A DNA stretch of 63,773 bases from contig JAUXSD010000009.1 in the NCBI GenBank assembly GCA_030681525.1, positions 1 to 63,773 on the forward strand. Direction: 5' to 3'. This DNA comes from Solirubrobacteraceae bacterium (lineage in GTDB: Bacteria; Actinomycetota; Thermoleophilia; Solirubrobacterales; Solirubrobacteraceae). The notes under the pieces were generated by a model. It was not told where the DNA came from. It did no database searches and saw nothing but the letters and a program-made list of their open reading frames with translations. Made by a program: the position numbers and the translations under genes. Of the stretch, positions 1 to 63,773 are shown in pieces. Each line of letters opens with the position of its first letter. The first letter of the stretch is position 1.

Positions 1-1
1 C

Positions 2-73
2 AACTACGAGCGGGCGCACAAGAACCGCGTCGGCGTCATGAAGGCGACCGATCGCGAGCTGGCCAGCGCGTAG
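2..73 (+). CDS. C-terminal end of an unidentified protein (partial)
   Basis: An open frame enters from the left edge and stops with TAG at 71-73, giving 23 residues ending in MKATDRELASA. The mixed polar composition looks like real protein, and a strong hairpin follows 21 nt later. Too little is visible to name a family. Confidence 0.5.
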   Translation, partial: NYERAHKNRVGVMKATDRELASA

Positions 74-94
74 GACGACCTCAGGTCGATAGAA

Positions 95-120
95 ACGGGC
101 CCGGCACTCGCCGGGCCCGT
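95..120 (+). terminator. Hairpin terminator after the first gene
   Basis: A perfect 11-bp stem, ACGGGCCCGGC with GCCGGGCCCGT, encloses a 4-nt loop and is followed by a short, weakly T-rich stretch (CGTCGTTC). It lies just after the stop of the partial gene, so it probably ends that transcript. There is no long U tract, as is common in high-GC actinobacteria. Confidence 0.6.
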
Positions 121-126
121 CGTCGT

Positions 127-330
127 TCAGGGGCCGCCGGCGCCGCGGGCGGTGACGATGTCGTGCTCGCCGGCCCAGACGCCGACGTCGCGGCGCTCGA
201 TCGCGGCGGCCATGAGCCACGCCGGCGGCGGGGTCGTGCAGCTCGGCGGTCAGGTCGACGACGCTCGTGTCGAAGACGACGAGCTCCCCGACTTGCGCGC
301 GATCCGGCGCCCGCGGCACCCACGGGGGGG
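127..330 (-). pseudogene. Possible frameshifted remnant of a C-terminal coding region
   Basis: Two adjoining minus-strand frames read like one protein broken by an indel. One frame gives GELVVFDTSVVDLTAELHD (about 301 down to 220); the other takes over near 220 with PPPAWLMAAAIERRDVGVW and stops at 127. Both have ordinary protein composition, unlike the Arg-rich shadow frames. An 8-G run sits just upstream, near 324-331. I do not recognise the parent family, and the stretch could be chance in such GC-rich DNA. Confidence 0.3.
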
Positions 331-335
331 GTCGA

Positions 336-1997
336 TCAGCGCAGGCGGGCGCTGGTCACCCCGCGGTCGCGCGCGGTGAGGATGTCGCGGAAGTCGCGTC
401 CGACGCGGACGCGCAGGCTGCGGCCGCGGCGCAGGATGCGCCGGCCGGTCGTCGTCAGCGGGATGCGGACGCTCGTCGTGCCGGCGGCGTACGCGGGGGC
501 GACCGTGCGGGCGAGCACCCGCCCGCGCCCGTCGCGCACGCGCAGCGTCATCAGCCCGGCGCCGGACGTCGTGACGCGGACCAGCACGCGCCGCAACTCC
601 GCCGCCGAGCGGGCGCGCTGGCGCGGCACGCGGACCCGCGCCCGCGCGGGAAGCTGGGGTCCGCCGAACGTCGTGTCGGGCTCGAGCAGCGGGGTGTACG
701 CGGCGGCGGCCACGTAGCCCGCGCTGAAGCCCTCGCCCTCGCCGGTGTAGCGCACGACGCTCAGGGCGCCGAGCGCGAGGTACGACCCGTCCGCACGTGG
801 CACGAGCCCGCCGCGGAAGCCGTTCTGCTCGACACCCGCCCGCGTGTTGGCGATGCCGCCGCCGAAGGCCGGCGAGAGCGTGCCGGCGGCGCCGAGCGCG
901 CCGCTGCGGGTCACCCGCTGCAACTGCAGGCGCGGCTGCGCGGCCGGGGTCGGCTCGAACTGTCGCAGGCCGTACAGGATCGTCGCGCCGTCGGGTGTCG
1001 CGAGCGTCGCCGGCGGGCCGTAGCTGCGATTGAAGCCGCCGAACGACACGAAGCCGCCGGTGCCGTACGACGCATCGATCGCGCCGGCGGGGGTGAAGCG
1101 CACGAGCCGGCCGTCCCCGGTCACATCGATCGCGCCGTCCGAACGCAGGAGCATCCGAAACGCGCCGTCGACCGGCAACGCGGCGAGCTGCCCGCCGTTG
1201 AACGACGGATCCGGCGCTCCCGTCGCCGTCAGGCCGGCGAGGTGCGGTCGACGGTCGCGGATGCCCAGCACGACGATCGCGCCCGACGGTCGCACGACGG
1301 TGCCGTAGCCGCTGGTGGAGACGCCCGCCGGTCCCGACACGAGCGCGTCGCCGAAGCCGGGGTCGCTCGCCCCGGACGCGGCCAGGCGCCGCACGACCCA
1401 CCGCATCGAGGATCCCACGTTGGGGTCGGTGACGATCCCGGGCGAGAGCCGGCCGGTCTGGCCGGTGATCACGATCGACCCGTCCGGTGCGAGGGCGGCC
1501 GGCGCGCAGCCGCCGCCGCACGAGCTCTGCAGGTCGAGCGGGGCGATGCCGCCGGCGCCGAGGCTCGGGTCCAGCCCGCCCGCCGCCGTCAGCCCGACGA
1601 GCACGAACCGCGGCAGCTCGAAGGGGTTCGCGGCCGCGAAGCCGGTCCCGACGACGAGCAGCCGGCCGTCCGGCCGGCGCAGCAGCTGAGCGGGGTTGTA
1701 GCGATCGCCGCCGGGCAGCTCGACGCGCGCGACCCCGCCGCTGCCGAACGACGCGTCGAGCGAGCCGTCGGCGCGCATCTGCACGAGGGTGAGGTCGGCG
1801 CCGGGACCGTAGGCGATCATCACCACGCCGCCGCCGGGCAGGGCGACCGCGGGGCCGGCGCCGCCGGCGTCGACGTTGCGCTCGGGGACCTGCGTCGCGA
1901 CCGAGAACGCGACGCGGCCGGGGGCGACGGCGGCCGCGGCGGGCGCCGTGGCGACGGTGAGGGCGGCCAGACCGGCGAGGGCGAGCGAGCGCAGCAT
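336..1997 (-). CDS. Secreted delta-60 repeat (DUF5122-type) beta-propeller-like protein
   Basis: A 553-residue exported protein. The ATG at 1997 is preceded by AAGGGA and opens a classic signal peptide (MLRSLALAGLAALTVATAP, then AAAA). The body carries repeated blocks of the type LDASFGSGGVARV followed by PDGRLLVVG, the hallmark of delta-60 repeats found in large secreted bacterial proteins. The last ~100 residues form a separate Arg-rich beta domain (RVLVRVTTSGAGLMTLRVRDG). A longer frame upstream is open to 2156, but starting there would bury the signal peptide. The role is probably extracellular or cell-surface; the ligand is unknown. It is transcribed away from the kaiC operon. Confidence 0.75.
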   Translation of the reverse strand: MLRSLALAGLAALTVATAPAAAAVAPGRVAFSVATQVPERNVDAGGAGPAVALPGGGVVMIAYGPGADLTLVQMRADGSLDASFGSGGVARVELPGGDRYNPAQLLRRPDGRLLVVGTGFAAANPFELPRFVLVGLTAAGGLDPSLGAGGIAPLDLQSSCGGGCAPAALAPDGSIVITGQTGRLSPGIVTDPNVGSSMRWVVRRLAASGASDPGFGDALVSGPAGVSTSGYGTVVRPSGAIVVLGIRDRRPHLAGLTATGAPDPSFNGGQLAALPVDGAFRMLLRSDGAIDVTGDGRLVRFTPAGAIDASYGTGGFVSFGGFNRSYGPPATLATPDGATILYGLRQFEPTPAAQPRLQLQRVTRSGALGAAGTLSPAFGGGIANTRAGVEQNGFRGGLVPRADGSYLALGALSVVRYTGEGEGFSAGYVAAAAYTPLLEPDTTFGGPQLPARARVRVPRQRARSAAELRRVLVRVTTSGAGLMTLRVRDGRGRVLARTVAPAYAAGTTSVRIPLTTTGRRILRRGRSLRVRVGRDFRDILTARDRGVTSARLR

Positions 1998-2186
1998 GTT
2001 CCCTTCAACGGCGGACAGAGCGCGAAGTACCGCTGCCGTGCCGCGTTCGACGAACGGATGAGCCGCCGAGCTCGCCGCGGCCGCTTCCGCCTCGACCGGC
2101 GGGTTACAGAGATCGCGGCCAGATGCCGACAAGCTTCGTATGACCACGCCCACCACGATTTCGGACCGCGCGAATCGACGCGCGGT

Positions 2187-3962
2187 GTGTTAGGCGCAGC
2201 CGCGCCGGCCCCTTCGAGCGGCGGACGCTCGCAGCCGGCACCGACAGAGCTTCCCAAGGCGCCCACCGGGATCAGCGGCCTCGACGAGGTCACGGGCGGC
2301 GGGCTGCCACGCGGCCGGCCCACGCTCGTGTGCGGGCCCGCCGGGTGCGGCAAGACGCTCCTCGCGATGGAGTTCCTCGTCCGCGGGATCGTCGAGTTCG
2401 ACGAGCCCGGCGTGTTCGTCGCATTCGAGGAGTCCGCCGAGGACCTCGCTGCCAACGTCGCCTCGCTCGGGTTCGACCTGAGGCAGCTCGAGTCCGCCGG
2501 GGCGCTCGTGATCGATCACGTCGACGTCGCGGACGGCGTCGTGCAGGAGAGCGGGGACTGGGATCTGGACGGCCTGTTCCTGCGCCTCGGCGCCGCGATC
2601 GACGAGGTCGGCGCAACGCGCGTCGTCATCGACACGATCGAAACGCTGTTCGGGGCGTTCACGAACACCGCGCTGCTGCGCGCGGAACTGCGCCGCCTGT
2701 TCGGCTGGCTGAAGGACCGCGGCGTCACCGCGGTGATCACCGGCGAACGCGGCGACGGCAAGCTGACGCGCTACGGCATCGAGGAGTACGTCTCCGACTG
2801 CGTCATCGTGCTCGACCACCGGGTGACCGCGCAGACCTCCACGCGCCGGCTGCGGATCCTCAAGTACCGCGGCTCGCTGCACGGCACGAACGAGTACCCG
2901 TTCCTCATCGGCGCGAGCGGCATCTCGGTCCTGCCGATCACCTCGCTGGGGTTGCGCAACCACGTCTCGAAGGAGCGCATGTCGACCGGCGTGCCGCGCC
3001 TGGACGCGATGCTCGGCGACGGCGGCTACTTCAAGGGCAGCACCGTGCTCGTCAACGGCACGGCGGGCACCGGCAAATCGACCCTCGCGGCGCAGTTCTG
3101 CGACGCCACGTGCCGCCGCGGGGAGCGCGCGCTGTACTTCGCCTTCGAGGAGTCCGAGGCCGAGATCGTGCGCAACATGTGCTCGGTCGGCATCAACCTC
3201 CAGGACCCCGTCGACGCCGGCCTGCTGCGCTTCGAGTGCTTTCGCCCGAGCGTGCTCGGGCTCGAGGGCCACCTGTTCGCCATGCAGCGCTCGGTCATCG
3301 AGTTCGATCCCTCGGTCGTCATCATGGACCCCGTCTCGGACCTGCTGCGGATCGGCACGGGCGCCGACGTCTCGGCGATGCTCACGCGCCAGGTCGACTT
3401 CCTCAAGGCGCGGGGCGTCACCGCGCTGTTCACGAGCCTGAACTCCGAGGCGAACCCCGGCGAGGCCGACCAGCAGATCGCGTCGCTGGTCGACTCGTGG
3501 CTGCTCGTCAAGACGATGGAGGGCAACGGCGAGCTCAACCGGCTGCTGTACGTGCTGAAGTCGCGCGGGACCGCGCACTCCAACCAGATCCGCGAGTTCG
3601 TGCTCACGAGCCAGGGCATCGAGCTCGCCGACGTCTACGTCGGTCCGCAGGGCGTGCTCACCGGCTCTGCGCGCCAGGCCCAGGAGGCGCTCGAGCGCGC
3701 CGACGGCACCGCGCGCCTGGAGGACCTCGAGCAGCGGCGCACGAACCTCCAGCGCCGGCGCGAGGCCGTGGTGGCACGGACTGCCGCGCTGTGGCGCGAG
3801 TTCGAGGACGAGGCGGACGTCGTCGGGCAGTTGCTGAGCCACGGCTCTACCGGCGCCGAGGATCGCGCCGGACAGCGTGCCGAGCAGGGGCGGCTGCGTG
3901 GGGCCGACGCCGCCGAGCCCGCCCACGGGACCGGCGCGCCCGATCGGGGCGCCGCTCCGTGA
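2187..3962 (+). CDS. kaiC: KaiC-type two-domain RecA-like ATPase/kinase
   Basis: About 591 residues with tandem KaiC domains. CI has Walker A GPAGCGKT (residues 50-57), the catalytic glutamate pair in AFEES and Walker B VVIDTIETLF. CII has GTAGTGKST, AFEESEAEI and VVIMDPVSDLL. Alignment by eye to cyanobacterial KaiC puts the S431-T432 phosphorylation dyad at Ala-Ser here (codons 3480-3485, motif QIASLVD), so only the second phosphosite is kept, as Ser. The charged C-terminal tail is longer than the usual peptide. The start is uncertain: GTG 2187 is used, ATG 2058 is in frame but gives an Arg-rich leader. It overlaps the next gene by GTGA. No kaiA is visible. Confidence 0.88.
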   Translation: MLGAAAPAPSSGGRSQPAPTELPKAPTGISGLDEVTGGGLPRGRPTLVCGPAGCGKTLLAMEFLVRGIVEFDEPGVFVAFEESAEDLAANVASLGFDLRQLESAGALVIDHVDVADGVVQESGDWDLDGLFLRLGAAIDEVGATRVVIDTIETLFGAFTNTALLRAELRRLFGWLKDRGVTAVITGERGDGKLTRYGIEEYVSDCVIVLDHRVTAQTSTRRLRILKYRGSLHGTNEYPFLIGASGISVLPITSLGLRNHVSKERMSTGVPRLDAMLGDGGYFKGSTVLVNGTAGTGKSTLAAQFCDATCRRGERALYFAFEESEAEIVRNMCSVGINLQDPVDAGLLRFECFRPSVLGLEGHLFAMQRSVIEFDPSVVIMDPVSDLLRIGTGADVSAMLTRQVDFLKARGVTALFTSLNSEANPGEADQQIASLVDSWLLVKTMEGNGELNRLLYVLKSRGTAHSNQIREFVLTSQGIELADVYVGPQGVLTGSARQAQEALERADGTARLEDLEQRRTNLQRRREAVVARTAALWREFEDEADVVGQLLSHGSTGAEDRAGQRAEQGRLRGADAAEPAHGTGAPDRGAAP

Positions 3963-4288
3963 CCGCCGCGGCCCCGCATGCCGACTACGGCACAGCCCCG
4001 CAGACCGACGTCTGGCGGCTGTGTCTGTACGTCGCGGGGCAATCACCGCGATCGCTGCGCGCCTTCGTGAACCTCAAGGATCTCTGCGACGAGCATCTCG
4101 CGGGCCGCTACGAGATAGAGGTCATCGACCTGGTCGAGCGGCCGGCGCTCGCCCGCAGCGACGACATCCTCGCGATCCCGACGCTCGTGCGCCGCAGCCC
4201 GGCGCCGGTGCGGAAGATCATCGGCGACCTCTCGGACGGCGAACGGGTCCTCGCCGGCCTGCATCTTCAGCCGGCGCCCGTCCGATGA
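3959..4288 (+). CDS. kaiB: KaiB, canonical type
   Basis: A 109-residue KaiB with the thioredoxin-like fold signature: WRLCLYVAGQSPRSLRAF, then EVIDLVERPALA, then ILAIPTLVRRSPAPVRKIIG and DLSDGERVLAGL. These match the family's LYVAG..P.S and ATPTL..PPVR.IIGDLS blocks. In the known clock, KaiB switches fold to bind phosphorylated KaiC. The GTG start overlaps the kaiC stop (GTGA), so translation is probably coupled and the products made in fixed ratio. The length is normal for the family. Confidence 0.9.
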   Translation: MTAAAPHADYGTAPQTDVWRLCLYVAGQSPRSLRAFVNLKDLCDEHLAGRYEIEVIDLVERPALARSDDILAIPTLVRRSPAPVRKIIGDLSDGERVLAGLHLQPAPVR

Positions 4289-4650
4289 TCACCCCCTTCG
4301 CGGCCCCGCCAGACCTGCCCGGCGGCGAGCCGTACCGTCTGACGCTCTTCGTCAACGGCGCCTCCGACCTCTCGGCGCGGGCGATCGATGCGGTCACGCG
4401 GATGTGCGACGTGCACCTCAACGGGCGCTGCCACCTCACCGTCGTCGACGTTCACGACCAGCCCGATGCCGCCCTGCGCAGCCACGTGCGGGTCGTCCCG
4501 ACGCTGGTCAGGACGAGCCCGCTGCCCGTCCGCCGGCTCGCGGGCGATCTCTCGCAGACCGATCGCGTGCTCGCGATGATGCTGCCCGCGGCGTGCCTGC
4601 CATGTGACGATCCGGCGTTGCTCGGCGACGCCACAGCGGCGACACCGTGA
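4285..4650 (+). CDS. Second, divergent KaiB-like protein
   Basis: A 121-residue paralogue of its neighbour. It keeps YRLTLFVNGASDLSARAI, LTVVDVHDQPDAAL, VVPTLVRTSPLPVRRLAG and DLSQTDRVL, but has lost the LYVAG block and the invariant IIGDLSD spelling, and adds a Cys-containing C-terminal tail. ATG 4285 overlaps the kaiB stop (ATGA). It may compete with KaiB for KaiC or carry the signal to the downstream cyclic-di-GMP enzyme; both are inference. Confidence 0.78.
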   Translation: MITPFAAPPDLPGGEPYRLTLFVNGASDLSARAIDAVTRMCDVHLNGRCHLTVVDVHDQPDAALRSHVRVVPTLVRTSPLPVRRLAGDLSQTDRVLAMMLPAACLPCDDPALLGDATAATP

Positions 4651-6572
4651 CCGACCACGCGGACGCGCTGGCGCGAGTGGCGGAGGCCGAGGACACGCTG
4701 CGCGCGATCGCTGCCGGGGAGGTCGACGCGTTCGTCGTGTCCGACGACGCCCGCGGCAGCCGCATCTTCACGCTCTCGACGGCCGACCGGCCCTACCGGA
4801 TGTTCGTCGAGAACATGCGCGACGGTGCGGCGACCCTGTCGGCGAGCGGGCTGATCCTGTTCGCGAACAGGCGCCTGTCGGAGTTGCTGTCGTGCCCGCG
4901 GGAGGCGATCGTCGGCTCACCGCTGACGGCCTTCCTCGCGGACGACAGCCAGCGCGATCTCGCGCACATCCGCGGCCCGGGCGGGCAGGGCGCCACGGCC
5001 GAGCTGGAGCTCCTCGGCGCCGACGGTGTGCGCGTGCCGGTGCAGGTCGGCAGCTCGCCGCTGTCGGTCGACGGCGCCGAGCTGCTGTGCCTGACCTTCA
5101 CCGATCTCAGCGCGCACAAGGCCAAGGATCGGGAGATCAGCCGGCTGGGCCGTGCCCAGGGTGAGCGGATGGCGCAGCTGCAGGCCGCGCAGGAGGCGCT
5201 CACGGCGCAGGCGACGCACGACGCGCTGACCGGACTGCCGAACCGCGAGCTGCTCGTCGAGCGCATCGACGAGGCGATGGAGCGCTGCCGGCGCTCGCGC
5301 AAGTTCATGGCGCTGCTGTTCATCGACCTCGACCGCTTCAAGCAGGTCAACGACAACCACGGGCACGCGGCGGGCGATGTCGCCCTGCGCAGCGTCGCCG
5401 ACAAGCTCGTGGCCGTCCTGCGCCCGATGGACACGGTGGCGCGCATCGGCGGTGACGAGTTCGTCGTGCTCGCGCCCGAGATCGAGAACCAGCTCCATGC
5501 CGTCGACCTGGGCAGCCGGCTGCTCGCCGAGCTCGGCCGGCGCGTCGGCGGCGGGACGCGCGACGAGGAGCGCGTCGCCGCCAGCATCGGAATCTCCGTG
5601 TCGGCGGGCGGTCGCGGCACCGCCGAGACGCTGCTCAAGGAGGCCGACACCGCGATGTACGAGGCCAAGTCGCTCGGCGGCCGCCGCGTCGCGGTGTTCG
5701 ACGCGGCGCTCGGCCTGCAGGTGCGCCAGCGGTCTGCCGCGCGGCTTGTCCTGCAGTCGGCGCTCGACGACGAGCGCATCGTCGCCCACTACCAGCCGAT
5801 CATCGACCTCGCGAGCGGAGCGGTCGCGGGGTTCGAGGCGCTGGCGCGGATCCAGGCCGACGACGGCTCGATCACCCCGCCGTCGGCCTTCATCCCGGCC
5901 GCCGAGGAGAGCGGGCTCGTGGTACCGCTGGGCGCGCAGGTGCTGCGCATCGCACTCGAGGCGGCGGCTCGGTGGCCGACGACCGGCGTCACCGGACCGC
6001 TGAACCTCGCCGTGAACCTCTCGTCGCGGCAGTTCGAGTCCGGCGACCTGCCGACGCTGATCGCCGACGAGCTCGCCCGCTGCAGCGTCAGCGCCGGCTG
6101 CCTGCACCTCGAGCTCACCGAAACCGCGGTCATGGACCTGCACGTCGATCTGCTCGACCAGCTGCACCGCATCGCGGCCCTGGGCGTCCAGATCGGTCTT
6201 GACGATTTCGGCACCGGATACGCCTCGCTCACGCACCTGCGGCGCCTTCCGCTGACGTTCGTCAAGATCGACCAGTCGTTCATCCAGGGTCTCGGCGTCG
6301 ATCACGAGGACGAACGGATCGTCGCCGCCGTCGTCGACCTCGCCGCCAACCTCGGCCTGCGCTCGATCGCCGAGGGCGTCGAGACGACCGACCAGCTCCG
6401 GCGCCTGCGCGAGCTCGGCTGCGACCAGGCGCAGGGGTATCTGTTCGACCATCCGCTGGCGCCCGGGGACGTCCCGGAGGCGATCGAGCGCCGTGCTACG
6501 CCACCACCACGTCGGCCGCCCCCCGCCAGGCCGCCAGCCGCTCGAGCGCCCGCAGCACCGCCCGGTCGCTAG
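4647..6572 (+). CDS. PAS-GGDEF-EAL cyclic-di-GMP synthase/phosphodiesterase
   Basis: 641 residues, no membrane segment. A PAS-like sensor (about 45-155) and a short coiled coil lead into a diguanylate cyclase domain with intact GGDEF (268-272) and an intact product-inhibition site RPMD (259-262), five residues upstream as expected. The EAL domain keeps EAL (397-399), ELTET, DDFGTGYASL, VKID and EGVET, so phosphodiesterase activity is likely. Both activities may coexist and be gated by the PAS domain. The GTG start overlaps the preceding kaiB-like stop (GTGA), making this the fourth coupled cistron of the Kai operon. The Pro/Ala-rich tail overlaps the convergent gene by 77 nt. Confidence 0.9.
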   Translation: MTDHADALARVAEAEDTLRAIAAGEVDAFVVSDDARGSRIFTLSTADRPYRMFVENMRDGAATLSASGLILFANRRLSELLSCPREAIVGSPLTAFLADDSQRDLAHIRGPGGQGATAELELLGADGVRVPVQVGSSPLSVDGAELLCLTFTDLSAHKAKDREISRLGRAQGERMAQLQAAQEALTAQATHDALTGLPNRELLVERIDEAMERCRRSRKFMALLFIDLDRFKQVNDNHGHAAGDVALRSVADKLVAVLRPMDTVARIGGDEFVVLAPEIENQLHAVDLGSRLLAELGRRVGGGTRDEERVAASIGISVSAGGRGTAETLLKEADTAMYEAKSLGGRRVAVFDAALGLQVRQRSAARLVLQSALDDERIVAHYQPIIDLASGAVAGFEALARIQADDGSITPPSAFIPAAEESGLVVPLGAQVLRIALEAAARWPTTGVTGPLNLAVNLSSRQFESGDLPTLIADELARCSVSAGCLHLELTETAVMDLHVDLLDQLHRIAALGVQIGLDDFGTGYASLTHLRRLPLTFVKIDQSFIQGLGVDHEDERIVAAVVDLAANLGLRSIAEGVETTDQLRRLRELGCDQAQGYLFDHPLAPGDVPEAIERRATPPPRRPPPARPPAARAPAAPPGR

Positions 6573-7731
6573 CCGGCGTCCGCCGCACCCCGTCCTCGCG
6601 ATGGAGCGCGAGCACGCGCAGGACGCCCGCGGCGCGGTCGAGCACGAGGTCCGCGCGGGCCACGAGCCGCTCGCGGTGCAGGATCGGCAGCACGTAGTAC
6701 CCCCAGCGCCGCTGGGGCGCCGGGACGTAGATCTCCAGGCGGTGCTCGAACCCGAACAGCTCGGCGGTGCGGGCGCGATCGCACAGCAGGTTGTCGAACG
6801 GCGACAGCGCGGTGGTGCGGCAGCCCGGCGCCAGGTCCGGCAGGCGCTCGAGATCGTCGACGGCGGCGAACCACTCGCCGCGCAGACCGCCGACGGCGAC
6901 CCGCTCGAGCCGTCCCTCCGCGACGAGCGCGGCGAGCGTCGCCGGCAGATGCGCGTAGCGGCGGCGCAGGAAGTGCGCGCGCACGTGGCCCGCCCGGGCG
7001 ACGCCGAGCATCCGCACGGCGCGCAGCGCCGCCTCGCGCTCGGCGCTCGCGTCGTCGAGGTCGGCGGCCTCCGCGGCGGCCGCCACGCCCTCGGGCAGGC
7101 AGCGCTCGAAGACGTCCCAGAGCCGCTCGGTCCCGCCGATCCGGCCCGCCACGCCGATCCGGCCGCACATCCACAGCAGGTGCAGCAGGCGCCCGATCGT
7201 CTGGCGCGCCGAGACCTCGCCGGTCCACCAGCCGTGGCGCCACGGCTCGGCCGAGCGGTCCTCGAGGTCGCGCGCGCGCAGCGGCCCGCGCTCGCGCAAC
7301 TCGTCGACGAGCTCCTCGGCGAACCCGGCGTTGGCGGCGAGGAACTCGCGGGCTCGCGCGGCACCCGGCGACGGCGCGCGCAGCCACGTGCGCATCGCCC
7401 AGCGGTGCAGCGGCAGGTCCGCGGTGGCGACGAGCGAGGCCTCGTGCGCCCACGCGTCGAACAGCCGGCGCTGCTCGTAGGCGGCCTGCTCCAGCGCCTC
7501 GTCGCGCAGCGGTCCCATCCGGGCGAACAGCACGAGCAGCGGGCTGCGCGCGACCGCGCTGACCGGATCGAGCTGCAGGCAGCCGATCCGCTGCGCGACG
7601 TCCGCCACCGTGGCCGGCCCGCGCGGTGGGTGGGCACGGTCACCACGCGGTGGCGCGGCGGCCAGTCCCTGCGCATGCAGGGCGAGCCGCCGCGCGTGCG
7701 CGACCGTCAGTGTGCGCGTCGCCGGCGTCAG
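6496..7731 (-). CDS. AlkZ/YcaQ-like winged-helix protein, possible crosslink-repair DNA glycosylase
   Basis: About 411 residues of the HTH_42 family that includes bacterial AlkZ and E. coli YcaQ, which unhook interstrand crosslinks. Recognised by VADVAQRIGCLQLDPVSAVARS near the N-terminus, LFDAWAHEASLV, LRPTW-like basic segments and the C-terminal LSPFDNLLCDRART block. The start is ambiguous. The family N-terminus (LTVAHARRLALHAQGL) would follow a CTG at 7731 that overlaps the upstream stop (CTGA); ATG 7815 would overlap that gene by 88 nt, and GTG 7608 would cut off conserved sequence. Confidence 0.7.
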   Translation of the reverse strand: MTPATRTLTVAHARRLALHAQGLAAAPPRGDRAHPPRGPATVADVAQRIGCLQLDPVSAVARSPLLVLFARMGPLRDEALEQAAYEQRRLFDAWAHEASLVATADLPLHRWAMRTWLRAPSPGAARAREFLAANAGFAEELVDELRERGPLRARDLEDRSAEPWRHGWWTGEVSARQTIGRLLHLLWMCGRIGVAGRIGGTERLWDVFERCLPEGVAAAAEAADLDDASAEREAALRAVRMLGVARAGHVRAHFLRRRYAHLPATLAALVAEGRLERVAVGGLRGEWFAAVDDLERLPDLAPGCRTTALSPFDNLLCDRARTAELFGFEHRLEIYVPAPQRRWGYYVLPILHRERLVARADLVLDRAAGVLRVLALHREDGVRRTPASDRAVLRALERLAAWRGAADVVVA

Positions 7732-8744
7732 ATGCCCTCGCCCGGCAGGAACTCGTTCGTGAACGCGCGCTGCCCGACGCCAGCGTCCTCGATGACCTTG
7801 TTCTCCTGCATCCACTGCGAGTAGCGCTGCCAGTCGCGGGCGTTCTGATAGCCGAACGGCTTCGCCTTGTCGCGCGGGAAGAACACCGGCAGCGTCGCCT
7901 TGACCTGCGCGCGCTGCAGGCTCGCCCGCAGGTCAGGGTTGGCCTTCACGAGCGCGTCGACGCCGCTGTCGGGGTTCTTGCGCAGCTGCTCGTGGCCGCG
8001 CGTGAGGGCGCGCATGAACCGCCGCAGCACGGGCCCGCGCGAGCGCACGTCGGCCTCGCGGGCGACGATCACGAGCTCGTTGTAGGTCGGGACGCCGACC
8101 TCGTCCATCCGCAGGATCACCGGGTTGCGATCGCGGCGCTCGAGCTCGACGCCCTCGACGTTCCAGAACATCCCCATGACCGCGTCGACGCGCTTGGTCA
8201 GCAGCGCCGGGACGAGGTTGAAGCCGACGTTGACCGACCGCACGCTGTCGGGGTCGGCGCCGGCGCGCTGCAGGATCGTCTTGAGGTAGGCGTCCTGGTA
8301 GGGGATGCCGGCCGTGCCGACCTTCTTGCCCTCGAGCTGCGCCGGGCGCCGGATCGCGTTCTTGCCGCCGAGCGAGACGATCGAGGTCAGCGGCCGCTGG
8401 ACGAGCGCCCCGATCGAGACGAGCTTGGCGCCCTGCGCGCGGGCCAGCAGCAGCTCGGGCTCGTAGGAGATCGCCAGGTCGGCCTTGCCGGAGGCCAGCA
8501 GCTTCAGCGGCGCCGACGGGTCCGACGGCGTGCGCGGCTTCACATCGAGCGCTGCGGACTTGAATTCGCCTCCGTCGATCGCCGCGTAGATGCCGGCGTG
8601 GTCGGCATTGGGCAGGTAGTCCAGGACGAGGTCGACGCGCTCGGTGACGGCTTCGCCGGTCGTCTCCTTCTTCTCGCCGCAGGCGGCGAGGCCGAACGCG
8701 AGCAGCGCGGCGAGCATGGCGGGGACGAGGCGGCGATGGGTCAC
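7728..8744 (-). CDS. thiY: NMT1/ThiY-type lipoprotein, pyrimidine (thiamine precursor) binding component
   Basis: 338 residues. A lipoprotein signal ends in the lipobox FGLAAC, followed by a type-2 periplasmic-binding fold. DYLPNADHAGIYAAIDGG is the hallmark of NMT1/THI5-like binding proteins for hydroxymethylpyrimidine or its degradation products. Other family blocks are PYQDAYLKTIL, MGMFWNVEGVELE and YNELVIV. GTG 8744 overlaps the permease stop (GTGA). The TPP riboswitch at the head of the operon supports a thiamine-precursor role over a sulfonate or nitrate substrate; the exact ligand is inference. Confidence 0.82.
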   Translation of the reverse strand: MTHRRLVPAMLAALLAFGLAACGEKKETTGEAVTERVDLVLDYLPNADHAGIYAAIDGGEFKSAALDVKPRTPSDPSAPLKLLASGKADLAISYEPELLLARAQGAKLVSIGALVQRPLTSIVSLGGKNAIRRPAQLEGKKVGTAGIPYQDAYLKTILQRAGADPDSVRSVNVGFNLVPALLTKRVDAVMGMFWNVEGVELERRDRNPVILRMDEVGVPTYNELVIVAREADVRSRGPVLRRFMRALTRGHEQLRKNPDSGVDALVKANPDLRASLQRAQVKATLPVFFPRDKAKPFGYQNARDWQRYSQWMQENKVIEDAGVGQRAFTNEFLPGEGI

Positions 8745-9487
8745 TGGGCGGTTCCTCTCGGTTGGTGGGCCCACGGAAGCAGGCGGCGCTCGGCGAGCGC
8801 CAGCAGCGCGAACAGCGCGATGGAGAAGGCGGAGAGGATCAGCACGGCGGCGAACGCACGCGCGGTCTCGAACTGCGGGATCGCCTTGAGCATGAGGTTG
8901 CCCAGGCCGGCGTCGGACCCGGCGTACTCGGCGAGGGTGGCGGCGATGCCGGCCAGCGCGACGCTGAGCTTGGCACCGGTCAGCACACCGGGCAGCGCCG
9001 CGGGCGCCTCCACCATCCGGAAGGTCTGCCAGCGCGACGCCCCGAACGTGCGCATGAGCTTGCGCACGTCGGCGTCGACGCGGTCGAGCGCGTCGAGCGT
9101 CGGCACGACGATCGGAAAGAAGCAGACGAGCGCGACGATCGCGAGCTTCGGCGTCAGGCCGAAGCCCCACCAGGCGACGAGCAGCGGCGCGATGAGCACG
9201 ACCGGCAGCGTCTGCGAGCCGACCAGCAGCGGATACAGCGCGCGGCGCAGGCCCGCGCTGAAGTGGATCGCCACCGCGCAGGCCAGGCCGAGCAGCGCCG
9301 CGACGAGCATGCCCAGCGCGATCTCGCCGGCCGTCACCGTGAAGTTGCTCCACAGCAGGGCGCGGTCGTCATGGAGCGCGGTGGCGATCGCGCTCGGGGC
9401 GGGCAGCACGAACTCGTCTATGCCGCCCAGCCACGTGTAGGCCTCCCAGCCGCCGACCAGAGCGAGCAGCAGCAGCGCCGCGGTCAC
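8741..9487 (-). CDS. thiX: ABC transporter permease for thiamine precursor
   Basis: 248 residues with about six hydrophobic spans, typical of the SsuC/TauC/ThiX permease family. The start is GTG 9487, overlapping the ATPase stop (GTGA). FVLPAPSAIATAL near the N-terminus and the cytoplasmic EAA-loop region MRTFGASRWQTFRMVEAPAALPG mark the family. It would pair with the lipoprotein (7728-8744) and the ATPase (9484-10263) to form a complete importer. Confidence 0.85.
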   Translation of the reverse strand: MTAALLLLALVGGWEAYTWLGGIDEFVLPAPSAIATALHDDRALLWSNFTVTAGEIALGMLVAALLGLACAVAIHFSAGLRRALYPLLVGSQTLPVVLIAPLLVAWWGFGLTPKLAIVALVCFFPIVVPTLDALDRVDADVRKLMRTFGASRWQTFRMVEAPAALPGVLTGAKLSVALAGIAATLAEYAGSDAGLGNLMLKAIPQFETARAFAAVLILSAFSIALFALLALAERRLLPWAHQPRGTAQ

Positions 9488-10263
9488 GCGCTCAGCTCCT
9501 TCAGCGCGCGCTGGCGCAGCGCGACGAGCGACGGGTCGGTGCGGGCGCGCGGACGCTGCGCGGTGACGTCGAGCGCGGCGACGACGCGGCCCGGGCGCGG
9601 CGACATGACGAGCACTCGATCGGCGAGGACGATCGCCTCCTCGACGTCGTGGGTGACGAGCACGACCGTGCGCGGCTGTGCCAGCAGCGCGCCGGCCAGC
9701 CAGTCCTGCATCTCCTGTCGCGTCAGCGCGTCGAGGGCGGCGAACGGCTCGTCGAGGCACAGCACCGTGCGGCCCGACAGCAGCGTGCGCGCGAACGCGA
9801 CGCGCTGGCGCATCCCGCCCGACAGCTCGGCGGGCCGCGCGCGCTCGAAGCCGGCCAGGCCGAAGTCGCGCAGCAGCGCGGCGGCCTGCTCGCGCGCGGC
9901 GCCGCGCGGCACGCCGGCGACGATCAGCGCCAGCGCCGCGTTGTCGACGGCGCTGCGCCACGGCAGCAGCAGGTCGCGCTGCGCCATGAGCGCGGCCGGT
10001 GCGGCGTCGACGGTCCCGCTGTCCGGGGCGGTCAGCCCGCAGACGAGCTCGAGCAGCGTCGTCTTGCCGCAGCCGCTGGGTCCGACGACCGCGACGATCT
10101 CGCCGGGCCCGGCCGTCACGCTCAGCTCGCGCACGGCGGTGACCGGCTCGACCCCGCGGCGCGGCGCGGCGAAGGTCTTGGCTACCTCGCGAAGTCGCAC
10201 CGCCCCGAGTCCGGTACCCCTCTCGGCCGGCGCCTCCTCGGGCGCCCGTGTGCGCGTCAGCAT
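9484..10263 (-). CDS. thiZ: ABC transporter ATPase for thiamine precursor
   Basis: 259 residues with the complete ABC set: Walker A GPSGCGKTT, Q-loop MAQRD, signature LSGGMRQR, Walker B VLCLDEPFAALD and H-loop VTHD. It belongs to the nitrate/taurine/ThiZ subfamily. The first gene of the importer operon, it starts at ATG 10263 with AAGGGAG just upstream. That Shine-Dalgarno sequence lies in the 3' strand of the TPP aptamer, so ligand binding could block ribosome access. Confidence 0.88.
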   Translation of the reverse strand: MLTRTRAPEEAPAERGTGLGAVRLREVAKTFAAPRRGVEPVTAVRELSVTAGPGEIVAVVGPSGCGKTTLLELVCGLTAPDSGTVDAAPAALMAQRDLLLPWRSAVDNAALALIVAGVPRGAAREQAAALLRDFGLAGFERARPAELSGGMRQRVAFARTLLSGRTVLCLDEPFAALDALTRQEMQDWLAGALLAQPRTVVLVTHDVEEAIVLADRVLVMSPRPGRVVAALDVTAQRPRARTDPSLVALRQRALKELSA

Positions 10264-10266
10264 GGC

Positions 10267-10360
10267 TCCCTTGCGCGGGAATTACCCCACAGGTTCGAAG
10301 GGTCTGGATCTGGCGTGATCCATCTCAGCCGAGCGGTCGTCCTCTCAGCACCCCTGTTGC
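10267..10360 (-). promoter_or_regulatory. TPP riboswitch (THI element)
   Basis: Reading the minus strand, the region holds the conserved thiamine-pyrophosphate aptamer pieces in order: AGGGGTGC, then GGCTGAGATGG, then ACCCTTCGAACCTG, GGGTAATTCCCGCGCAAGGGA. CTGAGA and CCTTCGAACCTG are the diagnostic core motifs. The aptamer ends three nt before the ATPase start codon, with the AAGGGAG ribosome site inside its 3' strand and no separate terminator, so control is probably at translation initiation. High TPP should shut the importer off. Confidence 0.9.
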
Positions 10361-10370
10361 TTGAGGACGC

Positions 10371-10400
10371 AGCCTACCAGCGGGGTTTCGCTCCCGGCAT
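10371..10400 (-). promoter_or_regulatory. Candidate promoter of the TPP-controlled importer operon
   Basis: On the minus strand, ATGCCG (10400-10395) and TAGGCT (10376-10371) are separated by 18 nt. Transcription from here would begin at the 5' edge of the riboswitch, which fits an mRNA leader consisting only of the aptamer. Confidence 0.45.
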
Positions 10401-10596
10401 CCGGCGCCGACACGATGGACGGAAGTCAATTCGCGCAGATCGTTCAAGTAACGAGGCGGCGATGTCGATGGGGACAGACGGGAGCATTTGGAGCCTGACG
10501 TCGTTCATCGGTCGACCTGACCGAGCAACGGGGAAGCGCCATATACCTGAATCCTCCGCAACCATCCGTCGCCCCGCGACGAGCAGAGGATCGAGA
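10401..10596. other. Intergenic region between divergent importer and ice-binding-like genes
   Basis: About 200 nt, less GC-rich than its surroundings. Apart from a GAGGA ribosome site (10586-10590) for the plus-strand gene, I see no recognisable RNA, repeat or coding sequence. CATATACCT near 10541-10549 could belong to a plus-strand promoter, but no good -35 accompanies it. Confidence 0.4.
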
Positions 10597-11892
10597 ATGC
10601 AGCTTTTCTTCACGCGTACGGCCGGGGCAATTCCCGGCATCGGTCGCATCGGCCGGATGGCCGCGCTGGCGCTCGCCCTCACGCCGCTGTGCGCCGCCAC
10701 CGCATCGGCGGGTCCGAGTCCCGTACTGCTCGGGACCGCCGGCACCTACGCGGTGCTGGCAGGCTCGGGCATGACGAACACCGGCGTGAGCACGATCGAC
10801 GGCGACGTGGGCTCCTCGCCCACGCACTCCGAGACCGGCTTCGAGTCCTGTCCAGCCGGCAACTGCGTGAGCCTCACGGGGGTCAACCACAACGTCGCCG
10901 ACCCCAACGACGCCGAGACGGTGCAGGCCAAGAGCGACCTCACGACCGCCTACGACGACGCCTTCGGCCGGACGGGCGGCACGGCCATCACCGCGCCGCT
11001 CGGCGGTGGCCAGACGCTCGTCTCCGGCGTGTACACCTCCGCGACCGATGTCTTCGTGGGCGGCGACCTGACGCTCGATGCGGCCGGCGACCCGAACGCG
11101 GTCTTCATCTTCCAGGCCAGGACCGGCACGCTGACGACCGCCGCCGGGATCGCCGGCGACACCCCGAACACGCGGGTGCTGCTGACCAACGGCGCGCAGG
11201 CCTGCAACGTCTTCTGGCAGGTCGGCAGCTCGGCCACGATCTCGACGTACTCCCAGTTCGTCGGCACGATCCTCGCCGACCAGAGCATCACGGTAAACAC
11301 GCTCGCCACGCTCATCACCGGGCGGACGCTGGCGCGCAACGGCGCGGTCACGCTGGACACGAACACGATCCGCAAGGCGACGTGCTCGACGCCGAGCGGC
11401 GAGGGCGGCGGCGGCGACGACGACACGACCACCGGCGGGACGCCCGCCGCGGGCGGGACGCCCACCACCGGTGGTACGCCGGCGACCGGCGGCACACCGA
11501 GCGGCACGCTGACCCCGGGGCTCAGCGCGCTACTGACGGCGCTGGTATCGGCTCCGCTCGCGACGGCCGCGGCGCCGGACGCGACCCCGAAGGGGAGCGC
11601 CAAGATCCGCGGCCCGATCGGCGCGGTCACCGGTCCGTTCACCGTCTCCGTGACCGGGCGCGCGATCGCCAAGGTCGTGTTCTACGTCGACGGCAAGCGC
11701 CGCACGACGGTGCGCGCCAAGACCGGCCGCACCCGCTTCTCACTGCGCATCAACCCGCGTCGGCAGAGTCGCCGCGTACACCGCGTCACCGCGCGCGTGA
11801 CGTTCAGCACGTCGAGCCGGACGCGAGGCACCTCGGTCCGCGTGCTCTACCGGCGCCCCTCCGCGCCCGCGACACCGCGCTTCACGGGCTAG
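10597..11892 (+). CDS. Secreted DUF3494 ice-binding-like protein
   Basis: 431 residues. ATG 10597 follows GAGGA. A signal peptide (hydrophobic MAALALALTPLCAATASA) precedes a DUF3494 domain (about 45-250) with GTAGTYAVLAGSGMTNTG, STIDGDVGSSP, FIFQARTGTLTT and FWQVGSSATISTYSQFVGT, the beta-solenoid family that includes microbial ice-binding proteins and adhesins. A linker of GGTP repeats (11443-11505) leads to a C-terminal Ig-like domain (GAVTGPFTVSVTGRAIAKV). Ice binding is only one possibility; many members are simply surface-attached. The L,D-transpeptidase follows after 6 nt. Confidence 0.82.
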   Translation: MQLFFTRTAGAIPGIGRIGRMAALALALTPLCAATASAGPSPVLLGTAGTYAVLAGSGMTNTGVSTIDGDVGSSPTHSETGFESCPAGNCVSLTGVNHNVADPNDAETVQAKSDLTTAYDDAFGRTGGTAITAPLGGGQTLVSGVYTSATDVFVGGDLTLDAAGDPNAVFIFQARTGTLTTAAGIAGDTPNTRVLLTNGAQACNVFWQVGSSATISTYSQFVGTILADQSITVNTLATLITGRTLARNGAVTLDTNTIRKATCSTPSGEGGGGDDDTTTGGTPAAGGTPTTGGTPATGGTPSGTLTPGLSALLTALVSAPLATAAAPDATPKGSAKIRGPIGAVTGPFTVSVTGRAIAKVVFYVDGKRRTTVRAKTGRTRFSLRINPRRQSRRVHRVTARVTFSTSSRTRGTSVRVLYRRPSAPATPRFTG

Positions 11893-11898
11893 AGCAGC

Positions 11899-12666
11899 GT
11901 GCGGCGCGTCCGAGCAGCCCTCGGCCTGACCTGTGCCGTCGCCGCCGCCTGCGGCGCGGCGGCCCCGACGCCGGCGGCGGCCGGTGGCGATGAGCGGACC
12001 GTCCGCCCCGCAGACCTCCGCGGCCCGCTCGGCGACGAGCGGCTCTCCGACGATCGGCGCATGAGCCGCTACGCGGGCGCGCTCTCCCGCGCGATCGTCC
12101 GCGCACACCCCAGGCCCGACGCGCGTCGCGTCGGACGGCTGCGCTACCTCACCGAGGACGGTCCGTATGAGGTCTACCCGGTACTCGCGAGCCACGTCGA
12201 CGTGACGGGACGCACGTGGCTGCACATCCGCCTTCCGCAGCGTCCCAACGGCCGCACCGGCTGGGTTCCCCGCGGAGAGCTCGGCACGCTCAAGGCGGTT
12301 CGCACGATGCTGCGCGTCAACCGCGCGACCAGGCGCGCGACGCTGTACCGCGCGGGCCGGCGCATCTGGTCCTCGCCGATCGGCGTCGGTACCGCCTCGA
12401 CGCCGACGCCGCGCGGCACCTTCTGGATCCGCAGCCGGCTGCGCGGGCTGGCCCGCAGCCCGGCGTACGGGCCGTACGCGTTCGGCACCGGCGCCTACTC
12501 GAGGCTCAGCGAATGGCCGGGCGGCGGCGTGATCGGCATCCACGGGACGAACCAGCCGGCGCTCATCCCCGGAGCCCCCTCGCACGGATGCGTCCGGGTG
12601 CCCAACGCCGCGATTGCGCGGCTCTGGCCGTTGCTGCCGATCGGCACGCCCGTCGTGATCCTCTGA
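11899..12666 (+). CDS. Secreted L,D-transpeptidase (YkuD fold)
   Basis: 255 residues with an N-terminal export signal. The catalytic motif is complete: HGTNQPALIPG (His about 215) followed by SHGCVRVPN (Cys about 231). Such enzymes make 3-3 peptidoglycan crosslinks or attach proteins to the wall outside the membrane. Upstream, TGWVPRGELG resembles the SH3-like segment that often precedes YkuD. GTG 11899 lies 6 nt after the ice-binding-like gene, so the two are probably one transcript. Anchoring that neighbour would be an attractive but unproven job. Confidence 0.88.
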   Translation: MRRVRAALGLTCAVAAACGAAAPTPAAAGGDERTVRPADLRGPLGDERLSDDRRMSRYAGALSRAIVRAHPRPDARRVGRLRYLTEDGPYEVYPVLASHVDVTGRTWLHIRLPQRPNGRTGWVPRGELGTLKAVRTMLRVNRATRRATLYRAGRRIWSSPIGVGTASTPTPRGTFWIRSRLRGLARSPAYGPYAFGTGAYSRLSEWPGGGVIGIHGTNQPALIPGAPSHGCVRVPNAAIARLWPLLPIGTPVVIL

Positions 12667-12667
12667 C

Positions 12668-12688
12668 CGCCGGCGCGTCACGCCGGCG
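12668..12688. terminator. Hairpin between convergent genes
   Basis: CGCCGGCG (12668-12675) repeats in inverted form at 12681-12688 around a 5-nt loop. It lies between the L,D-transpeptidase stop and the end of the minus-strand glycosyltransferase, whose TGA is partly in the loop. It could terminate both transcripts; no U tract is present. Confidence 0.4.
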
Positions 12689-14222
12689 CGGCGAGCGGCA
12701 GCGGCGCGAGGTCGTCGTGGCGTCCCTGCGCCGCGGCGATCACCCCGGCGGCGACCCCGTCCCAGCCGAACCGCCGGCGCGCCGTGGCGACGAGCGCGGC
12801 GCGCACCGCGTCCTGCCGGTCGGGCGCCATCGCCAGCCAGGTGACGAGCCGGTCGGCCATGTCGGCCACCGTCCGCGGGCCGATCTCGAAGCGCAGCAGC
12901 TCGCGCGCCTCGGGCGGCAGGCCGGGGGCGAGCGTCGCCGCCACCTCGTCGAGGCCCGAGTGCGCGGCGACGATGGGCAGCGCCCCGGCCGCGGCTCCCT
13001 CGGCCGCGACCATCCCGAACGCCTCGGGGAACGTGCTCGTGACGACCTGCGCGGTGCAGGCCGACAGCAGCGGGGCGAGCTCGTGGTGCTCGAGGCGGCC
13101 GGTGCGCGTGACGCTCGCCGGCATCCCGCGCGCGGCGGCGAGGTACGCGGCGTCGGCTCCGCCGGCGTCGAGGAACGCGGCGAGGTGGCGCAGGTCGAAC
13201 TCAGCGCAGAGCTCGCGCACGGGATCGAGGTCGCCGCTGCCGAGGGCGGTCACGAGCGCGTCGAACGGCGCGGCGAAGTCGCCGAAGCCGACGACGACGA
13301 GCTTGGCGTCGGACCGCGCCGCGAGGACGATCGGCCACGCGGCCGCGAGCAGGTCGACACCCTTGTTGCGCAGCAGCTTGCCGACGTAGGCGACGTGCGG
13401 GCCATCGGTCGGGTCGAGGCTCAGCAGGGCGCGGGCGATCGCGTGCTCGTCGCGGGCGAACGTGCCGCCGTCGTCGGCTCGCGCGGGGGCGGCGAGCAGG
13501 CCGTCGGCGATCGCGCGGACCTCCGCCCGGGCCTGCTCCGGCGCCCGCCGCGCGAACGCCTGAGTGTCGACGCCGGGCGGCCCCAGGCGTGTGCGGGCGG
13601 CCAGGCCGGGATCCTCGAGCAGTTCGAACATCCGGCGAGCCGTGTGCCCCGATCCGACGAGCAGCGTCGCCGCGCGCGCGATGCCCTCGCGCGCCGCGCC
13701 GACGAAGCGCCCGGGGTCGACCGCGATGGCGTACTCGAGGTCTGAGCCGTGGACCTTCACCGCGTAGGGCACACCGGGCGGCAGGCCCCGCGCGGCGGCC
13801 ACCGGCCCCATGACGAGGTGGTTGATCAGCGCCAGGTCGGGGCGCCGGCGCTTCGCGACGGCGCAGATCGCGCGGACGTTGGCCGCGACGTAGGCCTCGA
13901 TCTCCGCGTCGGAGCACTCGACGAAGGTCTTCACCACGAAGCCGGGGTAGCGATCCTTGACGTAGACGGGCAGCAGACCGCCGAGGTCCGGCTGCCAGAC
14001 GGTCACCCCGACGGGCTCGCGCAGCACCTCCACGCCGGTGACGGCGCCGTCGGCGGCGAGCCGGCCGACCGCGTCGACCCAGTCGAGCTCATCGGCCTGC
14101 GCGTCCTGCGCGAGGAGGTCGACGGTGTGGCCCGCGCGAACGAGCGCCGGTACGAGCCGCGCGTTGTAGACGTTGGACCCCGTTCCGCGGAGCAGGTAGC
14201 CATGGAAGACGAGCAGGTGCAC
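12678..14222 (-). CDS. GT4-family glycosyltransferase
   Basis: 514 residues with a GT-B layout. The N-terminal acceptor domain begins LVFHGYLLRGTGSNVYNARL and contains VPYAVKVHGSDLEY. The C-terminal nucleotide-sugar domain has HVAYVGKLLRNKGVDLLAAA and the E-x7-E-like STFPEAFGMVAAEGAAAGALP. It would transfer a sugar from an activated donor to a glycan or lipid at the cytoplasmic face; the substrate is not evident. The start is GTG 14222; no ATG lies nearby in frame. Confidence 0.8.
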   Translation of the reverse strand: MHLLVFHGYLLRGTGSNVYNARLVPALVRAGHTVDLLAQDAQADELDWVDAVGRLAADGAVTGVEVLREPVGVTVWQPDLGGLLPVYVKDRYPGFVVKTFVECSDAEIEAYVAANVRAICAVAKRRRPDLALINHLVMGPVAAARGLPPGVPYAVKVHGSDLEYAIAVDPGRFVGAAREGIARAATLLVGSGHTARRMFELLEDPGLAARTRLGPPGVDTQAFARRAPEQARAEVRAIADGLLAAPARADDGGTFARDEHAIARALLSLDPTDGPHVAYVGKLLRNKGVDLLAAAWPIVLAARSDAKLVVVGFGDFAAPFDALVTALGSGDLDPVRELCAEFDLRHLAAFLDAGGADAAYLAAARGMPASVTRTGRLEHHELAPLLSACTAQVVTSTFPEAFGMVAAEGAAAGALPIVAAHSGLDEVAATLAPGLPPEARELLRFEIGPRTVADMADRLVTWLAMAPDRQDAVRAALVATARRRFGWDGVAAGVIAAAQGRHDDLAPLPLAAPA

Positions 14223-14249
14223 GGGGCCAACGCATAGTGACGCGCCGAG

Positions 14250-14594
14250 CTACTTCTTCTTGCGATCGACCGCCCGCCTGAGCTGTTCCTTGTTCATCTT
14301 GGAGCGACCGTCGACGCCGAGCTGCTTGGCCTCGTTGTAGAGCTGGTCGCGGGTGCGGCCCTTCTCGCGGTTCGTGCCCGAGCGCCGGCCGCCGCGCCGG
14401 CTGGGCGACATGTCCTGCGTGGAGCTCTTGGACGCGGTCCGCGACTCGCCGGCCTGGGCCTTCTCCTTGTTGACCGTTCGCGCGGCGATCTCCTCGGCTT
14501 TGTCCTCGGACCGGCCCTGCTCGAGCTGGCTGTCCTTGATGTGCTCGTACTGGCGGGCGCGCTTCGTGCCCTTCTTGACGCCTGCGGGTGGCAT
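14250..14594 (-). CDS. Small basic protein with C-terminal Rho-N/SAP-like motif
   Basis: 114 residues, strongly charged. ATG 14594 has an ideal AAAGGAG five nt upstream, which rules out the longer frame to 14669. The N-terminal half (YEHIKDSQLEQGRSEDKAEE, then IAARTVNKEKAQAGE) is typical of actinobacterial proteins often labelled plasmid stabilisation. The end (TRDQLYNEAKQLGVDGRSKM) is a Rho-termination-factor N-like nucleic-acid-binding helix pair. No plasmid function is implied here. Confidence 0.8.
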   Translation of the reverse strand: MPPAGVKKGTKRARQYEHIKDSQLEQGRSEDKAEEIAARTVNKEKAQAGESRTASKSSTQDMSPSRRGGRRSGTNREKGRTRDQLYNEAKQLGVDGRSKMNKEQLRRAVDRKKK

Positions 14595-14708
14595 GACGCT
14601 CCTTTCGTTTCGTCTGCGTGAACGCCTACCCGGTGTGGGAGCGGCCATACGCGGGGATGTGATGAGCACGACGCGGTCATGGACGGGGATCCGGCGCTCG
14701 CGGCGCGC

Positions 14709-14990
14709 TCATCGACCGACCAGCGCGTCGCCGACGGGCGTCCGGACGTACAGGACGGTCCGGCCCTCGCGGCGCGCGTGGCGCCGAGCAGGCGCGTGAG
14801 GTCGTCGCCCGCGTCGCTGCCCTCGTCCCAGAGGGTGGCGATGCCGCGGGCCGGATAGATGAGCGTCGGCTGCCAGGGGGCGAGCTCGATCGTCGCCGGG
14901 CGCGCCCACTGGAACGCCGACGGCATGAGGATCAGGCCCGCAGGCCACCGCTGCGCCGGCGGACCTCGCTGCTTGAACGCGGAGGCTCGA
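14709..14990 (-). pseudogene. Decayed ArsR-type transcriptional regulator lacking its helix-turn-helix
   Basis: Minus-strand frame RWPAGLILMPSAFQWARPAT, continuing APWQPTLIYPARGIATLWDE and LTRLLGATR, reads like the central part of actinobacterial ArsR/DUF5937-type regulators. A shifted frame then gives EGRTVLYVRTPVGDALVGR and stops at 14709, which is the normal C-terminal strand of that family. The DNA-binding helices that should lie between them are missing, and the frame changes near 14780, so the gene seems to have lost its core by deletion. No intact start codon remains. Confidence 0.6.
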
Positions 14991-15001
14991 GCTCGCCGGG
15001 A

Positions 15002-15007
15002 TAGCCT
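15002..15007 (+). promoter_or_regulatory. -10 element of leaderless truncated haemoglobin gene
   Basis: TAGCCT ends 6 nt before ATG 15014, so the transcript would start at or next to the start codon. There is no Shine-Dalgarno sequence. Confidence 0.45.
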
Positions 15008-15013
15008 GAACAT

Positions 15014-15421
15014 ATGACCGCGCAGCCGCCGAGCCTCTACGACGCCGTCGGTGGCGAGCCGACGTTTCACCGGCTCGTCGCGCGCTTCTACGAGCTCGTG
15101 GCGGTCGACGAGATCCTGCGCCCGCTGTACCCCGAAGGCGATCTCGGGCCGGCCGAGGAGCGCTTGCGCCTGTACCTCATCGAACACTGGGGAGGTCCGG
15201 CGGCCTACACGCAGCTGCGCGGCCCGGGGCGTCTGGCCGCGCGCCACGCGCCGTTTCGGATCGCGCGAACGCACCGGGACGCCTGGCTGCGAGCGATGCG
15301 CATCGCGGTCGACGAGGCCGGCCTTGCGCCGGAACACCGCGATCGCGTCTGGGGCCACCTCGAGTCGGTGGCGTCGAACCTGACGACCCACGACACCCCG
15401 TCGACCCTCCGCATCCGCTAG
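15014..15421 (+). CDS. glbO: Group II truncated haemoglobin
   Basis: 135 residues, the normal size for trHbO. SLYDAVGGEPTFHRLVARFY carries the B-helix Tyr (26); LIEHWGGPAAY, the proximal-His motif ARHAPFRI (His78) and DAWLRAM with the G8 Trp (91) complete the group II haem pocket. Such proteins bind oxygen or handle nitric oxide and peroxide in the cytoplasm. It stands alone after the decayed regulator and ends 24 nt from the convergent methyltransferase. Confidence 0.92.
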   Translation: MTAQPPSLYDAVGGEPTFHRLVARFYELVAVDEILRPLYPEGDLGPAEERLRLYLIEHWGGPAAYTQLRGPGRLAARHAPFRIARTHRDAWLRAMRIAVDEAGLAPEHRDRVWGHLESVASNLTTHDTPSTLRIR

Positions 15422-15444
15422 CCCGATCTCAACCTTCGACGTCG

Positions 15445-16065
15445 CTAGATCCGCCGGCCTCGCACGACGTAGATGTCCTCCTCCTCGAGGTCGGGCCGCT
15501 TGGCCGCCAGCAGCGGCCCCAGCGGGCCGGTCTCCCGGTGGACGATGTCGGCCTGCAGGCCCGCCCGCTCGAGCGTGTCGAGCGTGCGCTGCACGTCGTT
15601 GACCGAGGAGTGCACGAGCAGCACCGTGCCGCCCGGGCGCAGGTGCGAGGCCACGTCGGCGCAGATGCGCTCGAGCAGGCCGCGGCCGTCCGGTCCGCCG
15701 CCCTCCCAGGCGCGCGACGCTCCGCGGGTGGGGATGTCGTCGCTGGGCAGGTAGGGCGGGTTGGAGACGATGAGGTCGAACTGCTCGCCGGCCACCGGCG
15801 CGAACAGGTCGCCGCGCCGCGGCTTGACGCGCACGCCGTTCAGGCGGGCGTTGATCGCGGCGGTCATGAGCGCGCGGCGCGACACGTCGACGACCGTCAC
15901 CGAACGCGCGCCGCTCTGCGCCGCGGCCACCCCGACGGCACCGCTGCCGGTGCCGAGCTCGAGCACGTCGGCGTCGCGCGGCGGCTGCTCGCGGCGCATG
16001 ACGTCGGCCAGCATCCAGGTGTCGCTGCGCGGCTCGAAGACGCCGGGGAGGGTGATGATTCGCAT
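15445..16065 (-). CDS. HemK2/MTQ2-like class I SAM methyltransferase
   Basis: 206 residues. A glycine-rich SAM site ELGTGSG (36-42), the acidic strand VVDVS and the NPPY catalytic motif (102-105) identify the N5-glutamine/HemK2 branch. Family members methylate a Gln side chain on proteins such as release factors, but the short HemK2-like form is also used on other amide nitrogens. This is not the prmA or prmC form by length. Its ATG at 16065 overlaps the ATG of the divergent ligase gene, so the promoters must lie inside each other's coding sequence. Confidence 0.82.
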   Translation of the reverse strand: MRIITLPGVFEPRSDTWMLADVMRREQPPRDADVLELGTGSGAVGVAAAQSGARSVTVVDVSRRALMTAAINARLNGVRVKPRRGDLFAPVAGEQFDLIVSNPPYLPSDDIPTRGASRAWEGGGPDGRGLLERICADVASHLRPGGTVLLVHSSVNDVQRTLDTLERAGLQADIVHRETGPLGPLLAAKRPDLEEEDIYVVRGRRI

Positions 16066-17257
16066 GGTTGCGGGGTATGCCTCGCGCGCCCCGGTGGCAA
16101 ACGTGACCCTCGAGCCGACCATCGACATCCCCTCCGTGCCCGCGCTCGACGCACCCTCGCTGCGCGACGCCTTCGATGCTCCGCGCGCGCCGACGATCGG
16201 GATCGAGGAGGAGCTCATGCTGCTGCACCCGAGCACGCTGGACCTCGTGCCGCGCGGCGAGCAGGTCCTGTCCGCGCTCGCCGGCGACACGCGCTTCAAG
16301 CCCGAGCTCATCGCCGCCCAGATCGAGACCGTCACGCCGCCGCGGCGCACCGTCGCCGACGCCGCGAAGGTGCTGCGCTGCGCCCGTCGCGACCTGCTGG
16401 CCGCGCTCGACGGGCGGGCGCTCGCCGCGGGCGCCGGGGTGCACCCGTTCACCGCGGCGTTCGGCGAGCTGCACGGCGCCGCGCGCTACCACGAGCTCGC
16501 CACCGAGTTCGCCAGCATCGCCCGCCGCCAGCTCGTGTTCGGCCTGCACGTGCACGTCGCGCTCGGCGACGCCGACCGCGCGGTGGCGGTGCACGACGCG
16601 CTGCGCTCCTATCTGCCCGAGCTCGCCGGGCTGGCCGCCAACGCGCCGTTTCACGAGCGTCGCGACAGCGGCCTGGCCTCGGTGCGCCCGACGATCTCGG
16701 CCATGCTGCCGCGCCAGGGCGTGCCGCCCGCGCTGGGCAGCTGGGACGCCTTCGAGCGGGCGCTGAGCTGGGGCGAGGACGCGGGCATCCTGCCGGCCCG
16801 GCGGCGGTGGTGGTGGGAGCTGCGGCTGCATCCGACGTTCGGCACGATCGAGGTGCGCGTCGGCGACACGCAGACCACCGTCGACGAGACGGCCGCCTAC
16901 GCCGCCGTCGTGCACTGCCTCGTGATGTGGCTGGCCGAGCGCGCCACCGCGGGCGAGGCGCTGCCGGTCGCGCCGACCTGGCGGATCGCCGAGAACCGCT
17001 GGTGGGCGGCGCGCCACGGGCTCGACGCGTCGTTCGCCGACCTCGTCACGGGTGAGCGCGAGCCACTGCGAGCCCGGCTGGGGCGCCTCTTCGACGACCT
17101 CGCGCCGGTCGCGACGCGGCTGGGCTGCGAGGCCGAGCTGGAGCAGGCCCGTGCGCTGGCGGCCGGGCCGGGCGGGGCGGCGCGCCAGCGGGCCGCGGCC
17201 GAGCGCGACGGGCTCGAGGGGCTCGTCGCCTGGCTCGCCGGGCGCTTTCTCGCCTAG
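16064..17257 (+). CDS. Carboxylate-amine ligase, YbdK/EgtA-like glutamate-cysteine ligase family 2
   Basis: About 397 residues. The GCS2 fold is shown by PTIGIEEELMLLHPSTLDLV, the ATP-site stretch LVFGLHVHVALGD, ISAMLPRQGVPP and WELRLHPTFGTIEVRVGDTQ. The family joins a carboxylate to an amine using ATP, as in gamma-glutamylcysteine formation; the substrate here is unknown. Starts are ambiguous: ATG 16064, GTG 16094 and GTG 16103 are all in frame, and the last would avoid overlap with the divergent methyltransferase. It is followed after 43 nt by the iron-enzyme gene. Confidence 0.78.
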   Translation: MVAGYASRAPVANVTLEPTIDIPSVPALDAPSLRDAFDAPRAPTIGIEEELMLLHPSTLDLVPRGEQVLSALAGDTRFKPELIAAQIETVTPPRRTVADAAKVLRCARRDLLAALDGRALAAGAGVHPFTAAFGELHGAARYHELATEFASIARRQLVFGLHVHVALGDADRAVAVHDALRSYLPELAGLAANAPFHERRDSGLASVRPTISAMLPRQGVPPALGSWDAFERALSWGEDAGILPARRRWWWELRLHPTFGTIEVRVGDTQTTVDETAAYAAVVHCLVMWLAERATAGEALPVAPTWRIAENRWWAARHGLDASFADLVTGEREPLRARLGRLFDDLAPVATRLGCEAELEQARALAAGPGGAARQRAAAERDGLEGLVAWLAGRFLA

Positions 17258-17300
17258 CCCACCGGTTCACGCCGGGCGGGCAGGGGGTAGGTGGCGCTGC

Positions 17301-18326
17301 GTGTCGGGACCCCCTCAGCCCAGAGGCGAGCTCAGCGAATCGCTGCTCGCCGCGCTCGCGCGCCCCGTGCATGCGTTGCCGGCGCCGCGGGTGCAGGCAC
17401 CGGCCGACCCGCTCGCCGACGAGGATCTGCAGCTGGCCCTGTACTGCTGCTACGAGCTGCACTACCGCGGCCTGCCCGGCGTGGCCGACGAATGGGAGTG
17501 GGAGCCGACGCTGCTGGCGCTGCGGCGCGACATGGAGGCGGTCTTCGAGAGCGCGCTCGCGGCCGCCGTGCCGCGGCCCGCGCTGCCGGACGGCCCGCAG
17601 GAGATGGACCTCGCCCTGCGCGCGATCGCCGAGGCCGACGACGCGCCCTCCGTTTCGCGCTACATCAACCGCGAGGCGACGCATGCGCAGCTGCTGGAGT
17701 TCCTCGCCCATCGCTCGGCCTACCAGCTCAAGGAGGCCGACCCGCACTCGTGGGCGCTGCCGCGCATGTACGGCGGGCCGAAGGGCGCGCTGGTCCAGAT
17801 TCAGGCCGACGAGTACGGCAACGGCGATCCGGAGCGCATCCACGCCAAGCTGTTCGCCGACACGATGGACGAGCTCGGGCTCGACACGACGTACGGCGCC
17901 TACCTCGACCACCTGCCGGGCAGCACGCTGGCGACGGTCAACCTCATGTCGTTCTTCGGGCTGCATCGCCGCTGGCGCGGCGCGATCATCGGCCACCTGG
18001 CGCTGTTCGAGATGGAATCGTCGGTGCCGAACCGCCGCTATGCCGAGGGCCTGCGCCGCCTCGGCGTCGGCAGCCGGCGCGCCACGGAGTTCTTCGACGA
18101 GCACGTCACCGCCGATGCCATCCACGAGGCGATCGCCGCCGTCGACCTCGCGGGCGGGCTGGCCCGCCAGCAGCCGGAGCTGACCGGCGACATCCTGTGG
18201 GGCGCGGCGACGCTCGCGGAGCTCGACGGTCGCTGGGCGCGCGGCATGCTCGGCGCGTGGGAGGAGGGCGTCAGCTCGCTGCTGATCGCGCTCCCCGAGC
18301 CGGCCGCGTCAGCCGCCGCGCCCTGA
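17301..18326 (+). CDS. Haem-oxygenase-like iron-containing redox enzyme (PF14518-type)
   Basis: 341 residues, mostly helical. LALYCCYELHYRGLPGV and DEWEWEPTLLALRRDMEAVF are the family's N-terminal blocks. YINREATHAQLLEFLAHRSA, DEYGNGDPERIHAKLFADTM and HLALFEMESSVPN supply the Glu/His-rich helices expected to bind a non-haem iron pair. Related HDO-fold enzymes oxidise amines, fatty acids or peptide-derived substrates with oxygen. The GTG 17301 start is used; there is no ATG near. It overlaps the convergent CDGSH gene by 18 nt, and the tight packing with a ligase, methyltransferase and iron-sulfur protein suggests one pathway. Confidence 0.8.
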   Translation: MSGPPQPRGELSESLLAALARPVHALPAPRVQAPADPLADEDLQLALYCCYELHYRGLPGVADEWEWEPTLLALRRDMEAVFESALAAAVPRPALPDGPQEMDLALRAIAEADDAPSVSRYINREATHAQLLEFLAHRSAYQLKEADPHSWALPRMYGGPKGALVQIQADEYGNGDPERIHAKLFADTMDELGLDTTYGAYLDHLPGSTLATVNLMSFFGLHRRWRGAIIGHLALFEMESSVPNRRYAEGLRRLGVGSRRATEFFDEHVTADAIHEAIAAVDLAGGLARQQPELTGDILWGAATLAELDGRWARGMLGAWEEGVSSLLIALPEPAASAAAP

Positions 18327-18527
18327 TTCCGCGCCGCTCGGCGCGCGGAAGCGCACGAGCTTGTGCGTGCCGTCGCAGAACGGCCGCATCCGCGACTTGC
18401 CGCAGCGGCACAGCGCGATCGTGCCGCCGCCGACGTCGATGGGGTCGCCGTTCTGGTCCTCCAGCCGAAACGGCCCGCGGACGAGCAGGGGGCCGTCGCG
18501 GTAGGCGGTGATGCGGGCTTCGGACAT
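18309..18527 (-). CDS. CDGSH iron-sulfur protein
   Basis: 72 residues. CRCGKSRMRPFCDGTHK gives Cys40, Cys42, Cys51 and His55, the 3Cys-1His set that holds a redox-active, acid-labile 2Fe-2S cluster. It is a single-domain, soluble form. ATG 18527 is chosen because the longer upstream frame has no family sequence. It could serve as electron donor or cluster source for the iron enzyme whose 3' end it overlaps; that link rests on position only. Confidence 0.9.
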   Translation of the reverse strand: MSEARITAYRDGPLLVRGPFRLEDQNGDPIDVGGGTIALCRCGKSRMRPFCDGTHKLVRFRAPSGAESGRGG

Positions 18528-18600
18528 CGCGGGAGCCTCATGCCCGGTGAGGGGCGCACGCCAAACGTGGACGCGCGCGGCGGGGGTGCGGCTATCCCGT

Positions 18601-18631
18601 CCGGAAACGGCCGGTCTACCCCCATTTCCGG
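18601..18631. promoter_or_regulatory. Inverted repeat upstream of the 46-residue peptide gene
   Basis: CCGGAAA (18601-18607) and TTTCCGG (18625-18631) face each other across 17 nt in the divergent gap between the CDGSH and peptide genes. This could be a regulator site for either gene. The arms are short, so chance is possible. Confidence 0.35.
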
Positions 18632-18692
18632 TCCGCCGCGGCTTGCGCAGACTGACGCGCGACATCCACCCGAATACGCCAGGAGCATCAGC

Positions 18693-18833
18693 ATGAGCAC
18701 CACGCAGACCACGCCTCAGCCGGCCGGCATCCACGTCTCGACCGCCATCACGGCCGGTGCCGCGTCGGGCGACTGCCCGATCGGGACCTGCAACGGCCAG
18801 AACAACCACGCCGAGGGCCTCGTCCGGCGCTGA
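18693..18833 (+). CDS. 46-residue peptide with a C-x4-C motif, unknown
   Basis: ATG 18693 has a good AGGAG seven nt upstream, which singles out this short frame from the longer Arg-rich one. The product opens with a Ser/Thr/Gln-rich leader-like segment (MSTTQTTPQPAGIHVSTAIT) and ends with GDCPIGTCNGQNNHAEGLVR and a final Arg. Cys28 and Cys33 could bind metal, pair in a disulfide or be modified. Size, leader/core look and the neighbouring iron oxygenase-like, ligase and methyltransferase genes fit a precursor peptide, but no known class is matched. Confidence 0.65.
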   Translation: MSTTQTTPQPAGIHVSTAITAGAASGDCPIGTCNGQNNHAEGLVRR

Positions 18834-18846
18834 GTCGGGTGCTGTT

Positions 18847-20268
18847 TCAGCCTGCCCGAATCGGCGCGGTCAGCGCCTTGACGAAATCCTCGAGCTGCCC
18901 GGTCGTCCAGCACTCGAAGGCCTCGCAGTGCTGCTCGTACGTGGCGATGACCGAGTCGCCGTAGTTCCAGTACAGGCGCGGCTCCGGGTTCAGCCAGAAC
19001 GTGCGGCCCGCGCGCGCGGCGATCTCTGCGAAGACGTCGGCGCGCGGGTCGCGGCCGTTCGTGCGCGCGTCGCCGAGGACGATGACGGTGGCGCGCGGGT
19101 GCAGGTCGTCCTCGACGAGCTCGCGAAACTCCGACCAGACGCGCCCGTAGTCGGTGTAGCCCGAGATGTCCGCCACGCCGGCGTCGCGCGCGATCGCCTC
19201 CGATACCGCGCGGAAGTCGCGCTCGCGGTCGAAGACGTCGGTCACTTCGCTGATGCGCTCGATGAACACGAACGAGCGCATCTTGCGAAACGAGTCGTGC
19301 AGGGCGTGCAGCACCGACAGGAAGAACACCGACGCGCTGGTCACCGAGGTCGAGACGTCGCACAGGACGTAGATCTCCGGCCGGCGCGGCCGCACCGGCT
19401 TGAAGCGCAGGTCGACCGGGACGCCGCCGGTCTGCAGCGAGGCGCGCATCGTGCGGCGGATGTCGACGTGCGCGTGACGCGCGTGGCCGCGCTGCTCCTG
19501 GCCCTGCGTCTTCAGCCGCCGCTTGAGCTGCGCGACGACGCGATGCACCGCGGCGAGGTCCTGCAGCGGCCCGCTGGGCAGCGCGCGGTCGAGCTCGTTG
19601 AGCGGCCGCGACGGCGGCAGCTTCGCCGTGCGCTCGATCTGGCCGCGCTCGAGCTCGCGGCGCAGCAGCGCCTCGAAGCGGCGCAGCGCGTCGCGCGGCA
19701 GGCCGCTGCGGCGCGGGTCGTCGTCGTCGAGCTGCGGCTGGGGCTCGACGCGCAGGCCGAGCGCGCGGCGGATGCGCTGCACGTCGACGCCGATGACCCC
19801 GGAGCCCTCGCCCTGGCGGCCGAAGGCCGCGATCGCCAGCCGCGCGAGGTCGCGCATGAGCGACTCCGAGCCGTCCTGCAGCGCCGCGGCGATCTGGCGG
19901 CGCAGCTCCTCGAGGTCGATCTCGCCGCCGTCGGCCGTCTCGCCCTCGCGATCGCCCGACCGGTCGGCGCCATGCTCGCGCACCCCTTCGCGCAGCGCGG
20001 CCGCCTCGGTGGCGCGAAAGAAGAAGCGCTCGAAGACGAGCTCGAAGATCCGCCGGTCCTCCTGTGACTTCGCCAGCGTGGCGGCGAGCGCCTCGCGAAA
20101 GCCGTCGGGCTCGGTCCACGGGATCTCGGCGAGCACGGCGAAGGCATCGAGCAGCTCGGCGGTCCCGCTGTTGACGCCCTCGGCGCGCAGCTGCTCGCCG
20201 AACTCCACGAGCCGGGCGGCCAGCCCGGGCGCCACCGGGCTGGCGGGGGGACCGGGCGTCGCGGCCAT
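18847..20268 (-). CDS. CoxE-type von Willebrand factor A protein, partner of MoxR ATPase
   Basis: 473 residues, soluble. The N-terminal half is charged and helical. The C-terminal third is a vWA/CoxE domain with the metal-binding DVSTSV (MIDAS DxSxS), SGYTDYGRVWSEF and VIVLGDARTNGRDPRAD. These proteins work with MoxR AAA ATPases as metal-insertion or enzyme-activation chaperones, as in carbon monoxide dehydrogenase maturation; no such target enzyme is seen nearby. The MoxR gene lies upstream in the same direction, but a toxin-antitoxin pair on the other strand sits between them. Confidence 0.85.
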   Translation of the reverse strand: MAATPGPPASPVAPGLAARLVEFGEQLRAEGVNSGTAELLDAFAVLAEIPWTEPDGFREALAATLAKSQEDRRIFELVFERFFFRATEAAALREGVREHGADRSGDREGETADGGEIDLEELRRQIAAALQDGSESLMRDLARLAIAAFGRQGEGSGVIGVDVQRIRRALGLRVEPQPQLDDDDPRRSGLPRDALRRFEALLRRELERGQIERTAKLPPSRPLNELDRALPSGPLQDLAAVHRVVAQLKRRLKTQGQEQRGHARHAHVDIRRTMRASLQTGGVPVDLRFKPVRPRRPEIYVLCDVSTSVTSASVFFLSVLHALHDSFRKMRSFVFIERISEVTDVFDRERDFRAVSEAIARDAGVADISGYTDYGRVWSEFRELVEDDLHPRATVIVLGDARTNGRDPRADVFAEIAARAGRTFWLNPEPRLYWNYGDSVIATYEQHCEAFECWTTGQLEDFVKALTAPIRAG

Positions 20269-20306
20269 CGGGTCAGGATAGGGCCGCGCTTGAAGGTAGG
20301 CGGGCT

Positions 20307-20322
20307 GTAGCAGCTCTGCTAC
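20307..20322. promoter_or_regulatory. Palindromic operator of the toxin-antitoxin operon
   Basis: A perfect 7-bp inverted repeat GTAGCAG-CT-CTGCTAC. Its right arm overlaps a TACGGT -10-like hexamer (20320-20325) that ends 7 nt before the antitoxin GTG. The layout fits autorepression by the antitoxin or the toxin-antitoxin complex on a leaderless promoter. Confidence 0.6.
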
Positions 20323-20332
20323 GGTCGGCGGC

Positions 20333-20596
20333 GTGACGACGATTCCTCAGCGCGAGCTGCGCAACAACATCGGGGAGATCCTGCGCCGCGCGGAAGAGGG
20401 AGAGCGTTTCACGATCACCGTCGCGGGGCGCCCGGTGGCTGAGCTGGGGCCGGCCGCGAAGGCCGGCCGCCGGGGAAGCGCAGCGGACCTGTGGCGCATG
20501 CTGCAGGAGAACCCGGTGGATCCTGACTGGGCCGAAGACCTCAGACGTATGCGCGAAGAGGACCGTGCCAACGCTCGAGATCCATGGGCAGACTGA
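20333..20596 (+). CDS. vapB: Phd/YefM-VapB-type antitoxin
   Basis: 87 residues. The N-terminal TIPQRELRNNIGEILRRAEE, then FTITVAGRPVAELGP, is the Phd/YefM DNA-binding fold. The acidic, flexible C-terminus (DWAEDLRRMREEDRANARD) is the usual toxin-wrapping part. GTG 20333 lies just after a palindrome. The frame overlaps the PIN toxin by 13 nt, a standard arrangement for coupled synthesis. Confidence 0.9.
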   Translation: MTTIPQRELRNNIGEILRRAEEGERFTITVAGRPVAELGPAAKAGRRGSAADLWRMLQENPVDPDWAEDLRRMREEDRANARDPWAD

Positions 20597-20958
20597 CCAC
20601 GCTGTTCGACACGAGCCTGCTCGCCGAGCCGACCGAAGGCCGAACGCCGAACCTCGACGGCGACTGCGCGGTGAGCGTCATCACCATCGGGGAGCTGCAC
20701 GCCGGTGTGTTGCTCGCCAGAGATGACGCGACGCAGGCGAGCCGCTTGCGGCGACTGGCGGCGGTTCTCGACATGGCGACCGTGCTCGATGTCGACCGCG
20801 CCATCACGGCTCGCTACGGCGAGCTTCGCGCCGCGGCATGTCGAGCACCATCCAACGACCTCTGGATCGCCGCTACGGCGCTCGCTCACGATCTCCAACT
20901 GCTGACCGCCGACAAGGGGCAGGCCACCCTGCCGAACGTCCGGGTCCAGCTGGTCTGA
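20584..20958 (+). CDS. vapC: VapC-type PIN-domain toxin
   Basis: 124 residues, a full-length PIN ribonuclease. The acidic quartet is present: Asp9 in LFDTSLL, Glu37 in ITIGELHAG, Asp92 in SNDLWIAATA and Asp110 in LTADKG. VapC toxins cleave tRNA or rRNA when freed from the antitoxin. ATG 20584 lies inside the antitoxin gene. Both genes look intact, so the module is probably active. Confidence 0.92.
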   Translation: MGRLTTLFDTSLLAEPTEGRTPNLDGDCAVSVITIGELHAGVLLARDDATQASRLRRLAAVLDMATVLDVDRAITARYGELRAAACRAPSNDLWIAATALAHDLQLLTADKGQATLPNVRVQLV

Positions 20959-20970
20959 ATCCCTGGGCGG

Positions 20971-21870
20971 CTACGCGCCGAGGCCGGCCGGCGCCCCAGG
21001 CCCCAGCCGCACGCCGACCCGCTCGGCGACGATGTCGAGGTCGGTGCGGTGCTTGACGATCACCGACAGCGTCTCGTGGAAGACGGCGCCGTCGATGTCC
21101 TGCGCGCCGAGCAGCAGCAGCGCCCGCGCCCAGTCGATCGACTCCGCGATCGAGGGTGGCTTCTTGAGGTCGAGGTCGCGCACCAGGCCGATGATCTCGA
21201 CGAGCTTGCGCGCGATCGTCTCGTCGAGGTCGGGCACATGCAGGCGCACGATCTCGAGCTCGTGCTCGAGGTCGGGGTAGTCCAGCCAGAGGTACAGGCA
21301 GCGGCGCTTGAGCGCCTCGGTGAGCTCGCGCGAGTTGTTCGACGTCAGCAGCACGACCGGATGCGACCGCGCCTCGACGCGGCCGAGCTCGGGGATCGAG
21401 ATCTGGAAGTCCGACAGGACCTCGAGCAGCATCGCCTCGAACTCCTGGTCGGTCTTGTCGATCTCGTCGATGAGCAGGACGATCGGCAGCTCGGATGTGA
21501 TCGCGTCCATGAGCGGGCGCGAGAGCAGGAACTCCTCGCCGAAGATGTCGTCCTGCACCTCCTCCCAGGCCGTGTCCTGGCGCTCGGCCTGGATGCGCAG
21601 CAGCTGCTTGCGGTAGTTCCACTCGTACAGCGCCTTGGCCTCGTCGAGACCCTCGTAGCACTGCAGGCGCACGAGCCGGCGGTCGAGCACCTTCGCGAGC
21701 GCCTTGGCGAGCTCGGTCTTGCCGACGCCGGCGGGCCCCTCGACGAGGATCGGCTTGCCGAGCTTCGTGGCCAGAAAGGACACCAGGGCCGTCGACTCGC
21801 CGGGCAGGTAGCCGGCCGCGCGCAGCCCGGTGCCGAACGCGGCGACGGAGTCGGGGACGGCAGCGGCCAT
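20971..21870 (-). CDS. MoxR-family AAA+ ATPase
   Basis: 299 residues. Walker A GPAGVGKT (45-52), Walker B IVLLIDEIDK, sensor LLTSNNSREL and the arginine-rich ALKRRCLYLWLDYPD mark the MoxR/CoxD branch. ATG 21870 is preferred; an upstream GTG in frame gives no extra conserved sequence. It should act with the vWA protein at 18847-20268 as an ATP-driven maturation chaperone. Confidence 0.9.
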   Translation of the reverse strand: MAAAVPDSVAAFGTGLRAAGYLPGESTALVSFLATKLGKPILVEGPAGVGKTELAKALAKVLDRRLVRLQCYEGLDEAKALYEWNYRKQLLRIQAERQDTAWEEVQDDIFGEEFLLSRPLMDAITSELPIVLLIDEIDKTDQEFEAMLLEVLSDFQISIPELGRVEARSHPVVLLTSNNSRELTEALKRRCLYLWLDYPDLEHELEIVRLHVPDLDETIARKLVEIIGLVRDLDLKKPPSIAESIDWARALLLLGAQDIDGAVFHETLSVIVKHRTDLDIVAERVGVRLGPGAPAGLGA

Positions 21871-21893
21871 CGCCGGATGATAGGAAGTCCGGT

Positions 21894-22127
21894 GTGGACC
21901 CAACGATGATCGGCGCGTCGGACCTGTCCGCGACGCCGGTGGCGCTGCTGATCGGCTTCGGCGTCGTCGTCGGGCTCGTCGGGCACCTCGCCGGCTCGCG
22001 GCGGACCGTCGTCGTCGGGATCGCGATCCTCTTCGTCGCGACCGCGCTGCTGCTCGTCGGCGGCTACCTCGCGTATCAGGACGACGCGGTCGACCCGCGG
22101 CCGTGTGACGCGCCGGGCGGCTGCTGA
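21894..22127 (+). CDS. Small membrane protein, unknown
   Basis: 77 residues with two hydrophobic helices (VALLIGFGVVVGLVGHLAG and VVVGIAILFVATALLLVGGY) and a short tail with two Cys. GTG 21894 has AGGAAG six nt upstream; ATG 21906 is an alternative. It diverges from the MoxR gene. I recognise no family. Confidence 0.65.
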   Translation: MDPTMIGASDLSATPVALLIGFGVVVGLVGHLAGSRRTVVVGIAILFVATALLLVGGYLAYQDDAVDPRPCDAPGGC

Positions 22128-22145
22128 GCCCGACGGCGTGTCGCG

Positions 22146-22331
22146 TCAGCGTGCGCCGGTTGCGCGACGGCGACGCCTGACGCCGGCGCGGCTCCCGCCG
22201 GCCACGCGCGCGGCCGCCGTCCGCGAGCGCGCAGGCCGCGCCGCGCCCGCCGTCCGGCGATGCTGCTCGGAGCGCCGCAGCAGATCAACGGTGTGCTGCT
22301 GGGCGACGATGGCGTGAAGGTGGGAACTCAT
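22146..22331 (-). CDS. Possible small protein, unknown
   Basis: A 61-residue minus-strand frame beginning SSHLHAIVAQQHTVDLLRRS, an amphipathic helix, followed by an Arg/Ala-rich tail. The N-terminal half looks like genuine short helical proteins seen near actinobacterial regulators; the tail could be read-through of GC-rich DNA. There is no good ribosome site. It fills most of the 332-nt gap 22128-22459, in which I see no other gene or RNA. Confidence 0.4.
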   Translation of the reverse strand: MSSHLHAIVAQQHTVDLLRRSEQHRRTAGAARPARSRTAAARVAGGSRAGVRRRRRATGAR

Positions 22332-22423
22332 GATGGTGTCGGGGTCAGGTGGATGGCTGCCGGTGCAGTCTCGCCTGCCGGCCCCTCATCGGCCATGCGG
22401 CGAGCCTGTGTCTCGTCGTACGG

Positions 22424-22451
22424 TTGACCGCACCGACGCCGTGGACATACT
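22424..22451 (+). promoter_or_regulatory. Promoter of the DUF1707 gene
   Basis: TTGACC (22424-22429) and CATACT (22446-22451) are 16 nt apart. The -10 ends 8 nt before ATG 22460, so the mRNA is probably leaderless. Confidence 0.55.
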
Positions 22452-22459
22452 GCCGATGT

Positions 22460-23071
22460 ATGGCGACGCTCCCGACTCCGGGTGAGACGCGCGAGCCGGC
22501 GCCCCGGCCGCTGCGGGCGGGCGACAGCGACCGGGCCGCCGTCGTGCACCTGCTGCGCGCGCACCATCTCGAGGGCCGGCTGACCGTCGAGGAGTTCGAG
22601 GAGCGCGTCGGGCAGGCGCACGGCGCGGTGACGCTGATCGAGCTCGGCGAGCTGCACAGCGACCTGCCCGAGTTGCCGGCGCGGCGCGGCGGCAGCGCGA
22701 TGACCCGGCGCGACCGCCGCGCGCCGCGGGTGCCCGGGAGCTTCTCGTTCGTCGAACGCGTCGAGATGGACGTCGCGCCGGAGGTCGCCCGCGAGCGCGC
22801 GTTCGAGTTCATCGCGCCGGCGCTCGCGCGCAGCGGCTACGAGCTGTCCGTCGTCGGCAACGCGCTGCTGTTTCGCCGCCGCTGGCGTCCCACCTGGACG
22901 ATCCTCGTGGCGATCTTCACCTTCCCGATCGGGTTGCTGGCACTGACCTACCAGAACACCGACGAGGTGATCCTCGAGATCAATCCGGGGCCGCGCGGCG
23001 GCACCGAGCTCGTCGCCCACGGCGTCGGGCCGCTCGGGGTGCGCCGCGCGCTGGCCACGCTGAGCGACTGA
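22460..23071 (+). CDS. DUF1707 (SHOCT-like) membrane-associated protein
   Basis: 203 residues. The N-terminal block LRAGDSDRAAVVHLLRAHHL, then EGRLTVEEFEERVGQAHGA, is the DUF1707 domain common in actinobacteria. Then come a linker, a region of about 80 residues rich in charged residues, and a hydrophobic hairpin (WTILVAIFTFPIGLLALTY) near the C-terminus. The function is unknown; DUF1707 proteins are often next to envelope-stress genes. Confidence 0.8.
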   Translation: MATLPTPGETREPAPRPLRAGDSDRAAVVHLLRAHHLEGRLTVEEFEERVGQAHGAVTLIELGELHSDLPELPARRGGSAMTRRDRRAPRVPGSFSFVERVEMDVAPEVARERAFEFIAPALARSGYELSVVGNALLFRRRWRPTWTILVAIFTFPIGLLALTYQNTDEVILEINPGPRGGTELVAHGVGPLGVRRALATLSD

Positions 23072-23079
23072 GCAGCCGC

Positions 23080-23850
23080 TCAGGCCTCGCCACGCGACCG
23101 CGGGATCTCGCCCGGCCGCAGCGGGGCCACGTCATCGTCGCCGCCGGCGTCGGCGGCGTCGTCGCCGGCCGGCGCCTCGAACGTCAGCCGGCGCGCGTCC
23201 TCGCGGGTGACCGCGCGGTCGCGCCGCCGCGCGGCGATCTCGGTCTGCGCGTCCGAGCGCGGCACCACCGCGGTCTCGACGTCCTCGCGGACGAGCGAGC
23301 GCGCGCGGGCGCGGGATCGCGCCTCGGGCGATCCCGGCGCCGGCGCCGGCGGCGGGTCGGGCTCGGCCGCCGGCAGGCGCGGCTCGGGACGGCCGGCGAC
23401 GCGGATGCGCTGGCCGGCGAACGCCAGCGCGCCCGCCGCCACGAACGCCACGAAGAAGCCCCACTGGATGCCGACGGTCCCGCCCTCGCCGCTGACGTCC
23501 GGGCGGTCGAAGACGCGGTAGAAGATCAGCGCAGTGGCCCACAGCCCCGCGACGAAGATTACGGTGCCGTCGCCGCCCGGCAGGTGAAACGGCCGCTCGT
23601 CGGCGCGCGCGAGCAGGAGCGCGAGCACGCCGGCGGCGACGAGGAAGATCGCCGCCTCCACGAACGAGACCGCGCCGAACGCGCTGATCGAGTCGCTCAC
23701 GAAGCTCTTCTCGCCCGCGATGACGACGTTCTTCTCGTACCACGGCAGGAACATCGCCAGGAGCAGCCCGAGCGCGGCGACCGCGGCGAAGCGCTGATCG
23801 CGGTCCAGCGCGGCGTAGGCCGTGCGCAGGCGCTTCGGGAGGGTGCTCAC
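23080..23850 (-). CDS. Membrane protein with four predicted helices and a charged cytoplasmic tail
   Basis: 256 residues. Four hydrophobic spans occupy about residues 20-160 (including AAVAALGLLLAMFLPWY, VEAAIFLVAAGVLALLLA and FFVAFVAAGALAFAG). The remaining 90 residues are Pro-, Arg- and Asp-rich and probably disordered. GTG 23850 is used. It converges on the DUF1707 gene 8 nt away. No family recognised. Confidence 0.7.
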   Translation of the reverse strand: MSTLPKRLRTAYAALDRDQRFAAVAALGLLLAMFLPWYEKNVVIAGEKSFVSDSISAFGAVSFVEAAIFLVAAGVLALLLARADERPFHLPGGDGTVIFVAGLWATALIFYRVFDRPDVSGEGGTVGIQWGFFVAFVAAGALAFAGQRIRVAGRPEPRLPAAEPDPPPAPAPGSPEARSRARARSLVREDVETAVVPRSDAQTEIAARRRDRAVTREDARRLTFEAPAGDDAADAGGDDDVAPLRPGEIPRSRGEA

Positions 23851-23953
23851 GTGGCGCCGATTGTACGCGCGCCGCCGGTGGTCACCCGCCGGGTCGCGCC
23901 CGTCCGCGGCGGGTCGCACGCGATCCCGCCGCGCGCTTTGTGATCCTGTGTGC

Positions 23954-24304
23954 ATGGCGCAGCTCATCACCGACCACGGCGACCTCGTGCTCTCGCTGTC
24001 GCGGTGGGAGCGCGTCGGCGCGCTGCACGGGAGCATCCGCGCGCCGCTGAGCGCCGTCGAGGACGTCGCCGTGACCGACGCGCCGTTTCGTGAGCTGCGC
24101 GGCATGCGCGCGCCGGGCACCGGGTTCCCGCGCGTCATCGCGCTCGGGACGTGGCGCAGGAGCCGCACGGAGAAGGGCTTCGCGGCGGTCTACCGCGGCA
24201 AGCGCGGGGTGGTCGTGCGCCTGCGCGATCACGAGTTCGGGTGGCTGTGCCTCAGCGCCGACGACCCGGAGGAGATCGTCGCGCGCATCCGCGCCGCCGC
24301 CTGA
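23954..24304 (+). CDS. Small conserved protein with PH-like or beta-rich fold, unknown
   Basis: 116 residues of alternating beta-strand character: LVLSLSRWERVGALHGSI, VEDVAVTDAPFRELRG, RVIALGTW and KGFAAVYRGKRGVVVRLRD, ending DPEEIVARIRAAA. This resembles single bacterial PH-like domains found in actinobacteria, but I cannot assign a function. ATG 23954 is preferred to GTG 23948. Confidence 0.65.
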   Translation: MAQLITDHGDLVLSLSRWERVGALHGSIRAPLSAVEDVAVTDAPFRELRGMRAPGTGFPRVIALGTWRRSRTEKGFAAVYRGKRGVVVRLRDHEFGWLCLSADDPEEIVARIRAAA

Positions 24305-24318
24305 GCCCTGCGCGAAAC

Positions 24319-25923
24319 TCAGCGCTTGGCGCGCCGCGCCCGGAGCACCTTCAACGTCGCCTCGGCGCTGGCCTTGCGGCCGGTGATGTCGCGCGCCTGC
24401 ACGAGCACCTTGTAGCTCGCCGCCGCGCGCGGGGGCCGGGGCCAGCGCAGCGTGCGCACGCCGCTGCCGAGGTCTGCGCCGAGCACGACGACGGTCCGGC
24501 CGCCGCGACGCAGGCGCAGCGTCACGTTCGACGGCTTGGAGACCGACAGCTTCAGCACGGCAGGCTTGCCGCCGCGCGCGCGGCGTGACACGAGCCGCAC
24601 GACGGCCGGCCGCGTGAGGTACTGCGTGAAGCGCTCGCCCGCCGCGCAGTGGGGACCCGGGTCGAGCGTCGCGATCGGGGCCGGTGGCGTGGGCGCGCCC
24701 GGCAGCGGCACGGTGCCGCCGGCCGGGGTGGCGGGAGCCGGCGGCGGGATCACCCGCGCCGCGTCCTCGGTCATGCGCTGGCAGAGGTTGCGCAGGAAGT
24801 CGCGCGCGAGCGTGTGGTAGCTCACGTCGGCGTCGCGACCGCCGAGCGCGTAGCGCGACCAGCCGCCGGTGTCGTACCGGGGAAGCTCGTCGCGCAGCTG
24901 CGCCTCGCCGGCGGCGAACAGCGCGCGGCCCTCGGCGTCGTTGGCCAGCACGCCGAAGTCGTGCAGCCCGTTGAGCGCCTGCGTGAAGCCGTTGAGCACG
25001 CGCAGCCGCGGCGCGAAGGAGTAGATGAGGTAGTGCGCGCCGGCCGGCGTCGTCACCCGCACGCCGCTGGGCGGCCGCGCGCGGAAGATCCCCAGGCCGG
25101 CGCGCGCGGCCTCGAAGTAGCGCGGCTCGCCGAAGCGCACCGCGGCCCGCGACAGCGCCTGCAGCGCGGTGCCCTGCGCCAGGGCGCTGACCCACGGGGG
25201 CCGCCCGCCGTCGAAGCGGAAGAGGTACTCCCAGGCGATCCCGCCGGCGCGCTCGGCGGCCAGCGCCAGCGTCTCGTCCAGCAGCGCCCGCAGCGATGTG
25301 TCGTAGCCGCCCTGCCAGAGCCCGTTGGCCTTGCCGAACGTGCCCAGCCACTGGATCTGCAGCCCCTCGCCGGCGTAGAACTGCCACACGATCCGGCTGC
25401 CCGAGAAGCTCACCCGCGCGCCGTTTCGCAGCAGCGGCCCGTTCGACCACCACTGGCGGTTGCGGGCCACGGTCTCGAACAGCGCGGGCAGGCGCGAGGT
25501 CGTCAGGCCGCCGCTCGCGGCGACGTTCTCGAGGTTGCGCAGCACCGCGCCGAGCGCGTTGCGGCGAGCGCCCGACAGCTTGCGGCGCAGCCGCAGCGCG
25601 TCAGCGTAGATCGCGCGCTTGTCGTCGTGCGTGGCCCGATCGATCGCGCCGGCCGCGAGCATCCGCGCCAGCTCGCCGCGGACCGTCCGGCGCCTCGTCG
25701 CCGCGCTGCGGGCGACGAGTCCGCCGGCGGTCGCCGAGCGCGCCGAACGCGGCGCCCGCACGGCGGGCAGCGACGTCGCGGCCAGCGGCAGCGTGCGGTC
25801 CTCGCGCGTGAACGTCGTCCCGTCGGGACGCAGCGTCGTCAGCGGCGAAGCAGAGGCGGCGGGGGCGAGAACCAGCGCGAGCAGCAGCGCGGGCAAGAGC
25901 CCCCCGATCGGGGTCCGGCGCAC
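24319..25923 (-). CDS. Secreted D-glucuronyl C5-epimerase-like protein
   Basis: 534 residues from GTG 25923, giving a signal peptide (GGLLPALLLALVLAPAASAS). A TAGCAT -10 hexamer ends 7 nt upstream. The middle shows the C5-epimerase C-terminal fold: FYAGEGLQIQWLGTFGKANG, QGTALQALSRAAVRFGEP, HYLIYSFAPRLRVLNGFTQA and DVSYHTLARDFLRNLCQRM. A Pro-rich spacer and a C-terminal Ig-like domain (LKLSVSKPSNVTLRLRRGG) follow. Eukaryotic relatives epimerise glucuronic acid in heparan sulfate; bacterial members act on uronic-acid polysaccharides, so the target here is uncertain. Confidence 0.72.
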   Translation of the reverse strand: MRRTPIGGLLPALLLALVLAPAASASPLTTLRPDGTTFTREDRTLPLAATSLPAVRAPRSARSATAGGLVARSAATRRRTVRGELARMLAAGAIDRATHDDKRAIYADALRLRRKLSGARRNALGAVLRNLENVAASGGLTTSRLPALFETVARNRQWWSNGPLLRNGARVSFSGSRIVWQFYAGEGLQIQWLGTFGKANGLWQGGYDTSLRALLDETLALAAERAGGIAWEYLFRFDGGRPPWVSALAQGTALQALSRAAVRFGEPRYFEAARAGLGIFRARPPSGVRVTTPAGAHYLIYSFAPRLRVLNGFTQALNGLHDFGVLANDAEGRALFAAGEAQLRDELPRYDTGGWSRYALGGRDADVSYHTLARDFLRNLCQRMTEDAARVIPPPAPATPAGGTVPLPGAPTPPAPIATLDPGPHCAAGERFTQYLTRPAVVRLVSRRARGGKPAVLKLSVSKPSNVTLRLRRGGRTVVVLGADLGSGVRTLRWPRPPRAAASYKVLVQARDITGRKASAEATLKVLRARRAKR

Positions 25924-26043
25924 GGGAGCGATGCTAGGTTGAACACCGCGTCCCGGCTGCAGTTGTCCTTGCACGCAGGATCCGCATCGTTTCTTGACAT
26001 CGATGCGTCATCCTGGGGTCGTGCCCGATCAGGAGAGTTCCGC

Positions 26044-27072
26044 GTGACCCGATCGCTTCGCCACATCCTCGCCGCCCTCGCGTGCCTCGCGCTGTGCGGC
26101 GCGCTGCTGGCGGCCTGCGGCGAGGACGAGGAGAAGAGCAGCGGTGCTCGAGGCCTGCTCGACGAGACCTTCGGCAGCGGGGCGGCGGCGATCGAGAACG
26201 GCCGTCTCGACGTCGACTTCCAGCTCGACCCCAAGGGCCTGCTGGCGCTCGGCGGTCCGATCAAGCTCTCGCTCGACGGGCCGTTCTCCTCGCCCGACGG
26301 CGGCGAGCTGCCGCACTTCGACGTCGACTTCGCCGCGACGCTCGCCGGAGACGTCTTCGAGGGCGCCGTGCTGTCCACCGGGCGGGCCGCGTTCGTGCGC
26401 CTCGACGGGACCGCGTACAAGATCGACCGCGAGTTCGTCGCCGAGCTGCGCGAGGGGCTGGCCGACGCCGCCGACGAGAAGCAGCCCGGCCTCAAGGCGC
26501 TCGGGGTCGATCCCCTGCGCTGGATCAGCAACGCCCAGGAGCGCGGCAACGAGCGCATCGACGGCGTCGAGACGACGCGCATCAGCGGTGACGTCGAGGT
26601 CGCCAAGCTGCTCGAGGACATCGACCGCCTGCTCACGAAGGCGGGTGGCTCCGGCGACGGCGGCGACCTGCTCAGCCCGAAGATCCGCCAGCAGATCTCC
26701 GCCGCCGTCAAGTCCGCGAAGGCGGACATCTGGACCGGCACCTCGGACAAGATCCTGCGCCAGCTCGCGGTGCGGATCAGCTTCGCGTTCGACGAGGGCG
26801 AGAAGCCGATCACCGGCCTGGACTCCGGGATCATCAACCTGCGCCTGCGCCTCGCGGACGTCAACAAGACGTCGGTCAGCGTCGACGCCCCCGCCGGTGC
26901 CCGGCCGCTCGACGAGCTGACCGGCGGCGGCATCGGCGCCTTCCTCGACGGCATCGGCAACGGCCTGAGCGGCAAGGGCACGCTGGCCACCGGCCAGTTC
27001 TTGGGCTGCATCACCGGGTCGGGCGGCAACAGCGCGGACCTCGTCAGCTGCATCTCCAAACTCGCCGATTAG
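26044..27072 (+). CDS. Lipoprotein, unknown (LppX/LprG-like size)
   Basis: 342 residues. The lipobox LLAAC follows a hydrophobic signal starting at GTG 26044, with AGGAG 8 nt before it. The mature part has regular amphipathic strands (LDVDFQLDPKGLLALGG, FDVDFAATLAGD, AAFVRLDGTAYKID) and a helix region around DVEVAKLLEDIDRLL, reminiscent of LolA/LppX lipid-binding half-barrels. Two Cys near the C-terminus could form a disulfide. Divergent from the epimerase-like gene. Confidence 0.7.
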   Translation: MTRSLRHILAALACLALCGALLAACGEDEEKSSGARGLLDETFGSGAAAIENGRLDVDFQLDPKGLLALGGPIKLSLDGPFSSPDGGELPHFDVDFAATLAGDVFEGAVLSTGRAAFVRLDGTAYKIDREFVAELREGLADAADEKQPGLKALGVDPLRWISNAQERGNERIDGVETTRISGDVEVAKLLEDIDRLLTKAGGSGDGGDLLSPKIRQQISAAVKSAKADIWTGTSDKILRQLAVRISFAFDEGEKPITGLDSGIINLRLRLADVNKTSVSVDAPAGARPLDELTGGGIGAFLDGIGNGLSGKGTLATGQFLGCITGSGGNSADLVSCISKLAD

Positions 27073-27138
27073 GGGCGCCGACGGCGGGTAGGGGGCCCGC
27101 GGGTCGCCCGACCGCGCGGCCACGTACCCTCTACGTCC

Positions 27139-28284
27139 TTGCGCACGCCCTCCCACACCGCGATCGGCACCTGGAGCGGCGGCCGCTACCTGCACTTCGG
27201 CGAACCGATCGGCGAGGAGCGCCTCGAGGCTCTGCTCACACCCGGAGACGGCCTCGACACGCTGCTGACCGCCGACGCCTACGGCGCGGGTGAGGCCGAT
27301 CGCCTGCTCGGCCGCGCGCTCGCGGGCGGCGATCGCGACAGCGTCTGCGTCGTCGGCGCGATCGGGCACGACTTCTACGAGGGCGAGCGCGAGGGCGCCA
27401 AGGGCTACCCGCGCTTCACCGATCCGCGCCTGCGCGGGCCGCAGGAGTACGCCGACTACGTGCGGATGGCGACCGAGCGCAGCCTCGAGCGGCTGGGCAT
27501 CGACGCCTTCGACCTGCTGCTGCTGCACAACCCCGACCGCACCGGCTACACGAGCGAGACGGTCTGGGCGGCGATGCGCGCCGTCCGCGACGAGGGCCTC
27601 ACCGGCCGCCTCGGCGTCGCTCCCGGGCCCGCCAACGGCTTCACGCTGGACGTCATCGACTGCCTCGAGCGCTTCGGCGAGCTGATCGACTGGGCGATGG
27701 TCATCCTCAATCCGCTCGAGCCGTGGCCCGCCGAGCTGTGCCTGCGCGCCGCGCGCGAACACGACGTGCAGGTCATGACGCGCGTCGTCGACTACGGCGG
27801 CCTGTTCTGGGACGACGTCAAGCCGGGCCACAACTTCGCGCCGCGCGACCACCGCACGTTTCGTCCCGCGGGCTGGGTCGAGGCCGGCGCCGAGAAGCTC
27901 GAGCGGCTGCGCCCGATCGCCGAGCGCCACGGGCTGACCCTGCTGCAGCTCGCCGCGCAGTGGTGCCTGGCGCACGAGCCGGTCGCGTGCGTCGTGCCGA
28001 CGCTCATCCAGGAGCCCGGGCCCGACGCTCGCACGATCGAGGACAAGCGCGCCGAGCTGCTCGCCACACCCCGCGAGGTCGTGCTCGACGACACCGAGGT
28101 CGCGACGATCCGGGCGATCGGCGACAACACCGGCAGCATGTCGCTCAAGGGCGCCGACCCGCAGCACGAGGGCGAGCCGCGTCCGGACCGCTGGCCGCTG
28201 ACGCCCGACCTCGACGCCGTCGCCCGCCGCTGGGGCATCGAGCCCGAGCGCGATCTTCGCCACCTGAGCGCCGCCCGTGGCTGA
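27139..28284 (+). CDS. Aldo/keto reductase
   Basis: 381 residues in an AKR TIM barrel. LLTADAYGAGEADRLLGRAL contains the catalytic Asp/Tyr region; SLERLGIDAFDLLLLHNPDR has the family strand with His; and QLAAQWCLAHEPVACVVPTL is the late NADPH-site block. It reduces carbonyls with NADPH; the substrate is not predictable. The only start is TTG 27139; TACCCT ends 8 nt before it, so the transcript may be leaderless. It overlaps the antiporter gene by 8 nt. Confidence 0.82.
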   Translation: MRTPSHTAIGTWSGGRYLHFGEPIGEERLEALLTPGDGLDTLLTADAYGAGEADRLLGRALAGGDRDSVCVVGAIGHDFYEGEREGAKGYPRFTDPRLRGPQEYADYVRMATERSLERLGIDAFDLLLLHNPDRTGYTSETVWAAMRAVRDEGLTGRLGVAPGPANGFTLDVIDCLERFGELIDWAMVILNPLEPWPAELCLRAAREHDVQVMTRVVDYGGLFWDDVKPGHNFAPRDHRTFRPAGWVEAGAEKLERLRPIAERHGLTLLQLAAQWCLAHEPVACVVPTLIQEPGPDARTIEDKRAELLATPREVVLDDTEVATIRAIGDNTGSMSLKGADPQHEGEPRPDRWPLTPDLDAVARRWGIEPERDLRHLSAARG

Positions 28285-29443
28285 ACCGAAAGCCGGCGCG
28301 CCGCCGCCCGCCCGCGGCGGCGGGATCGCCAAGGTGCGCCGTTTTTTGCTGTCCGGCTCGGGCTGGCCGTACCTGCTCGTCCCGTTCATCCCGATCGCGA
28401 TCCTGCTCGAGCTCAACCACGCCGAGGCGGCGGTCATCTTCGGCGCCGCGGCGGCGGGCGTCGTGCCGACGGCCGCGCTCATGGGGCGCGCCACCGAGGA
28501 GCTCGCGCACCGCTCGGGACCGGGCATCGGCGGCCTGCTGAACGTGACGTTCGGCAACGCGCCGGAGATGATCATCGCGATCTTCGCGCTGAACGCCGGC
28601 CTGCAGGAGGTCGTCAAGGCATCGATCATCGGCTCGATCCTCGGCAACATCCTGCTCGTGATGGGCGCCGCGATGCTGTTCGGCGGCCTGAAGCGCACGC
28701 GCCAGACCTTCAACCCGACCGCCGCCGGCGTGCAGTCCTCGATGCTGCTGCTCGCGGCCGTCGCGCTCGTCATGCCGACGGTCTTCCAGCTCGTGTCGGG
28801 TGGCGGCCTGCCGCAGGTGGGCGAGGAGCGGGTGGACTTCGGCGCGGACCTCGAGACGATGTCGCTGATCGTCGCCTTCATCCTGCTGGGCTCCTACGCC
28901 GCCGGCCTGGTCTTCTCGCTGAAGTCGCACCGCGCGCTGTTCAACCCGACGTCGGAGGCGGAGGAGCACCTCGACGACGAGCCGTGGTCGATCCGCACGG
29001 CGGTCCTCACGCTGGCCGGCGCCGGCATCGCGGTCGGCGTGATGTCGGAGATCCTCGTCGGCTCGATCTCCGAGGCGTCGGAGACGATCGGCCTGAGCGA
29101 GTTCTTCGTCGGCCTCATCGTCGTGGCGATCGTCGGCAATGCCGCCGAGCATTGGGTGGCGATCTACTTCGCCGCCAAGGACAAGATGGACCTCGCGGTC
29201 AACATCTCGATCGGCTCGAGCGCGCAGATCGCGCTGTTCGTCGCGCCGGTGCTCGTGCTGCTGTCCTTCGTCGTCGGCCCCAACCCGATGGCCCTGGTCT
29301 TCAACGGCTTCGAGCTCGGCGCGGTCTTCCTGGCGATCATGATCGCCAACCACGTCACCCACGACGGCGAGTCGACGTGGTACGAGGGCCTGCAGCTCCT
29401 CGCGGTCTACGCGGTCCTCGGCGTCGTCTTCTTCTTCGCGTAG
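28277..29443 (+). CDS. Calcium/proton antiporter (CaCA family, Cax/ChaA type)
   Basis: 388 residues with about eleven membrane spans. The two alpha-repeat signatures are clear: GGLLNVTFGNAPEMIIAIFA (first) and IVVAIVGNAAEHWVAIYFAA (second), the GNxxE motifs that bind the cation. An acidic loop (EAEEHLDDEPW) separates the halves. It exports calcium or a similar cation in exchange for protons. GTG 28277 overlaps the aldo/keto reductase end. Confidence 0.92.
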   Translation: MAEPKAGAPPPARGGGIAKVRRFLLSGSGWPYLLVPFIPIAILLELNHAEAAVIFGAAAAGVVPTAALMGRATEELAHRSGPGIGGLLNVTFGNAPEMIIAIFALNAGLQEVVKASIIGSILGNILLVMGAAMLFGGLKRTRQTFNPTAAGVQSSMLLLAAVALVMPTVFQLVSGGGLPQVGEERVDFGADLETMSLIVAFILLGSYAAGLVFSLKSHRALFNPTSEAEEHLDDEPWSIRTAVLTLAGAGIAVGVMSEILVGSISEASETIGLSEFFVGLIVVAIVGNAAEHWVAIYFAAKDKMDLAVNISIGSSAQIALFVAPVLVLLSFVVGPNPMALVFNGFELGAVFLAIMIANHVTHDGESTWYEGLQLLAVYAVLGVVFFFA

Positions 29444-29479
29444 TGATCCACCGGTGAAACGTCCCGCGAACGTCCTCTG

Positions 29480-30451
29480 ATGGGTGTCTATGAGCTCGGT
29501 GGGCTGGTCGTCGTGCTGCTCGCGCTGCTGTGGTTCGACCTGCACTTCTTCGCGCGCGGCCGCGACGCGACGTTCGCCGAGAGCGTGCGCTGGTCGATCG
29601 GCTGGCTCGTGCTCGGCCTGGCCGTCACGGGCGTCGTCGTCGCGCTCAACGGCAGCGAGGACGGCGTCAACTACGTCACGGTCTACCTCATCGAGCGCTC
29701 GCTGTCGCTCGACAACCTCTTCGTGTTCATCCTGCTGTTCGCGTACTTCGGGATCCCCCATGCGCACCGCGCGCGGCTGCTGTTCTGGGGGATCATGGCG
29801 GCGCTCGCGCTGCGCGGCCTGGCGATCCTCGGCGGCACGGCGCTCATCGAGCGCTTCCACGTCGTCCTCTACATCCTCGGCGTGCTGCTGCTCGTGCTCG
29901 CCTACCGGATCTACAAGGGGGTGGGCGAGAACGTCGACCCCGACCGCAACCTCGTAGTGCGCGGCGTGCGCAAGGTCTTCCCGGTCACCGAGGGCTTCCA
30001 CGGCGGGCGCTGGTTTCACCGCCACGAGGGGCGCCGCCACGTCACGCCGATCTTCCTGTGCCTGGCGGCCATCGTGGCGGCCGACATCGCCTTCGCGGTC
30101 GACTCGATCCCGGCCGCCTTCGCGATCACGCGCGACCCGCTGATCATCTGGGCCGGCAACGTCTTCGCGCTGCTCGGCCTGCGCGCGCTGTTCGTGCTCG
30201 TCGAGGGCCTGATCCGGCGCTTCCGCTACCTCGACGAGACGATCGCCGTCGTGCTGGGGATCATCGGCGTCAAGCTGCTCATCGAGGAGTGGGTGCACAT
30301 CGGGCCGGTCATGAACCTCGTGCTCGTGGCGGTCGCCTTCGCGATCGGGATCGCCGCGTCGCTGATCGGCGACAAGCGCGACCCCGAGGGCGCGGCCGAG
30401 CGGCGCGCGCAGCGGACCGCCGAGGACGCCGAGGAGGCGCACCAGTTGTGA
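29480..30451 (+). CDS. TerC-family integral membrane protein
   Basis: 323 residues, about eight helices. YLIERSLSLDNLFVFILLFA and AADIAFAVDSIPAAFAITRD are the two conserved TerC blocks whose Asp/Glu residues lie in the membrane. TerC proteins are tied to tellurite resistance and, in other bacteria, to manganese export during protein secretion. The gap to the antiporter gene is only 36 nt, so the two cation-handling genes are probably co-transcribed. Confidence 0.9.
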   Translation: MGVYELGGLVVVLLALLWFDLHFFARGRDATFAESVRWSIGWLVLGLAVTGVVVALNGSEDGVNYVTVYLIERSLSLDNLFVFILLFAYFGIPHAHRARLLFWGIMAALALRGLAILGGTALIERFHVVLYILGVLLLVLAYRIYKGVGENVDPDRNLVVRGVRKVFPVTEGFHGGRWFHRHEGRRHVTPIFLCLAAIVAADIAFAVDSIPAAFAITRDPLIIWAGNVFALLGLRALFVLVEGLIRRFRYLDETIAVVLGIIGVKLLIEEWVHIGPVMNLVLVAVAFAIGIAASLIGDKRDPEGAAERRAQRTAEDAEEAHQL

Positions 30452-30470
30452 GGCTCGGCGGCGCGCCGCG

Positions 30471-31562
30471 ATGACAGCGGACCTCGATCCGCTCGCCGTC
30501 GTCCGCCGCCGCCTGGCCGCCCACGGTCTGACCGGCCGCGCGCCGTTCGCCGCCGTCGCCGAGGCCGTCGCCTGGTTCGGCGGGATGCAGGCGCAGGAGT
30601 ACGCCGAGGCGCAGTGGTCGATCGGGATGCGGGTGCAGGACGCGACCGCATCCGACGTCGAGGCGGCGTGCGATCGCGGTGAGATCCTGCGCACCCACGT
30701 CCTGCGCCCGACCTGGCACTTCGTCGCGGCGGCCGACCTGCGCTGGCTGTTGCGCCTGACCGGCCATCGGGTGCAGGCCAAGAGCGCGGGGCGCCGGCGC
30801 GAGCTCGGCCTCGACGACGAGACGCTGGCGCGCTGCCACGAGGTGATCGCGACCGTGCTTCGCGACGGCGAGCCACGCACGCGCCGCGAGCTCGGTGCGG
30901 AGCTGGAGGCGGCCGGGATCGACATGGCCGGCCAGCGGCTCCCGCACACGCTCGGCCACGCGGAGCTCGCCGGGGTCGTGGCCAGCGGACCGCGCCGTGG
31001 CAAGCAGCACACGTACCGGCTGATCGACGACCGCGTGCCGGCCGCCCCGCAGCGCTCGCGCGAGGCGGACGTGGCCGAGCTCGTCCGGCGCTACTTCACG
31101 AGCCACGGTCCCGCGACGCTGCGCGACTTCGCGTGGTGGTCGGGGCTGACGCTGACCGACGGCCGGGCGGGGCTCGCGGCGTGCGGCGAGCAGCTCGTGG
31201 GGGTGCAGGCGCCGGACGGCACGCTGTGGGTCTCCGCGGCCACGCCGGCGCCCGCACGCGATCGCCGCGAGAGCGAGGCGCTCCTGCTGGGCACCTACGA
31301 CGAGCTGACGGTCGCCCACCGCGACCTGCGCAACGTCCACGCCGACGGCCGCGCGACGAACGAGTTGCCGATCCGCCCGATCGTCGTCGACGGCCTCACG
31401 GTCGGCGGCTGGACCCGGCGCCTCGCGCGCCGCGAGGTGACGATCGCGGCCGTGCTGGAATCTCCGCTGGACAAGCGCCAGGGCGCGGCGCTCCACGCGG
31501 CCGCCGATCGGTTCGGAGCGTTCGTCGGGCTGCCGGCGCGGCTCGAGTCGCGGCCGGCGTAA
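30471..31562 (+). CDS. AlkZ-like winged-helix DNA glycosylase family protein
   Basis: 363 residues of the HTH_42 family. AVAEAVAWFGGMQAQEYAEA carries the conserved GxQAQ-type motif; ILRTHVLRPTWHFVAAADL, FTSHGPATLRDFAWWSGLTL and LLLGTYDELTVAHRD follow in family order. Streptomyces AlkZ cuts azinomycin-crosslinked DNA with the QxQ motif; here the motif reads MQAQEY, consistent with glycosylase activity. This is a second, clearly different family member in the window (see 6496-7731). Confidence 0.82.
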   Translation: MTADLDPLAVVRRRLAAHGLTGRAPFAAVAEAVAWFGGMQAQEYAEAQWSIGMRVQDATASDVEAACDRGEILRTHVLRPTWHFVAAADLRWLLRLTGHRVQAKSAGRRRELGLDDETLARCHEVIATVLRDGEPRTRRELGAELEAAGIDMAGQRLPHTLGHAELAGVVASGPRRGKQHTYRLIDDRVPAAPQRSREADVAELVRRYFTSHGPATLRDFAWWSGLTLTDGRAGLAACGEQLVGVQAPDGTLWVSAATPAPARDRRESEALLLGTYDELTVAHRDLRNVHADGRATNELPIRPIVVDGLTVGGWTRRLARREVTIAAVLESPLDKRQGAALHAAADRFGAFVGLPARLESRPA

Positions 31563-31580
31563 CCCACGCCCGCCGCCGAC

Positions 31581-31904
31581 CTACTCGTCCTCGAGGTCGT
31601 CGGCCTCCGGCTCGGCGTTCTCGTGGTCGTCGACGATGTCCTCGTCGGTGTGGACCGCGCCGGCCAGAGCGGAGCCGTGGCGGACCTGGAAGGCCTGCAT
31701 GAGCTCGTCGCGAGCGTCGCCGTCGATCGGGACCTCGTCGGAGATGAGGACCCAGTCCGCCCCCTCGAAGTCCTCCATGTTGAAGATCTCCGTGTCGACG
31801 TCGGGGGAGTCGTCGATGACGACGAGCACCTCGGTCTGGGGGTTGAAGTACGTCCCCGGGCGATTGACGATGTCTTCGAAGTCGAACTGTCGCGGATTGG
31901 CCAT
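31581..31904 (-). CDS. Small acidic protein, unknown
   Basis: 107 residues, very acidic (tail EDIVDDHENAEPEADDLED). ANPRQFDFEDIVNRPGTYFN and TEVLVVIDDSPDVDTEIFNM look like a folded beta-rich core. ATG 31904 has a weak AGGG upstream. First of a run of minus-strand small genes; no family recognised. Confidence 0.65.
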   Translation of the reverse strand: MANPRQFDFEDIVNRPGTYFNPQTEVLVVIDDSPDVDTEIFNMEDFEGADWVLISDEVPIDGDARDELMQAFQVRHGSALAGAVHTDEDIVDDHENAEPEADDLEDE

Positions 31905-31917
31905 TGCCCTATCTCTA

Positions 31918-32337
31918 TCAGGTCAGGTCGCGGATCCGCCGCTCGATCTCCTGCTCGACGTCGAGCGGTTCCTCGCCGGCGCGTACCCGGCGCGCGTTGC
32001 GGGCAACCACGTGCTGGCGGATCTCCTCGCGCAGGCCGGCGTCGACGTCGCCGGCCGGCGGCCCGGCAAGCGCCGCGATCTGGGCGTCGAGGTCGAGCGG
32101 CGCCTCGCCGCGCCGCTCCCGGCGCGCGTTGCGGGCCTCGAGCATCTGGCGGATCTCCTCGTCGCGCTCGACCGCCGCCGGGGGCCGCTCGCCGCCGGAC
32201 GCGCCGTCGCGGTCGCGGACGAGCCCGCGGCCGCCGATCTCACGGTAGGAGCGGCCCGTCCCGACGAGCGTGTACACCGCGACGATCGCGCCGACGACGG
32301 CGACGACCCACACGATCGTTCCGAAGGCCTCCTCCAT
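31918..32337 (-). CDS. Single-pass membrane protein with a duplicated charged helix motif
   Basis: 139 residues from ATG 32337. An N-terminal membrane helix (TIVWVVAVVGAIVAVYTLVG) leads to two copies of one motif: EIRQMLEARNARRERRGEAP with LDLDAQI, and EIRQHVVARNARRVRAGEEP with LDVEQEI. The same motif is common in short actinobacterial proteins of unknown role. The duplication gives a near-perfect internal repeat spaced 43 residues apart. Confidence 0.72.
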   Translation of the reverse strand: MEEAFGTIVWVVAVVGAIVAVYTLVGTGRSYREIGGRGLVRDRDGASGGERPPAAVERDEEIRQMLEARNARRERRGEAPLDLDAQIAALAGPPAGDVDAGLREEIRQHVVARNARRVRAGEEPLDVEQEIERRIRDLT

Positions 32338-32357
32338 GAGGGGATGATCGCAGCGGG

Positions 32358-32720
32358 TCAGCGCGGCGTCTGCTGGTGCCCGACCAGGCGCCAGGCCCCG
32401 TCGCGCCGGACGTACGCGCTGCTGACGAGCGCCGAGTACTCGGCGCCGTCGCGCACGGCGACGACCCCGTACACGACGAGCGCGCCGTCCTCGCCCAGCC
32501 GCAGCACCTGCGGGTCCTCGAGCGCAAACGACGCCCACGGCGCGCCGCCCATCGACTCCAGGATCGCGGCGCGGTCGGTGAGGCGCAAACCGCCGGGCAG
32601 CAGCATCACGACCGTCTCGTCGAGCACGCGCCCGTAGAACTCCTGCGCCGCTGCGCCGTCCGCCGACAGCGCGCGCCACCCGTCGGTCTCGAGGGCGACG
32701 AGCTCGTCGTATGGGTTCAT
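32358..32720 (-). CDS. DUF4440/SnoaL-like protein
   Basis: 120 residues with the NTF2-like cone fold: YDELVALETDGWRALSADGA, AAQEFYGRVLDETVVMLLPG, then LVSSAYVRRDGAWRLVGHQQ at the end. Such proteins bind small ligands or act as isomerases or hydrolases. ATG 32720 has GGAGG seven nt upstream, so the longer frame is not used. Function unknown. Confidence 0.8.
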   Translation of the reverse strand: MNPYDELVALETDGWRALSADGAAAQEFYGRVLDETVVMLLPGGLRLTDRAAILESMGGAPWASFALEDPQVLRLGEDGALVVYGVVAVRDGAEYSALVSSAYVRRDGAWRLVGHQQTPR

Positions 32721-32809
32721 CGGAGGTCCTCCGTTCGTCCGGATCGGCCGTTTCGTGGCGCGATACCCGCGCGGCCGGGTGTGACGTCCGCTACGCTTCG
32801 GGGTAGCTG

Positions 32810-32825
32810 TTGACTGACCAGTCAA
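32810..32825. promoter_or_regulatory. Perfect palindrome in the acyl-CoA dehydrogenase promoter
   Basis: TTGACTGACCAGTCAA is a perfect 16-bp inverted repeat 35 nt before ATG 32861. A TAGCTG -10-like hexamer sits directly in front (32804-32809), with GTGACG 17 nt further up, so a bound protein would block transcription start. The form is typical of TetR-type repressor sites of fatty-acid genes; no TetR gene is in the window. Confidence 0.65.
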
Positions 32826-32860
32826 TCTAACGCCTCAGAACCCCTTTCAGGAGCCACCCA

Positions 32861-34033
32861 ATGGTTGATTTCAGCCTGACCGACGAGCAGAAGAACCTCC
32901 GCGAGCTGGCGCACGACTTCGCCGCGCGGGAGATCCGTCCAGTCGCCTGGGAGCTCGATCGCGACGGCGGCTGGCCGCAGGCGATCATCGACAAGGCCCA
33001 CGAGGTCGGGCTCATGAACACCCATCTGCCCGAGGAGTACGGCGGGGCGGGCCTGAACTACCTGGACGGCTGCATCATCGAGGAGGAGCTCTCGTGGGGC
33101 TGCTCGGGCGTGCAGACCTCGCTGGGCGCCAACGGCCTGGCCTCCGCGCCGGTCATGCTGGGCGGCGCCGAGGACGTCAAGCGCGAGTTCGCCGAGGAGC
33201 TCGTGGCCGAGCCCAAGCTCGCGTCCTTCTGCCTGACCGAGCCCGACGCCGGCTCCGTCGTGTCGGGCTTGCGCACGCGCGCCGTGCGCAAGGGCGACAA
33301 GTACGTCCTCAACGGCTCAAAGTGCTTCATCACCAACGGCAGCTACGCCGACTGGTTCGTGGTCTACGCCAAGACCGACCCGGAGGCCGGCCACCGCGGC
33401 ATCTCCGCCTTCCTCGTCCGCAAGGACGCCACGATCATCGTGGACAAGAAGGAGGACAAGATGGGCCAGCGCGCCTCCAACACCGCGACGATCACCTTCA
33501 ACGACACCGAGGTCGACGCTCGCTACCTGCTCGGCGAGGAGAACAAGGGCTTCAAGCTCGCGATGATGGTCCTCGACCGCACGCGGCCGGGCGTCGCCGC
33601 GATGGCGACGGGCATCTCGCGGGCGGCGTTCGAGATGGCCTGCGACTACTCCAAGGAGCGCGTCCAGTTCGGCGTCCCGATCGCGATGCACCAGGCGATC
33701 CAGTTCCTCATCGCCGACATGGCGACGAAGGTGCACCTCTCGCGGCTGGCGTCGTGGAACAGCGCCGTGCTGCTCGACCAGGGCAAGCGCAACACGCTGG
33801 AGTCCTCGCACGCCAAGCGCTACGCCGCCGACTCGGCGATGGAGGTCACCACGGACGCCGTCCAGATCTACGGCGGCTACGGCTTCATCAAGGAGTACAA
33901 GGTCGAGAAGCTCATGCGCGACGCGAAGATCATGCAGCTCTACGAAGGCACGTCGCAGATCCAGCGGCTCGTCATCGCCCGCGAGACGCTGCTGCCGCGG
34001 CGCATCGAACAGCCGGCCACGGCGACCGCCTGA
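32861..34033 (+). CDS. Acyl-CoA dehydrogenase
   Basis: 390 residues, standard length. DFSLTDEQKNLRELAHDFAA opens the helical domain; FCLTEPDAGSVVSGLRTRA and KCFITNGSYADWFVVYAKTD form the FAD/substrate middle; QIYGGYGFIKEYKVEKLMRD and IMQLYEGTSQIQ carry the FAD site and the catalytic base Glu362. It introduces the first double bond in acyl-CoA beta-oxidation, passing electrons to ETF. It heads a plus-strand run leading to the HAD-ECH fusion gene. The ribosome site is AGGAG. Confidence 0.93.
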   Translation: MVDFSLTDEQKNLRELAHDFAAREIRPVAWELDRDGGWPQAIIDKAHEVGLMNTHLPEEYGGAGLNYLDGCIIEEELSWGCSGVQTSLGANGLASAPVMLGGAEDVKREFAEELVAEPKLASFCLTEPDAGSVVSGLRTRAVRKGDKYVLNGSKCFITNGSYADWFVVYAKTDPEAGHRGISAFLVRKDATIIVDKKEDKMGQRASNTATITFNDTEVDARYLLGEENKGFKLAMMVLDRTRPGVAAMATGISRAAFEMACDYSKERVQFGVPIAMHQAIQFLIADMATKVHLSRLASWNSAVLLDQGKRNTLESSHAKRYAADSAMEVTTDAVQIYGGYGFIKEYKVEKLMRDAKIMQLYEGTSQIQRLVIARETLLPRRIEQPATATA

Positions 34034-34132
34034 TCGACCCGCCGGCGATGCGCGCGGACGGCCGGCCCGGCCGTCCGCCGTCGTCGCCCGCGACCACTGC
34101 GCCGATGCCGACCCGCAGGGCATACTGGACCG

Positions 34133-34597
34133 ATGGCTTCTCGCCATCCCTCGACGGAGGCTGCGGTCGCAGACGCGGCGGCCAACAGCGACGTTCGTGC
34201 GGCCGCCGGGGTGAAGAGCGACGCGGCGCGCCAGGGGCCGGGCTCGGGCGACCCGCTGCTCGCCGGGCTGCGCAAGACCGGCCTGCTGCGGCTGCTCGTG
34301 CTGCATCTGCTGGGCCCGGGCCCGTCCTACGGCAACCAGCTCATGGAGCGCGTCGGCTCGCTGACCGGGGGGCTCGTGGCGGTCAACCCGAACACGATGT
34401 ACCCGCTGCTGCGCGCGCTGGAGGCCGAGGGCCTCGTGGCGGGCGAGTGGGAGCACCCCGAGCGCCGCTCGCGGCGCTTCTACCGGCGAACGGAGTCCGG
34501 CGGCGCCGAGCGCGATCGGCTGGCGGCGGAGATCGCCCCGCGCCTGGACGAGCTCGCCGACGCGATCGACCTGATCCGGCACGAGCTGGTGGACTGA
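34133..34597 (+). CDS. PadR-family transcriptional regulator
   Basis: 154 residues. After a 40-residue disordered N-terminus comes the PadR winged helix: LLRLLVLHLLGPGPSYGNQL, NPNTMYPLLRALEAEGLVAG and RRFYRRTESGGAERDRL. A CATACT hexamer ends 6 nt before ATG 34133. It may control the adjacent START-type and beta-oxidation genes; the ligand is unknown. Confidence 0.88.
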   Translation: MASRHPSTEAAVADAAANSDVRAAAGVKSDAARQGPGSGDPLLAGLRKTGLLRLLVLHLLGPGPSYGNQLMERVGSLTGGLVAVNPNTMYPLLRALEAEGLVAGEWEHPERRSRRFYRRTESGGAERDRLAAEIAPRLDELADAIDLIRHELVD

Positions 34598-34602
34598 GGA
34601 CG

Positions 34603-35109
34603 ATGGGCACGGTCGAGGCGCGGCAGGCGTTGCCGGGCGCCTCGATCGCCGAGGTGCAGGCGCTGTGGCTGGACCTCGAGCGCTGGCCGTCGTTCGTGGA
34701 CGGCTACGGCGCGCTGGCCCGCCGCGAGGGCGACTGGCCGCGGGCGGGGTCACGCGTCGTGTGGGACTCGCTGCGCAACGGCCGCGGCCGCGTCGTCGAG
34801 CAGGTGACCGACTTCGAGCCCGGCGTCACCCACCTCGTGCGCGTCGAGGACCCGCAGCTGCACGGCAGCCAGCGCGCCCGCTTCACCGCCTACGACGGCG
34901 GCTGCGAGATCTCGCTCGAGCTCGACTACGAGCTCAAGCGGCCCGGCCTCGGCGGCCGCCTGACCGATGTCCTGTTCGTGCGTCGCTCGCTGGGCGACGC
35001 GCTGCGCCGCACGCTGCGGCGCTTCGCGGTCGAGCTCGAGGCCGACCGCGACCTGCAGGCTGAACCTGAGCGGCTCACGCCGCATTCCCGCAACGAGAAG
35101 GAGTCCTGA
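34603..35109 (+). CDS. SRPBCC (polyketide cyclase/START-like) protein
   Basis: 168 residues. A helix-grip fold is suggested by VEARQALPGASIAEVQALWL, WPSFVDGYGALARREGDWPR, YDGGCEISLELDYELKRPG and the long C-terminal helix LGDALRRTLRRFAVELEADR. Such proteins bind hydrophobic ligands such as acyl chains. GAGGA precedes ATG 34603, and the gene sits between the PadR regulator (6 nt) and the beta-oxidation fusion enzyme (5 nt). Confidence 0.8.
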   Translation: MGTVEARQALPGASIAEVQALWLDLERWPSFVDGYGALARREGDWPRAGSRVVWDSLRNGRGRVVEQVTDFEPGVTHLVRVEDPQLHGSQRARFTAYDGGCEISLELDYELKRPGLGGRLTDVLFVRRSLGDALRRTLRRFAVELEADRDLQAEPERLTPHSRNEKES

Positions 35110-35114
35110 CAAGC

Positions 35115-37106
35115 ATGTTCGTGTTCAAGGCCGCGGTCGTCGGAGCCGGCACCATGGGCGGTGAGATCGCCCAGGTGATCGCCTCCGCCGGCATCTCGGT
35201 GGTGCTGAAGGACGTGGAGCAGGAGTTCGTCGAGCTTGGCCTCAAGAAGGCCCAGGAGGTCACCGCCGGCCAGCTCGCCAACCTCGTCAACAAGCAGAAG
35301 ATCACCCAGGAGCAGGCCGACGCGCAGGCGGCGGAGATCCTCGGGCGCATCCACGGCACGACGGAGTACGAGGGCTTCGGCGACGTCGACTTCGTCATCG
35401 AGGCCGTCCCGGAGCGGATGGCGATCAAGCAGGCGGTCTTCGCCGAGCTCGACGCGCTCACGCCCGGCCACGCGATCCTCGCCTCGAACACCTCGTCGCT
35501 GTCGATCAGCGAGATGGCCGACGCGACGTCGCGCCCCGACAAGGTCGTCGGCTTTCACTTCTTCTATCCCGCGTCGTTCATGCGCCTCGTGGAGATCGTC
35601 GAGGGCGCCGACACGTCGCCCGAGACGATGCAGACCGCCACGACGTTCGCCCAGACGATCCGCAAGATGCCGATCGCCTGCGGCGAGGAGCCCGGCTTCG
35701 TCGTCAATCGGATCCTCAACTCGGCGATCAGCGAGGTCTGGCGCTTCCAGGAGGCCAACGACCTCTCGGTCAAGGCGATCGACGACGCCGTCTCGGCGTC
35801 GCGCGTCGCGCCGATGGGCCCCTTCTTCCTCACCGACCTGCTCGGCCTGGACACCGTCCTGCACGTCGCCGAGCACCTGCAGGAGTCCTACGGCTCGGAG
35901 TCCTTCTACGTCCACGAAGGCATGAAGCGGCTCGTCGCCGCCGGCGAGCTCGGCGCGAAGACCGGCAAGGGCTTCTACGAGAACGGCGACCCGCGCACGA
36001 ACGGCAACACCGAGTTCGACCCGGAGGAGCTCACGCAGCGCTTCGTGCTCAAGGCCTTCGTCGAGGCCTGCCTCGTGCTCGAGGACGGCATGGCCACCGT
36101 GCGCGACGTCGACCTGGGCATGATGGCCGGCGCCGGCCTCATCCCGCCGCCGTTCGCGCGCGCCGACCAGACCGGCCTCGACGAGGTGCTCGCCGCGCTC
36201 GAGCGGGCCGCCTCGGAGTGGGGCGAGCAGTTCACGCCGCCGCTGATCCTGCGCCGGCTCGTCGCGCAGGGCCGCCTCGGCGCGAAGTCCGGCCAGGGCT
36301 TCTTCGCCTACAAGGCGCCCGACGACGGCTTCGAGCAGGGCGAGGCCGTGCAGCTCGAGACGCGCGACGGCTACGCGATCGCCTGGCTGGACCGCCCGCC
36401 GGCCAACTCGCTGGCGCCGCAGGTCATCGAGGAGCTCGCGCGCGTGTGGGAGCACGTCGACGCCGACGCGTCGATCCGTGCGCTCATCATCGCCTCGGCC
36501 AACCCGATGCTGTGGTGCGCCGGCGCCGACATCAAGGCGTTCACGAAGCTCGACGCGCAGACCGGCGCGAAGCTGCTCGACGACATGCACGCGCTGCTGC
36601 GCCGGATGGAGTGCTCCTCGACGATCACGATCGCCGCGGTCAACGCCGTGGCCTACGGCGGCGGCTGTGAGCTGGCGATGGGCTGCGACGTACGGATCGC
36701 CGCGCAGTCGGCGAGCTTCGGGCAGCCCGAGGTCAACCTCGGGATCATCCCCGGCTTCGGCGGCACCCAGCGGCTGCCGCGGCTCGTCGGCACGGCGCGG
36801 GCGCTGGAGCTCAACCTGACCGGCGACCCGATCTCGGCCGAGGAGGCCTACGAGATCGGGCTCGTCAACCGCGTGGTGCCCGACCACGAGCTGCACGACG
36901 TGGCGCGCGCGTGGGCGCGCAAGCTCGGCGGCCAGGCGCCGCTGGCGGTCGCCGCGATCAAGCGGACAACAGCAGGCGACGCCGACCTCGACGAGGGGAT
37001 CGCCGCGGAGAAGCAGGCCTTCGGCGAGGTGTTCGTCAGCGCCGACGCCCGCGAGGGCATCGGCGCCTTTCTCGGCAAGCGCTCGCCGCAGTGGAGCGGG
37101 CGGTAG
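35115..37106 (+). CDS. 3-hydroxyacyl-CoA dehydrogenase / enoyl-CoA hydratase fusion
   Basis: 663 residues, with the dehydrogenase first and hydratase second, the reverse of E. coli FadB. The NAD site is FKAAVVGAGTMGGEIAQVIA, the catalytic His lies in VVGFHFFYPASFMRLVE, and C-terminal helical repeats carry GAKTGKGFYENG and GAKSGQGFFAYKA. The hydratase part has WCAGADIKAF, YGGGCELAMGCDVRIAA and ASFGQPEVNLGIIPGFGGTQ with the catalytic Glu residues. It carries out steps two and three of beta-oxidation. Coupled closely with the upstream SRPBCC gene. Confidence 0.93.
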   Translation: MFVFKAAVVGAGTMGGEIAQVIASAGISVVLKDVEQEFVELGLKKAQEVTAGQLANLVNKQKITQEQADAQAAEILGRIHGTTEYEGFGDVDFVIEAVPERMAIKQAVFAELDALTPGHAILASNTSSLSISEMADATSRPDKVVGFHFFYPASFMRLVEIVEGADTSPETMQTATTFAQTIRKMPIACGEEPGFVVNRILNSAISEVWRFQEANDLSVKAIDDAVSASRVAPMGPFFLTDLLGLDTVLHVAEHLQESYGSESFYVHEGMKRLVAAGELGAKTGKGFYENGDPRTNGNTEFDPEELTQRFVLKAFVEACLVLEDGMATVRDVDLGMMAGAGLIPPPFARADQTGLDEVLAALERAASEWGEQFTPPLILRRLVAQGRLGAKSGQGFFAYKAPDDGFEQGEAVQLETRDGYAIAWLDRPPANSLAPQVIEELARVWEHVDADASIRALIIASANPMLWCAGADIKAFTKLDAQTGAKLLDDMHALLRRMECSSTITIAAVNAVAYGGGCELAMGCDVRIAAQSASFGQPEVNLGIIPGFGGTQRLPRLVGTARALELNLTGDPISAEEAYEIGLVNRVVPDHELHDVARAWARKLGGQAPLAVAAIKRTTAGDADLDEGIAAEKQAFGEVFVSADAREGIGAFLGKRSPQWSGR

Positions 37107-37858
37107 CCGCCCGCGCGCGCACCGCCGCCGTGCAGGAGCTGGCGCGGCTCGTCCGCCGCGCCGGGTCCGTCGTCGCGCTCACCGGCGCCGGGATCTCGGT
37201 TCCCTCCGGGATCCCGGACTTCCGCACGCCCGGGACCGGCCTGTGGGAGAACGTCGACCCGATGGAGGTCGCCCACATCGACGCCTGGCGCGCCGACCCC
37301 GAGCGCTTCTGGACCTTCTACGGCGACCGCTTCCAGACGCTCGGCGACAAGCGACCCAACGGCGCGCACCGCGCGCTCGCCGAGCTCGAGCGCGGCGGAC
37401 ACCTGGATGCCGTCGTCACGCAGAACATCGACATGCTGCACCGCAAGGCCGGCACGCGCGAGCTCGTCGAGGTGCACGGCTCGATCGCGGCGTGCGTCTG
37501 CCTGTCGTGCGGGGCGCGTCCCGAGCTCGCCGTTGTGATCGAGCGGCTGGGGGAGTCGACGGTGCCGCTGTGTCACTGCGGGCGCCCGCTGAAGCCCGAC
37601 GTCGTCCTGTTCGGCGAGTTTCTCTCCGCGGCGGCGCTGGGGCGCGCGACCGCGCTGGCTGAGGGCGCCGACCTGCTGCTCTGCATCGGCTCCTCGCTCG
37701 AGGTCCATCCGGTCGCGCAGCTGCCGGCGGTCACGCTTTCGCGCGGCGGAGCGATCGCGATCGTCACGCAGGGCCCGACGCCGTACGACGCCCGCGCCGC
37801 CGTGCGCCTGACCGGCGACGTCGAGGCCGAGCTCGCGGCGCTCGTCGCGGCGCTCTGA
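37091..37858 (+). CDS. Sir2-family NAD-dependent protein deacylase
   Basis: 255 residues. VVALTGAGISVPSGIPDFRT is the NAD site, VVTQNIDMLHRKAG and LVEVHGSI hold the catalytic His, and two CxxC/CxC pairs (CLSC, CHC) make the structural zinc site. KPDVVLFGE and CIGSSLEVHPVAQLP complete the Rossmann fold. GTG 37091 overlaps the beta-oxidation gene by 16 nt; GTG 37130 would leave a gap. Position suggests deacylation of acyl-CoA-metabolising enzymes, by inference. Confidence 0.9.
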   Translation: MERAVAARARTAAVQELARLVRRAGSVVALTGAGISVPSGIPDFRTPGTGLWENVDPMEVAHIDAWRADPERFWTFYGDRFQTLGDKRPNGAHRALAELERGGHLDAVVTQNIDMLHRKAGTRELVEVHGSIAACVCLSCGARPELAVVIERLGESTVPLCHCGRPLKPDVVLFGEFLSAAALGRATALAEGADLLLCIGSSLEVHPVAQLPAVTLSRGGAIAIVTQGPTPYDARAAVRLTGDVEAELAALVAAL

Positions 37859-37920
37859 GCGTTTCGGTTCCGGCTGGCGGGGAACGTCGGAGGGAGAACG
37901 CCGATCGGAGAAGAAACGCC

Positions 37921-38949
37921 ATGTCAGACGAGCTTCGACAGACGGCGGCCGCCCTGGTGGCCGAGGGCAAGGGCATCCTGGCGGCCGACGAGAGCAACGG
38001 CACGATGAACAAGCGCCTGAAGGCCGCGGGCGTCGAGGAGAGCGAGGAGATGCGCCGCGCGCTGCGCGAGCTGCTGTTCACGACCGAGGGCGCCGCGGAG
38101 CACATCAGCGGCGTGATCCTCTACGACGAGACGTTTCGCCAGTCGACGGCGGACGGCACGCCGTTCCCGCGCCTGCTCCAGCAGCAGGGCGTGATCCCCG
38201 GCATCAAGGTCGACACCGGCGCCAAGCCGCTCGCCGGCGCCGACGGCGAGACGATCACCGAGGGCCTCGACGGCCTGCGCGACCGCCTCACCGAGTACTA
38301 CGACGGCGGCGCGCGGTTTGCGAAGTGGCGGGCCGTGATCAGCCTCGACGACGAGCGCCCGACCCCGTACGCGATCGGGGTCAACGCCCACGCGCTCGCG
38401 CGCTACGCGGCGCTCTGCCAGGAGGCCGGGATCGTCCCGATCGTCGAGCCCGAGGTCCTCATGGACGGCGACCACACGATCGATCGCGCCGAGGAGGTCA
38501 GCGGGACGGTCCTGGCGGCGGTGTTCGCCGAGCTGCGCCAGCAGCGCGTGCTGCTGGAGGGCATGCTGCTCAAGCCGAACATGGTGCTGGCCGGCTACGC
38601 GTCCTCCGACCAGCCCTCGCACGAGGAGGTCGCCGAGCGCACGCTGCGCTGCCTGCGCCGCCACGTTCCCGCGGCGGTGCCGGGCATCGCCTTCCTGTCG
38701 GGCGGCCAGAGCGACGAGGACGCCACGATCCGGCTGAACCTCATGAACCAGATGGGCCCGCAGCCCTGGGAGGTCTCCTTCTCCTACGGCCGCGGCCTGC
38801 AGGCGGCGGCCCTGACGACCTGGGCGGGCGACGACGCCAAGCGCCAGGACGCCCAGGCGCAGTACCGCCACCGCGCCCGCTGCACCGGCGCGGCGCGCCA
38901 GGGCGAGTACAGCGAGGACATGGAAGAGGAGCTCGCCGTGACCGGCTGA
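37921..38949 (+). CDS. Class I fructose-bisphosphate aldolase
   Basis: 342 residues. ILAADESNGTMNKRLKAAGV, GVIPGIKVDTGAKPLAGADG, KWRAVISLDDERPTP, VPIVEPEVLMDGDH and LEGMLLKPNMVLAGYASSDQ (Schiff-base Lys) are the class I eukaryote-like aldolase blocks. It cleaves fructose-1,6-bisphosphate in glycolysis without a metal. GGAGAAG lies upstream of ATG 37921. Class I enzymes are the minority type among bacteria. Confidence 0.94.
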   Translation: MSDELRQTAAALVAEGKGILAADESNGTMNKRLKAAGVEESEEMRRALRELLFTTEGAAEHISGVILYDETFRQSTADGTPFPRLLQQQGVIPGIKVDTGAKPLAGADGETITEGLDGLRDRLTEYYDGGARFAKWRAVISLDDERPTPYAIGVNAHALARYAALCQEAGIVPIVEPEVLMDGDHTIDRAEEVSGTVLAAVFAELRQQRVLLEGMLLKPNMVLAGYASSDQPSHEEVAERTLRCLRRHVPAAVPGIAFLSGGQSDEDATIRLNLMNQMGPQPWEVSFSYGRGLQAAALTTWAGDDAKRQDAQAQYRHRARCTGAARQGEYSEDMEEELAVTG

Positions 38950-38982
38950 GCGCCCGCGGCGCGCGGGCGCGGCGGGCGGGCG

Positions 38983-39852
38983 TCAGACGCCGCCGGCCGT
39001 GCGCGCGCGCAGCGCGGCCTCGAGGCGGCCCAACACCGTGCGGATGAGCGCGATCTGGTCGTCCTGCAGGCCGCCCTGCAGCGCGGCGCCGGCCACCGCG
39101 CCGACGGCGGTGCGATGTTCGCGCAGCTGCGCGAGGCGGTCGGCGAGGCCGGTGACCTGCTCGCGCCACGGCTCGAGCTCGGCGAGCGCTGCCTCGAACG
39201 CGATCCGCAGACCCAGCGCCGCCTCGCGCCAGCGCTCCGCGTCGGCGTCGGCGCGCGTGCGCAGCGTGAGCTCCTCGCAGGCCAGGGCGGCGTCGCGGGC
39301 GGCCAGCAGCGCGGCGAGACGCTCCTGCGGTCGCAGCGCGGCGGCCCGCGGCCGCAGCGAGCCCGGTGCGGCACGGGGCAGCTCGCGGGCCCGCTCCCAG
39401 CGGCCCTCTGCCACGCGCTCACCGTGGCCGAAGCCGGCGCGCACGACGAGCGCCTGCGCGCGCGCGACCTCGCGCGCGTAGGGGTCGGCGGCGGCGATGC
39501 GGTGCGCGTGCAGCACGCGGTTGAGGCGCACGACCGCGGCGTCGGCGATCGCGTCGAGGTCGCCGCCGCCCAGCCAGGCGGCGGCCGCCTCGTAGCCGTC
39601 GAGGGGCACCGTGTCGATCAGCGTCGCGCGCGACGTCAGCACCGGCTCGGGCGGCGGCTCGGGCTCCGCGGCGCTGGCGCGCCGGCGCCGCGGCAGCAGC
39701 CGGCGCTCCTGCGCGCCGAGCAGATCGATCACGAGCACGTGGGAGGGAGGCTCGCCCAGCCGCTCGCGGATCGTGTAGCGGCCGGGCTCCGGGCCCAGCG
39801 CCCAGGGGTATTCGAACTGCACAAAGCGAAACCGCCGCGACCCGGAAGTCAC
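38983..39852 (-). CDS. Soluble coiled-coil protein, unknown
   Basis: 289 residues. The N-terminus (RRFRFVQFEYPWALGPEPGR, then YTIRERLGEPPSHVLVID) is a folded segment I have no family name for. Residues about 90-289 are helical with heptad-like Ala/Leu/Arg spacing. GTG 39852 is the first plausible start; a strong inverted repeat spans it. Convergent with the aldolase gene, 33 nt away. Confidence 0.65.
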   Translation of the reverse strand: MTSGSRRFRFVQFEYPWALGPEPGRYTIRERLGEPPSHVLVIDLLGAQERRLLPRRRRASAAEPEPPPEPVLTSRATLIDTVPLDGYEAAAAWLGGGDLDAIADAAVVRLNRVLHAHRIAAADPYAREVARAQALVVRAGFGHGERVAEGRWERARELPRAAPGSLRPRAAALRPQERLAALLAARDAALACEELTLRTRADADAERWREAALGLRIAFEAALAELEPWREQVTGLADRLAQLREHRTAVGAVAGAALQGGLQDDQIALIRTVLGRLEAALRARTAGGV

Positions 39853-39861
39853 GGCGGTTTC
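39828..39861 (-). promoter_or_regulatory. Inverted repeat across a start codon
   Basis: GAAACCGCCG (39828-39837) and CGGCGGTTTC (39852-39861) form perfect 10-bp arms with a 14-nt spacer. In the minus-strand mRNA the GTG start (39852-39850) would lie at the top of the stem, so a hairpin could hide it from ribosomes. A protein site in DNA is the alternative. Confidence 0.45.
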
Positions 39862-40023
39862 GGGTACGTCCCTATTTCGACTGACGGCTAGTGGGCCCGG
39901 CCGGAAGTGCTGTGAGGTTTTCCGGGATGCCCGGCCGCGATCTGACGGGCCGACGGTGTCCCGCCTTCGTGCTGGTGGCACGAGGGCGGGCGCCGGCGCC
40001 CGTCAGGCGCGGATCGGGCGCCC

Positions 40024-40046
40024 GGAAAAGCCGCAGAACTTGCGGA
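40024..40046 (-). terminator. Rho-independent terminator of the cell-wall hydrolase gene
   Basis: On the minus strand, CCGCA-AGTTC-TGCGG is followed by CTTTTCC, 9 nt after the stop at 40055. The short stem with a T run is one of the few canonical terminators in the window. Confidence 0.55.
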
Positions 40047-40054
40047 CGGACCCA

Positions 40055-42490
40055 TCAGTCGCCCTTGTGCGCGCGGCTGGCGCGCCCGACGGCCTTGATC
40101 GCGTACTTCGACGGCGCCAGCTTCACCGTCGGGTTGTCGATCTGGCCGAGGCGATCGATGAGCTTGATCCACTGCGAGGGCTTGAGGACCGACTCGGTCA
40201 GCCTGCCGCCCTTGCTCGGATCGAACTGCGGACGGAAGCCGACGTGGATGTGGTCGGCGTGATCGCCCATCGCCAGCGTGTTCGCCGCGCCCTCGTACGT
40301 CATGAGCGTGATGATCTGCGCGGGCTGCATCGTGCCCTGCAGCGTCAGCATGCGGCGCACCGCGATGTCCGTGATCGACCCGCCGCCCTGGTTGCCCATG
40401 ATCGGGATGCCGTTGATCTTGGCGATGTCGACCGCGTTGCCCGACGAGTGGGCCGAGACGTTGCCGCCTGCGGTGTAGAAGCCGTGGCCGCAGCGCAGCG
40501 ACGTGACCGTCGGCTTCAGGCCCGACGAGGCGAGGAACTCGAGCGTCGCGAGCACGCGGCGGTCGACGACGCCCGCCGCGACATCGCGGCGACCGCACGA
40601 GTACAGCTCGATCCTCGGGTTGGCCAGGACGCGCTGGATGAGCGTGTCCTTGCTCATGAGCAGGATCTGGCCGACCGTCGCGCCCTGGGCGTCCTCCCCG
40701 AAGAACGGGTTCTTGCCCTGAGCGCGGTAGATCGCGGTGGACTCGAGCAGCTTCCAGCCGTCGAGGATCGGCTTCGGATCGATCCGCGGAGCACCGCGGC
40801 CGGCCGGCCGGATCTCGAACAGCGTGTGCGGCGCGACGCCCTTGGCGGTCGTGCCGATGCGGCCGAGGATCGTGCCCGCGATGACGCGACGGCCCGGAAC
40901 GAGGCTCTTGAGCACGACGTCGTCACGGTTGAGGCCGTAGACCCCGGTGAAGTAGGACTTGATGCTCGTGCCGTCCGCCAGGGCGGACTCGGACTCGAGC
41001 AGCTGCTCCTTGCCACCCGCCGACATCGCGTTCGGACGCGTCGGGTTGGCGAACAGGCGCTCCTTCGTGAGCTTCGACGCCGCGTCGACGACCGGCTCGA
41101 CGACCTTCTTGGCGGTCGACTTGACCTTGTTCGAGCCGGCGCTGGCAGCCTGCGTCGGCGCAGCCTCGGCCTTCGGGAGCGCGAGCTCCTTGCGGATGGA
41201 CTCCTTGCTCTGCGTCTTCTTCTTGGGCACCGGCACCTGCGATGCGACCTTCTTCAGGCCCGCGTACGTGTAGGTATTGCCGTAGACGTCGCGCAGCATC
41301 ACGAAGTTGCCGAGGCGCTTGTTCTGGCCGACCTTGACGATCTTGCCGTCCTGGACAGCGACGACCGGCGACCCCGCCTTGGCGAAGATGTTGATCCCGC
41401 GGCGGGTGGTGACGCCCTCGACCGGCAGTGCGGCGTTCTTGCCGCGGGCCACGCGGCGGTTGACGTCGCGCTCGGAGATGTCGTCGGCGTACTTCGCGGT
41501 GGCGTGCACCGGGAACAGGCCCTGGGTCAGACCGCTGAGCGAGCCGATCAGGTCAGAGGGCATGCCGCCGATGAAGCGCGCCCGCATGAGCACGGAGTCG
41601 ACGTACCAGTCGGCGTGGTTGTAGGCGAAGATCGCCTTGCGCAGATCCTGGTCGGCCCCCGCCGCCTTGAGGTAGCGCGCTGCCGCGAAGATCGCGTCGA
41701 CCGGGTTGTAGGGGTCCTTCTTGCCGTCGCCGTTGGCATCGACGCCGAAGGACTTCCAGCTCGACGGGATGAACTGCATCCAGCCCATGGCCCCGGCGGA
41801 CGACACGTTGAGGTTGCGGCCGTAGTCGGTCTCGATCTCGTTGATCGCGGCCAGGACCTCCCAGCGCACGCCGTACTGGATGCCGGCGGCCTGGTAGATC
41901 GACAGCAAAAACGGCGGGATGCGGAACTTGTTGATGAAGAAGTTCGGGACGCCGACCGGGACTGGCCCAAGGGTTGCCAGCGACAGAGCCGGGTTCGTGA
42001 GCGTCGGGACGCCGTCGGAGTGACGCAGCCGGGTCTTCGTGGGGCGCTCGCGCTCGGGCAGCTGCGTGCTGAGAAGACGACCGGCGGAATCGAAGACGGG
42101 CTGGCCGACGGACGGCTTGCCCTTCTTCTTCTTGCTCGGCTTGAGGACGTCGAGCAGCTGGTCCTGCGCCTCGGCGGCGGGCGACGCCGGAGCGGCCGGG
42201 GCCCCTTGCGCGGGCGCCGTCGGCTTGATGGACAGCAGCGGACCGGACGGGGTGCTGGGCGACGTCGTCTCGACGAGGCTGAGCAGCGGCAGCTTCAGGC
42301 CAGGGATCTTGACCTGGTCCAGCGGAGTCTCAGCCGGGATGTCCAGCGTGATCGTGCGCTTGATGTTGCCAAGGAGCGTGAGCTCGAATGAGCGGGGCAC
42401 GGCCGCCGCTGGTGACGCAAAGGTTCCAAGACTGACGCCGATACCGCCGGTCATGGCCAAGGCGATGAGAAGCCTACGCTTGTGGTGCAT
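40055..42490 (-). CDS. Secreted multidomain murein hydrolase (SLT + degenerate M23 + M15-like)
   Basis: 811 residues with a signal peptide (LLIALAMTGGIGVSLGTFAS). A lytic transglycosylase domain (about 195-320) has the catalytic Glu in VLAAINEIETDYGRN and SSAGAMGWMQFIPSSW. Next is an M23-like fold whose metal motif reads RRGINIF instead of HxGxD and PHTLFEIRP instead of HLHFE, so zinc binding looks lost; about 100 Lys/Ala-rich residues split it. The C-terminus has SAHSSGNAVDIA and HADHIHVGF, M15-type zinc ligands that look intact. ATG 42490 has AGGA at the right distance; ATG 42502 lies too close to its GGGGAG. Confidence 0.85.
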   Translation of the reverse strand: MHHKRRLLIALAMTGGIGVSLGTFASPAAAVPRSFELTLLGNIKRTITLDIPAETPLDQVKIPGLKLPLLSLVETTSPSTPSGPLLSIKPTAPAQGAPAAPASPAAEAQDQLLDVLKPSKKKKGKPSVGQPVFDSAGRLLSTQLPERERPTKTRLRHSDGVPTLTNPALSLATLGPVPVGVPNFFINKFRIPPFLLSIYQAAGIQYGVRWEVLAAINEIETDYGRNLNVSSAGAMGWMQFIPSSWKSFGVDANGDGKKDPYNPVDAIFAAARYLKAAGADQDLRKAIFAYNHADWYVDSVLMRARFIGGMPSDLIGSLSGLTQGLFPVHATAKYADDISERDVNRRVARGKNAALPVEGVTTRRGINIFAKAGSPVVAVQDGKIVKVGQNKRLGNFVMLRDVYGNTYTYAGLKKVASQVPVPKKKTQSKESIRKELALPKAEAAPTQAASAGSNKVKSTAKKVVEPVVDAASKLTKERLFANPTRPNAMSAGGKEQLLESESALADGTSIKSYFTGVYGLNRDDVVLKSLVPGRRVIAGTILGRIGTTAKGVAPHTLFEIRPAGRGAPRIDPKPILDGWKLLESTAIYRAQGKNPFFGEDAQGATVGQILLMSKDTLIQRVLANPRIELYSCGRRDVAAGVVDRRVLATLEFLASSGLKPTVTSLRCGHGFYTAGGNVSAHSSGNAVDIAKINGIPIMGNQGGGSITDIAVRRMLTLQGTMQPAQIITLMTYEGAANTLAMGDHADHIHVGFRPQFDPSKGGRLTESVLKPSQWIKLIDRLGQIDNPTVKLAPSKYAIKAVGRASRAHKGD

Positions 42491-42625
42491 GTGTTCCTGC
42501 ATCTCCCCCCTGGAGGTGTCCCGAATACGCGAGCCCGATGCGCGTGCGCGGCAGACTATCGGGAATCGGCGTCGAACGCTAAACCCGCGATAAGTGGCTG
42601 CCCCGCATGCGCCCCGCGTCCGGCC

Positions 42626-42654
42626 ATTACAGCGGGCGCGGCGGACAACGGCAA
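42626..42654 (-). promoter_or_regulatory. Candidate promoter of the murein hydrolase gene
   Basis: On the minus strand TTGCCG (42654-42649) and TGTAAT (42631-42626) are exactly 17 nt apart. It would give a leader of about 130 nt; I see no known riboswitch in that leader. Confidence 0.45.
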
Positions 42655-42771
42655 GGGCCGCTTCGATTCTTGCGACACGCGGCCGGCCGCGTTTGCTTCA
42701 CGCGCGCCCGCGAGGCAAGAGCACTGCGGTAGCCTCCGTCGGCCCCGCCAATCAGGAGGAAATCCCGTTCG

Positions 42772-43218
42772 ATGAGCGACTATGACGAGGCCGATGGGCT
42801 GCGCGAGCGGCTGACGAAGCAGGGCGAGGACACGCTCGGCAAGCTCGCTGAGGACCTCATGGCCAACCCGCTCGTCGCGGGCGCCCTCCAGCGCGCGTTC
42901 GACGCGCGCGAGAAGGCCGCCAGTGCCCAGGAGGCCGCGCTCGGTGCGCTCATGCTGCCGTCGGCGGCCGACATCGAGCGCCTGACGCGGCGGGTGCGCT
43001 CGGTCTCCCAGCGCCTGGAGGGCATCGAGGACGGCATCGACCGCCTCGACGAGCGCGTCGCCGCCACGGCGACCGCGGCCGGCCTCGAGTCGCGCCTGGA
43101 GGCGATCGAGAACCACCTGGCGGCCCTGACGAAGGAGCTGCACGGCCTGCACGCCGCCCTGCCCACGGCGGCGAAGTCCGTCTCGCCGCGCCAGGAGCGC
43201 CTGAAGGTCTCGGGCTGA
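42772..43218 (+). CDS. Coiled-coil, phasin-like protein
   Basis: 148 residues, helical throughout. LRERLTKQGEDTLGKLAEDL, then MANPLVAGALQRAFDAREKA, resembles actinobacterial phasin/poly-hydroxyalkanoate granule-associated small proteins; IERLTRRVRSVSQRLEGIED and LESRLEAIENHLAALTKELH form a regular coiled coil. AGGAGG lies 13 nt before ATG 42772. A paralogue-like gene follows at 43967. The function is a guess from composition. Confidence 0.7.
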   Translation: MSDYDEADGLRERLTKQGEDTLGKLAEDLMANPLVAGALQRAFDAREKAASAQEAALGALMLPSAADIERLTRRVRSVSQRLEGIEDGIDRLDERVAATATAAGLESRLEAIENHLAALTKELHGLHAALPTAAKSVSPRQERLKVSG

Positions 43219-43219
43219 G

Positions 43220-43942
43220 TTAGGCCGCGACCGCCGCGAGCGCGTTCGCGCCGACGCGGCCCAGATGCTCGGCCGCCCGCAGCAGCGCCTCGCCGTCGAT
43301 CCGGCGCCGCTCGCCCTCTGCGCTGAAGACGTCGCTCACCGCCAGCAGGCAGCCGACGTGGATGCCGCGCAGCCGCCCGACCTGCAGCAGCGTCGCCGCC
43401 TCCATCTCGACCGCCAGCGCGCCGGCCTCGCGCCACGCGTGGGCGCGCGTGAGGTCACGCTCGTAGAACAGGTCGCTCGTCGCGATCGCCCCGCCGTGCG
43501 CGCGTGCGCGGTCGAGCGCCGCGCCGCTCGCCGCGCTGCGCAGCGCGGCGACGAGCCCGGGGTCGGCCGCCACGCGCCCGTCGGCGCCGAGCGCCCGGCT
43601 GGCGCCGTCGTAGGCCAGCGCGGCGTCGGCGATCACGAGGTCGCCGAGCGCGAGCGCGGGGTCCAGCGCCCCGCACGTGCCGACCCGGATCGCGTGCGTC
43701 AGGCCGAGGTCGCAGAGCTCCTCGAGCACGATCGCCGCGCTCGGGCCGCCCATCCCGGTGCTCTGGATCGTCATCGGCTCGCCGTCGGCGGCCGTGCCGG
43801 TGTAGCCCCACAGGCCGCGGTTGTGGTTGAACATCTTGGGCTCCGAGAGCACGAGCTGCGCGAGCGCGAGCGCGCGACCGGGATCTCCGGGCAGCAGCGC
43901 GCGCGAGGCCAGCGGGGCGGTGGGGTGGATGTGGACGGGCAT
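43220..43942 (-). CDS. Purine/uridine nucleoside phosphorylase (DeoD/Udp fold)
   Basis: 240 residues. Phosphate and nucleoside site blocks are ALLPGDPGRALALAQ, VQSTGMGG-like IQSTGMGGPSAAIVLEEL, IRVGTCGALDPAL and the ribose-binding EMEAATL. It splits nucleosides with phosphate to base and ribose-1-phosphate. LLAVSDVFSAEGERRRI near the end fits the DeoD/Udp group; purine versus uridine preference cannot be decided by eye. It ends 1 nt from the convergent phasin-like gene. Confidence 0.88.
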   Translation of the reverse strand: MPVHIHPTAPLASRALLPGDPGRALALAQLVLSEPKMFNHNRGLWGYTGTAADGEPMTIQSTGMGGPSAAIVLEELCDLGLTHAIRVGTCGALDPALALGDLVIADAALAYDGASRALGADGRVAADPGLVAALRSAASGAALDRARAHGGAIATSDLFYERDLTRAHAWREAGALAVEMEAATLLQVGRLRGIHVGCLLAVSDVFSAEGERRRIDGEALLRAAEHLGRVGANALAAVAA

Positions 43943-43960
43943 GGGGGAGCGGCATATGAT
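43931..43960 (+). promoter_or_regulatory. Promoter of the histone-H1-like/phasin gene
   Basis: GTGGAC (43931-43936) and TATGAT (43955-43960) with an 18-nt spacer; the -10 ends 6 nt before ATG 43967, suggesting a leaderless mRNA. The -35 region overlaps the start of the divergent phosphorylase gene. Confidence 0.55.
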
Positions 43961-43966
43961 CGGGGC

Positions 43967-44392
43967 ATGGCCAAAAAGAAGAGCGCCTCGCGGGCCGATG
44001 CCGTCCGCGACGCCGTCGATCAGGCCTTCAAGTCGCAGATCCCGCGCGACACGATCTCCGGGGTGCTCGACGAGATCGGCAACACCGCCGGCCGCCTGCG
44101 CGGGGCCGTCGACGAGCTGCGCCCGGCCAGCGAGGCCGACGTCAAGGCCTTGCGCTCGGAGATCAAGAAGCTGCGCTCGGACCTCGCCGCGCTGCGCACC
44201 CGCGTCGACTCGCTGGAGGTCAAGCCGGGCCCGGCGCCGCGCCGCCCGCGCGCCGGTGCCGCCAAGCCGGCCGCGGCGAAGCGCACGGCCGCCAGGCCCA
44301 CCGCCGCGAAGCGCGCCGCGGGGACGAAGTCTTCGGCCGCGAAGCCGGCCGCGGCGAAGCGGGCGCGCAAGTCGCCGCCCGCCGCCGGGTAA
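43967..44392 (+). CDS. Phasin-like coiled coil with histone-H1-like Lys/Ala tail
   Basis: 141 residues. The first 85 (SRADAVRDAVDQAFKSQIPR, then ASEADVKALRSEIKKLRSDL) form a helix and coiled coil like polyhydroxyalkanoate granule or phasin-related proteins. The tail is a run of AAKPAAAKR-type repeats typical of bacterial histone H1-like DNA-binding tails. It may therefore bridge DNA with a protein or granule surface. The ribosome site is weak, matching the leaderless promoter. Confidence 0.72.
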   Translation: MAKKKSASRADAVRDAVDQAFKSQIPRDTISGVLDEIGNTAGRLRGAVDELRPASEADVKALRSEIKKLRSDLAALRTRVDSLEVKPGPAPRRPRAGAAKPAAAKRTAARPTAAKRAAGTKSSAAKPAAAKRARKSPPAAG

Positions 44393-44423
44393 CGACCACT
44401 GCAGTCAGCCAAGGAGGTCACGC

Positions 44424-44849
44424 ATGGGTGCCGAGTTCAGCGGCCCGAAGGAGTTTCGCGAGGTGATGGACCGCATCTTCACGCTCATGAGCGAGGACCC
44501 GGACATGGGCCCCAAGCTGCGCGACGCCGATGTGCCGCAGCGCTTCGAGTTCGACGACGTCGACATGGTCGTCAACATCCGCGGCGCCTACGAGGGCGAG
44601 GAGGGCTGCCTGCACTGGCAGTGGAACGACGACATCGACTGGAAGCCCAAGGTCAAGATGTCGATGTCCTCCGAGACCGCGAACAAGTACTTCCAGGGCA
44701 AGGAGAACGTGCCGATCGCGATCGCCCGGCGCCGGATCAAGACGAGCGGCGACGTGAAGGCGGCGCTCGCGCTGATCCCGATCACCAAGCCCGTCTACGC
44801 CCAGTACCGCGAGGTCGTCAAGGCCGAGTACCCGCACCTCGAGGTGTGA
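44424..44849 (+). CDS. SCP2-like sterol/lipid-binding protein
   Basis: 141 residues. GPKEFREVMDRIFTLMSEDP, DMVVNIRGAYEGEEGCLHWQ, WKPKVKMSMSSETANKYFQG and AIARRRIKTSGDVKAALALI follow the SCP2 alpha/beta fold that holds a lipid in a tunnel. ATG 44424 has a perfect AAGGAGGT five nt upstream, among the strongest in the window. It may carry acyl-CoAs or hopanoids; the ligand is unknown. Confidence 0.82.
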   Translation: MGAEFSGPKEFREVMDRIFTLMSEDPDMGPKLRDADVPQRFEFDDVDMVVNIRGAYEGEEGCLHWQWNDDIDWKPKVKMSMSSETANKYFQGKENVPIAIARRRIKTSGDVKAALALIPITKPVYAQYREVVKAEYPHLEV

Positions 44850-44886
44850 TCGGCCTCACGCGCGCACCCGCGGACATTAAGAACCG

Positions 44887-44915
44887 TTGACAGGGCGGCG
44901 CGCGAGGCATATGAA
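44887..44915 (+). promoter_or_regulatory. Consensus promoter with a long downstream leader
   Basis: TTGACA (44887-44892), a 17-nt spacer and TATGAA (44910-44915) make the best sigma-70-type promoter in the window. The next start codon is 145 nt away (ATG 45060), leaving a leader of roughly 135 nt. Confidence 0.75.
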
Positions 44916-45018
44916 TCAGCTACCAGGTCGAACAGTGGTTGGTTCGCCATCCGCGAGGCGCCGCCGGTACGAAGACGAGCGCCGTCGACCGAGGCAGCGG
45001 GCCCTGACGCCCGCAGGC

Positions 45019-45038
45019 GGCGGGACCACGGTCCCGCC
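45019..45038 (+). promoter_or_regulatory. Hairpin in the leader of the cyclase gene
   Basis: GGCGGGACC and GGTCCCGCC form a 9-bp stem around two nt, followed by GTCATTCTGA, and end 21 nt before the cyclase ATG. It could be a regulatory stem near the ribosome site or the end of a short RNA made from the strong promoter upstream. Confidence 0.5.
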
Positions 45039-45059
45039 GTCATTCTGAGCGCTTCCGCG

Positions 45060-46253
45060 ATGTCCGGCTCGCCTCCGCCGACCGCCGCCGAGGTCGCGCG
45101 CGACATCGGCACGAGCCCGGCGACGCTGCGCCGCTGGATCGACCGCGGCCTGCTGCCGCAGTATGACGGCGTCTGGACGCCGACCGCCGTCGCGCACGCC
45201 CGCCTCGTCGCGCGGATGCGCGACCGCGGCTACTCGCTCGAGCAGATCCGCGCGGCCGGCGAGAGCGGGCGCCTCGTGTCGAGCTACATGCAGACGCTGC
45301 TGCCGCCCCCCGCCGCCACGCACACGCTCGAGGAGGCGTTCGTGCAGACCGGCCTGGAGCCGGCGCTCAGCGAGCGCATCCTCATGACGCTCGGGCTGCC
45401 CGCACAGGCCGAGCGCCGGCTCACCGCCGGCGAGCTCGAGCTGCTGCGCTACTCGGCGGCGGCGCTCGCGGCGGGGTTTCCGCTCGTCGCGTTCCTGCAG
45501 CTCGTGCGCGTGTACGGGCAGGCGCTCGCCCAGATCGCCGACGCGGAGGTGCGGCTGTTTCACCTCTACGTCCACGAGCCGCTCATGCGCGATGGCGTGC
45601 CGGGCGTGGAGCTGTCCGAATCGATGCGCGACCTTGTCGCCGACGTCCTGCCGCTCGCCACGCCGGTCATGGACCTCGTCCACCAGCGCCTGCTGGGGCA
45701 CTTCATCGACCAGGACGTCGTCGGCCACATGGAGGCCGAGCTCGACGGCCATCCGGATCTCGACCTCGGCCACCTGCGCGTCGCGATCGCGTTCGCCGAC
45801 CTCGCCGGCTACACGCGGATGACCGAGGAGCTCGGCGACGAGCACGCGGTGGACGTCGTCGAGCGCTTCGTCGCGGAGGTCGAGCAGGGGCTGCCCGAGG
45901 ACGCGCGGATCGTCAAGACGATCGGCGACGCGGTGATGGTCGTCGCCGGCGACGTCGCGGCGCTGGCGGACTGGGCCGTGGCCTTCCAGGCCGCCCAGAC
46001 CACACGGCCGCTGCCGCGTGTCGGGATGCACTGCGGCGAGGTCGTCTACCGCGACGGCGACTACTTCGGGCGCGAGGTCAACCAGGCCGCGCGGGTGTCG
46101 GCGCGCTCGGCGGCCGGCGAGGTGCTCGTCACGCGCCCGGTCGTCGAGGCGGCCGGGCCGGACCTCGTGTTCGAGCGCATCGGCGAGGTGCGGCTGAAGG
46201 GCTTCAGCGAGCCGACCGAGCTGTTCGTCGCGCGGCGGCGGGGAGACGGCTGA
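45060..46253 (+). CDS. MerR-type DNA-binding domain fused to a class III nucleotide cyclase
   Basis: 397 residues, no membrane span. Residues 8-70 read as a MerR helix-turn-helix (TAAEVARDIGTSPATLRRWI, GVWTPTAVAHARLVARMRDR). The middle 150 residues are helical and may be a sensor. The C-terminus is a class III cyclase: metal Asp in AFADLAGYTRMTEELG, KTIGDAVMVV (second metal Asp and substrate Lys) and GREVNQAARVSARS with the transition-state Asn/Arg. It probably makes cAMP. The fusion could let it bind DNA and signal, or the HTH may be only a regulatory fold. Confidence 0.82.
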   Translation: MSGSPPPTAAEVARDIGTSPATLRRWIDRGLLPQYDGVWTPTAVAHARLVARMRDRGYSLEQIRAAGESGRLVSSYMQTLLPPPAATHTLEEAFVQTGLEPALSERILMTLGLPAQAERRLTAGELELLRYSAAALAAGFPLVAFLQLVRVYGQALAQIADAEVRLFHLYVHEPLMRDGVPGVELSESMRDLVADVLPLATPVMDLVHQRLLGHFIDQDVVGHMEAELDGHPDLDLGHLRVAIAFADLAGYTRMTEELGDEHAVDVVERFVAEVEQGLPEDARIVKTIGDAVMVVAGDVAALADWAVAFQAAQTTRPLPRVGMHCGEVVYRDGDYFGREVNQAARVSARSAAGEVLVTRPVVEAAGPDLVFERIGEVRLKGFSEPTELFVARRRGDG

Positions 46254-46265
46254 GGCGCCGGCGCC

Positions 46266-46625
46266 TCAGAACGTGTGGTGGACGGCCTCGAGGTTGTTGC
46301 CGTCGGGATCGAGGACGAAGGCGCCGTAGTAGCCGGGGTGGTACTGCGGCCGCAGCCCGGGTCCGCCGTTGTCGTTGCCGCCGGCGGCGAGGGCGGCGGC
46401 GTGAAATGCGTCGACGGCCGCGCGGTCCTCGGCGCGCAGCGCGACGTGGGCGACCGTCGGCGCGTCGGATTGCGCCAGCCAGAGGTCCGGAAACCGCGGA
46501 CCCATCCCCACGACGCCGGGGGCCGGCTCCATGACGACGCGATAGCCGAGCGGCGCCAGCGCCTGCTCGTAGAACGCCTTACTGCGCTCGGCGTCGGCGA
46601 CGTGCAGCTTGATGTGGTCGATCAT
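46266..46625 (-). CDS. Glyoxalase/VOC-fold protein
   Basis: 119 residues with the two-beta-alpha-beta-beta-beta VOC layout: DHIKLHVADAERSKAFYEQA and LAPLGYRVVME, then VAHVALRAEDRAAVDAFHAA and GAFVLDPDGNNLEAVHHTF. Metal ligands His4, His in VAHVAL and Glu in NLEAV are present. Members include glyoxalases, dioxygenases and antibiotic-binding proteins; the substrate is open. Confidence 0.85.
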   Translation of the reverse strand: MIDHIKLHVADAERSKAFYEQALAPLGYRVVMEPAPGVVGMGPRFPDLWLAQSDAPTVAHVALRAEDRAAVDAFHAAALAAGGNDNGGPGLRPQYHPGYYGAFVLDPDGNNLEAVHHTF

Positions 46626-46702
46626 GCGCGAAATCTACGCCTCCTGGGCGAGCTGGCGGCTCTGGGCCTGCGCTGTCGCGCCGTGTTCGCGTAGTCGTCG
46701 GC

Positions 46703-46785
46703 GAACTGCGGCTCTGAGGGTGTGGGTCTTGTCTGGCGGCGGCGGGCGCGCCGGGTTCGGCGTGGGTCGTGACGCGCCGGGTACG
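46703..46785 (+). repeat. Possible copy A of a short dispersed intergenic repeat
   Basis: CGAACTGCGGCTCTGAGGG at 46702 and CGGCGTGGGT downstream resemble parts of the two better copies at 53907 and 54887. It lies in the 241-nt gap 46626-46866, where no gene is seen. Weakest of the three. Confidence 0.3.
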
Positions 46786-46866
46786 GATGTCGGACCGGGT
46801 GCGTCACGATGCCCGTCTGAGCGTCGGGTGTGGCGATGTCACTCGCACGTCACGCTCGCGCCGAAA

Positions 46867-47532
46867 CTACTCCAGCATCCGCCGGTCCGCCGCCCACCGC
46901 GACAGCTCGTGGCGGCTGGAGAGCTGCAGCTTGCGCAGCACCGCCGAGACGTGCGCCTCGACGGTCTTCGCCGAGATCCCCAGCCGCTGCGCGATCTCCT
47001 TGTACATGTAGCCGCGCGCGATGTGCTGCAGCACCTCGCGCTCGCGCGGCGTGAGCTGGTCGAGGTCGGCCTCGTCGGCGGCCGCGCTGGCCGCGGCCGG
47101 CGCGGCCCCCGCGAACGCGTCGAGCACGAAGCCGGCCAGGCGCGGCGAGAACACCGCATCGCCCTCGTGCACGCGGCGCACCGCGTCGGCCAGGTCGGCG
47201 CCGGAGATCGTCTTCGTCACGTAGCCGCGCGCGCCGGCCCGGATCACCGCGATGACGTCCTCGGCGGCATCGGACACCGACAGCGCGAGAAACTGCGTGG
47301 CCGGGGCGCCGGCGCCGACCTGGCGCAGGACCTCCAACCCGCCGCCGTCGGGCATGTGCACGTCGAGCAGGACCACGTCCGGCGCGAGCTCGCAGATCAA
47401 CGCGACCGCCTCCGCCACGGTCGCCGCAGCGCCGACGACGTCGACGAGCCCGTCGAGCTCGGCGCGCACGCCGGCGCGAAACAGGGCGTGGTCGTCGACG
47501 AGCACGACGCTGACCTCCGGCGCAGGCTTCAT
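46867..47532 (-). CDS. NarL/LuxR-type response regulator (LiaR-like)
   Basis: 221 residues. The receiver has the DD pair in VVLVDDHALFRAG, phospho-Asp in VVLLDVHMPDGGG and Lys in GYVTKTISG. The LuxR helix-turn-helix is LTPREREVLQHIARGYMYKE and ISAKTVEAHVSAVLRKLQL. ATG 47532 overlaps the kinase stop (ATGA). It should be phosphorylated by the kinase encoded just upstream. Confidence 0.93.
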   Translation of the reverse strand: MKPAPEVSVVLVDDHALFRAGVRAELDGLVDVVGAAATVAEAVALICELAPDVVLLDVHMPDGGGLEVLRQVGAGAPATQFLALSVSDAAEDVIAVIRAGARGYVTKTISGADLADAVRRVHEGDAVFSPRLAGFVLDAFAGAAPAAASAAADEADLDQLTPREREVLQHIARGYMYKEIAQRLGISAKTVEAHVSAVLRKLQLSSRHELSRWAADRRMLE

Positions 47533-48860
47533 GACGAGCCCTCCCCGGCGCCGCGCTCGAGCACGAGCTCGACCTCGGTCCCGCCGCTGCCGGGCGCCGC
47601 GTGGATCGCGGCACGCCCGCCATGGCGCTCCATGCGCCCGAGGATCGACTCGCGCACGCCGCGCCGGTCGGCCGGCACCGCTGCCGGGTCGAAGCCCGGC
47701 CCGCGGTCGCGGACGAAGACCTCCAGGCGCTCGTCACCGGCCTCGGCGTAGACCGCCACCGCGCCCGCGTCGCCCGCGAACTTCGCGGCGTTGAGCATCG
47801 CCTCGCGGGCGGCGGCGACCAGCGCCTCGCCGTCGCGGTCCAGCGGCGCGTCACCCACCGTCACGATGTCGATCGCCACGCCGTGCGCCTCCTCGACCTC
47901 CTCGGCCGCGGCCTGCAGCGCGGCGGCCAGCCAGCGCTCGCCCGCGGCATGGGCCGGCGCGCCCGTCAGCCAGGTGCGCAGCTCGCGCTCCTGGCGGCGC
48001 GCCAGCGCGGCGACCGCGCGCGGGTCGTCGGCGCGCTTCTGCACGAGCGCCAGCGTCTGCAGCACGGAGTCGTGCAGGTGCGCGGCGACCTCGGCGCGCT
48101 CCTGCGAGCGGATCCGCTCGGCGCGCTCGAGCGACAGCGACGTCACGAGGCGAAAGAAGAACGGAGCGAAGATCACGACGAGCGCGATGGCCACGACGAT
48201 CGCCGCCAGCGCGACGTCGGTCGCGGCGGCCAGCGCCCCGGTGATCTGCAGGAAGACGATCGCCGCGGCGATGACGAGCGTGACGCCGATGCCGATCCGC
48301 GAGATGACCGCCGGGCGCGAGTCGATCGCGGCCCCGTCGAGCAGCAGCGGGGCGACCGGCGCCACGGCGCCGGTGCCGGCCGGTCGCGCCCCGGCCTCCG
48401 CCACCTCGACGCGCCGCGCGCCCGGCCGCCCCACGGACTGGCGCCAGATGAGCGCACCGCCCGCGGCGACGAGCACCGCCGGCCACGTCAGCGCGTCCGA
48501 GAACGGCAGCCCCGCCGCGCGGAACGTCAGCAGCAGCGCGATGACGAGGCAGCCCGTGCCGAGCCCGACCTCGAGCGCGGCGCGGCGGTTGCGCCTCGTG
48601 CGCAGCACCGCCGGCGAGACGACCGCGGCGGGTCCGCGGTCCTGCGCCGGCACGAGCATCCAGGCCAGGGCGTAGGCGACGAGCCCCAGGCCGCTGGCCA
48701 GCGTCGTGGCGCCGAAGACGATCCGCAGCAGCAGCGGGTCGATGTCCAGGCGCTTGCCGAGTCCCTCGCAGACGCCGGCCACCATGCCGTTGTCCGGGTC
48801 GCGCCGCAGGTCGCGCAGGGGGGCGGCTCGCTCGGACGGGGTCACGGCCATCTCGCTCAT
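47529..48860 (-). CDS. PspC-domain sensor histidine kinase (LiaS-like)
   Basis: 443 residues. An N-terminal PspC domain (VAGVCEGLGKRLDIDPLLLR) is followed by several membrane helices and a HisKA_3/HATPase kinase: phospho-His in AEVAAHLHDSVLQTLALVQK, N-box EAMLNAAKFAGDAGAVAVYA, G-box VRDRGPGFDPAAVPADRRGV. ATG 48860 overlaps the stop of the small membrane gene (ATGA). In this family the PspC part senses membrane state; fusing it to the kinase suggests direct envelope-stress sensing. Confidence 0.9.
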   Translation of the reverse strand: MSEMAVTPSERAAPLRDLRRDPDNGMVAGVCEGLGKRLDIDPLLLRIVFGATTLASGLGLVAYALAWMLVPAQDRGPAAVVSPAVLRTRRNRRAALEVGLGTGCLVIALLLTFRAAGLPFSDALTWPAVLVAAGGALIWRQSVGRPGARRVEVAEAGARPAGTGAVAPVAPLLLDGAAIDSRPAVISRIGIGVTLVIAAAIVFLQITGALAAATDVALAAIVVAIALVVIFAPFFFRLVTSLSLERAERIRSQERAEVAAHLHDSVLQTLALVQKRADDPRAVAALARRQERELRTWLTGAPAHAAGERWLAAALQAAAEEVEEAHGVAIDIVTVGDAPLDRDGEALVAAAREAMLNAAKFAGDAGAVAVYAEAGDERLEVFVRDRGPGFDPAAVPADRRGVRESILGRMERHGGRAAIHAAPGSGGTEVELVLERGAGEGSS

Positions 48861-49039
48861 TCTCGCCGGGTGAGGCCGGTCGCGAGCAGAACGGCCCCCA
48901 CGACGGCGAACGCCATGGGGGCCATCGAGCCGAAGCTCAGTTCGATCGTCCCGGTGCGGTCGAGCAGCAGCACGACGCCGAACACGGCGAGCACACAGCC
49001 GGCGACGAGCAGCAGCGGGTCGGGACGGCCGCGCTTCAC
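48857..49039 (-). CDS. Small two-helix membrane protein in the envelope-stress operon
   Basis: 60 residues with two spans (LLLVAGCVLAVFGVVLLLD and APMAFAVVGAVLLATGL). GTG 49039 overlaps the PspC/LiaF gene stop (GTGA), and its own TGA overlaps the kinase ATG. Translationally coupled on both sides, it is probably a subunit of the sensing complex. Confidence 0.75.
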   Translation of the reverse strand: MKRGRPDPLLLVAGCVLAVFGVVLLLDRTGTIELSFGSMAPMAFAVVGAVLLATGLTRRE

Positions 49040-50154
49040 GACGTGATGCACGCGGTGTTGCGCTCGTTTGCGCGGTTGCGGTCCCAGTTGGGGCCGTGCG
49101 GTCCCAGGTCGCGGGCGTGGCGGACCTCGATGAGGCCGAGACCGACCTCGCCGTCGAGGACGAGCCGCGCGGTGTCGTCCGGCGCGCGCCGCGAGTCGCG
49201 CCAGTCGACGTCGATGCCGCCGCCGTCGCGATCGAAGATGGCGACGCCCCCGATGCCGACCTGGGCGCGGCTGGCGACGCACACGTCCTGGTCGACGAGC
49301 ACCAGCGCATGCCCGGTGCCGATCCGCACCGACAGCGGATGGTCGCCGGCCGGCAGGTCGACGTCGCGCAGGTCGACGACGAGCTGACCGGCGCCAAGGC
49401 GGTAGCTCTGCTCGACCTCGGCCAGCGAACCGGGCCGCTCCTGGCGCTCGCCGAAGCCGCCGTCGAGGTCGATGCCGGCCGCCGAGACGAACGCCAGCGG
49501 CAGCGCGATCGCCAGCGCGGGCAGGACGAGCCAGCGCGCGCCGCCGACGAAGGCGGCCGCGACGAGGCCGGCGCCCGCGGCGATGACGATCGAGGCGACG
49601 ACGATGCCGCCGCCCAGGCCGCTGGCGAAGAAGCTCGCGACGGAGAGCGCGAAGCAGCCGACCAGCAGCCCGACGCCCATCGCCGCGCGCCGCACGACGG
49701 TCGCCGGGCTCCCGCTCGGTCGCTCACCCGAGGCCAGCCACCAGACCGCCAGGCCGGCCAGCGCGATGAAGCCGAGCGGGACGAGCGCGCCGCCGAAGCC
49801 GAGGCCGAATCCACCCAGGCCGAGGCCGATCACGACGAAGGCGATGAGCAGCCCGACCGCGGTGTTGCGATCGCGCGGGCTGGAGGTGGCCGGCGCGTCG
49901 GCATCGTCGAGCGGGACGAGCAGCAGCGCGGCGGCATAGACGATCAGGCCGGTGCCGCCGAGCAGGGCGAGCGCGACGAAGCCGATCCGCACGAGCGTGG
50001 GGTCGATGCCGAAGTAGCGGCCGATGCCGCCGCAGACGCCGCCGACCATCCGATCGGCGGCCGAGCGCGTGAGGCGCCGGGGGCCGGGATCGGGGCCGGA
50101 GGGTGGCGGCGGTGACGGGGGTGCAGGCGGGGGGAGCTGAGGTGTCGAGTCCAT
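49036..50154 (-). CDS. PspC and LiaF-like membrane protein
   Basis: 372 residues. After a Pro-rich N-terminus comes PspC (RMVGGVCGGIGRYFGIDPTL), then six or so helices and a C-terminal beta domain like that of LiaF/VraT (VEQSYRLGAGQLVVDLRDVD, VRIGTGHALVLVDQDVCVAS). LiaF proteins restrain the LiaS kinase until the envelope is disturbed. First gene of the four-gene coupled operon with the kinase and regulator. It starts at ATG 50154. Confidence 0.88.
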   Translation of the reverse strand: MDSTPQLPPPAPPSPPPPSGPDPGPRRLTRSAADRMVGGVCGGIGRYFGIDPTLVRIGFVALALLGGTGLIVYAAALLLVPLDDADAPATSSPRDRNTAVGLLIAFVVIGLGLGGFGLGFGGALVPLGFIALAGLAVWWLASGERPSGSPATVVRRAAMGVGLLVGCFALSVASFFASGLGGGIVVASIVIAAGAGLVAAAFVGGARWLVLPALAIALPLAFVSAAGIDLDGGFGERQERPGSLAEVEQSYRLGAGQLVVDLRDVDLPAGDHPLSVRIGTGHALVLVDQDVCVASRAQVGIGGVAIFDRDGGGIDVDWRDSRRAPDDTARLVLDGEVGLGLIEVRHARDLGPHGPNWDRNRANERNTACITS

Positions 50155-50240
50155 GGGATGAGTGTCGGGCCGCAGGGCCGCGCTGCCTATCGGGAATCAT
50201 CCCTAGGGGACACCGTCCCGTCCCGCCCACCCGGCCGATC

Positions 50241-50246
50241 TAGACT
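50241..50246 (+). promoter_or_regulatory. -10 element of leaderless tilS
   Basis: TAGACT ends 6 nt before ATG 50253; no Shine-Dalgarno sequence lies between. Confidence 0.45.
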
Positions 50247-50252
50247 CGCGTC

Positions 50253-51212
50253 ATGGACCTGCTCGAGCGCGTCCGGGCCACCGGCCTGCTGCCGCCCGGC
50301 GAGCCCGTCGTGGTGCTGCTCTCCGGCGGCCGCGACTCGGTCTGCCTGCTCGACGTCGCGGTGCGCCTCGCGGGACCCGCGGCGGTCGGCGCGCTGCACG
50401 TCGACTACGGCCTGCGCGAGGACGCCGCCGCCGACGCGGCGCACTGCCGTGCGCTCTGCGCGCGGCTCGGGGTCGAGCTCACGCTGGAGGTCGCCGCGCG
50501 GCCGCCCGAGGCCGGCAACCTGCAGGCGTGGGCGCGCGACGTGCGCCTCGGCGCCGGCCGCCGGCTGGCGCTCGCCCGCGGCGCGCACCTCGCGACGGGC
50601 CACACCGCCAGCGACCAGGCCGAGACCGTGCTCTACCGGCTGGCCGCGTCGCCGGGGCGCCGCGCGCTGCTCGGCATGGCCGAGCGCGACGGGCGCCTGC
50701 TGCGCCCGCTGCTCAGAGTCACGCGCGAGGAGACCGCCGCGCACTGCACCGCCCGCGGGCTGAGCTGGCGCGACGACGTCTCCAACGAGGACCCGGCCTA
50801 CGCCCGCAACCGCGCCCGCGCCGGCCTCGTTCCGGCGCTGCGCGAGCTGCACCCGGCCGCCGAGCGCAACGTCGTGCGCACCGCCGAGCTGCTGCGCGAC
50901 GAGGCCGCGGTGCTCGACGAGGTCGTCGAGACCGCGCTGGCGGGCCGCGACCACATCGCGATCGACCATCTCAGGGCGCTGCCCCCGGCGCTGGCGCGGC
51001 TCGTCGTGCGGCGCCTGGCCGAGGACGCCGTCGGCCGGCTGTGCGCCCGCGCGCCGGGTCGCACGCGCGACATCCTCGCGCTCGGCGACGGGGCGCTGGA
51101 CCTCGGCGACGGCGCCCGCGCGGTCGTCAGCGGCGGGCTGCTGCGCGTCGAGCCGACGCCCGCGGGCCGCTCCGCCCCCACGCCCGACCGTCAGCCCCGG
51201 TCGCCCGCCTGA
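50253..51212 (+). CDS. tilS: tRNA(Ile)-lysidine synthase
   Basis: 319 residues. The PP-loop VVVLLSGGRDSVCLLD and the ATGHTASDQAETVLYRL block identify TilS, which joins lysine to C34 of tRNA-Ile(CAU) so that it reads AUA. DDVSNEDPAYARNRARAGLV is the tRNA-site block. The gene leads the tilS-hpt-ftsH order conserved in actinobacteria, which strongly supports the call. Confidence 0.93.
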   Translation: MDLLERVRATGLLPPGEPVVVLLSGGRDSVCLLDVAVRLAGPAAVGALHVDYGLREDAAADAAHCRALCARLGVELTLEVAARPPEAGNLQAWARDVRLGAGRRLALARGAHLATGHTASDQAETVLYRLAASPGRRALLGMAERDGRLLRPLLRVTREETAAHCTARGLSWRDDVSNEDPAYARNRARAGLVPALRELHPAAERNVVRTAELLRDEAAVLDEVVETALAGRDHIAIDHLRALPPALARLVVRRLAEDAVGRLCARAPGRTRDILALGDGALDLGDGARAVVSGGLLRVEPTPAGRSAPTPDRQPRSPA

Positions 51213-51227
51213 CAGACTGCCTCGTCC

Positions 51228-51761
51228 ATGCGCGACGCCGCCGTCGGCGAGATCCTCGTCCAGCCAGATGAACTCGCGCGCCGGGTCCGTGAGCTGGGAC
51301 GCCAGATCACGCGGGACTACGAGGGGCGCGATCTGCTGCTCGTGGGCGTGCTCAAGGGCGCCGTCTTCTTCCTGTCGGACCTCATGCGCCACATCGACGT
51401 GCCCTGCGAGGTCGACTTCATGGCCGTCGCCAGCTACGGCTCGTCGACGGACTCCTCGGGCGTCGTGCGGATCCTCAAGGATCTCGACACCACGCTCGAG
51501 GGGCGCCACGTCCTGATCGTCGAGGACATCGTCGACTCGGGCCTGACGCTGCAATACCTGTTGCGCAACCTCGGCGTGCGCAACCCCGCCTCGATGGAGG
51601 TCTGCGCGCTGCTGACGAAGCCCGCCCGGCTGAAGGTGGCGCTCGAGCCGCGCTACGTCGGCTTCGAGATCCCCAACCGCTTCGTCGTCGGCTACGGCCT
51701 CGACCACGTCGAGCGGTACCGCAACCTCCCGTATGTCGCGGTGCTTCAGACCGAGGAGTGA
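51228..51761 (+). CDS. hpt: Hypoxanthine phosphoribosyltransferase
   Basis: 177 residues. The PRPP-binding motif VLIVEDIVDSGLTLQYL, the flexible loop with VASYGSSTDSSG, and PNRFVVGYGLDHVERYRNLP are the classical HPRT blocks. It salvages hypoxanthine and guanine to IMP and GMP. It begins 16 nt after tilS, so the two are likely co-transcribed. Confidence 0.95.
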   Translation: MRDAAVGEILVQPDELARRVRELGRQITRDYEGRDLLLVGVLKGAVFFLSDLMRHIDVPCEVDFMAVASYGSSTDSSGVVRILKDLDTTLEGRHVLIVEDIVDSGLTLQYLLRNLGVRNPASMEVCALLTKPARLKVALEPRYVGFEIPNRFVVGYGLDHVERYRNLPYVAVLQTEE

Positions 51762-51872
51762 GCTGCCGATAGGACCCCGTAGGGCAGCGCCGAAGTGTGA
51801 TCCACCGGGTCGAGCGCTCACGTACCCCTGCTAGGCTGGCCATCCCCGAACAACCTGGGTTTCCACACTTTT

Positions 51873-53843
<1,971 letters not shown>

Positions 53844-53906
53844 TTCCTCGTCGCTGGGTCGGGCCGGGTGCGCTTCGCGTCGGCGTTCGTGGTGGTGGCG
53901 TGGTCG

Positions 53907-53989
53907 AACTGCATCGCTGAGGGTATGAGTTGGTTGGGGGTGTCGGCCGTCGCGCCTGGGCCCGCGTTTGCCGGGGTGTGGCGAATTTG
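53907..53989 (+). repeat. Dispersed intergenic repeat, copy B
   Basis: Begins GAACTGCATCGCTGAGG and ends TGGCGAATTTG. The same two ends in the same order occur in copy C (54887-54959), with different middle lengths. It fills part of the 247-nt gap after ftsH, where there is no other feature. Confidence 0.45.
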
Positions 53990-54090
53990 ACTCGGTGCGC
54001 GAGGCTGAAACGGCCCACCCCCGCACGAGACCGATGAGCTGGGGTCGCCCGCGCGGTCAGTACTCATGAGAATCGCAAGCAAGGAGACCC

Positions 54091-54837
54091 ATGAGCCTTC
54101 CGCAGACCGTGTCCCGAGACGAGTGGCTGGCCGCCCGCAAGGCGCTGCTGGTCAAGGAGAAGGAGCTGACCCGCGCCCGCGACGCGCTGAACACCGAGCG
54201 CCGCCGGCTGCCGATGGTGGAGATCGACAAGCCGTACGTCTTCACCGGGCCCGACGGGGAGGCGAGCCTGCTCGACCTCTTCGGTGGCCGGCGCCAGCTG
54301 ATCCTCGGGCACATGATGTTCGACCCGCGCTGGGAGGACGGCTGCCCGAGTTGCTCGGCGGGGGCCGACGAGGTCTCGCGCGGGCTGATCGAGCACCTGC
54401 ACCAGCGCGACACCGAGCTTGTCTACGTCTCGCGCGCGCCGATCGAGAAGCTCGAGCGCTGGAAGGCCGGGAAGGGCTGGTTCTTCCCCTGGTACTCGTC
54501 GTACGGCAGCGACTTCAACTACGACTTCGGCGTGACGCTCGACGAGTCGGTCGCGCCGCCCGAATACAACTACCGCGGCCGCGAGGAGTACGAGCGGGCC
54601 GGCAGTGCCCACCCGTTCGACTTCGAGCAGCCGATCGAGATGCCGGGGACGAGCTTCTTCCTGCGCGACGGCGGCCGGGTCTTCCATACGTACTCCACGT
54701 ATGCGCGCGGCGCGGAGATGACCGGCGGCTCGTACTACTTCCTCGACCTGACGGCGCTCGGGCGCCAGGAGGAGTGGGAGGAGCCCAAGGGCCGCGCGGA
54801 CAGCGTGCGGGTGGGGCGGCCGGACTTCGCGACCTGA
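54091..54837 (+). CDS. DUF899 family thioredoxin-like protein
   Basis: 248 residues. VSRDEWLAARKALLVKEKEL and TRARDALNTERRRLPMVEID open the family; MFDPRWEDGCPSCSAGADEV has the CxxC-like pair of the thioredoxin-like fold, and GWFFPWYSSYGSDFNYDFGV is the family's aromatic block. Function unknown; often a stand-alone cytoplasmic protein. AAGGAGA precedes ATG 54091. Confidence 0.88.
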   Translation: MSLPQTVSRDEWLAARKALLVKEKELTRARDALNTERRRLPMVEIDKPYVFTGPDGEASLLDLFGGRRQLILGHMMFDPRWEDGCPSCSAGADEVSRGLIEHLHQRDTELVYVSRAPIEKLERWKAGKGWFFPWYSSYGSDFNYDFGVTLDESVAPPEYNYRGREEYERAGSAHPFDFEQPIEMPGTSFFLRDGGRVFHTYSTYARGAEMTGGSYYFLDLTALGRQEEWEEPKGRADSVRVGRPDFAT

Positions 54838-55192
54838 CGGCCAGGTCGTGGGGGCTGACTGCCGCCGCCGCTGTGTGATGGCCGGCGAACTGCATCGTTG
54901 AGGAGTCAGGTTGCCTGGGCCAGAGCGTCATTCCAGGACCGGCGTGGGTGGCGGATTTGGGGTCTGGAGCGCTCCATAAGCGCCAAGCGCGCCTGCCGAT
55001 CCGGCCGCTCGACGCTCGAATGGCACTTTTTGCCCGGCGGCCCGTTATGCGGGGAGTTGGTGCCAACGACGCCGGCCCCGGCCGAACCGCCTTCGCTCCC
55101 CTCCCTGATGCCCTCATAGATGCAGTTGGCCCGCCGGCGCCAGCAGGCAGCTGCGCGACAGCGCCGACGACCAGCACCGGCACTTGCCAACT
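54838..55192. other. Intergenic region after the DUF899 gene
   Basis: 355 nt with no convincing gene on either strand. It contains repeat copy C near its start. The rest, 54960-55192, has a lower GC content than the flanking genes and no structure I recognise. Confidence 0.45.
54887..54959 (+). repeat. Dispersed intergenic repeat, copy C
   Basis: GAACTGCATCGTTGAGG at the left and TGGCGGATTTG at the right match the ends of copy B with one change each; the middle is about 10 nt shorter. It also shares CGGCGTGGGT with copy A. Confidence 0.45.
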
Positions 55193-55216
55193 CATATTCC
55201 AATCGGGTAATATGAT
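55193..55216 (+). promoter_or_regulatory. Operator and -10 region of the ArsR-type regulator
   Basis: CATATT (55193-55198) and AATATG (55209-55214) form an AT-rich inverted repeat with a 10-nt spacer, typical of ArsR-family sites. The right arm overlaps TATGAT (55211-55216), whose end is 6 nt from ATG 55223. Autorepression of a leaderless transcript is likely. Confidence 0.6.
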
Positions 55217-55222
55217 CGCACG

Positions 55223-55525
55223 ATGTCCCCCTACGCCGCGCTCGCCGAGCCCAACCGCCGCGAGATCCTCGATCTGCTGCGCGTCGGCGAGCGCTCCGTC
55301 GGCGACCTCGTCGGCCGGCTGACGCTCAGCCAGCCCGGCGTCTCCAAACACCTCAAGGTGCTGCGCGAGGCCGGGCTCGTCGACGTCCGCAGCCAGGGCA
55401 AGCAGCGCATGTACGCGCTGCGCTCACAGCCGCTGGCCGAGGTCGACGCGTGGCTGGAGCCCTACCGGGACTTCTGGTCGCAGCAGCTCGACGCCCTTGA
55501 ACGACACCTGGAGGAGAACCCATGA
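55223..55525 (+). CDS. ArsR-family transcriptional regulator
   Basis: 100 residues. SPYAALAEPNRREILDLLRV, VGDLVGRLTLSQPGVSKHLK and VLREAGLVDVRSQGKQRMY are the ArsR winged helix; no metal-binding Cys pair is present, so it is a non-metal subtype. This type is usually paired with AHSA1/SRPBCC proteins, and here its stop overlaps the next gene (ATGA). Confidence 0.93.
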   Translation: MSPYAALAEPNRREILDLLRVGERSVGDLVGRLTLSQPGVSKHLKVLREAGLVDVRSQGKQRMYALRSQPLAEVDAWLEPYRDFWSQQLDALERHLEENP

Positions 55526-56487
55526 TCGACGGCAGCCTGCAGACCATCGACGGCCGCCCCGCGCTGCGCTTCGAGCGCCGCATGGCCCACTCTGCGCAGC
55601 GCGTCTGGCGCGCGGTCACCGAGCCCGCGGAGATGGCGCAGTGGTTCGTCGCGCCGGTGGCCTGGACGCCGGCGCTCGGCGAGACGTTCGAGGGCGGCGG
55701 CCAGCGCGGCGAGATCACCGCGCTCGAGGAGCCGACGCTGCTGCGCTGGACCTGGGGTCAGGAGCGCTACGCGTTCGAGCTCTCACCCGAGGGCGACGGC
55801 TGCCGCCTGGTCTTCACCCACATCTTCGACGAGCGCTACGGCCCGGCCGCCCAGCACGCCGCCGGCTGGGAGACCTACTTCGACCGGCTCGACGCGCACC
55901 TCGCCGGCGGCTTCCTCGACGAGGAGGAGGCGCACGGATCGATCGGCGAGCTGCACGAGCGCTACGCCGCCCGCTTCGGGCAGGACCCGGCGCCGGGCCG
56001 GCGCATGATCGCGAGCCTCGCGTTCCGTGACCTGACGCTCGAGGAGGACCCGGCCGGCGGGCCGCGGCTGCGCCTCGAGCGCCGCCTGCGCCACCCCGTC
56101 GAGCGTGTCTGGCGCGCGCTCGACGATGCCGGCGAGCTCGCGCACTGGTTCCCCGCCGACGCGCCGATGGAGGTCGTCGAGCGTGACGAGCCGCACCTGC
56201 TCGTCGCGAGCTGGTTCGGTGACGAGCTGCGCTTCGAGCTGCGACCGGAGGGCGCCGGCTGCCGGCTCGTGTTCACCCACGCCTTCGACGACCGCGACAC
56301 CGCGGCGCGGACCGCGGCCGGCTGGGATCGCTGCTTCGCGCGGCTCGAGGCGCTGCTTGCCGAGCAGCCGATGGACGCGGCGACCGCGCTGGAGCTGTGG
56401 CCCGACGTCCACGAGCGGTACGCCGAGCGCTTCGGGGTCGATCCGGAGATCGGCCGGCGGGCGTACGCCGAGCACCCCGCCACCTGA
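55522..56487 (+). CDS. Tandem AHSA1/SRPBCC-domain protein
   Basis: 321 residues made of two AHSA1-like domains. The first has RRMAHSAQRVWRAVTEPAEM and GDGCRLVFTHIFDE; the second has RRLRHPVERVWRALDDAGEL and GAGCRLVFTHAFDD. The near-identical spacing shows an internal duplication. Each domain ends with a helical DVHERYAERFG-like segment. Probably binds a hydrophobic ligand or damaged protein; regulated by the overlapping ArsR gene. Confidence 0.85.
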   Translation: MIDGSLQTIDGRPALRFERRMAHSAQRVWRAVTEPAEMAQWFVAPVAWTPALGETFEGGGQRGEITALEEPTLLRWTWGQERYAFELSPEGDGCRLVFTHIFDERYGPAAQHAAGWETYFDRLDAHLAGGFLDEEEAHGSIGELHERYAARFGQDPAPGRRMIASLAFRDLTLEEDPAGGPRLRLERRLRHPVERVWRALDDAGELAHWFPADAPMEVVERDEPHLLVASWFGDELRFELRPEGAGCRLVFTHAFDDRDTAARTAAGWDRCFARLEALLAEQPMDAATALELWPDVHERYAERFGVDPEIGRRAYAEHPAT

Positions 56488-56538
56488 CCCGCCTGAGGAT
56501 CGACACCCGCCCGCCACCGCCGGCGCACCTTCGCGCGC

Positions 56539-56544
56539 TAGCGT
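56539..56544 (+). promoter_or_regulatory. -10 element upstream of folP
   Basis: TAGCGT ends 9 nt before ATG 56554, the same arrangement as for other housekeeping genes here. Confidence 0.4.
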
Positions 56545-56553
56545 GGCGGACCG

Positions 56554-57438
56554 ATGGGCGACCACGTTCCCGAGCCGGTCGTGATGGGCGTCGTCAACGT
56601 CACGCCCGACTCGTTCTCCGACGGCGGCGAGTGGCTGGACCCGGCCGCCGCGATCGCCCATGGGCACGCGCTCGTCGCGCAGGGCGCCGCGATTCTCGAC
56701 ATCGGCGGCGAGTCGACGCGACCGGGCGCCGAGCCCGTGAGCGCGGCCGAGGAGCTGCGCCGCGTGCTGCCGGTGCTCGATGGCCTGGCCGGCGCCGGCG
56801 CGCGGCTGTCGATCGACACGTCGAAGGCCGCCGTCGCGGCGGCGGCGATCGATGCGGGCGCGACGCTCGTCAACGACGTCACCGCGCTGCGCGGCGACCC
56901 GGCGATGGCCGCGCTCGTCGCCGAGCGCGGCTGCGACGTGTGCCTCATGCACATGCTCGGCGAGCCGCGCACGATGCAGCGCGACCCCCGCTACGACGAC
57001 GTCGTCGCCGAGGTCCGCCGCTTTCTCGAGCAGCGCCTGGAGCATGCGGTGCGCCACGGGATCGCGGCCGAGCGCGTCTGGCTGGATCCCGGGATCGGCT
57101 TCGGCAAGACGATCGACCACAACCTCGAGCTGCTCGCGCGGCTGGAGGAGATCGTCGCGCTCGGCCGGCCCGTCGTCGTCGGCACGTCGCGCAAGAGCTT
57201 TCTGGGGAAGATCACCGGCCGCGAGCCGGGCGATCGCGTCGCCGGCACGATCGCCACGAACGTCCTCGCGCTGGCGCGCGGCGCGCGCGTGTTCCGCGTC
57301 CACGACGTCGCCGCAGCGCGCGATGCCCTGCTCGTCGCGGCTGCTACGTTGGCCGGGCGATGGCTCCCGCCGACGACGACATCGACGACGACATCGACGA
57401 CGACTTCGACGACGAGGACGGCGTCCAGACGGTCGTGA
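56554..57438 (+). CDS. folP: Dihydropteroate synthase
   Basis: 294 residues. VMGVVNVTPDSFSDGGEWLD, AAILDIGGESTRPGAEPVS, LSIDTSKAAVAAAAIDAGAT, LVNDVTALRGDP and WLDPGIGFGKTIDHNLELLA with VVGTSRKSF are the DHPS blocks. It condenses p-aminobenzoate with the pterin pyrophosphate. The last 23 residues are a TTTS-repeat tail not found in the family core, encoded by a 12-nt repeat (57373-57420). The stop overlaps a GTG for folB. Confidence 0.94.
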   Translation: MGDHVPEPVVMGVVNVTPDSFSDGGEWLDPAAAIAHGHALVAQGAAILDIGGESTRPGAEPVSAAEELRRVLPVLDGLAGAGARLSIDTSKAAVAAAAIDAGATLVNDVTALRGDPAMAALVAERGCDVCLMHMLGEPRTMQRDPRYDDVVAEVRRFLEQRLEHAVRHGIAAERVWLDPGIGFGKTIDHNLELLARLEEIVALGRPVVVGTSRKSFLGKITGREPGDRVAGTIATNVLALARGARVFRVHDVAAARDALLVAAATLAGRWLPPTTTSTTTSTTTSTTRTASRRS

Positions 57439-57800
57439 CGGTCGAGGTCAATGGCCTCTCGCTGTTCACCCACCACGGCGTGACGGCGGCCGAGCGCGAG
57501 GTCGGCCAGCGGCTGATCCTCGACATCCGCCTGGAGTTGGGCGAGGCCGACGCGACGGTCACCGACCGCCTCGAGGACACGATCGACTACGCGCGCGTGT
57601 GCGAGGTCGCGGCGCTCGTCGCCACGCAGCGCTCCGACAAGACGCTCGAGCGCCTCTGCGCGGTGATCGCCGACCGCCTGCTGAAGGACTTCGACGCACA
57701 GGCCGTCTCGGTCAAGGCGTCCAAGCCCGAGCCGCCGTTCGCGCTGCCGGTCGACGACGTATCGGTCGAGGTCTGGCGCGAGCTCGGCGAGCTCGACTGA
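57435..57800 (+). CDS. folB: Dihydroneopterin aldolase
   Basis: 121 residues from GTG 57435, which overlaps the folP stop (GTGA) and gives the usual family length. VEVNGLSLFTHHGVTAAERE, DTIDYARVCEVAALVAT and VKASKPEPPFALPVDDVSVE contain the active-site Glu and Lys. An in-frame ATG at 57360 would add 25 residues, mostly a DDDI repeat, and overlap folP by 79 nt; I consider it less likely, but it is not excluded. Makes hydroxymethyl-dihydropterin. Confidence 0.88.
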   Translation: MTVEVNGLSLFTHHGVTAAEREVGQRLILDIRLELGEADATVTDRLEDTIDYARVCEVAALVATQRSDKTLERLCAVIADRLLKDFDAQAVSVKASKPEPPFALPVDDVSVEVWRELGELD

Positions 57801-57804
57801 CGCC

Positions 57805-58506
57805 TCAGCTCGACCGGCGCAGGCGGACGAGCTTCGTGCGGTAGGTGCGGTAGCGGTCGCGTGCGGTGTCGAAGCGCCAGTACGTCGTGCGCTGCCACGT
57901 CGGGCAGCAGCCGGGATCGCTGGTGCGGGCGTAGCTCTCGGTCGTGCGCAGCTCCCGGCCCGCGTAGCGCTTGGTGAAGTTCCCGATCTGCAGCGAGCCG
58001 GTGCTGAAGGACGTCCCGCGCGGCCGTCGCCCGATCGTCTCCGGCCGCGGGTAGGAGAACAGCGTCCGGCGCACGGCCACGCAGCCGTCGCCGCCCGCCC
58101 GGAAGCTCACGATCTTCGCCTGCACCCCGCGCGCCGAGGCGCCCGCGCGGACCTCGAAGGCCAGCTCGCGGGCGCGGCCGTCGCGGTCGGCGTCGATCAG
58201 CCGCCCGAGGCTGACGTACTCCATCTCCCGGGAGAGCGTGAGCGCGACCTGCCCGCCGCCTCCGGCACACGTGTCCATGACCTCGACGACGAACGTGCGC
58301 AGGTCGTCGCGCGCGCACGGCGGCGGGTGAGCGTCCTCGGCGTTGAAGCAGGCGGTCTCGCGCGCCCGCACGGTCTCGTCGGCACCGTCGCCGTCGAGGT
58401 CGCCGAGCAGCGGTCGATCGAGCGGCTGGCTCGGGCGGTCGGCGAGCGCGCTTGCACACAGGCCGGCGGTCGTGACGAGCACGAGACAGAGCGGGAGGCG
58501 GCGCAT
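57805..58506 (-). CDS. Secreted FG-GAP-like protein, unknown
   Basis: 233 residues with a signal peptide (RLPLCLVLVTTAGLCASALA). GDLDGDGADETV and DADRDGRARELAFEV are two calcium-binding FG-GAP-like turns. Several Cys (CFNAEDAHPPPC, CCPTW) suggest disulfides. It is placed against the direction of the folate genes, between folB and folK. ATG 58506 is chosen over 58524 for the signal peptide. Confidence 0.75.
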   Translation of the reverse strand: MRRLPLCLVLVTTAGLCASALADRPSQPLDRPLLGDLDGDGADETVRARETACFNAEDAHPPPCARDDLRTFVVEVMDTCAGGGGQVALTLSREMEYVSLGRLIDADRDGRARELAFEVRAGASARGVQAKIVSFRAGGDGCVAVRRTLFSYPRPETIGRRPRGTSFSTGSLQIGNFTKRYAGRELRTTESYARTSDPGCCPTWQRTTYWRFDTARDRYRTYRTKLVRLRRSS

Positions 58507-58554
58507 CCGGACGATTCTGCCCACGGGCGCGGCCGCTCGTCAAACTCCGACGCG

Positions 58555-59067
58555 ATGACGATCGGCTACCTCGGCCTGGGCTCCAACGTCGGCGACCGGC
58601 GCGCCCACCTGCAGGCCGCGGTCGACGCGCTGCCTGCCCGCGGCGTGCGGGTGCTCGCCAGCTCGTCCACGTACGACACCGACCCCGTCGGCGAGGTCCT
58701 CGACCAGCCCGACTTCGTCAACGCCTGCCTGCGGGTCGAGACCGAGCTCGGGCCCGACGCGCTGCTGGACGCCTGCAAGGCCGTCGAGCACGAGCTCGGC
58801 CGCGCGTCGGGCGGCCCGCGCCACGGCCCGCGCCCGATCGACGTCGACGTGCTGCTGCTGGGCGACATCCAGTACGCCACGGAGCGCCTGACGCTGCCCC
58901 ACGAGCAGGTGCTCGCCCGGCGCTTCGTGCTCATCCCGCTGCTCGAGCTCGACTTCGCGCTGACGACGCCGTCGGGCGCGCGGCTGGCCGACGCGCTGGC
59001 TGTCCTGCCCGTCGACGAGGACGTGCGCCACGCCGGCCCGCCGCTGATGGCGTCGTCCACCGGGTGA
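58555..59067 (+). CDS. folK: 2-amino-4-hydroxy-6-hydroxymethyldihydropteridine pyrophosphokinase
   Basis: 170 residues. GYLGLGSNVGDRRAHLQAAV, DQPDFVNACLRVETELGPDA, and the HPPK signature GGPRHGPRPIDVDVLLLGD with its metal-binding Asp pair are complete. It supplies the substrate of FolP. A minus-strand gene separates it from folP-folB. Confidence 0.94.
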   Translation: MTIGYLGLGSNVGDRRAHLQAAVDALPARGVRVLASSSTYDTDPVGEVLDQPDFVNACLRVETELGPDALLDACKAVEHELGRASGGPRHGPRPIDVDVLLLGDIQYATERLTLPHEQVLARRFVLIPLLELDFALTTPSGARLADALAVLPVDEDVRHAGPPLMASSTG

Positions 59068-59075
59068 GGACTGGG

Positions 59076-59081
59076 TAGCGT
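59076..59081 (+). promoter_or_regulatory. -10 element upstream of the HugZ-like gene
   Basis: TAGCGT ends 7 nt before GTG 59089, allowing a leaderless start only 21 nt after folK. Confidence 0.4.
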
Positions 59082-59088
59082 TCAGCGC

Positions 59089-59886
59089 GTGAGCGGACAC
59101 GACAGCAACGACAACGGCCGGGTTGACACGCCGCCGGAGGGCGGCCGGCGGCGCAACGCCGCCGAGGAGGCGCGCACGCTCGTCTCCGCGGTCACGGTGG
59201 GCTACCTGGCCACCGTCGGTGACAACGGCGACCCGTGGTGCTCGCTGGTCGTCTACGGCCCCGATCCCGCGGGCGACCCGGTGCTGCTGGTCTCGACGAT
59301 GGCCGAGCACGGGCGCAACCTCGCCAACGACCCGCGCGCGAGCCTGGCGGTCAACGACCCGTCGGCGCCCGGCGACCCGCTCGACCGGCCGCGCATCACG
59401 CTGGCCGGCCGCTGCGTGCAGCCCGAGGGCGACGCCGCCGAGGCCGCGCTCGACGCCCACGTCGCGGCGATCCCGGGCGCGCGGCTGTACGCCGGATGGG
59501 ACGACTTCTCGGTCTGGGTCCTCGAGGTCGAGCGCGTGCGCTGGGTCGGCGGCTTCGCGCGGATGGACACCGTCGGCCCCGAGGAGTACCGCGCCGCGCA
59601 GCCCGACCCGACGCAGCCGATCGCCGCGAAGGCGGTCGAGCACCTCAACAAGAGCCACGCCGACGGCCTGCTGGCGATCGCCCGCGAGCTGGCCGGGGCG
59701 CGCGGCGCCGTGTCGGCGGTCTGCACCGGCATCGACCGCTACGGGATCGACCTCAGCTGCACCGGCGCCGGCCAGTCGGCCGCCGCCCGCGTCCTGTTCG
59801 ATACGCCCCTGGCGCAGGCCGGCGACGTACGGCCGGCGACCGTCGAGCTCGCGCAGCGCGCGCGCGCGCTGCAGGCCGGCGGCTGA
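59089..59886 (+). CDS. HugZ/DUF2470-type split-barrel flavin or haem protein
   Basis: 265 residues. An FMN-binding split barrel (VTVGYLATVGDNGDPWCSLV, LLVSTMAEHGRNLANDPRAS) is followed by DUF2470 (AVEHLNKSHADGLLAIAREL, YGIDLSCTGAGQSAAARVLF). HugZ-type proteins degrade haem; plant relatives bind GluTR. Its GTG start 59089 lacks a ribosome site. Confidence 0.85.
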   Translation: MSGHDSNDNGRVDTPPEGGRRRNAAEEARTLVSAVTVGYLATVGDNGDPWCSLVVYGPDPAGDPVLLVSTMAEHGRNLANDPRASLAVNDPSAPGDPLDRPRITLAGRCVQPEGDAAEAALDAHVAAIPGARLYAGWDDFSVWVLEVERVRWVGGFARMDTVGPEEYRAAQPDPTQPIAAKAVEHLNKSHADGLLAIARELAGARGAVSAVCTGIDRYGIDLSCTGAGQSAAARVLFDTPLAQAGDVRPATVELAQRARALQAGG

Positions 59887-59892
59887 GACGGG

Positions 59893-60642
59893 CTAGGCGG
59901 CGCGCAGCCAGTCCGGCGGGAAGGCGCCCGCCGGGAGGTTGCCCGGGAAGTCGCCGAACAGCCGCAGCGCCAGCTCGGCGGCGGGCCGCCCGTCGAGCAT
60001 CGCGCGGGCGTCGCCGATCGTGGCCAGCAGGCGCAGCGAGGAGCCGATCTGCAGGTCCGCGGCGTTGGGCTGGTCGGGGTCGGATCCGATCACCCCGCGG
60101 GCGATGAGGTCGTCGACGTGGTCGAGGTGGCCGGGCAGCGCGCGCAGATCCGAGCGCACCGCGCCGTCGCCGGCGCCGATCATCCGGCGCTCGATCGCGA
60201 TGACGCCGGGCCCGACGATGCGCACCACCGGGCGCGGCAGGCGCGGCAGCTGCGAGGCCTCCTGGTAGCTCGGGATCGCACCCGGACGCCGCTTGAGCGC
60301 CGCCCACGTGATCCGCCGCACGAGCGGCTGGAGCACCTCCTCGCCCCACCGCTCGGCCTCGAGCACCGCGGCGCGGCCGGCGGGATCGGTCTCGGGCGGC
60401 AGCAGCGGCGGATCGGCGACGAGCTCGTCGAGCTTGCGCATGATCGCGCGCGATCCGCTGACCTTCTCGCCGCCGTCGAGCTTGAGCGCGGGCACGGTCC
60501 GCCGCCCGAAGCGCAGCCGCATCAGCGGCGCCTGCGTCGGGATCAGCAGCTCGACGGTCTTGTACGGGATCCCCTTGAGCGCCAGCGCCTTGCGCACGGC
60601 CTCCGACGGATGTGAGGAGTGGACGACGTAGAGCTTGTGCAC
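59893..60642 (-). CDS. Glutathione S-transferase-like protein
   Basis: 249 residues. The N-terminal thioredoxin-like domain (KLYVVHSSHPSEAVRKALAL, RRTVPALKLDGGEKVSGSRA) has the cis-Pro and SGS motif that binds a thiol cofactor, but no active Cys or Tyr in the usual place; Ser9/Ser10 may serve. The rest is the helical GST C-domain (LFGDFPGNLP near the end). Actinobacteria mostly use mycothiol, so the thiol is open. Confidence 0.78.
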   Translation of the reverse strand: MHKLYVVHSSHPSEAVRKALALKGIPYKTVELLIPTQAPLMRLRFGRRTVPALKLDGGEKVSGSRAIMRKLDELVADPPLLPPETDPAGRAAVLEAERWGEEVLQPLVRRITWAALKRRPGAIPSYQEASQLPRLPRPVVRIVGPGVIAIERRMIGAGDGAVRSDLRALPGHLDHVDDLIARGVIGSDPDQPNAADLQIGSSLRLLATIGDARAMLDGRPAAELALRLFGDFPGNLPAGAFPPDWLRAA

Positions 60643-60664
60643 GCCGGCCAGAGCCTAACCCGCC

Positions 60665-60670
60665 TAGAGT
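60665..60670 (+). promoter_or_regulatory. -10 element of leaderless coaX
   Basis: TAGAGT ends 7 nt before ATG 60678, with no Shine-Dalgarno sequence. Confidence 0.45.
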
Positions 60671-60677
60671 CGTCGGC

Positions 60678-61442
60678 ATGCTCCTCGCGGTCGACGTCGG
60701 CAACACGCAGACGCATTTCGGCACGTTCCGCGGCGACGCGCTCGTCGAGCACTGGCGCTTTGCGACGATCGCGCAGTCCACCGCCGACGAGATCGGCGCG
60801 ACGCTGCGCAACCTGCTCGAGCTGCGCGGCATCGGGATGGCCGACATCAGCGCCTCGATCGTGTCCTCGACGGTGCCGACGCTCGCGCCCGAGTGGCTGG
60901 CGATGGGCGAGCGCTACCTCGGCCACACCATGCTCGAGGTCGGGCCCGGCCTGAAGACGGGGATGGCGCTGCGCTACGACAACCCGCGCGAGATCGGCGC
61001 CGACCGCCTCGCCAACGCCGTCGCGATCCGCGAGCGCTTCGGCGGCCCGGCGATCTGCGTCGACTTCGGCACCTCGGTGAACTTCGACATCGTCGGCGCC
61101 GACGGCGACTTCCTCGGCGGGATCCTCGTGCCCGGCGTGGAGATCTCGCTTCAGGCGCTGACCTCGCGCGGAGCGCGGCTGCCGCAGGTCGACCTGCTGC
61201 CGCCGCGCGGCGTCATCGGCAAGTCGACGGTCGACGCGATCCGCTCGGGCGTCATCTACGGCTTCGCCGGCGCGATCGACGGCATCCTGCGCCGCCTGCT
61301 CGACGAGCTCGGCGACGACACCGACGTCATCGCCACGGGGGGCCTGGCGCGCACGATCGTTCCGTACACGGAGCTCATCGACGAGGTCGACGACCTGCTC
61401 ACGCTGACCGGCTTGCGGCTGCTGTACGAGCGCAACTCCTGA
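60678..61442 (+). CDS. coaX: Type III pantothenate kinase
   Basis: 254 residues. MLLAVDVGNTQTHFGTFRGD is the phosphate-binding start, and GADRLANAVAIRERFGGPAI with CVDFGTSVNFDIVGADGDFL are the catalytic CoaX blocks; the usual DFGTATTFD reads DFGTSVNFD here. It makes 4'-phosphopantothenate for coenzyme A. Followed 17 nt later by dusB, probably in one transcript. Confidence 0.93.
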   Translation: MLLAVDVGNTQTHFGTFRGDALVEHWRFATIAQSTADEIGATLRNLLELRGIGMADISASIVSSTVPTLAPEWLAMGERYLGHTMLEVGPGLKTGMALRYDNPREIGADRLANAVAIRERFGGPAICVDFGTSVNFDIVGADGDFLGGILVPGVEISLQALTSRGARLPQVDLLPPRGVIGKSTVDAIRSGVIYGFAGAIDGILRRLLDELGDDTDVIATGGLARTIVPYTELIDEVDDLLTLTGLRLLYERNS

Positions 61443-61459
61443 TCTACCCTCAAAGACAG

Positions 61460-62458
61460 ATGCCGCGCACGCTCAACGACCCCTGGCAGCTCGCCCACCT
61501 GCATGTCCCCAATCGGGTCGTGCTCGCGCCGCTGGCCGGCATCGGCAACTGGTTCGTGCGCCTGCAGGCCAAGCGCTACGGCGCGGGGATGGTCGTCTCG
61601 GAGATGGTGTCGAGCTTCGGCGTGCACCACGGCAACGAGAAGACGACGACCGAGATGCTGCGCATCGAGCCCGCCGAGCGCGCGGGCGGTCCGGTCGCGA
61701 TCCAGCTCTTCGGCCAGGAGCCCGACGTCATGCGCTCCGCCGCCGCGACGGTGGCGCGCGACACCGACGCGGACTTCATCGACCTCAACATGGGTTGCCC
61801 CGTGCCGAAGGTCTGCAAGACCGGCGCGGGCGCGGCGCTGATCGACGATCCCGATCTCGCGGTCGCCGTGGCGGCCGCGGCGCGCGACGGATCGGGCCTG
61901 CCGGTCACCGTGAAGATCCGCAGCGGCCGGCGCGCCGGAGACCGCAGCGGCTTCCATCTCGCCCACCGGCTCGTCGACGAGGCCGGCGTGGCCGCGATCG
62001 GCTTTCACCCGCGCTCGGCGCAGGTGCATCACAAGGGCTCGCCCGACCTCGACCTCGCCCGCGAGCTCGTGGCATCGCTCGACGCGCCGGTGATCCTCAG
62101 CGGCGGGATGAACGACCCCGACTCGATCCGCCACGCGTTCGAGTACACCGGCTGCGAGGCGGTCATGCTCGCGCGTGGCGTGCTCGGCAACCCGTGGCTG
62201 TTCGCCCGGCTGCTCGGGACGCGCGACGACGAGCCGACGACGGCCGAGGTGCTGGCCGAGCTCGAGTGGGTCATGCAGCGCGCCGTGGAGCACATGGGGG
62301 AGCGCCGCGCCGGACGCTACCTGCGCAAGTTCTATCCGTGGTACGTCGACCGCATCGGCGGTTCGAAGGCGCTGCAGGCGGCGCTGCAGGCGACCGACAC
62401 GATCGACGAGGCGCGGGCCGTCCTCGCCGCGTTGGACGTCGTAACGATTGCCGCTTGA
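61460..62458 (+). CDS. dusB: tRNA-dihydrouridine synthase (DusB-type)
   Basis: 332 residues, an FMN TIM barrel. VVLAPLAGIGNWFVRLQAKR, AIQLFGQEPDVMRSAA, and DLNMGCPVPKVCKTGAGAAL with the catalytic Cys are the Dus signatures; VILSGGMNDPDSI and VMLARGVLGNPWLF complete the FMN site. It reduces uridines in the tRNA D-loop. ATG 61460 is used; no ribosome site is clear. Confidence 0.93.
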   Translation: MPRTLNDPWQLAHLHVPNRVVLAPLAGIGNWFVRLQAKRYGAGMVVSEMVSSFGVHHGNEKTTTEMLRIEPAERAGGPVAIQLFGQEPDVMRSAAATVARDTDADFIDLNMGCPVPKVCKTGAGAALIDDPDLAVAVAAAARDGSGLPVTVKIRSGRRAGDRSGFHLAHRLVDEAGVAAIGFHPRSAQVHHKGSPDLDLARELVASLDAPVILSGGMNDPDSIRHAFEYTGCEAVMLARGVLGNPWLFARLLGTRDDEPTTAEVLAELEWVMQRAVEHMGERRAGRYLRKFYPWYVDRIGGSKALQAALQATDTIDEARAVLAALDVVTIAA

Positions 62459-62507
62459 CGCGCTGCTATCCTGCGGCGTCGCTCAGCGGGCCGCTCCCGC
62501 TCGCGTC

Positions 62508-62528
62508 ACCCGCCTGCCGGCGGGTTTT
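62508..62528 (+). terminator. Rho-independent terminator just upstream of greA
   Basis: ACCCGCC-TGCC-GGCGGGT forms a 7-bp stem followed by TTTGTCTTCTC. It ends 17 nt before the greA ATG and 70 nt after dusB. TATCCT at 62467-62472 could be a -10, in which case greA has a short leader that contains this terminator. Confidence 0.75.
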
Positions 62529-62544
62529 GTCTTCTCTCCTCCTT

Positions 62545-63024
62545 ATGCCCAAAGACGTCATCCTCACTGCCGACGGCCTCGAGAAGCTCAAGGCCGAGCT
62601 CGAGCTGCTCCAGGGCGACAAGCGCAAGGAGGTCGCGCAGCGCATCAAGGAGGCGCGCGAGTTCGGGGACATCACCGAGAACTCCGAATACGACGACGCC
62701 AAGAACGAGCAGGCGATGCTCGAGGCGCGCATCGCGCAGGTCGAGGAGCGGCTGCGCTCCGCCACGGTCATCGACGCCAAGGACGTCTCGACCGACGTCG
62801 TGCAGGTCGGCTCGGTCGTCAACGTCAAGGACGAGGACTCGGGCAAGACGCACAAGTTCACGATCGTCGGCTCGCCCGAGGCCAAGCCGCCCGAGCGGCT
62901 GTCCTACGAGTCGCCGGTCGGCAAGGCGCTGCTGGGCCACAAGCGCAACGACGTCGTCGACGTCCCGCTGCCCAACGGCAAGAAGCTGCACTACAAGATC
63001 ACCAAGATCGACGTCGGCCTCTAG
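62545..63024 (+). CDS. greA: Transcript-cleavage factor GreA
   Basis: 159 residues. The N-terminal coiled coil with the acidic tip (KEAREFGDITENSEYDDAKN, EQAMLEARIAQVEERL) and the C-terminal FKBP-like domain (VGSVVNVKDEDSGKTHKFTI, SYESPVGKALLGHK) are complete. It rescues backtracked RNA polymerase by stimulating cleavage of the nascent RNA. A terminator hairpin lies directly upstream. Confidence 0.95.
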   Translation: MPKDVILTADGLEKLKAELELLQGDKRKEVAQRIKEAREFGDITENSEYDDAKNEQAMLEARIAQVEERLRSATVIDAKDVSTDVVQVGSVVNVKDEDSGKTHKFTIVGSPEAKPPERLSYESPVGKALLGHKRNDVVDVPLPNGKKLHYKITKIDVGL

Positions 63025-63063
63025 CTCCGCTTGGCCGTCAACGGGCCACGTTCTGGCTGGGTC

Positions 63064-63101
63064 GCGAAGCGACTCGCCGCCGGATGACGGCGAAGCGACT
63101 C
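63064..63101 (+). repeat. Short direct repeat between greA and lysS
   Basis: GCGAAGCGACTC occurs at 63064-63075 and again at 63090-63101, 26 nt apart. The 135-nt gap holds no gene; the repeat may be chance or a minor regulatory site. Confidence 0.35.
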
Positions 63102-63145
63102 CGTCACTCGTCCCTGTCGGCGGAGTGAGGCCGCTCGCCAGCCAC

Positions 63146-63151
63146 TAGGCT
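63146..63151 (+). promoter_or_regulatory. -10 element of leaderless lysS
   Basis: TAGGCT ends 8 nt before ATG 63160; no ribosome-binding site is present. Confidence 0.45.
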
Positions 63152-63159
63152 CAAGCACC

Positions 63160-63773
63160 ATGGCTGACGAGCTGCTCGCCGTCAGGCGCGCGAAGCTCGA
63201 CAGGCTGCGCGCCGACGGCATCGATCCCTTCCCGCACGAGTTCCCGGGCGTCGAGCCGACGGCCGACGTGCTGGCCGCCCACGGATCGCTCGCCGACGGC
63301 GAGGAGACGACCGTCTCGCACCGCGTCGCCGGCCGCCTCGCCGCCCGCCGCGGCCAGGGCAAGATGGCGTTCCTGGACCTCGTCGACCGCTCCGGCCGGC
63401 TGCAGCTGCAGGCCCGCTCCGACGTCCTCGGGCCGGAAGGGCACGAGCGCCTGCTCACGCAGGTCGACCTCGGCGACATCGTCGGCATCGACGGCACCGC
63501 GCTGCGCACGAAGCGCGGCGAGATCTCGCTGCGCATCGACGCCTTCACCGTGCTGGCCAAGGCGCTGCGGCCGCCGCCCGAGAAGCACCACGGCCTGCAG
63601 GACGTCGAGACGCGGTACCGCCGCCGGGAGCTCGACCTCATGGCCAACGAGGACGCGCGCGAGCTGTTCATCGCCCGCGCGAAGACCGTCACGGCCGTGC
63701 GCCGCTTCCTCGACGACGCCGGCTTCATCGAGGTCGAGACGCCGGTCCTGCAGCCGCTCTACGGCGGCGCGCT
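63160..63773 (+). CDS. lysS: Lysyl-tRNA synthetase, class II (5' part)
   Basis: The first 204 residues are present; the frame runs off the right edge. The N-terminal helix (LLAVRRAKLDRLRADGIDPF) precedes the OB-fold anticodon-binding domain (VAGRLAARRGQGKMAFLDLV, GDIVGIDGTALRTKRGEISL), then HHGLQDVETRYRRRELDLMA and RRFLDDAGFIEVETPVLQP, the motif 1 region of class II LysRS. It charges tRNA-Lys. Confidence 0.93.
   Translation, partial: MADELLAVRRAKLDRLRADGIDPFPHEFPGVEPTADVLAAHGSLADGEETTVSHRVAGRLAARRGQGKMAFLDLVDRSGRLQLQARSDVLGPEGHERLLTQVDLGDIVGIDGTALRTKRGEISLRIDAFTVLAKALRPPPEKHHGLQDVETRYRRRELDLMANEDARELFIARAKTVTAVRRFLDDAGFIEVETPVLQPLYGGA

What the first reader, a model, noticed from the sequence alone, without database searches (positions are those of the whole stretch)
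2187..6572. Four-gene Kai operon ending in a cyclic-di-GMP enzyme
kaiC, a canonical kaiB, a divergent kaiB and a PAS-GGDEF-EAL gene overlap one another by GTGA or ATGA, so they are made together. Seen: all catalytic motifs for diguanylate cyclase and phosphodiesterase, and the RPMD inhibition site. Known: Kai proteins time processes through protein binding. Inferred: the second KaiB may pass KaiC state to the c-di-GMP enzyme, making a timer or stress switch with a second-messenger output and no KaiA.
Basis: partly seen in the sequence, partly recalled or inferred. Interest (0 to 1): 0.8.

Follow-up and report, generated by a model that had tools for sequence, protein, structure and literature searches.

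The report
Kai operon with c-di-GMP enzyme
A bacterium related to Conexibacter carries clock-type genes (kaiC and two different kaiB genes) in one operon with an enzyme that should make and break the signal molecule cyclic-di-GMP, and the front end of that enzyme is a shared module found beside kai genes in many bacteria and some archaea, attached there to many different signalling enzymes.

Summary
Observation confirmed: kaiC, two kaiB genes and a PAS-GGDEF-EAL gene overlap by 4 bases each, catalytic motifs are intact, and the genome has no KaiA match. Kai clusters beside GGDEF/EAL genes were already in print (De Luca 2011), so the pairing itself is not new.

What the work adds: (1) the first ~165 residues of the c-di-GMP enzyme (helix, hairpin, PAS) form a module found behind kaiB in 76 of 80 related loci from many phyla and archaea, attached to histidine kinase, GGDEF-EAL, HD, SpoIIE or sigma-54 domains; the kinase of the Rhodobacter sphaeroides KaiBC operon starts with it too. 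(2) First- and second-position KaiBs are old, distinct types, not a recent copy. (3) In the actinobacterial c-di-GMP branch KaiC has mostly lost the first of two phospho-serines.

Best reading: a KaiA-free KaiBC timer or energy switch whose state is read by this module and turned into c-di-GMP. Binding and control are inferred, not shown.

The parts
2187..3962 (+). kaiC (591 aa from GTG 2187; in-frame ATG 2058 possible): two RecA-like domains CI and CII
   Evidence: closest solved relative 8DBA, KaiC of R. sphaeroides, E 1.5e-185
3480..3485 (+). codons Ala432-Ser433 of KaiC, aligned with Ser413-Ser414 of KaiC_RS: first phospho-serine lost, second kept
   Evidence: alignment; phosphosite table
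3726..3959 (+). 78-residue C-terminal tail of KaiC, aligned with the coiled-coil tail of KaiC_RS
   Evidence: (alignment reaches residue 571)
3959..4288 (+). kaiB1 (KaiB-alpha, 109 aa), starts in GTGA overlap with kaiC
4285..4650 (+). kaiB2 (KaiB-beta, 121 aa), starts in ATGA overlap with kaiB1
4647..6572 (+). module-PAS-GGDEF-EAL gene (641 aa), starts in GTGA overlap with kaiB2
4647..5150 (+). shared Kai-linked module: N-terminal helix (residues 2-22), hairpin (28-42), PAS (about 47-153), linking helix (155-167)
5184..5741 (+). GGDEF domain; inhibition site RPMD at 5421-5432, GGDEF motif at 5448-5462
5748..6497 (+). EAL phosphodiesterase domain with catalytic motifs present

Best explanation
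This is a KaiA-independent KaiBC timer or energy-state switch with a c-di-GMP output. KaiC, of the R. sphaeroides type with a coiled-coil tail, autophosphorylates and hydrolyses ATP according to ATP/ADP (established for KaiC_RS; inferred here); here it has one phospho-serine instead of two. KaiB-alpha and KaiB-beta bind it in a state-dependent way (established for KaiB_RS; inferred for both here). The assembly is read by the N-terminal helix-hairpin-PAS module of the fourth protein, whose linking helix passes the state to the GGDEF and EAL domains and shifts the balance between making and breaking c-di-GMP. Shown here: gene order, overlaps, domain and motif integrity, conservation of the order, the shared module and the swapping of its catalytic ends. 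Inferred: direct contact of the module with KaiC and/or KaiB, the sign of the effect, and any timing role.
For: Exact order in 19 different loci, window included. All 11 tandem-KaiB loci reached through KaiB searches have the module next; of 22 single-KaiB loci fetched, 4 have it (L065, L069, L078 and, weaker and behind kaiC, L071), 1 has a weak fragment (L079), 17 none. In plasmid records, 4 of 4 module matches lie directly behind kaiB. The kinase gene of the R. sphaeroides KD131 kaiC-kaiB operon starts with the module (99 bits; again in strain IL106, 92 bits). On the module tree the GGDEF-EAL label needs 6 changes, at least 5 forced by well-supported branches, so catalytic ends are exchanged on a constant front end. 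KaiC best matches KaiC_RS, tail included. The KaiB2 model matches KaiC-bound, fold-switched KaiB best (8FWJ). Pairwise distances of the module follow those of KaiC most (r 0.78), and KaiB-beta more than KaiB-alpha given KaiC (0.38 against 0.18; 59 operons).
Against: No binding or enzyme data. Module copies without kai genes exist: L098 (6 kb upstream held, no KaiB over the cut-off in its genome G614) and G506 (not among the KaiB hits, no full KaiC; MAG 77% complete). Two weak near-full matches that I opened also lack kai (L202, L203). L110 and L157 keep the module and second KaiB, but no KaiC was found in the locus and the first KaiB is in pieces. KaiB genes without the module exist: 17 of the 22 single-KaiB loci above, and three plasmids (Hymenobacter twice, Aquisphaera). 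In print the PAS kinase beside kaiBC has been proposed as an input (oxygen or redox) rather than an output (passages of PMC5520375, PMC10931921). No PilZ match in the genome, so the c-di-GMP target is unknown; with 16 GGDEF matches over the cut-off a local effect could be buffered. KaiC with one phosphosite cannot run the two-site cycle known from S. elongatus. Distance correlations also arise from shared ancestry. The KaiB2 model is of moderate confidence (mean pLDDT 65.5). Many loci are from metagenome-assembled genomes.
Confidence: 0.55

Rival explanations
1. One reading: KaiB-beta is the dedicated relay, binding KaiC in one state and the c-di-GMP enzyme in the other, and the module binds KaiB-beta only.
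For: In tandem operons the KaiB next to the output is of its own type (69 of 69 second-position rows on one side of a 99/90 branch); single-KaiB operons that keep the module include six with only the beta type and kaiC present (L106, L119, L142, L146, L167, L065); module distances follow KaiB-beta more than KaiB-alpha given KaiC.
Against: Operons with only KaiB-alpha also keep the module, including R. sphaeroides and L069, L078, L097. The module follows KaiC more closely than either KaiB. No interaction data.
Confidence: 0.2
2. The fourth protein is an input, not an output: its PAS senses oxygen, redox or a ligand and passes this to KaiBC, and c-di-GMP turnover is a side branch.
For: A PAS kinase beside kaiBC has been suggested as a redox or oxygen input in R. 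sphaeroides and R. rubrum (passages of PMC5520375 and PMC10931921); the module contains a PAS fold whose best Foldseek hits include FixL and DosP heme PAS domains.
Against: No histidine conserved in 40% of rows or more, and one cysteine conserved in 54 of 81 rows at position 148, which to my knowledge is no heme or flavin signature. Catalytic ends include GGDEF-EAL, HD, SpoIIE and sigma-54 activator domains, effector classes with no obvious route back to KaiC. In S. [quoted passage not shown]
Confidence: 0.13
3. The genes are only co-expressed: Kai proteins and the c-di-GMP enzyme act in the same condition without physical coupling.
For: Orphan module-GGDEF-EAL (L098) and module-HK (G506) exist without kai genes; overlapping stop and start codons suggest coupled translation, not contact.
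Against: The module, and not the catalytic end, is what is kept beside kaiB across phyla, as expected for an interface rather than shared regulation.
Confidence: 0.1

Closest known systems
KaiBC hourglass of Rhodobacter (Cereibacter) sphaeroides (Pitsawong 2023, PMC10076222; section 5 and passages read)
   Same: KaiC family with long coiled-coil tail (best PDB match), canonical KaiB, no KaiA, and a third gene whose protein starts with the same module
   Different: There one KaiB, two phospho-serines (Ser413, Ser414) and an HWE-type histidine kinase; here two KaiBs, Ala-Ser, and GGDEF-EAL
kai clusters followed by GGDEF/EAL or histidine kinase genes (De Luca 2011, PMC3164672; section 17 read; author name recalled)
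   Same: States that, cyanobacteria excepted, almost all kaiC-kaiB clusters have a histidine kinase or GGDEF/EAL protein immediately downstream of kaiC or kaiB
   Different: Does not, in the section read, describe a module common to these outputs nor two KaiB types; the RtaNt domain it defines belongs to a kaiB-less group
Legionella pneumophila kai operon (Loza-Correa 2014; paper not held; known here from citations and PDB 4KUN)
   Same: KaiB and KaiC, stress role (cited in PMC5520375); its KaiB, solved in the thioredoxin-like state, is second in the Foldseek list of the KaiB2 model. Absence of KaiA and a GGDEF/EAL gene next to it are my recollection, from no call
   Different: Gene order and presence of the module not examined here
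SasA of cyanobacteria
   Same: Clock output protein; its thioredoxin-like N domain binds KaiC CI (6x61), and the KaiB2 model resembles it
   Different: A profile of second-position KaiBs matches KaiB far better than SasA (4.9e-32 against 2.7e-05); the output protein here has no KaiB-like domain

Membership tests
KaiBC system of R. sphaeroides type (KaiC2-like) | Double-domain KaiC most similar to KaiC_RS | tested here: met
   8DBA E 1.5e-185; the best structure that is not KaiC_RS has 4.9e-113
KaiBC system of R. sphaeroides type (KaiC2-like) | C-terminal coiled-coil extension | tested here: met
   alignment continues to residue 571; 78 residues beyond the CI-CII model; the coiled coil itself was not modelled
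KaiBC system of R. sphaeroides type (KaiC2-like) | Two serine phosphorylation sites | tested here: not met
   Ala432-Ser433 in the window; 13 of 15 actinobacterial loci with GGDEF-EAL outputs have Ala or Gly at the first site
KaiBC system of R. sphaeroides type (KaiC2-like) | No KaiA in the genome | tested here: met
   PF07688: 0 matches, control rings in S. elongatus; the genome is 95% complete
KaiBC system of R. sphaeroides type (KaiC2-like) | ATP/ADP-driven phosphorylation and KaiB binding | not testable with these tools
   needs purified proteins
Cyanobacterial KaiABC clock | KaiA present | tested here: not met
Cyanobacterial KaiABC clock | SasA and RpaA output pathway | not tested
   neither was searched for in the genome
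SasA-type output | KaiB-like domain fused to the output enzyme | tested here: not met
   no KaiB match in the fourth protein; KaiB2 is a separate gene
Bifunctional GGDEF-EAL enzymes | Intact GGDEF, inhibition site and EAL catalytic motifs | tested here: met
   activity not testable here
Named PAS families of Pfam | A model covering the N-terminal helix and hairpin | tested here: not met
   PAS matches begin at residue 50-64 in the window protein and at 41-55 in 8 of 10 representative outputs; for L130 and L068 the table shows only stretches in later PAS domains

The most novel reading that the evidence does not exclude
KaiA-free KaiBC systems across bacteria and archaea share one output plug: a helix-hairpin-PAS adapter, encoded directly behind the KaiB genes, that reads KaiC state and to which evolution has attached interchangeable effectors (histidine kinases, diguanylate cyclase/phosphodiesterases, HD domains, SpoIIE phosphatases, sigma-54 activators), with two old KaiB types dividing the work of setting and reading the KaiC state. 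The window is the c-di-GMP version with a one-site KaiC.
Probability: 0.5. Interest if true: 0.85.

Novelty: new variant of a known kind. Interest (0 to 1): 0.7.

Why it matters
How KaiBC timers without KaiA, SasA or RpaA act on the cell is an open question. A single conserved module that precedes many effector types gives one protein surface to test, including in the R. sphaeroides system whose KaiC and KaiB structures are solved. It would join a clock-type ATPase to c-di-GMP, a widespread signal of biofilm, motility and development, and suggest what kai genes do in bacteria and archaea that have no cyanobacterial-type clock.

Tried and rejected
Idea that KaiB2 is a split-off SasA sensor domain: rejected as the main reading, because a profile of second-position KaiBs matches the listed KaiB structures at 4e-22 to 5e-32 and SasA only at about 3e-05. 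Idea that KaiB2 is a recent degenerate copy: rejected by the tree. With three reference KaiBs added and two long-branch rows left out the first-position group stays together (100/98, with R. sphaeroides KaiB), but the second-position rows are no longer one group: a supported set of 70 rows holds 50 of them with cyanobacterial and single KaiBs. So one origin of the beta type is not settled; both trees rest on 82 columns. A viral-contig scan with KaiB1 gave no relative. In alignment A2 one row (L058) was in the wrong frame and A2 was not used further.

Selection bias: the 80 loci are the best of 284 relatives found with two peptide patterns taken from kai-linked modules, so their kai linkage and the invariance of the LRAI-GE-D core are partly by choice. 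The profile and the query also come from kai-linked modules, but find relatives without those patterns. Of 14 modules not drawn by the patterns, 12 show the I-G-D core by a regular expression and two (L078, L071) a diverged form. L146 (GGDEF in the module's frame, EAL in another) counts as GGDEF output and as 'other'. E-values of my own profile searches are for small sets, so bits or contrasts are the safer guide.
Full report
WHAT IS THERE. The four genes are real and overlap by four bases each. Pfam and NCBIfam name them KaiC, KaiB, KaiB and PAS-GGDEF-EAL (the two KaiBs stay below NCBIfam's KaiB cut-offs). The operon is bounded by a minus-strand beta-propeller protein (DUF5122) upstream and a convergent minus-strand AlkZ-like gene whose ORF overlaps the last 77 bases. 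The genome (4.56 Mb, 352 contigs, 95.29% complete, 5.35% contamination) has only these two KaiB matches and one full double-domain KaiC, no KaiA, 16 GGDEF matches over the cut-off and no PilZ. Six other genomes of the genus listed have no KaiB match, so the operon is patchy. The family assignment (Conexibacter kin) rests on G080, of the same family as the window, whose contig is record L096.

CONSERVATION. KaiB-family searches hit 9 of 101 genomes of the family, 20 of 232 of the order and 53 of 396 of the phylum (8, 10 and 22 over the curated cut-off). I fetched 32 regions around the strong hits; weak hits, a few of them just over the cut-off, were not fetched. With the window, 11 loci have two KaiBs in tandem. 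Seven carry the exact order kaiC-kaiB-kaiB-PAS-GGDEF-EAL: window, L058, L060, L061, L062, L077, L080. The other four (L066, L067, L068, L072) have the same three kai genes, and a fourth protein that starts with the same ~165 residues but ends in a histidine kinase or (L068) a SpoIIE phosphatase. Of the 22 single-KaiB loci, 4 have the module, 1 a weak fragment, 17 none.

THE MODULE. These first residues were aligned and used to scan a collection of 84,980 species genomes: 284 relatives, the best 80 kept. In 76 of the 80 a kaiB lies upstream on the same strand, 54-358 bases from domain to domain except in L108 (922); 65 have two, 1 has three and 10 have one; 68 have kaiC in reach. The four without kaiB are L109, L147 and L159, whose contigs start within about 450 bases of the module, and L098, a true exception. 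In L110 and L157 no KaiC was found in the locus and the first KaiB is in pieces. The loci come from Actinomycetota, Pseudomonadota, Thermodesulfobacteriota, Acidobacteriota, Verrucomicrobiota, Chloroflexota, Planctomycetota, Spirochaetota, Bacillota and other phyla, and from Methanoperedens, Methanosarcinales and another archaeal record; most are metagenome-assembled. Because these were the best matches to kai-linked queries, I made two checks. First, a profile search of 396 genomes of the phylum (weak end of the list not shown): listed matches starting at model position 1 or 2 number 11 in 10 genomes, followed by matches that cover only the PAS part. Ten of the 11 lie beside kai genes, the exception being G506; of the next 20 loci, all PAS-only, none has a kai gene within the flank held (up to 1.5 kb). 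Two weaker near-full matches that I opened (L202, L203) also have no kai genes. Second, 72,556 plasmid records: 4 records match the module and all 4 have kaiC and kaiB directly upstream. A plasmid search with KaiB2 gave 16 records, of which I opened nine: the four just named, two Cereibacter, two Hymenobacter and one Aquisphaera. The R. sphaeroides KD131 plasmid, from the strain studied by Pitsawong et al., has kaiC-kaiB-kinase, and this kinase starts with the module (99 bits), as in strain IL106 (92 bits). The Hymenobacter and Aquisphaera plasmids have kaiB without a full module (at best partial matches of 18-22 bits).

MODULE STRUCTURE. The model (81 sequences, mean pLDDT 85.5) shows an N-terminal helix, a beta hairpin, a PAS domain and a helix leading to the catalytic part. 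Helix and hairpin are less certain (pLDDT about 66-77). Foldseek finds PAS domains of FixL, DosP and LOV proteins. Pfam PAS models start behind the helix and hairpin, the part that sets the module apart from generic PAS domains. No histidine conserved in 40% of rows and one cysteine in 54 of 81 were seen.

SWAPPED OUTPUTS. By my own profiles the 81 modules (window included) end in HK 38, GGDEF-EAL 22, other 17, truncated and unassigned 4. Pfam on ten outputs in which my profiles had found neither HK nor GGDEF shows an HD domain with GAF (L108; its HD-GYP character is read by eye), a sigma-54 activator (L122), HisKA_3 kinases (L117, L140), a HisKA_2 kinase (L130), SpoIIE (L068), and PAS-only or short forms (L143, L154, L168, L113); so part of 'other' is kinases of other classes. 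On the module tree the GGDEF-EAL label needs 6 changes, at least 5 forced by supported branches. L095 (GGDEF-EAL) and L097 (HK) are neighbours at 100/89.

THE TWO KAIBS. In a tree of 168 KaiBs the 69 first-position and 69 second-position proteins of tandem operons lie on opposite sides of well-supported branches (99/99 and 99/90; the partial copies in L112 and L110 were too short to enter). R. sphaeroides KaiB groups with the first type; cyanobacterial KaiB does not (where the second type is no longer one group). Position-specific residues differ, e.g. Leu/Ile59, Ile/Ala61, Arg/Lys66 (S. elongatus numbering, majority residues). So the 'divergent' KaiB belongs to a standing class. That bacteria can have several KaiBs with different preferred folds is known (up to four copies; PMC10808063, passages); I saw no account of classes by operon position. 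The second type is not indispensable: operons with only the first or only the second type keep the module. The KaiB2 model (core pLDDT about 70-83, overall 65.5) has the thioredoxin-like topology and matches KaiC-bound KaiB_RS best (8FWJ). AlphaFold on deep KaiB alignments tends to give this state (recalled), and the first KaiB was not modelled for comparison, so this is weak evidence.

KAIC. The nearest structure is KaiC_RS, alignment running into its tail. KaiC_RS autophosphorylates without KaiA and is regulated through its coiled coil (PMC10076222, section 5 and passages). The residue pair equivalent to Ser413-Ser414 is Ala432-Ser433 here. Among 20 KaiCs with GGDEF outputs the pair is AS 11, GS 2, TS 1, SS 6; the 15 actinobacterial ones are AS 11, GS 2, SS 1, TS 1; with HK outputs 27 of 34 are SS, with others 21 of 22. 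The second serine is kept in all 20. A one-site KaiC argues for a switch or hourglass rather than an ordered two-site oscillator (inference).

LITERATURE. Searches in open-access full text led to a 2011 paper (De Luca et al., name recalled) which states that, cyanobacteria excepted, almost all kaiC-kaiB clusters have a histidine kinase or GGDEF/EAL protein immediately downstream (PMC3164672, section 17 read), R. palustris and R. sphaeroides kaiC-B-PAS/HK operons (PMC4794148, passages), a Bradyrhizobium kaiC-kaiB-HK-REC operon (PMC3899966, passages) and suggestions that the PAS kinase is an input (PMC5520375 and PMC10931921, passages). In those listings and passages I saw no description of a module shared by these proteins. 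Supplementary files were not read, and subscription papers, including the Legionella kai operon paper, were not available, so this is not proof of absence.

VERDICT. A Kai system with a c-di-GMP output is supported as far as sequence can take it and is a variant of a known kind. The most informative result is the shared front-end module, which points to where Kai state may be read. Binding, direction and timing remain untested.

Noticed in passing
L060:7408-7575 and L112:5720-5887 (one contig): The second KaiB matches only over its first ~53 positions and looks frame-broken, in an otherwise complete operon.
   Followed up: no
L110:5121-5881, L157:5398-5937: First KaiB in pieces and no KaiC found in the locus, while second KaiB and module are intact: possible decay of the clock part.
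   Followed up: partly
L098:5878-7845: Module-GGDEF-EAL gene with no kai genes within 6 kb and no KaiB over the cut-off in its genome (G614).
   Followed up: partly
L201 (G506:C101): Full module with histidine kinase but no kai genes nearby; no full KaiC in the genome.
   Followed up: partly
L108, L116, L134: Extra KaiB copies: a third KaiB behind the HD-domain output plus a second module-kinase (L108), a third KaiB and second module (L116), three KaiBs in a row (L134).
   Followed up: no
window genome G000: 16 GGDEF matches over the cut-off but no PilZ match, so c-di-GMP receptors may be of another kind.
   Followed up: partly
tree: Cyanobacterial KaiB falls on the side of second-position and single KaiBs, while R. 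sphaeroides KaiB is of the first-position type.
   Followed up: partly
L214, L215: Hymenobacter plasmids carry a KaiB gene with no kaiC annotated or found by profile within the 9 kb held.
   Followed up: partly
L068:9806-10945: A second module protein (stop-to-stop frame of 380 aa) lies upstream of kaiC in the operon whose main output is a SpoIIE phosphatase.
   Followed up: no
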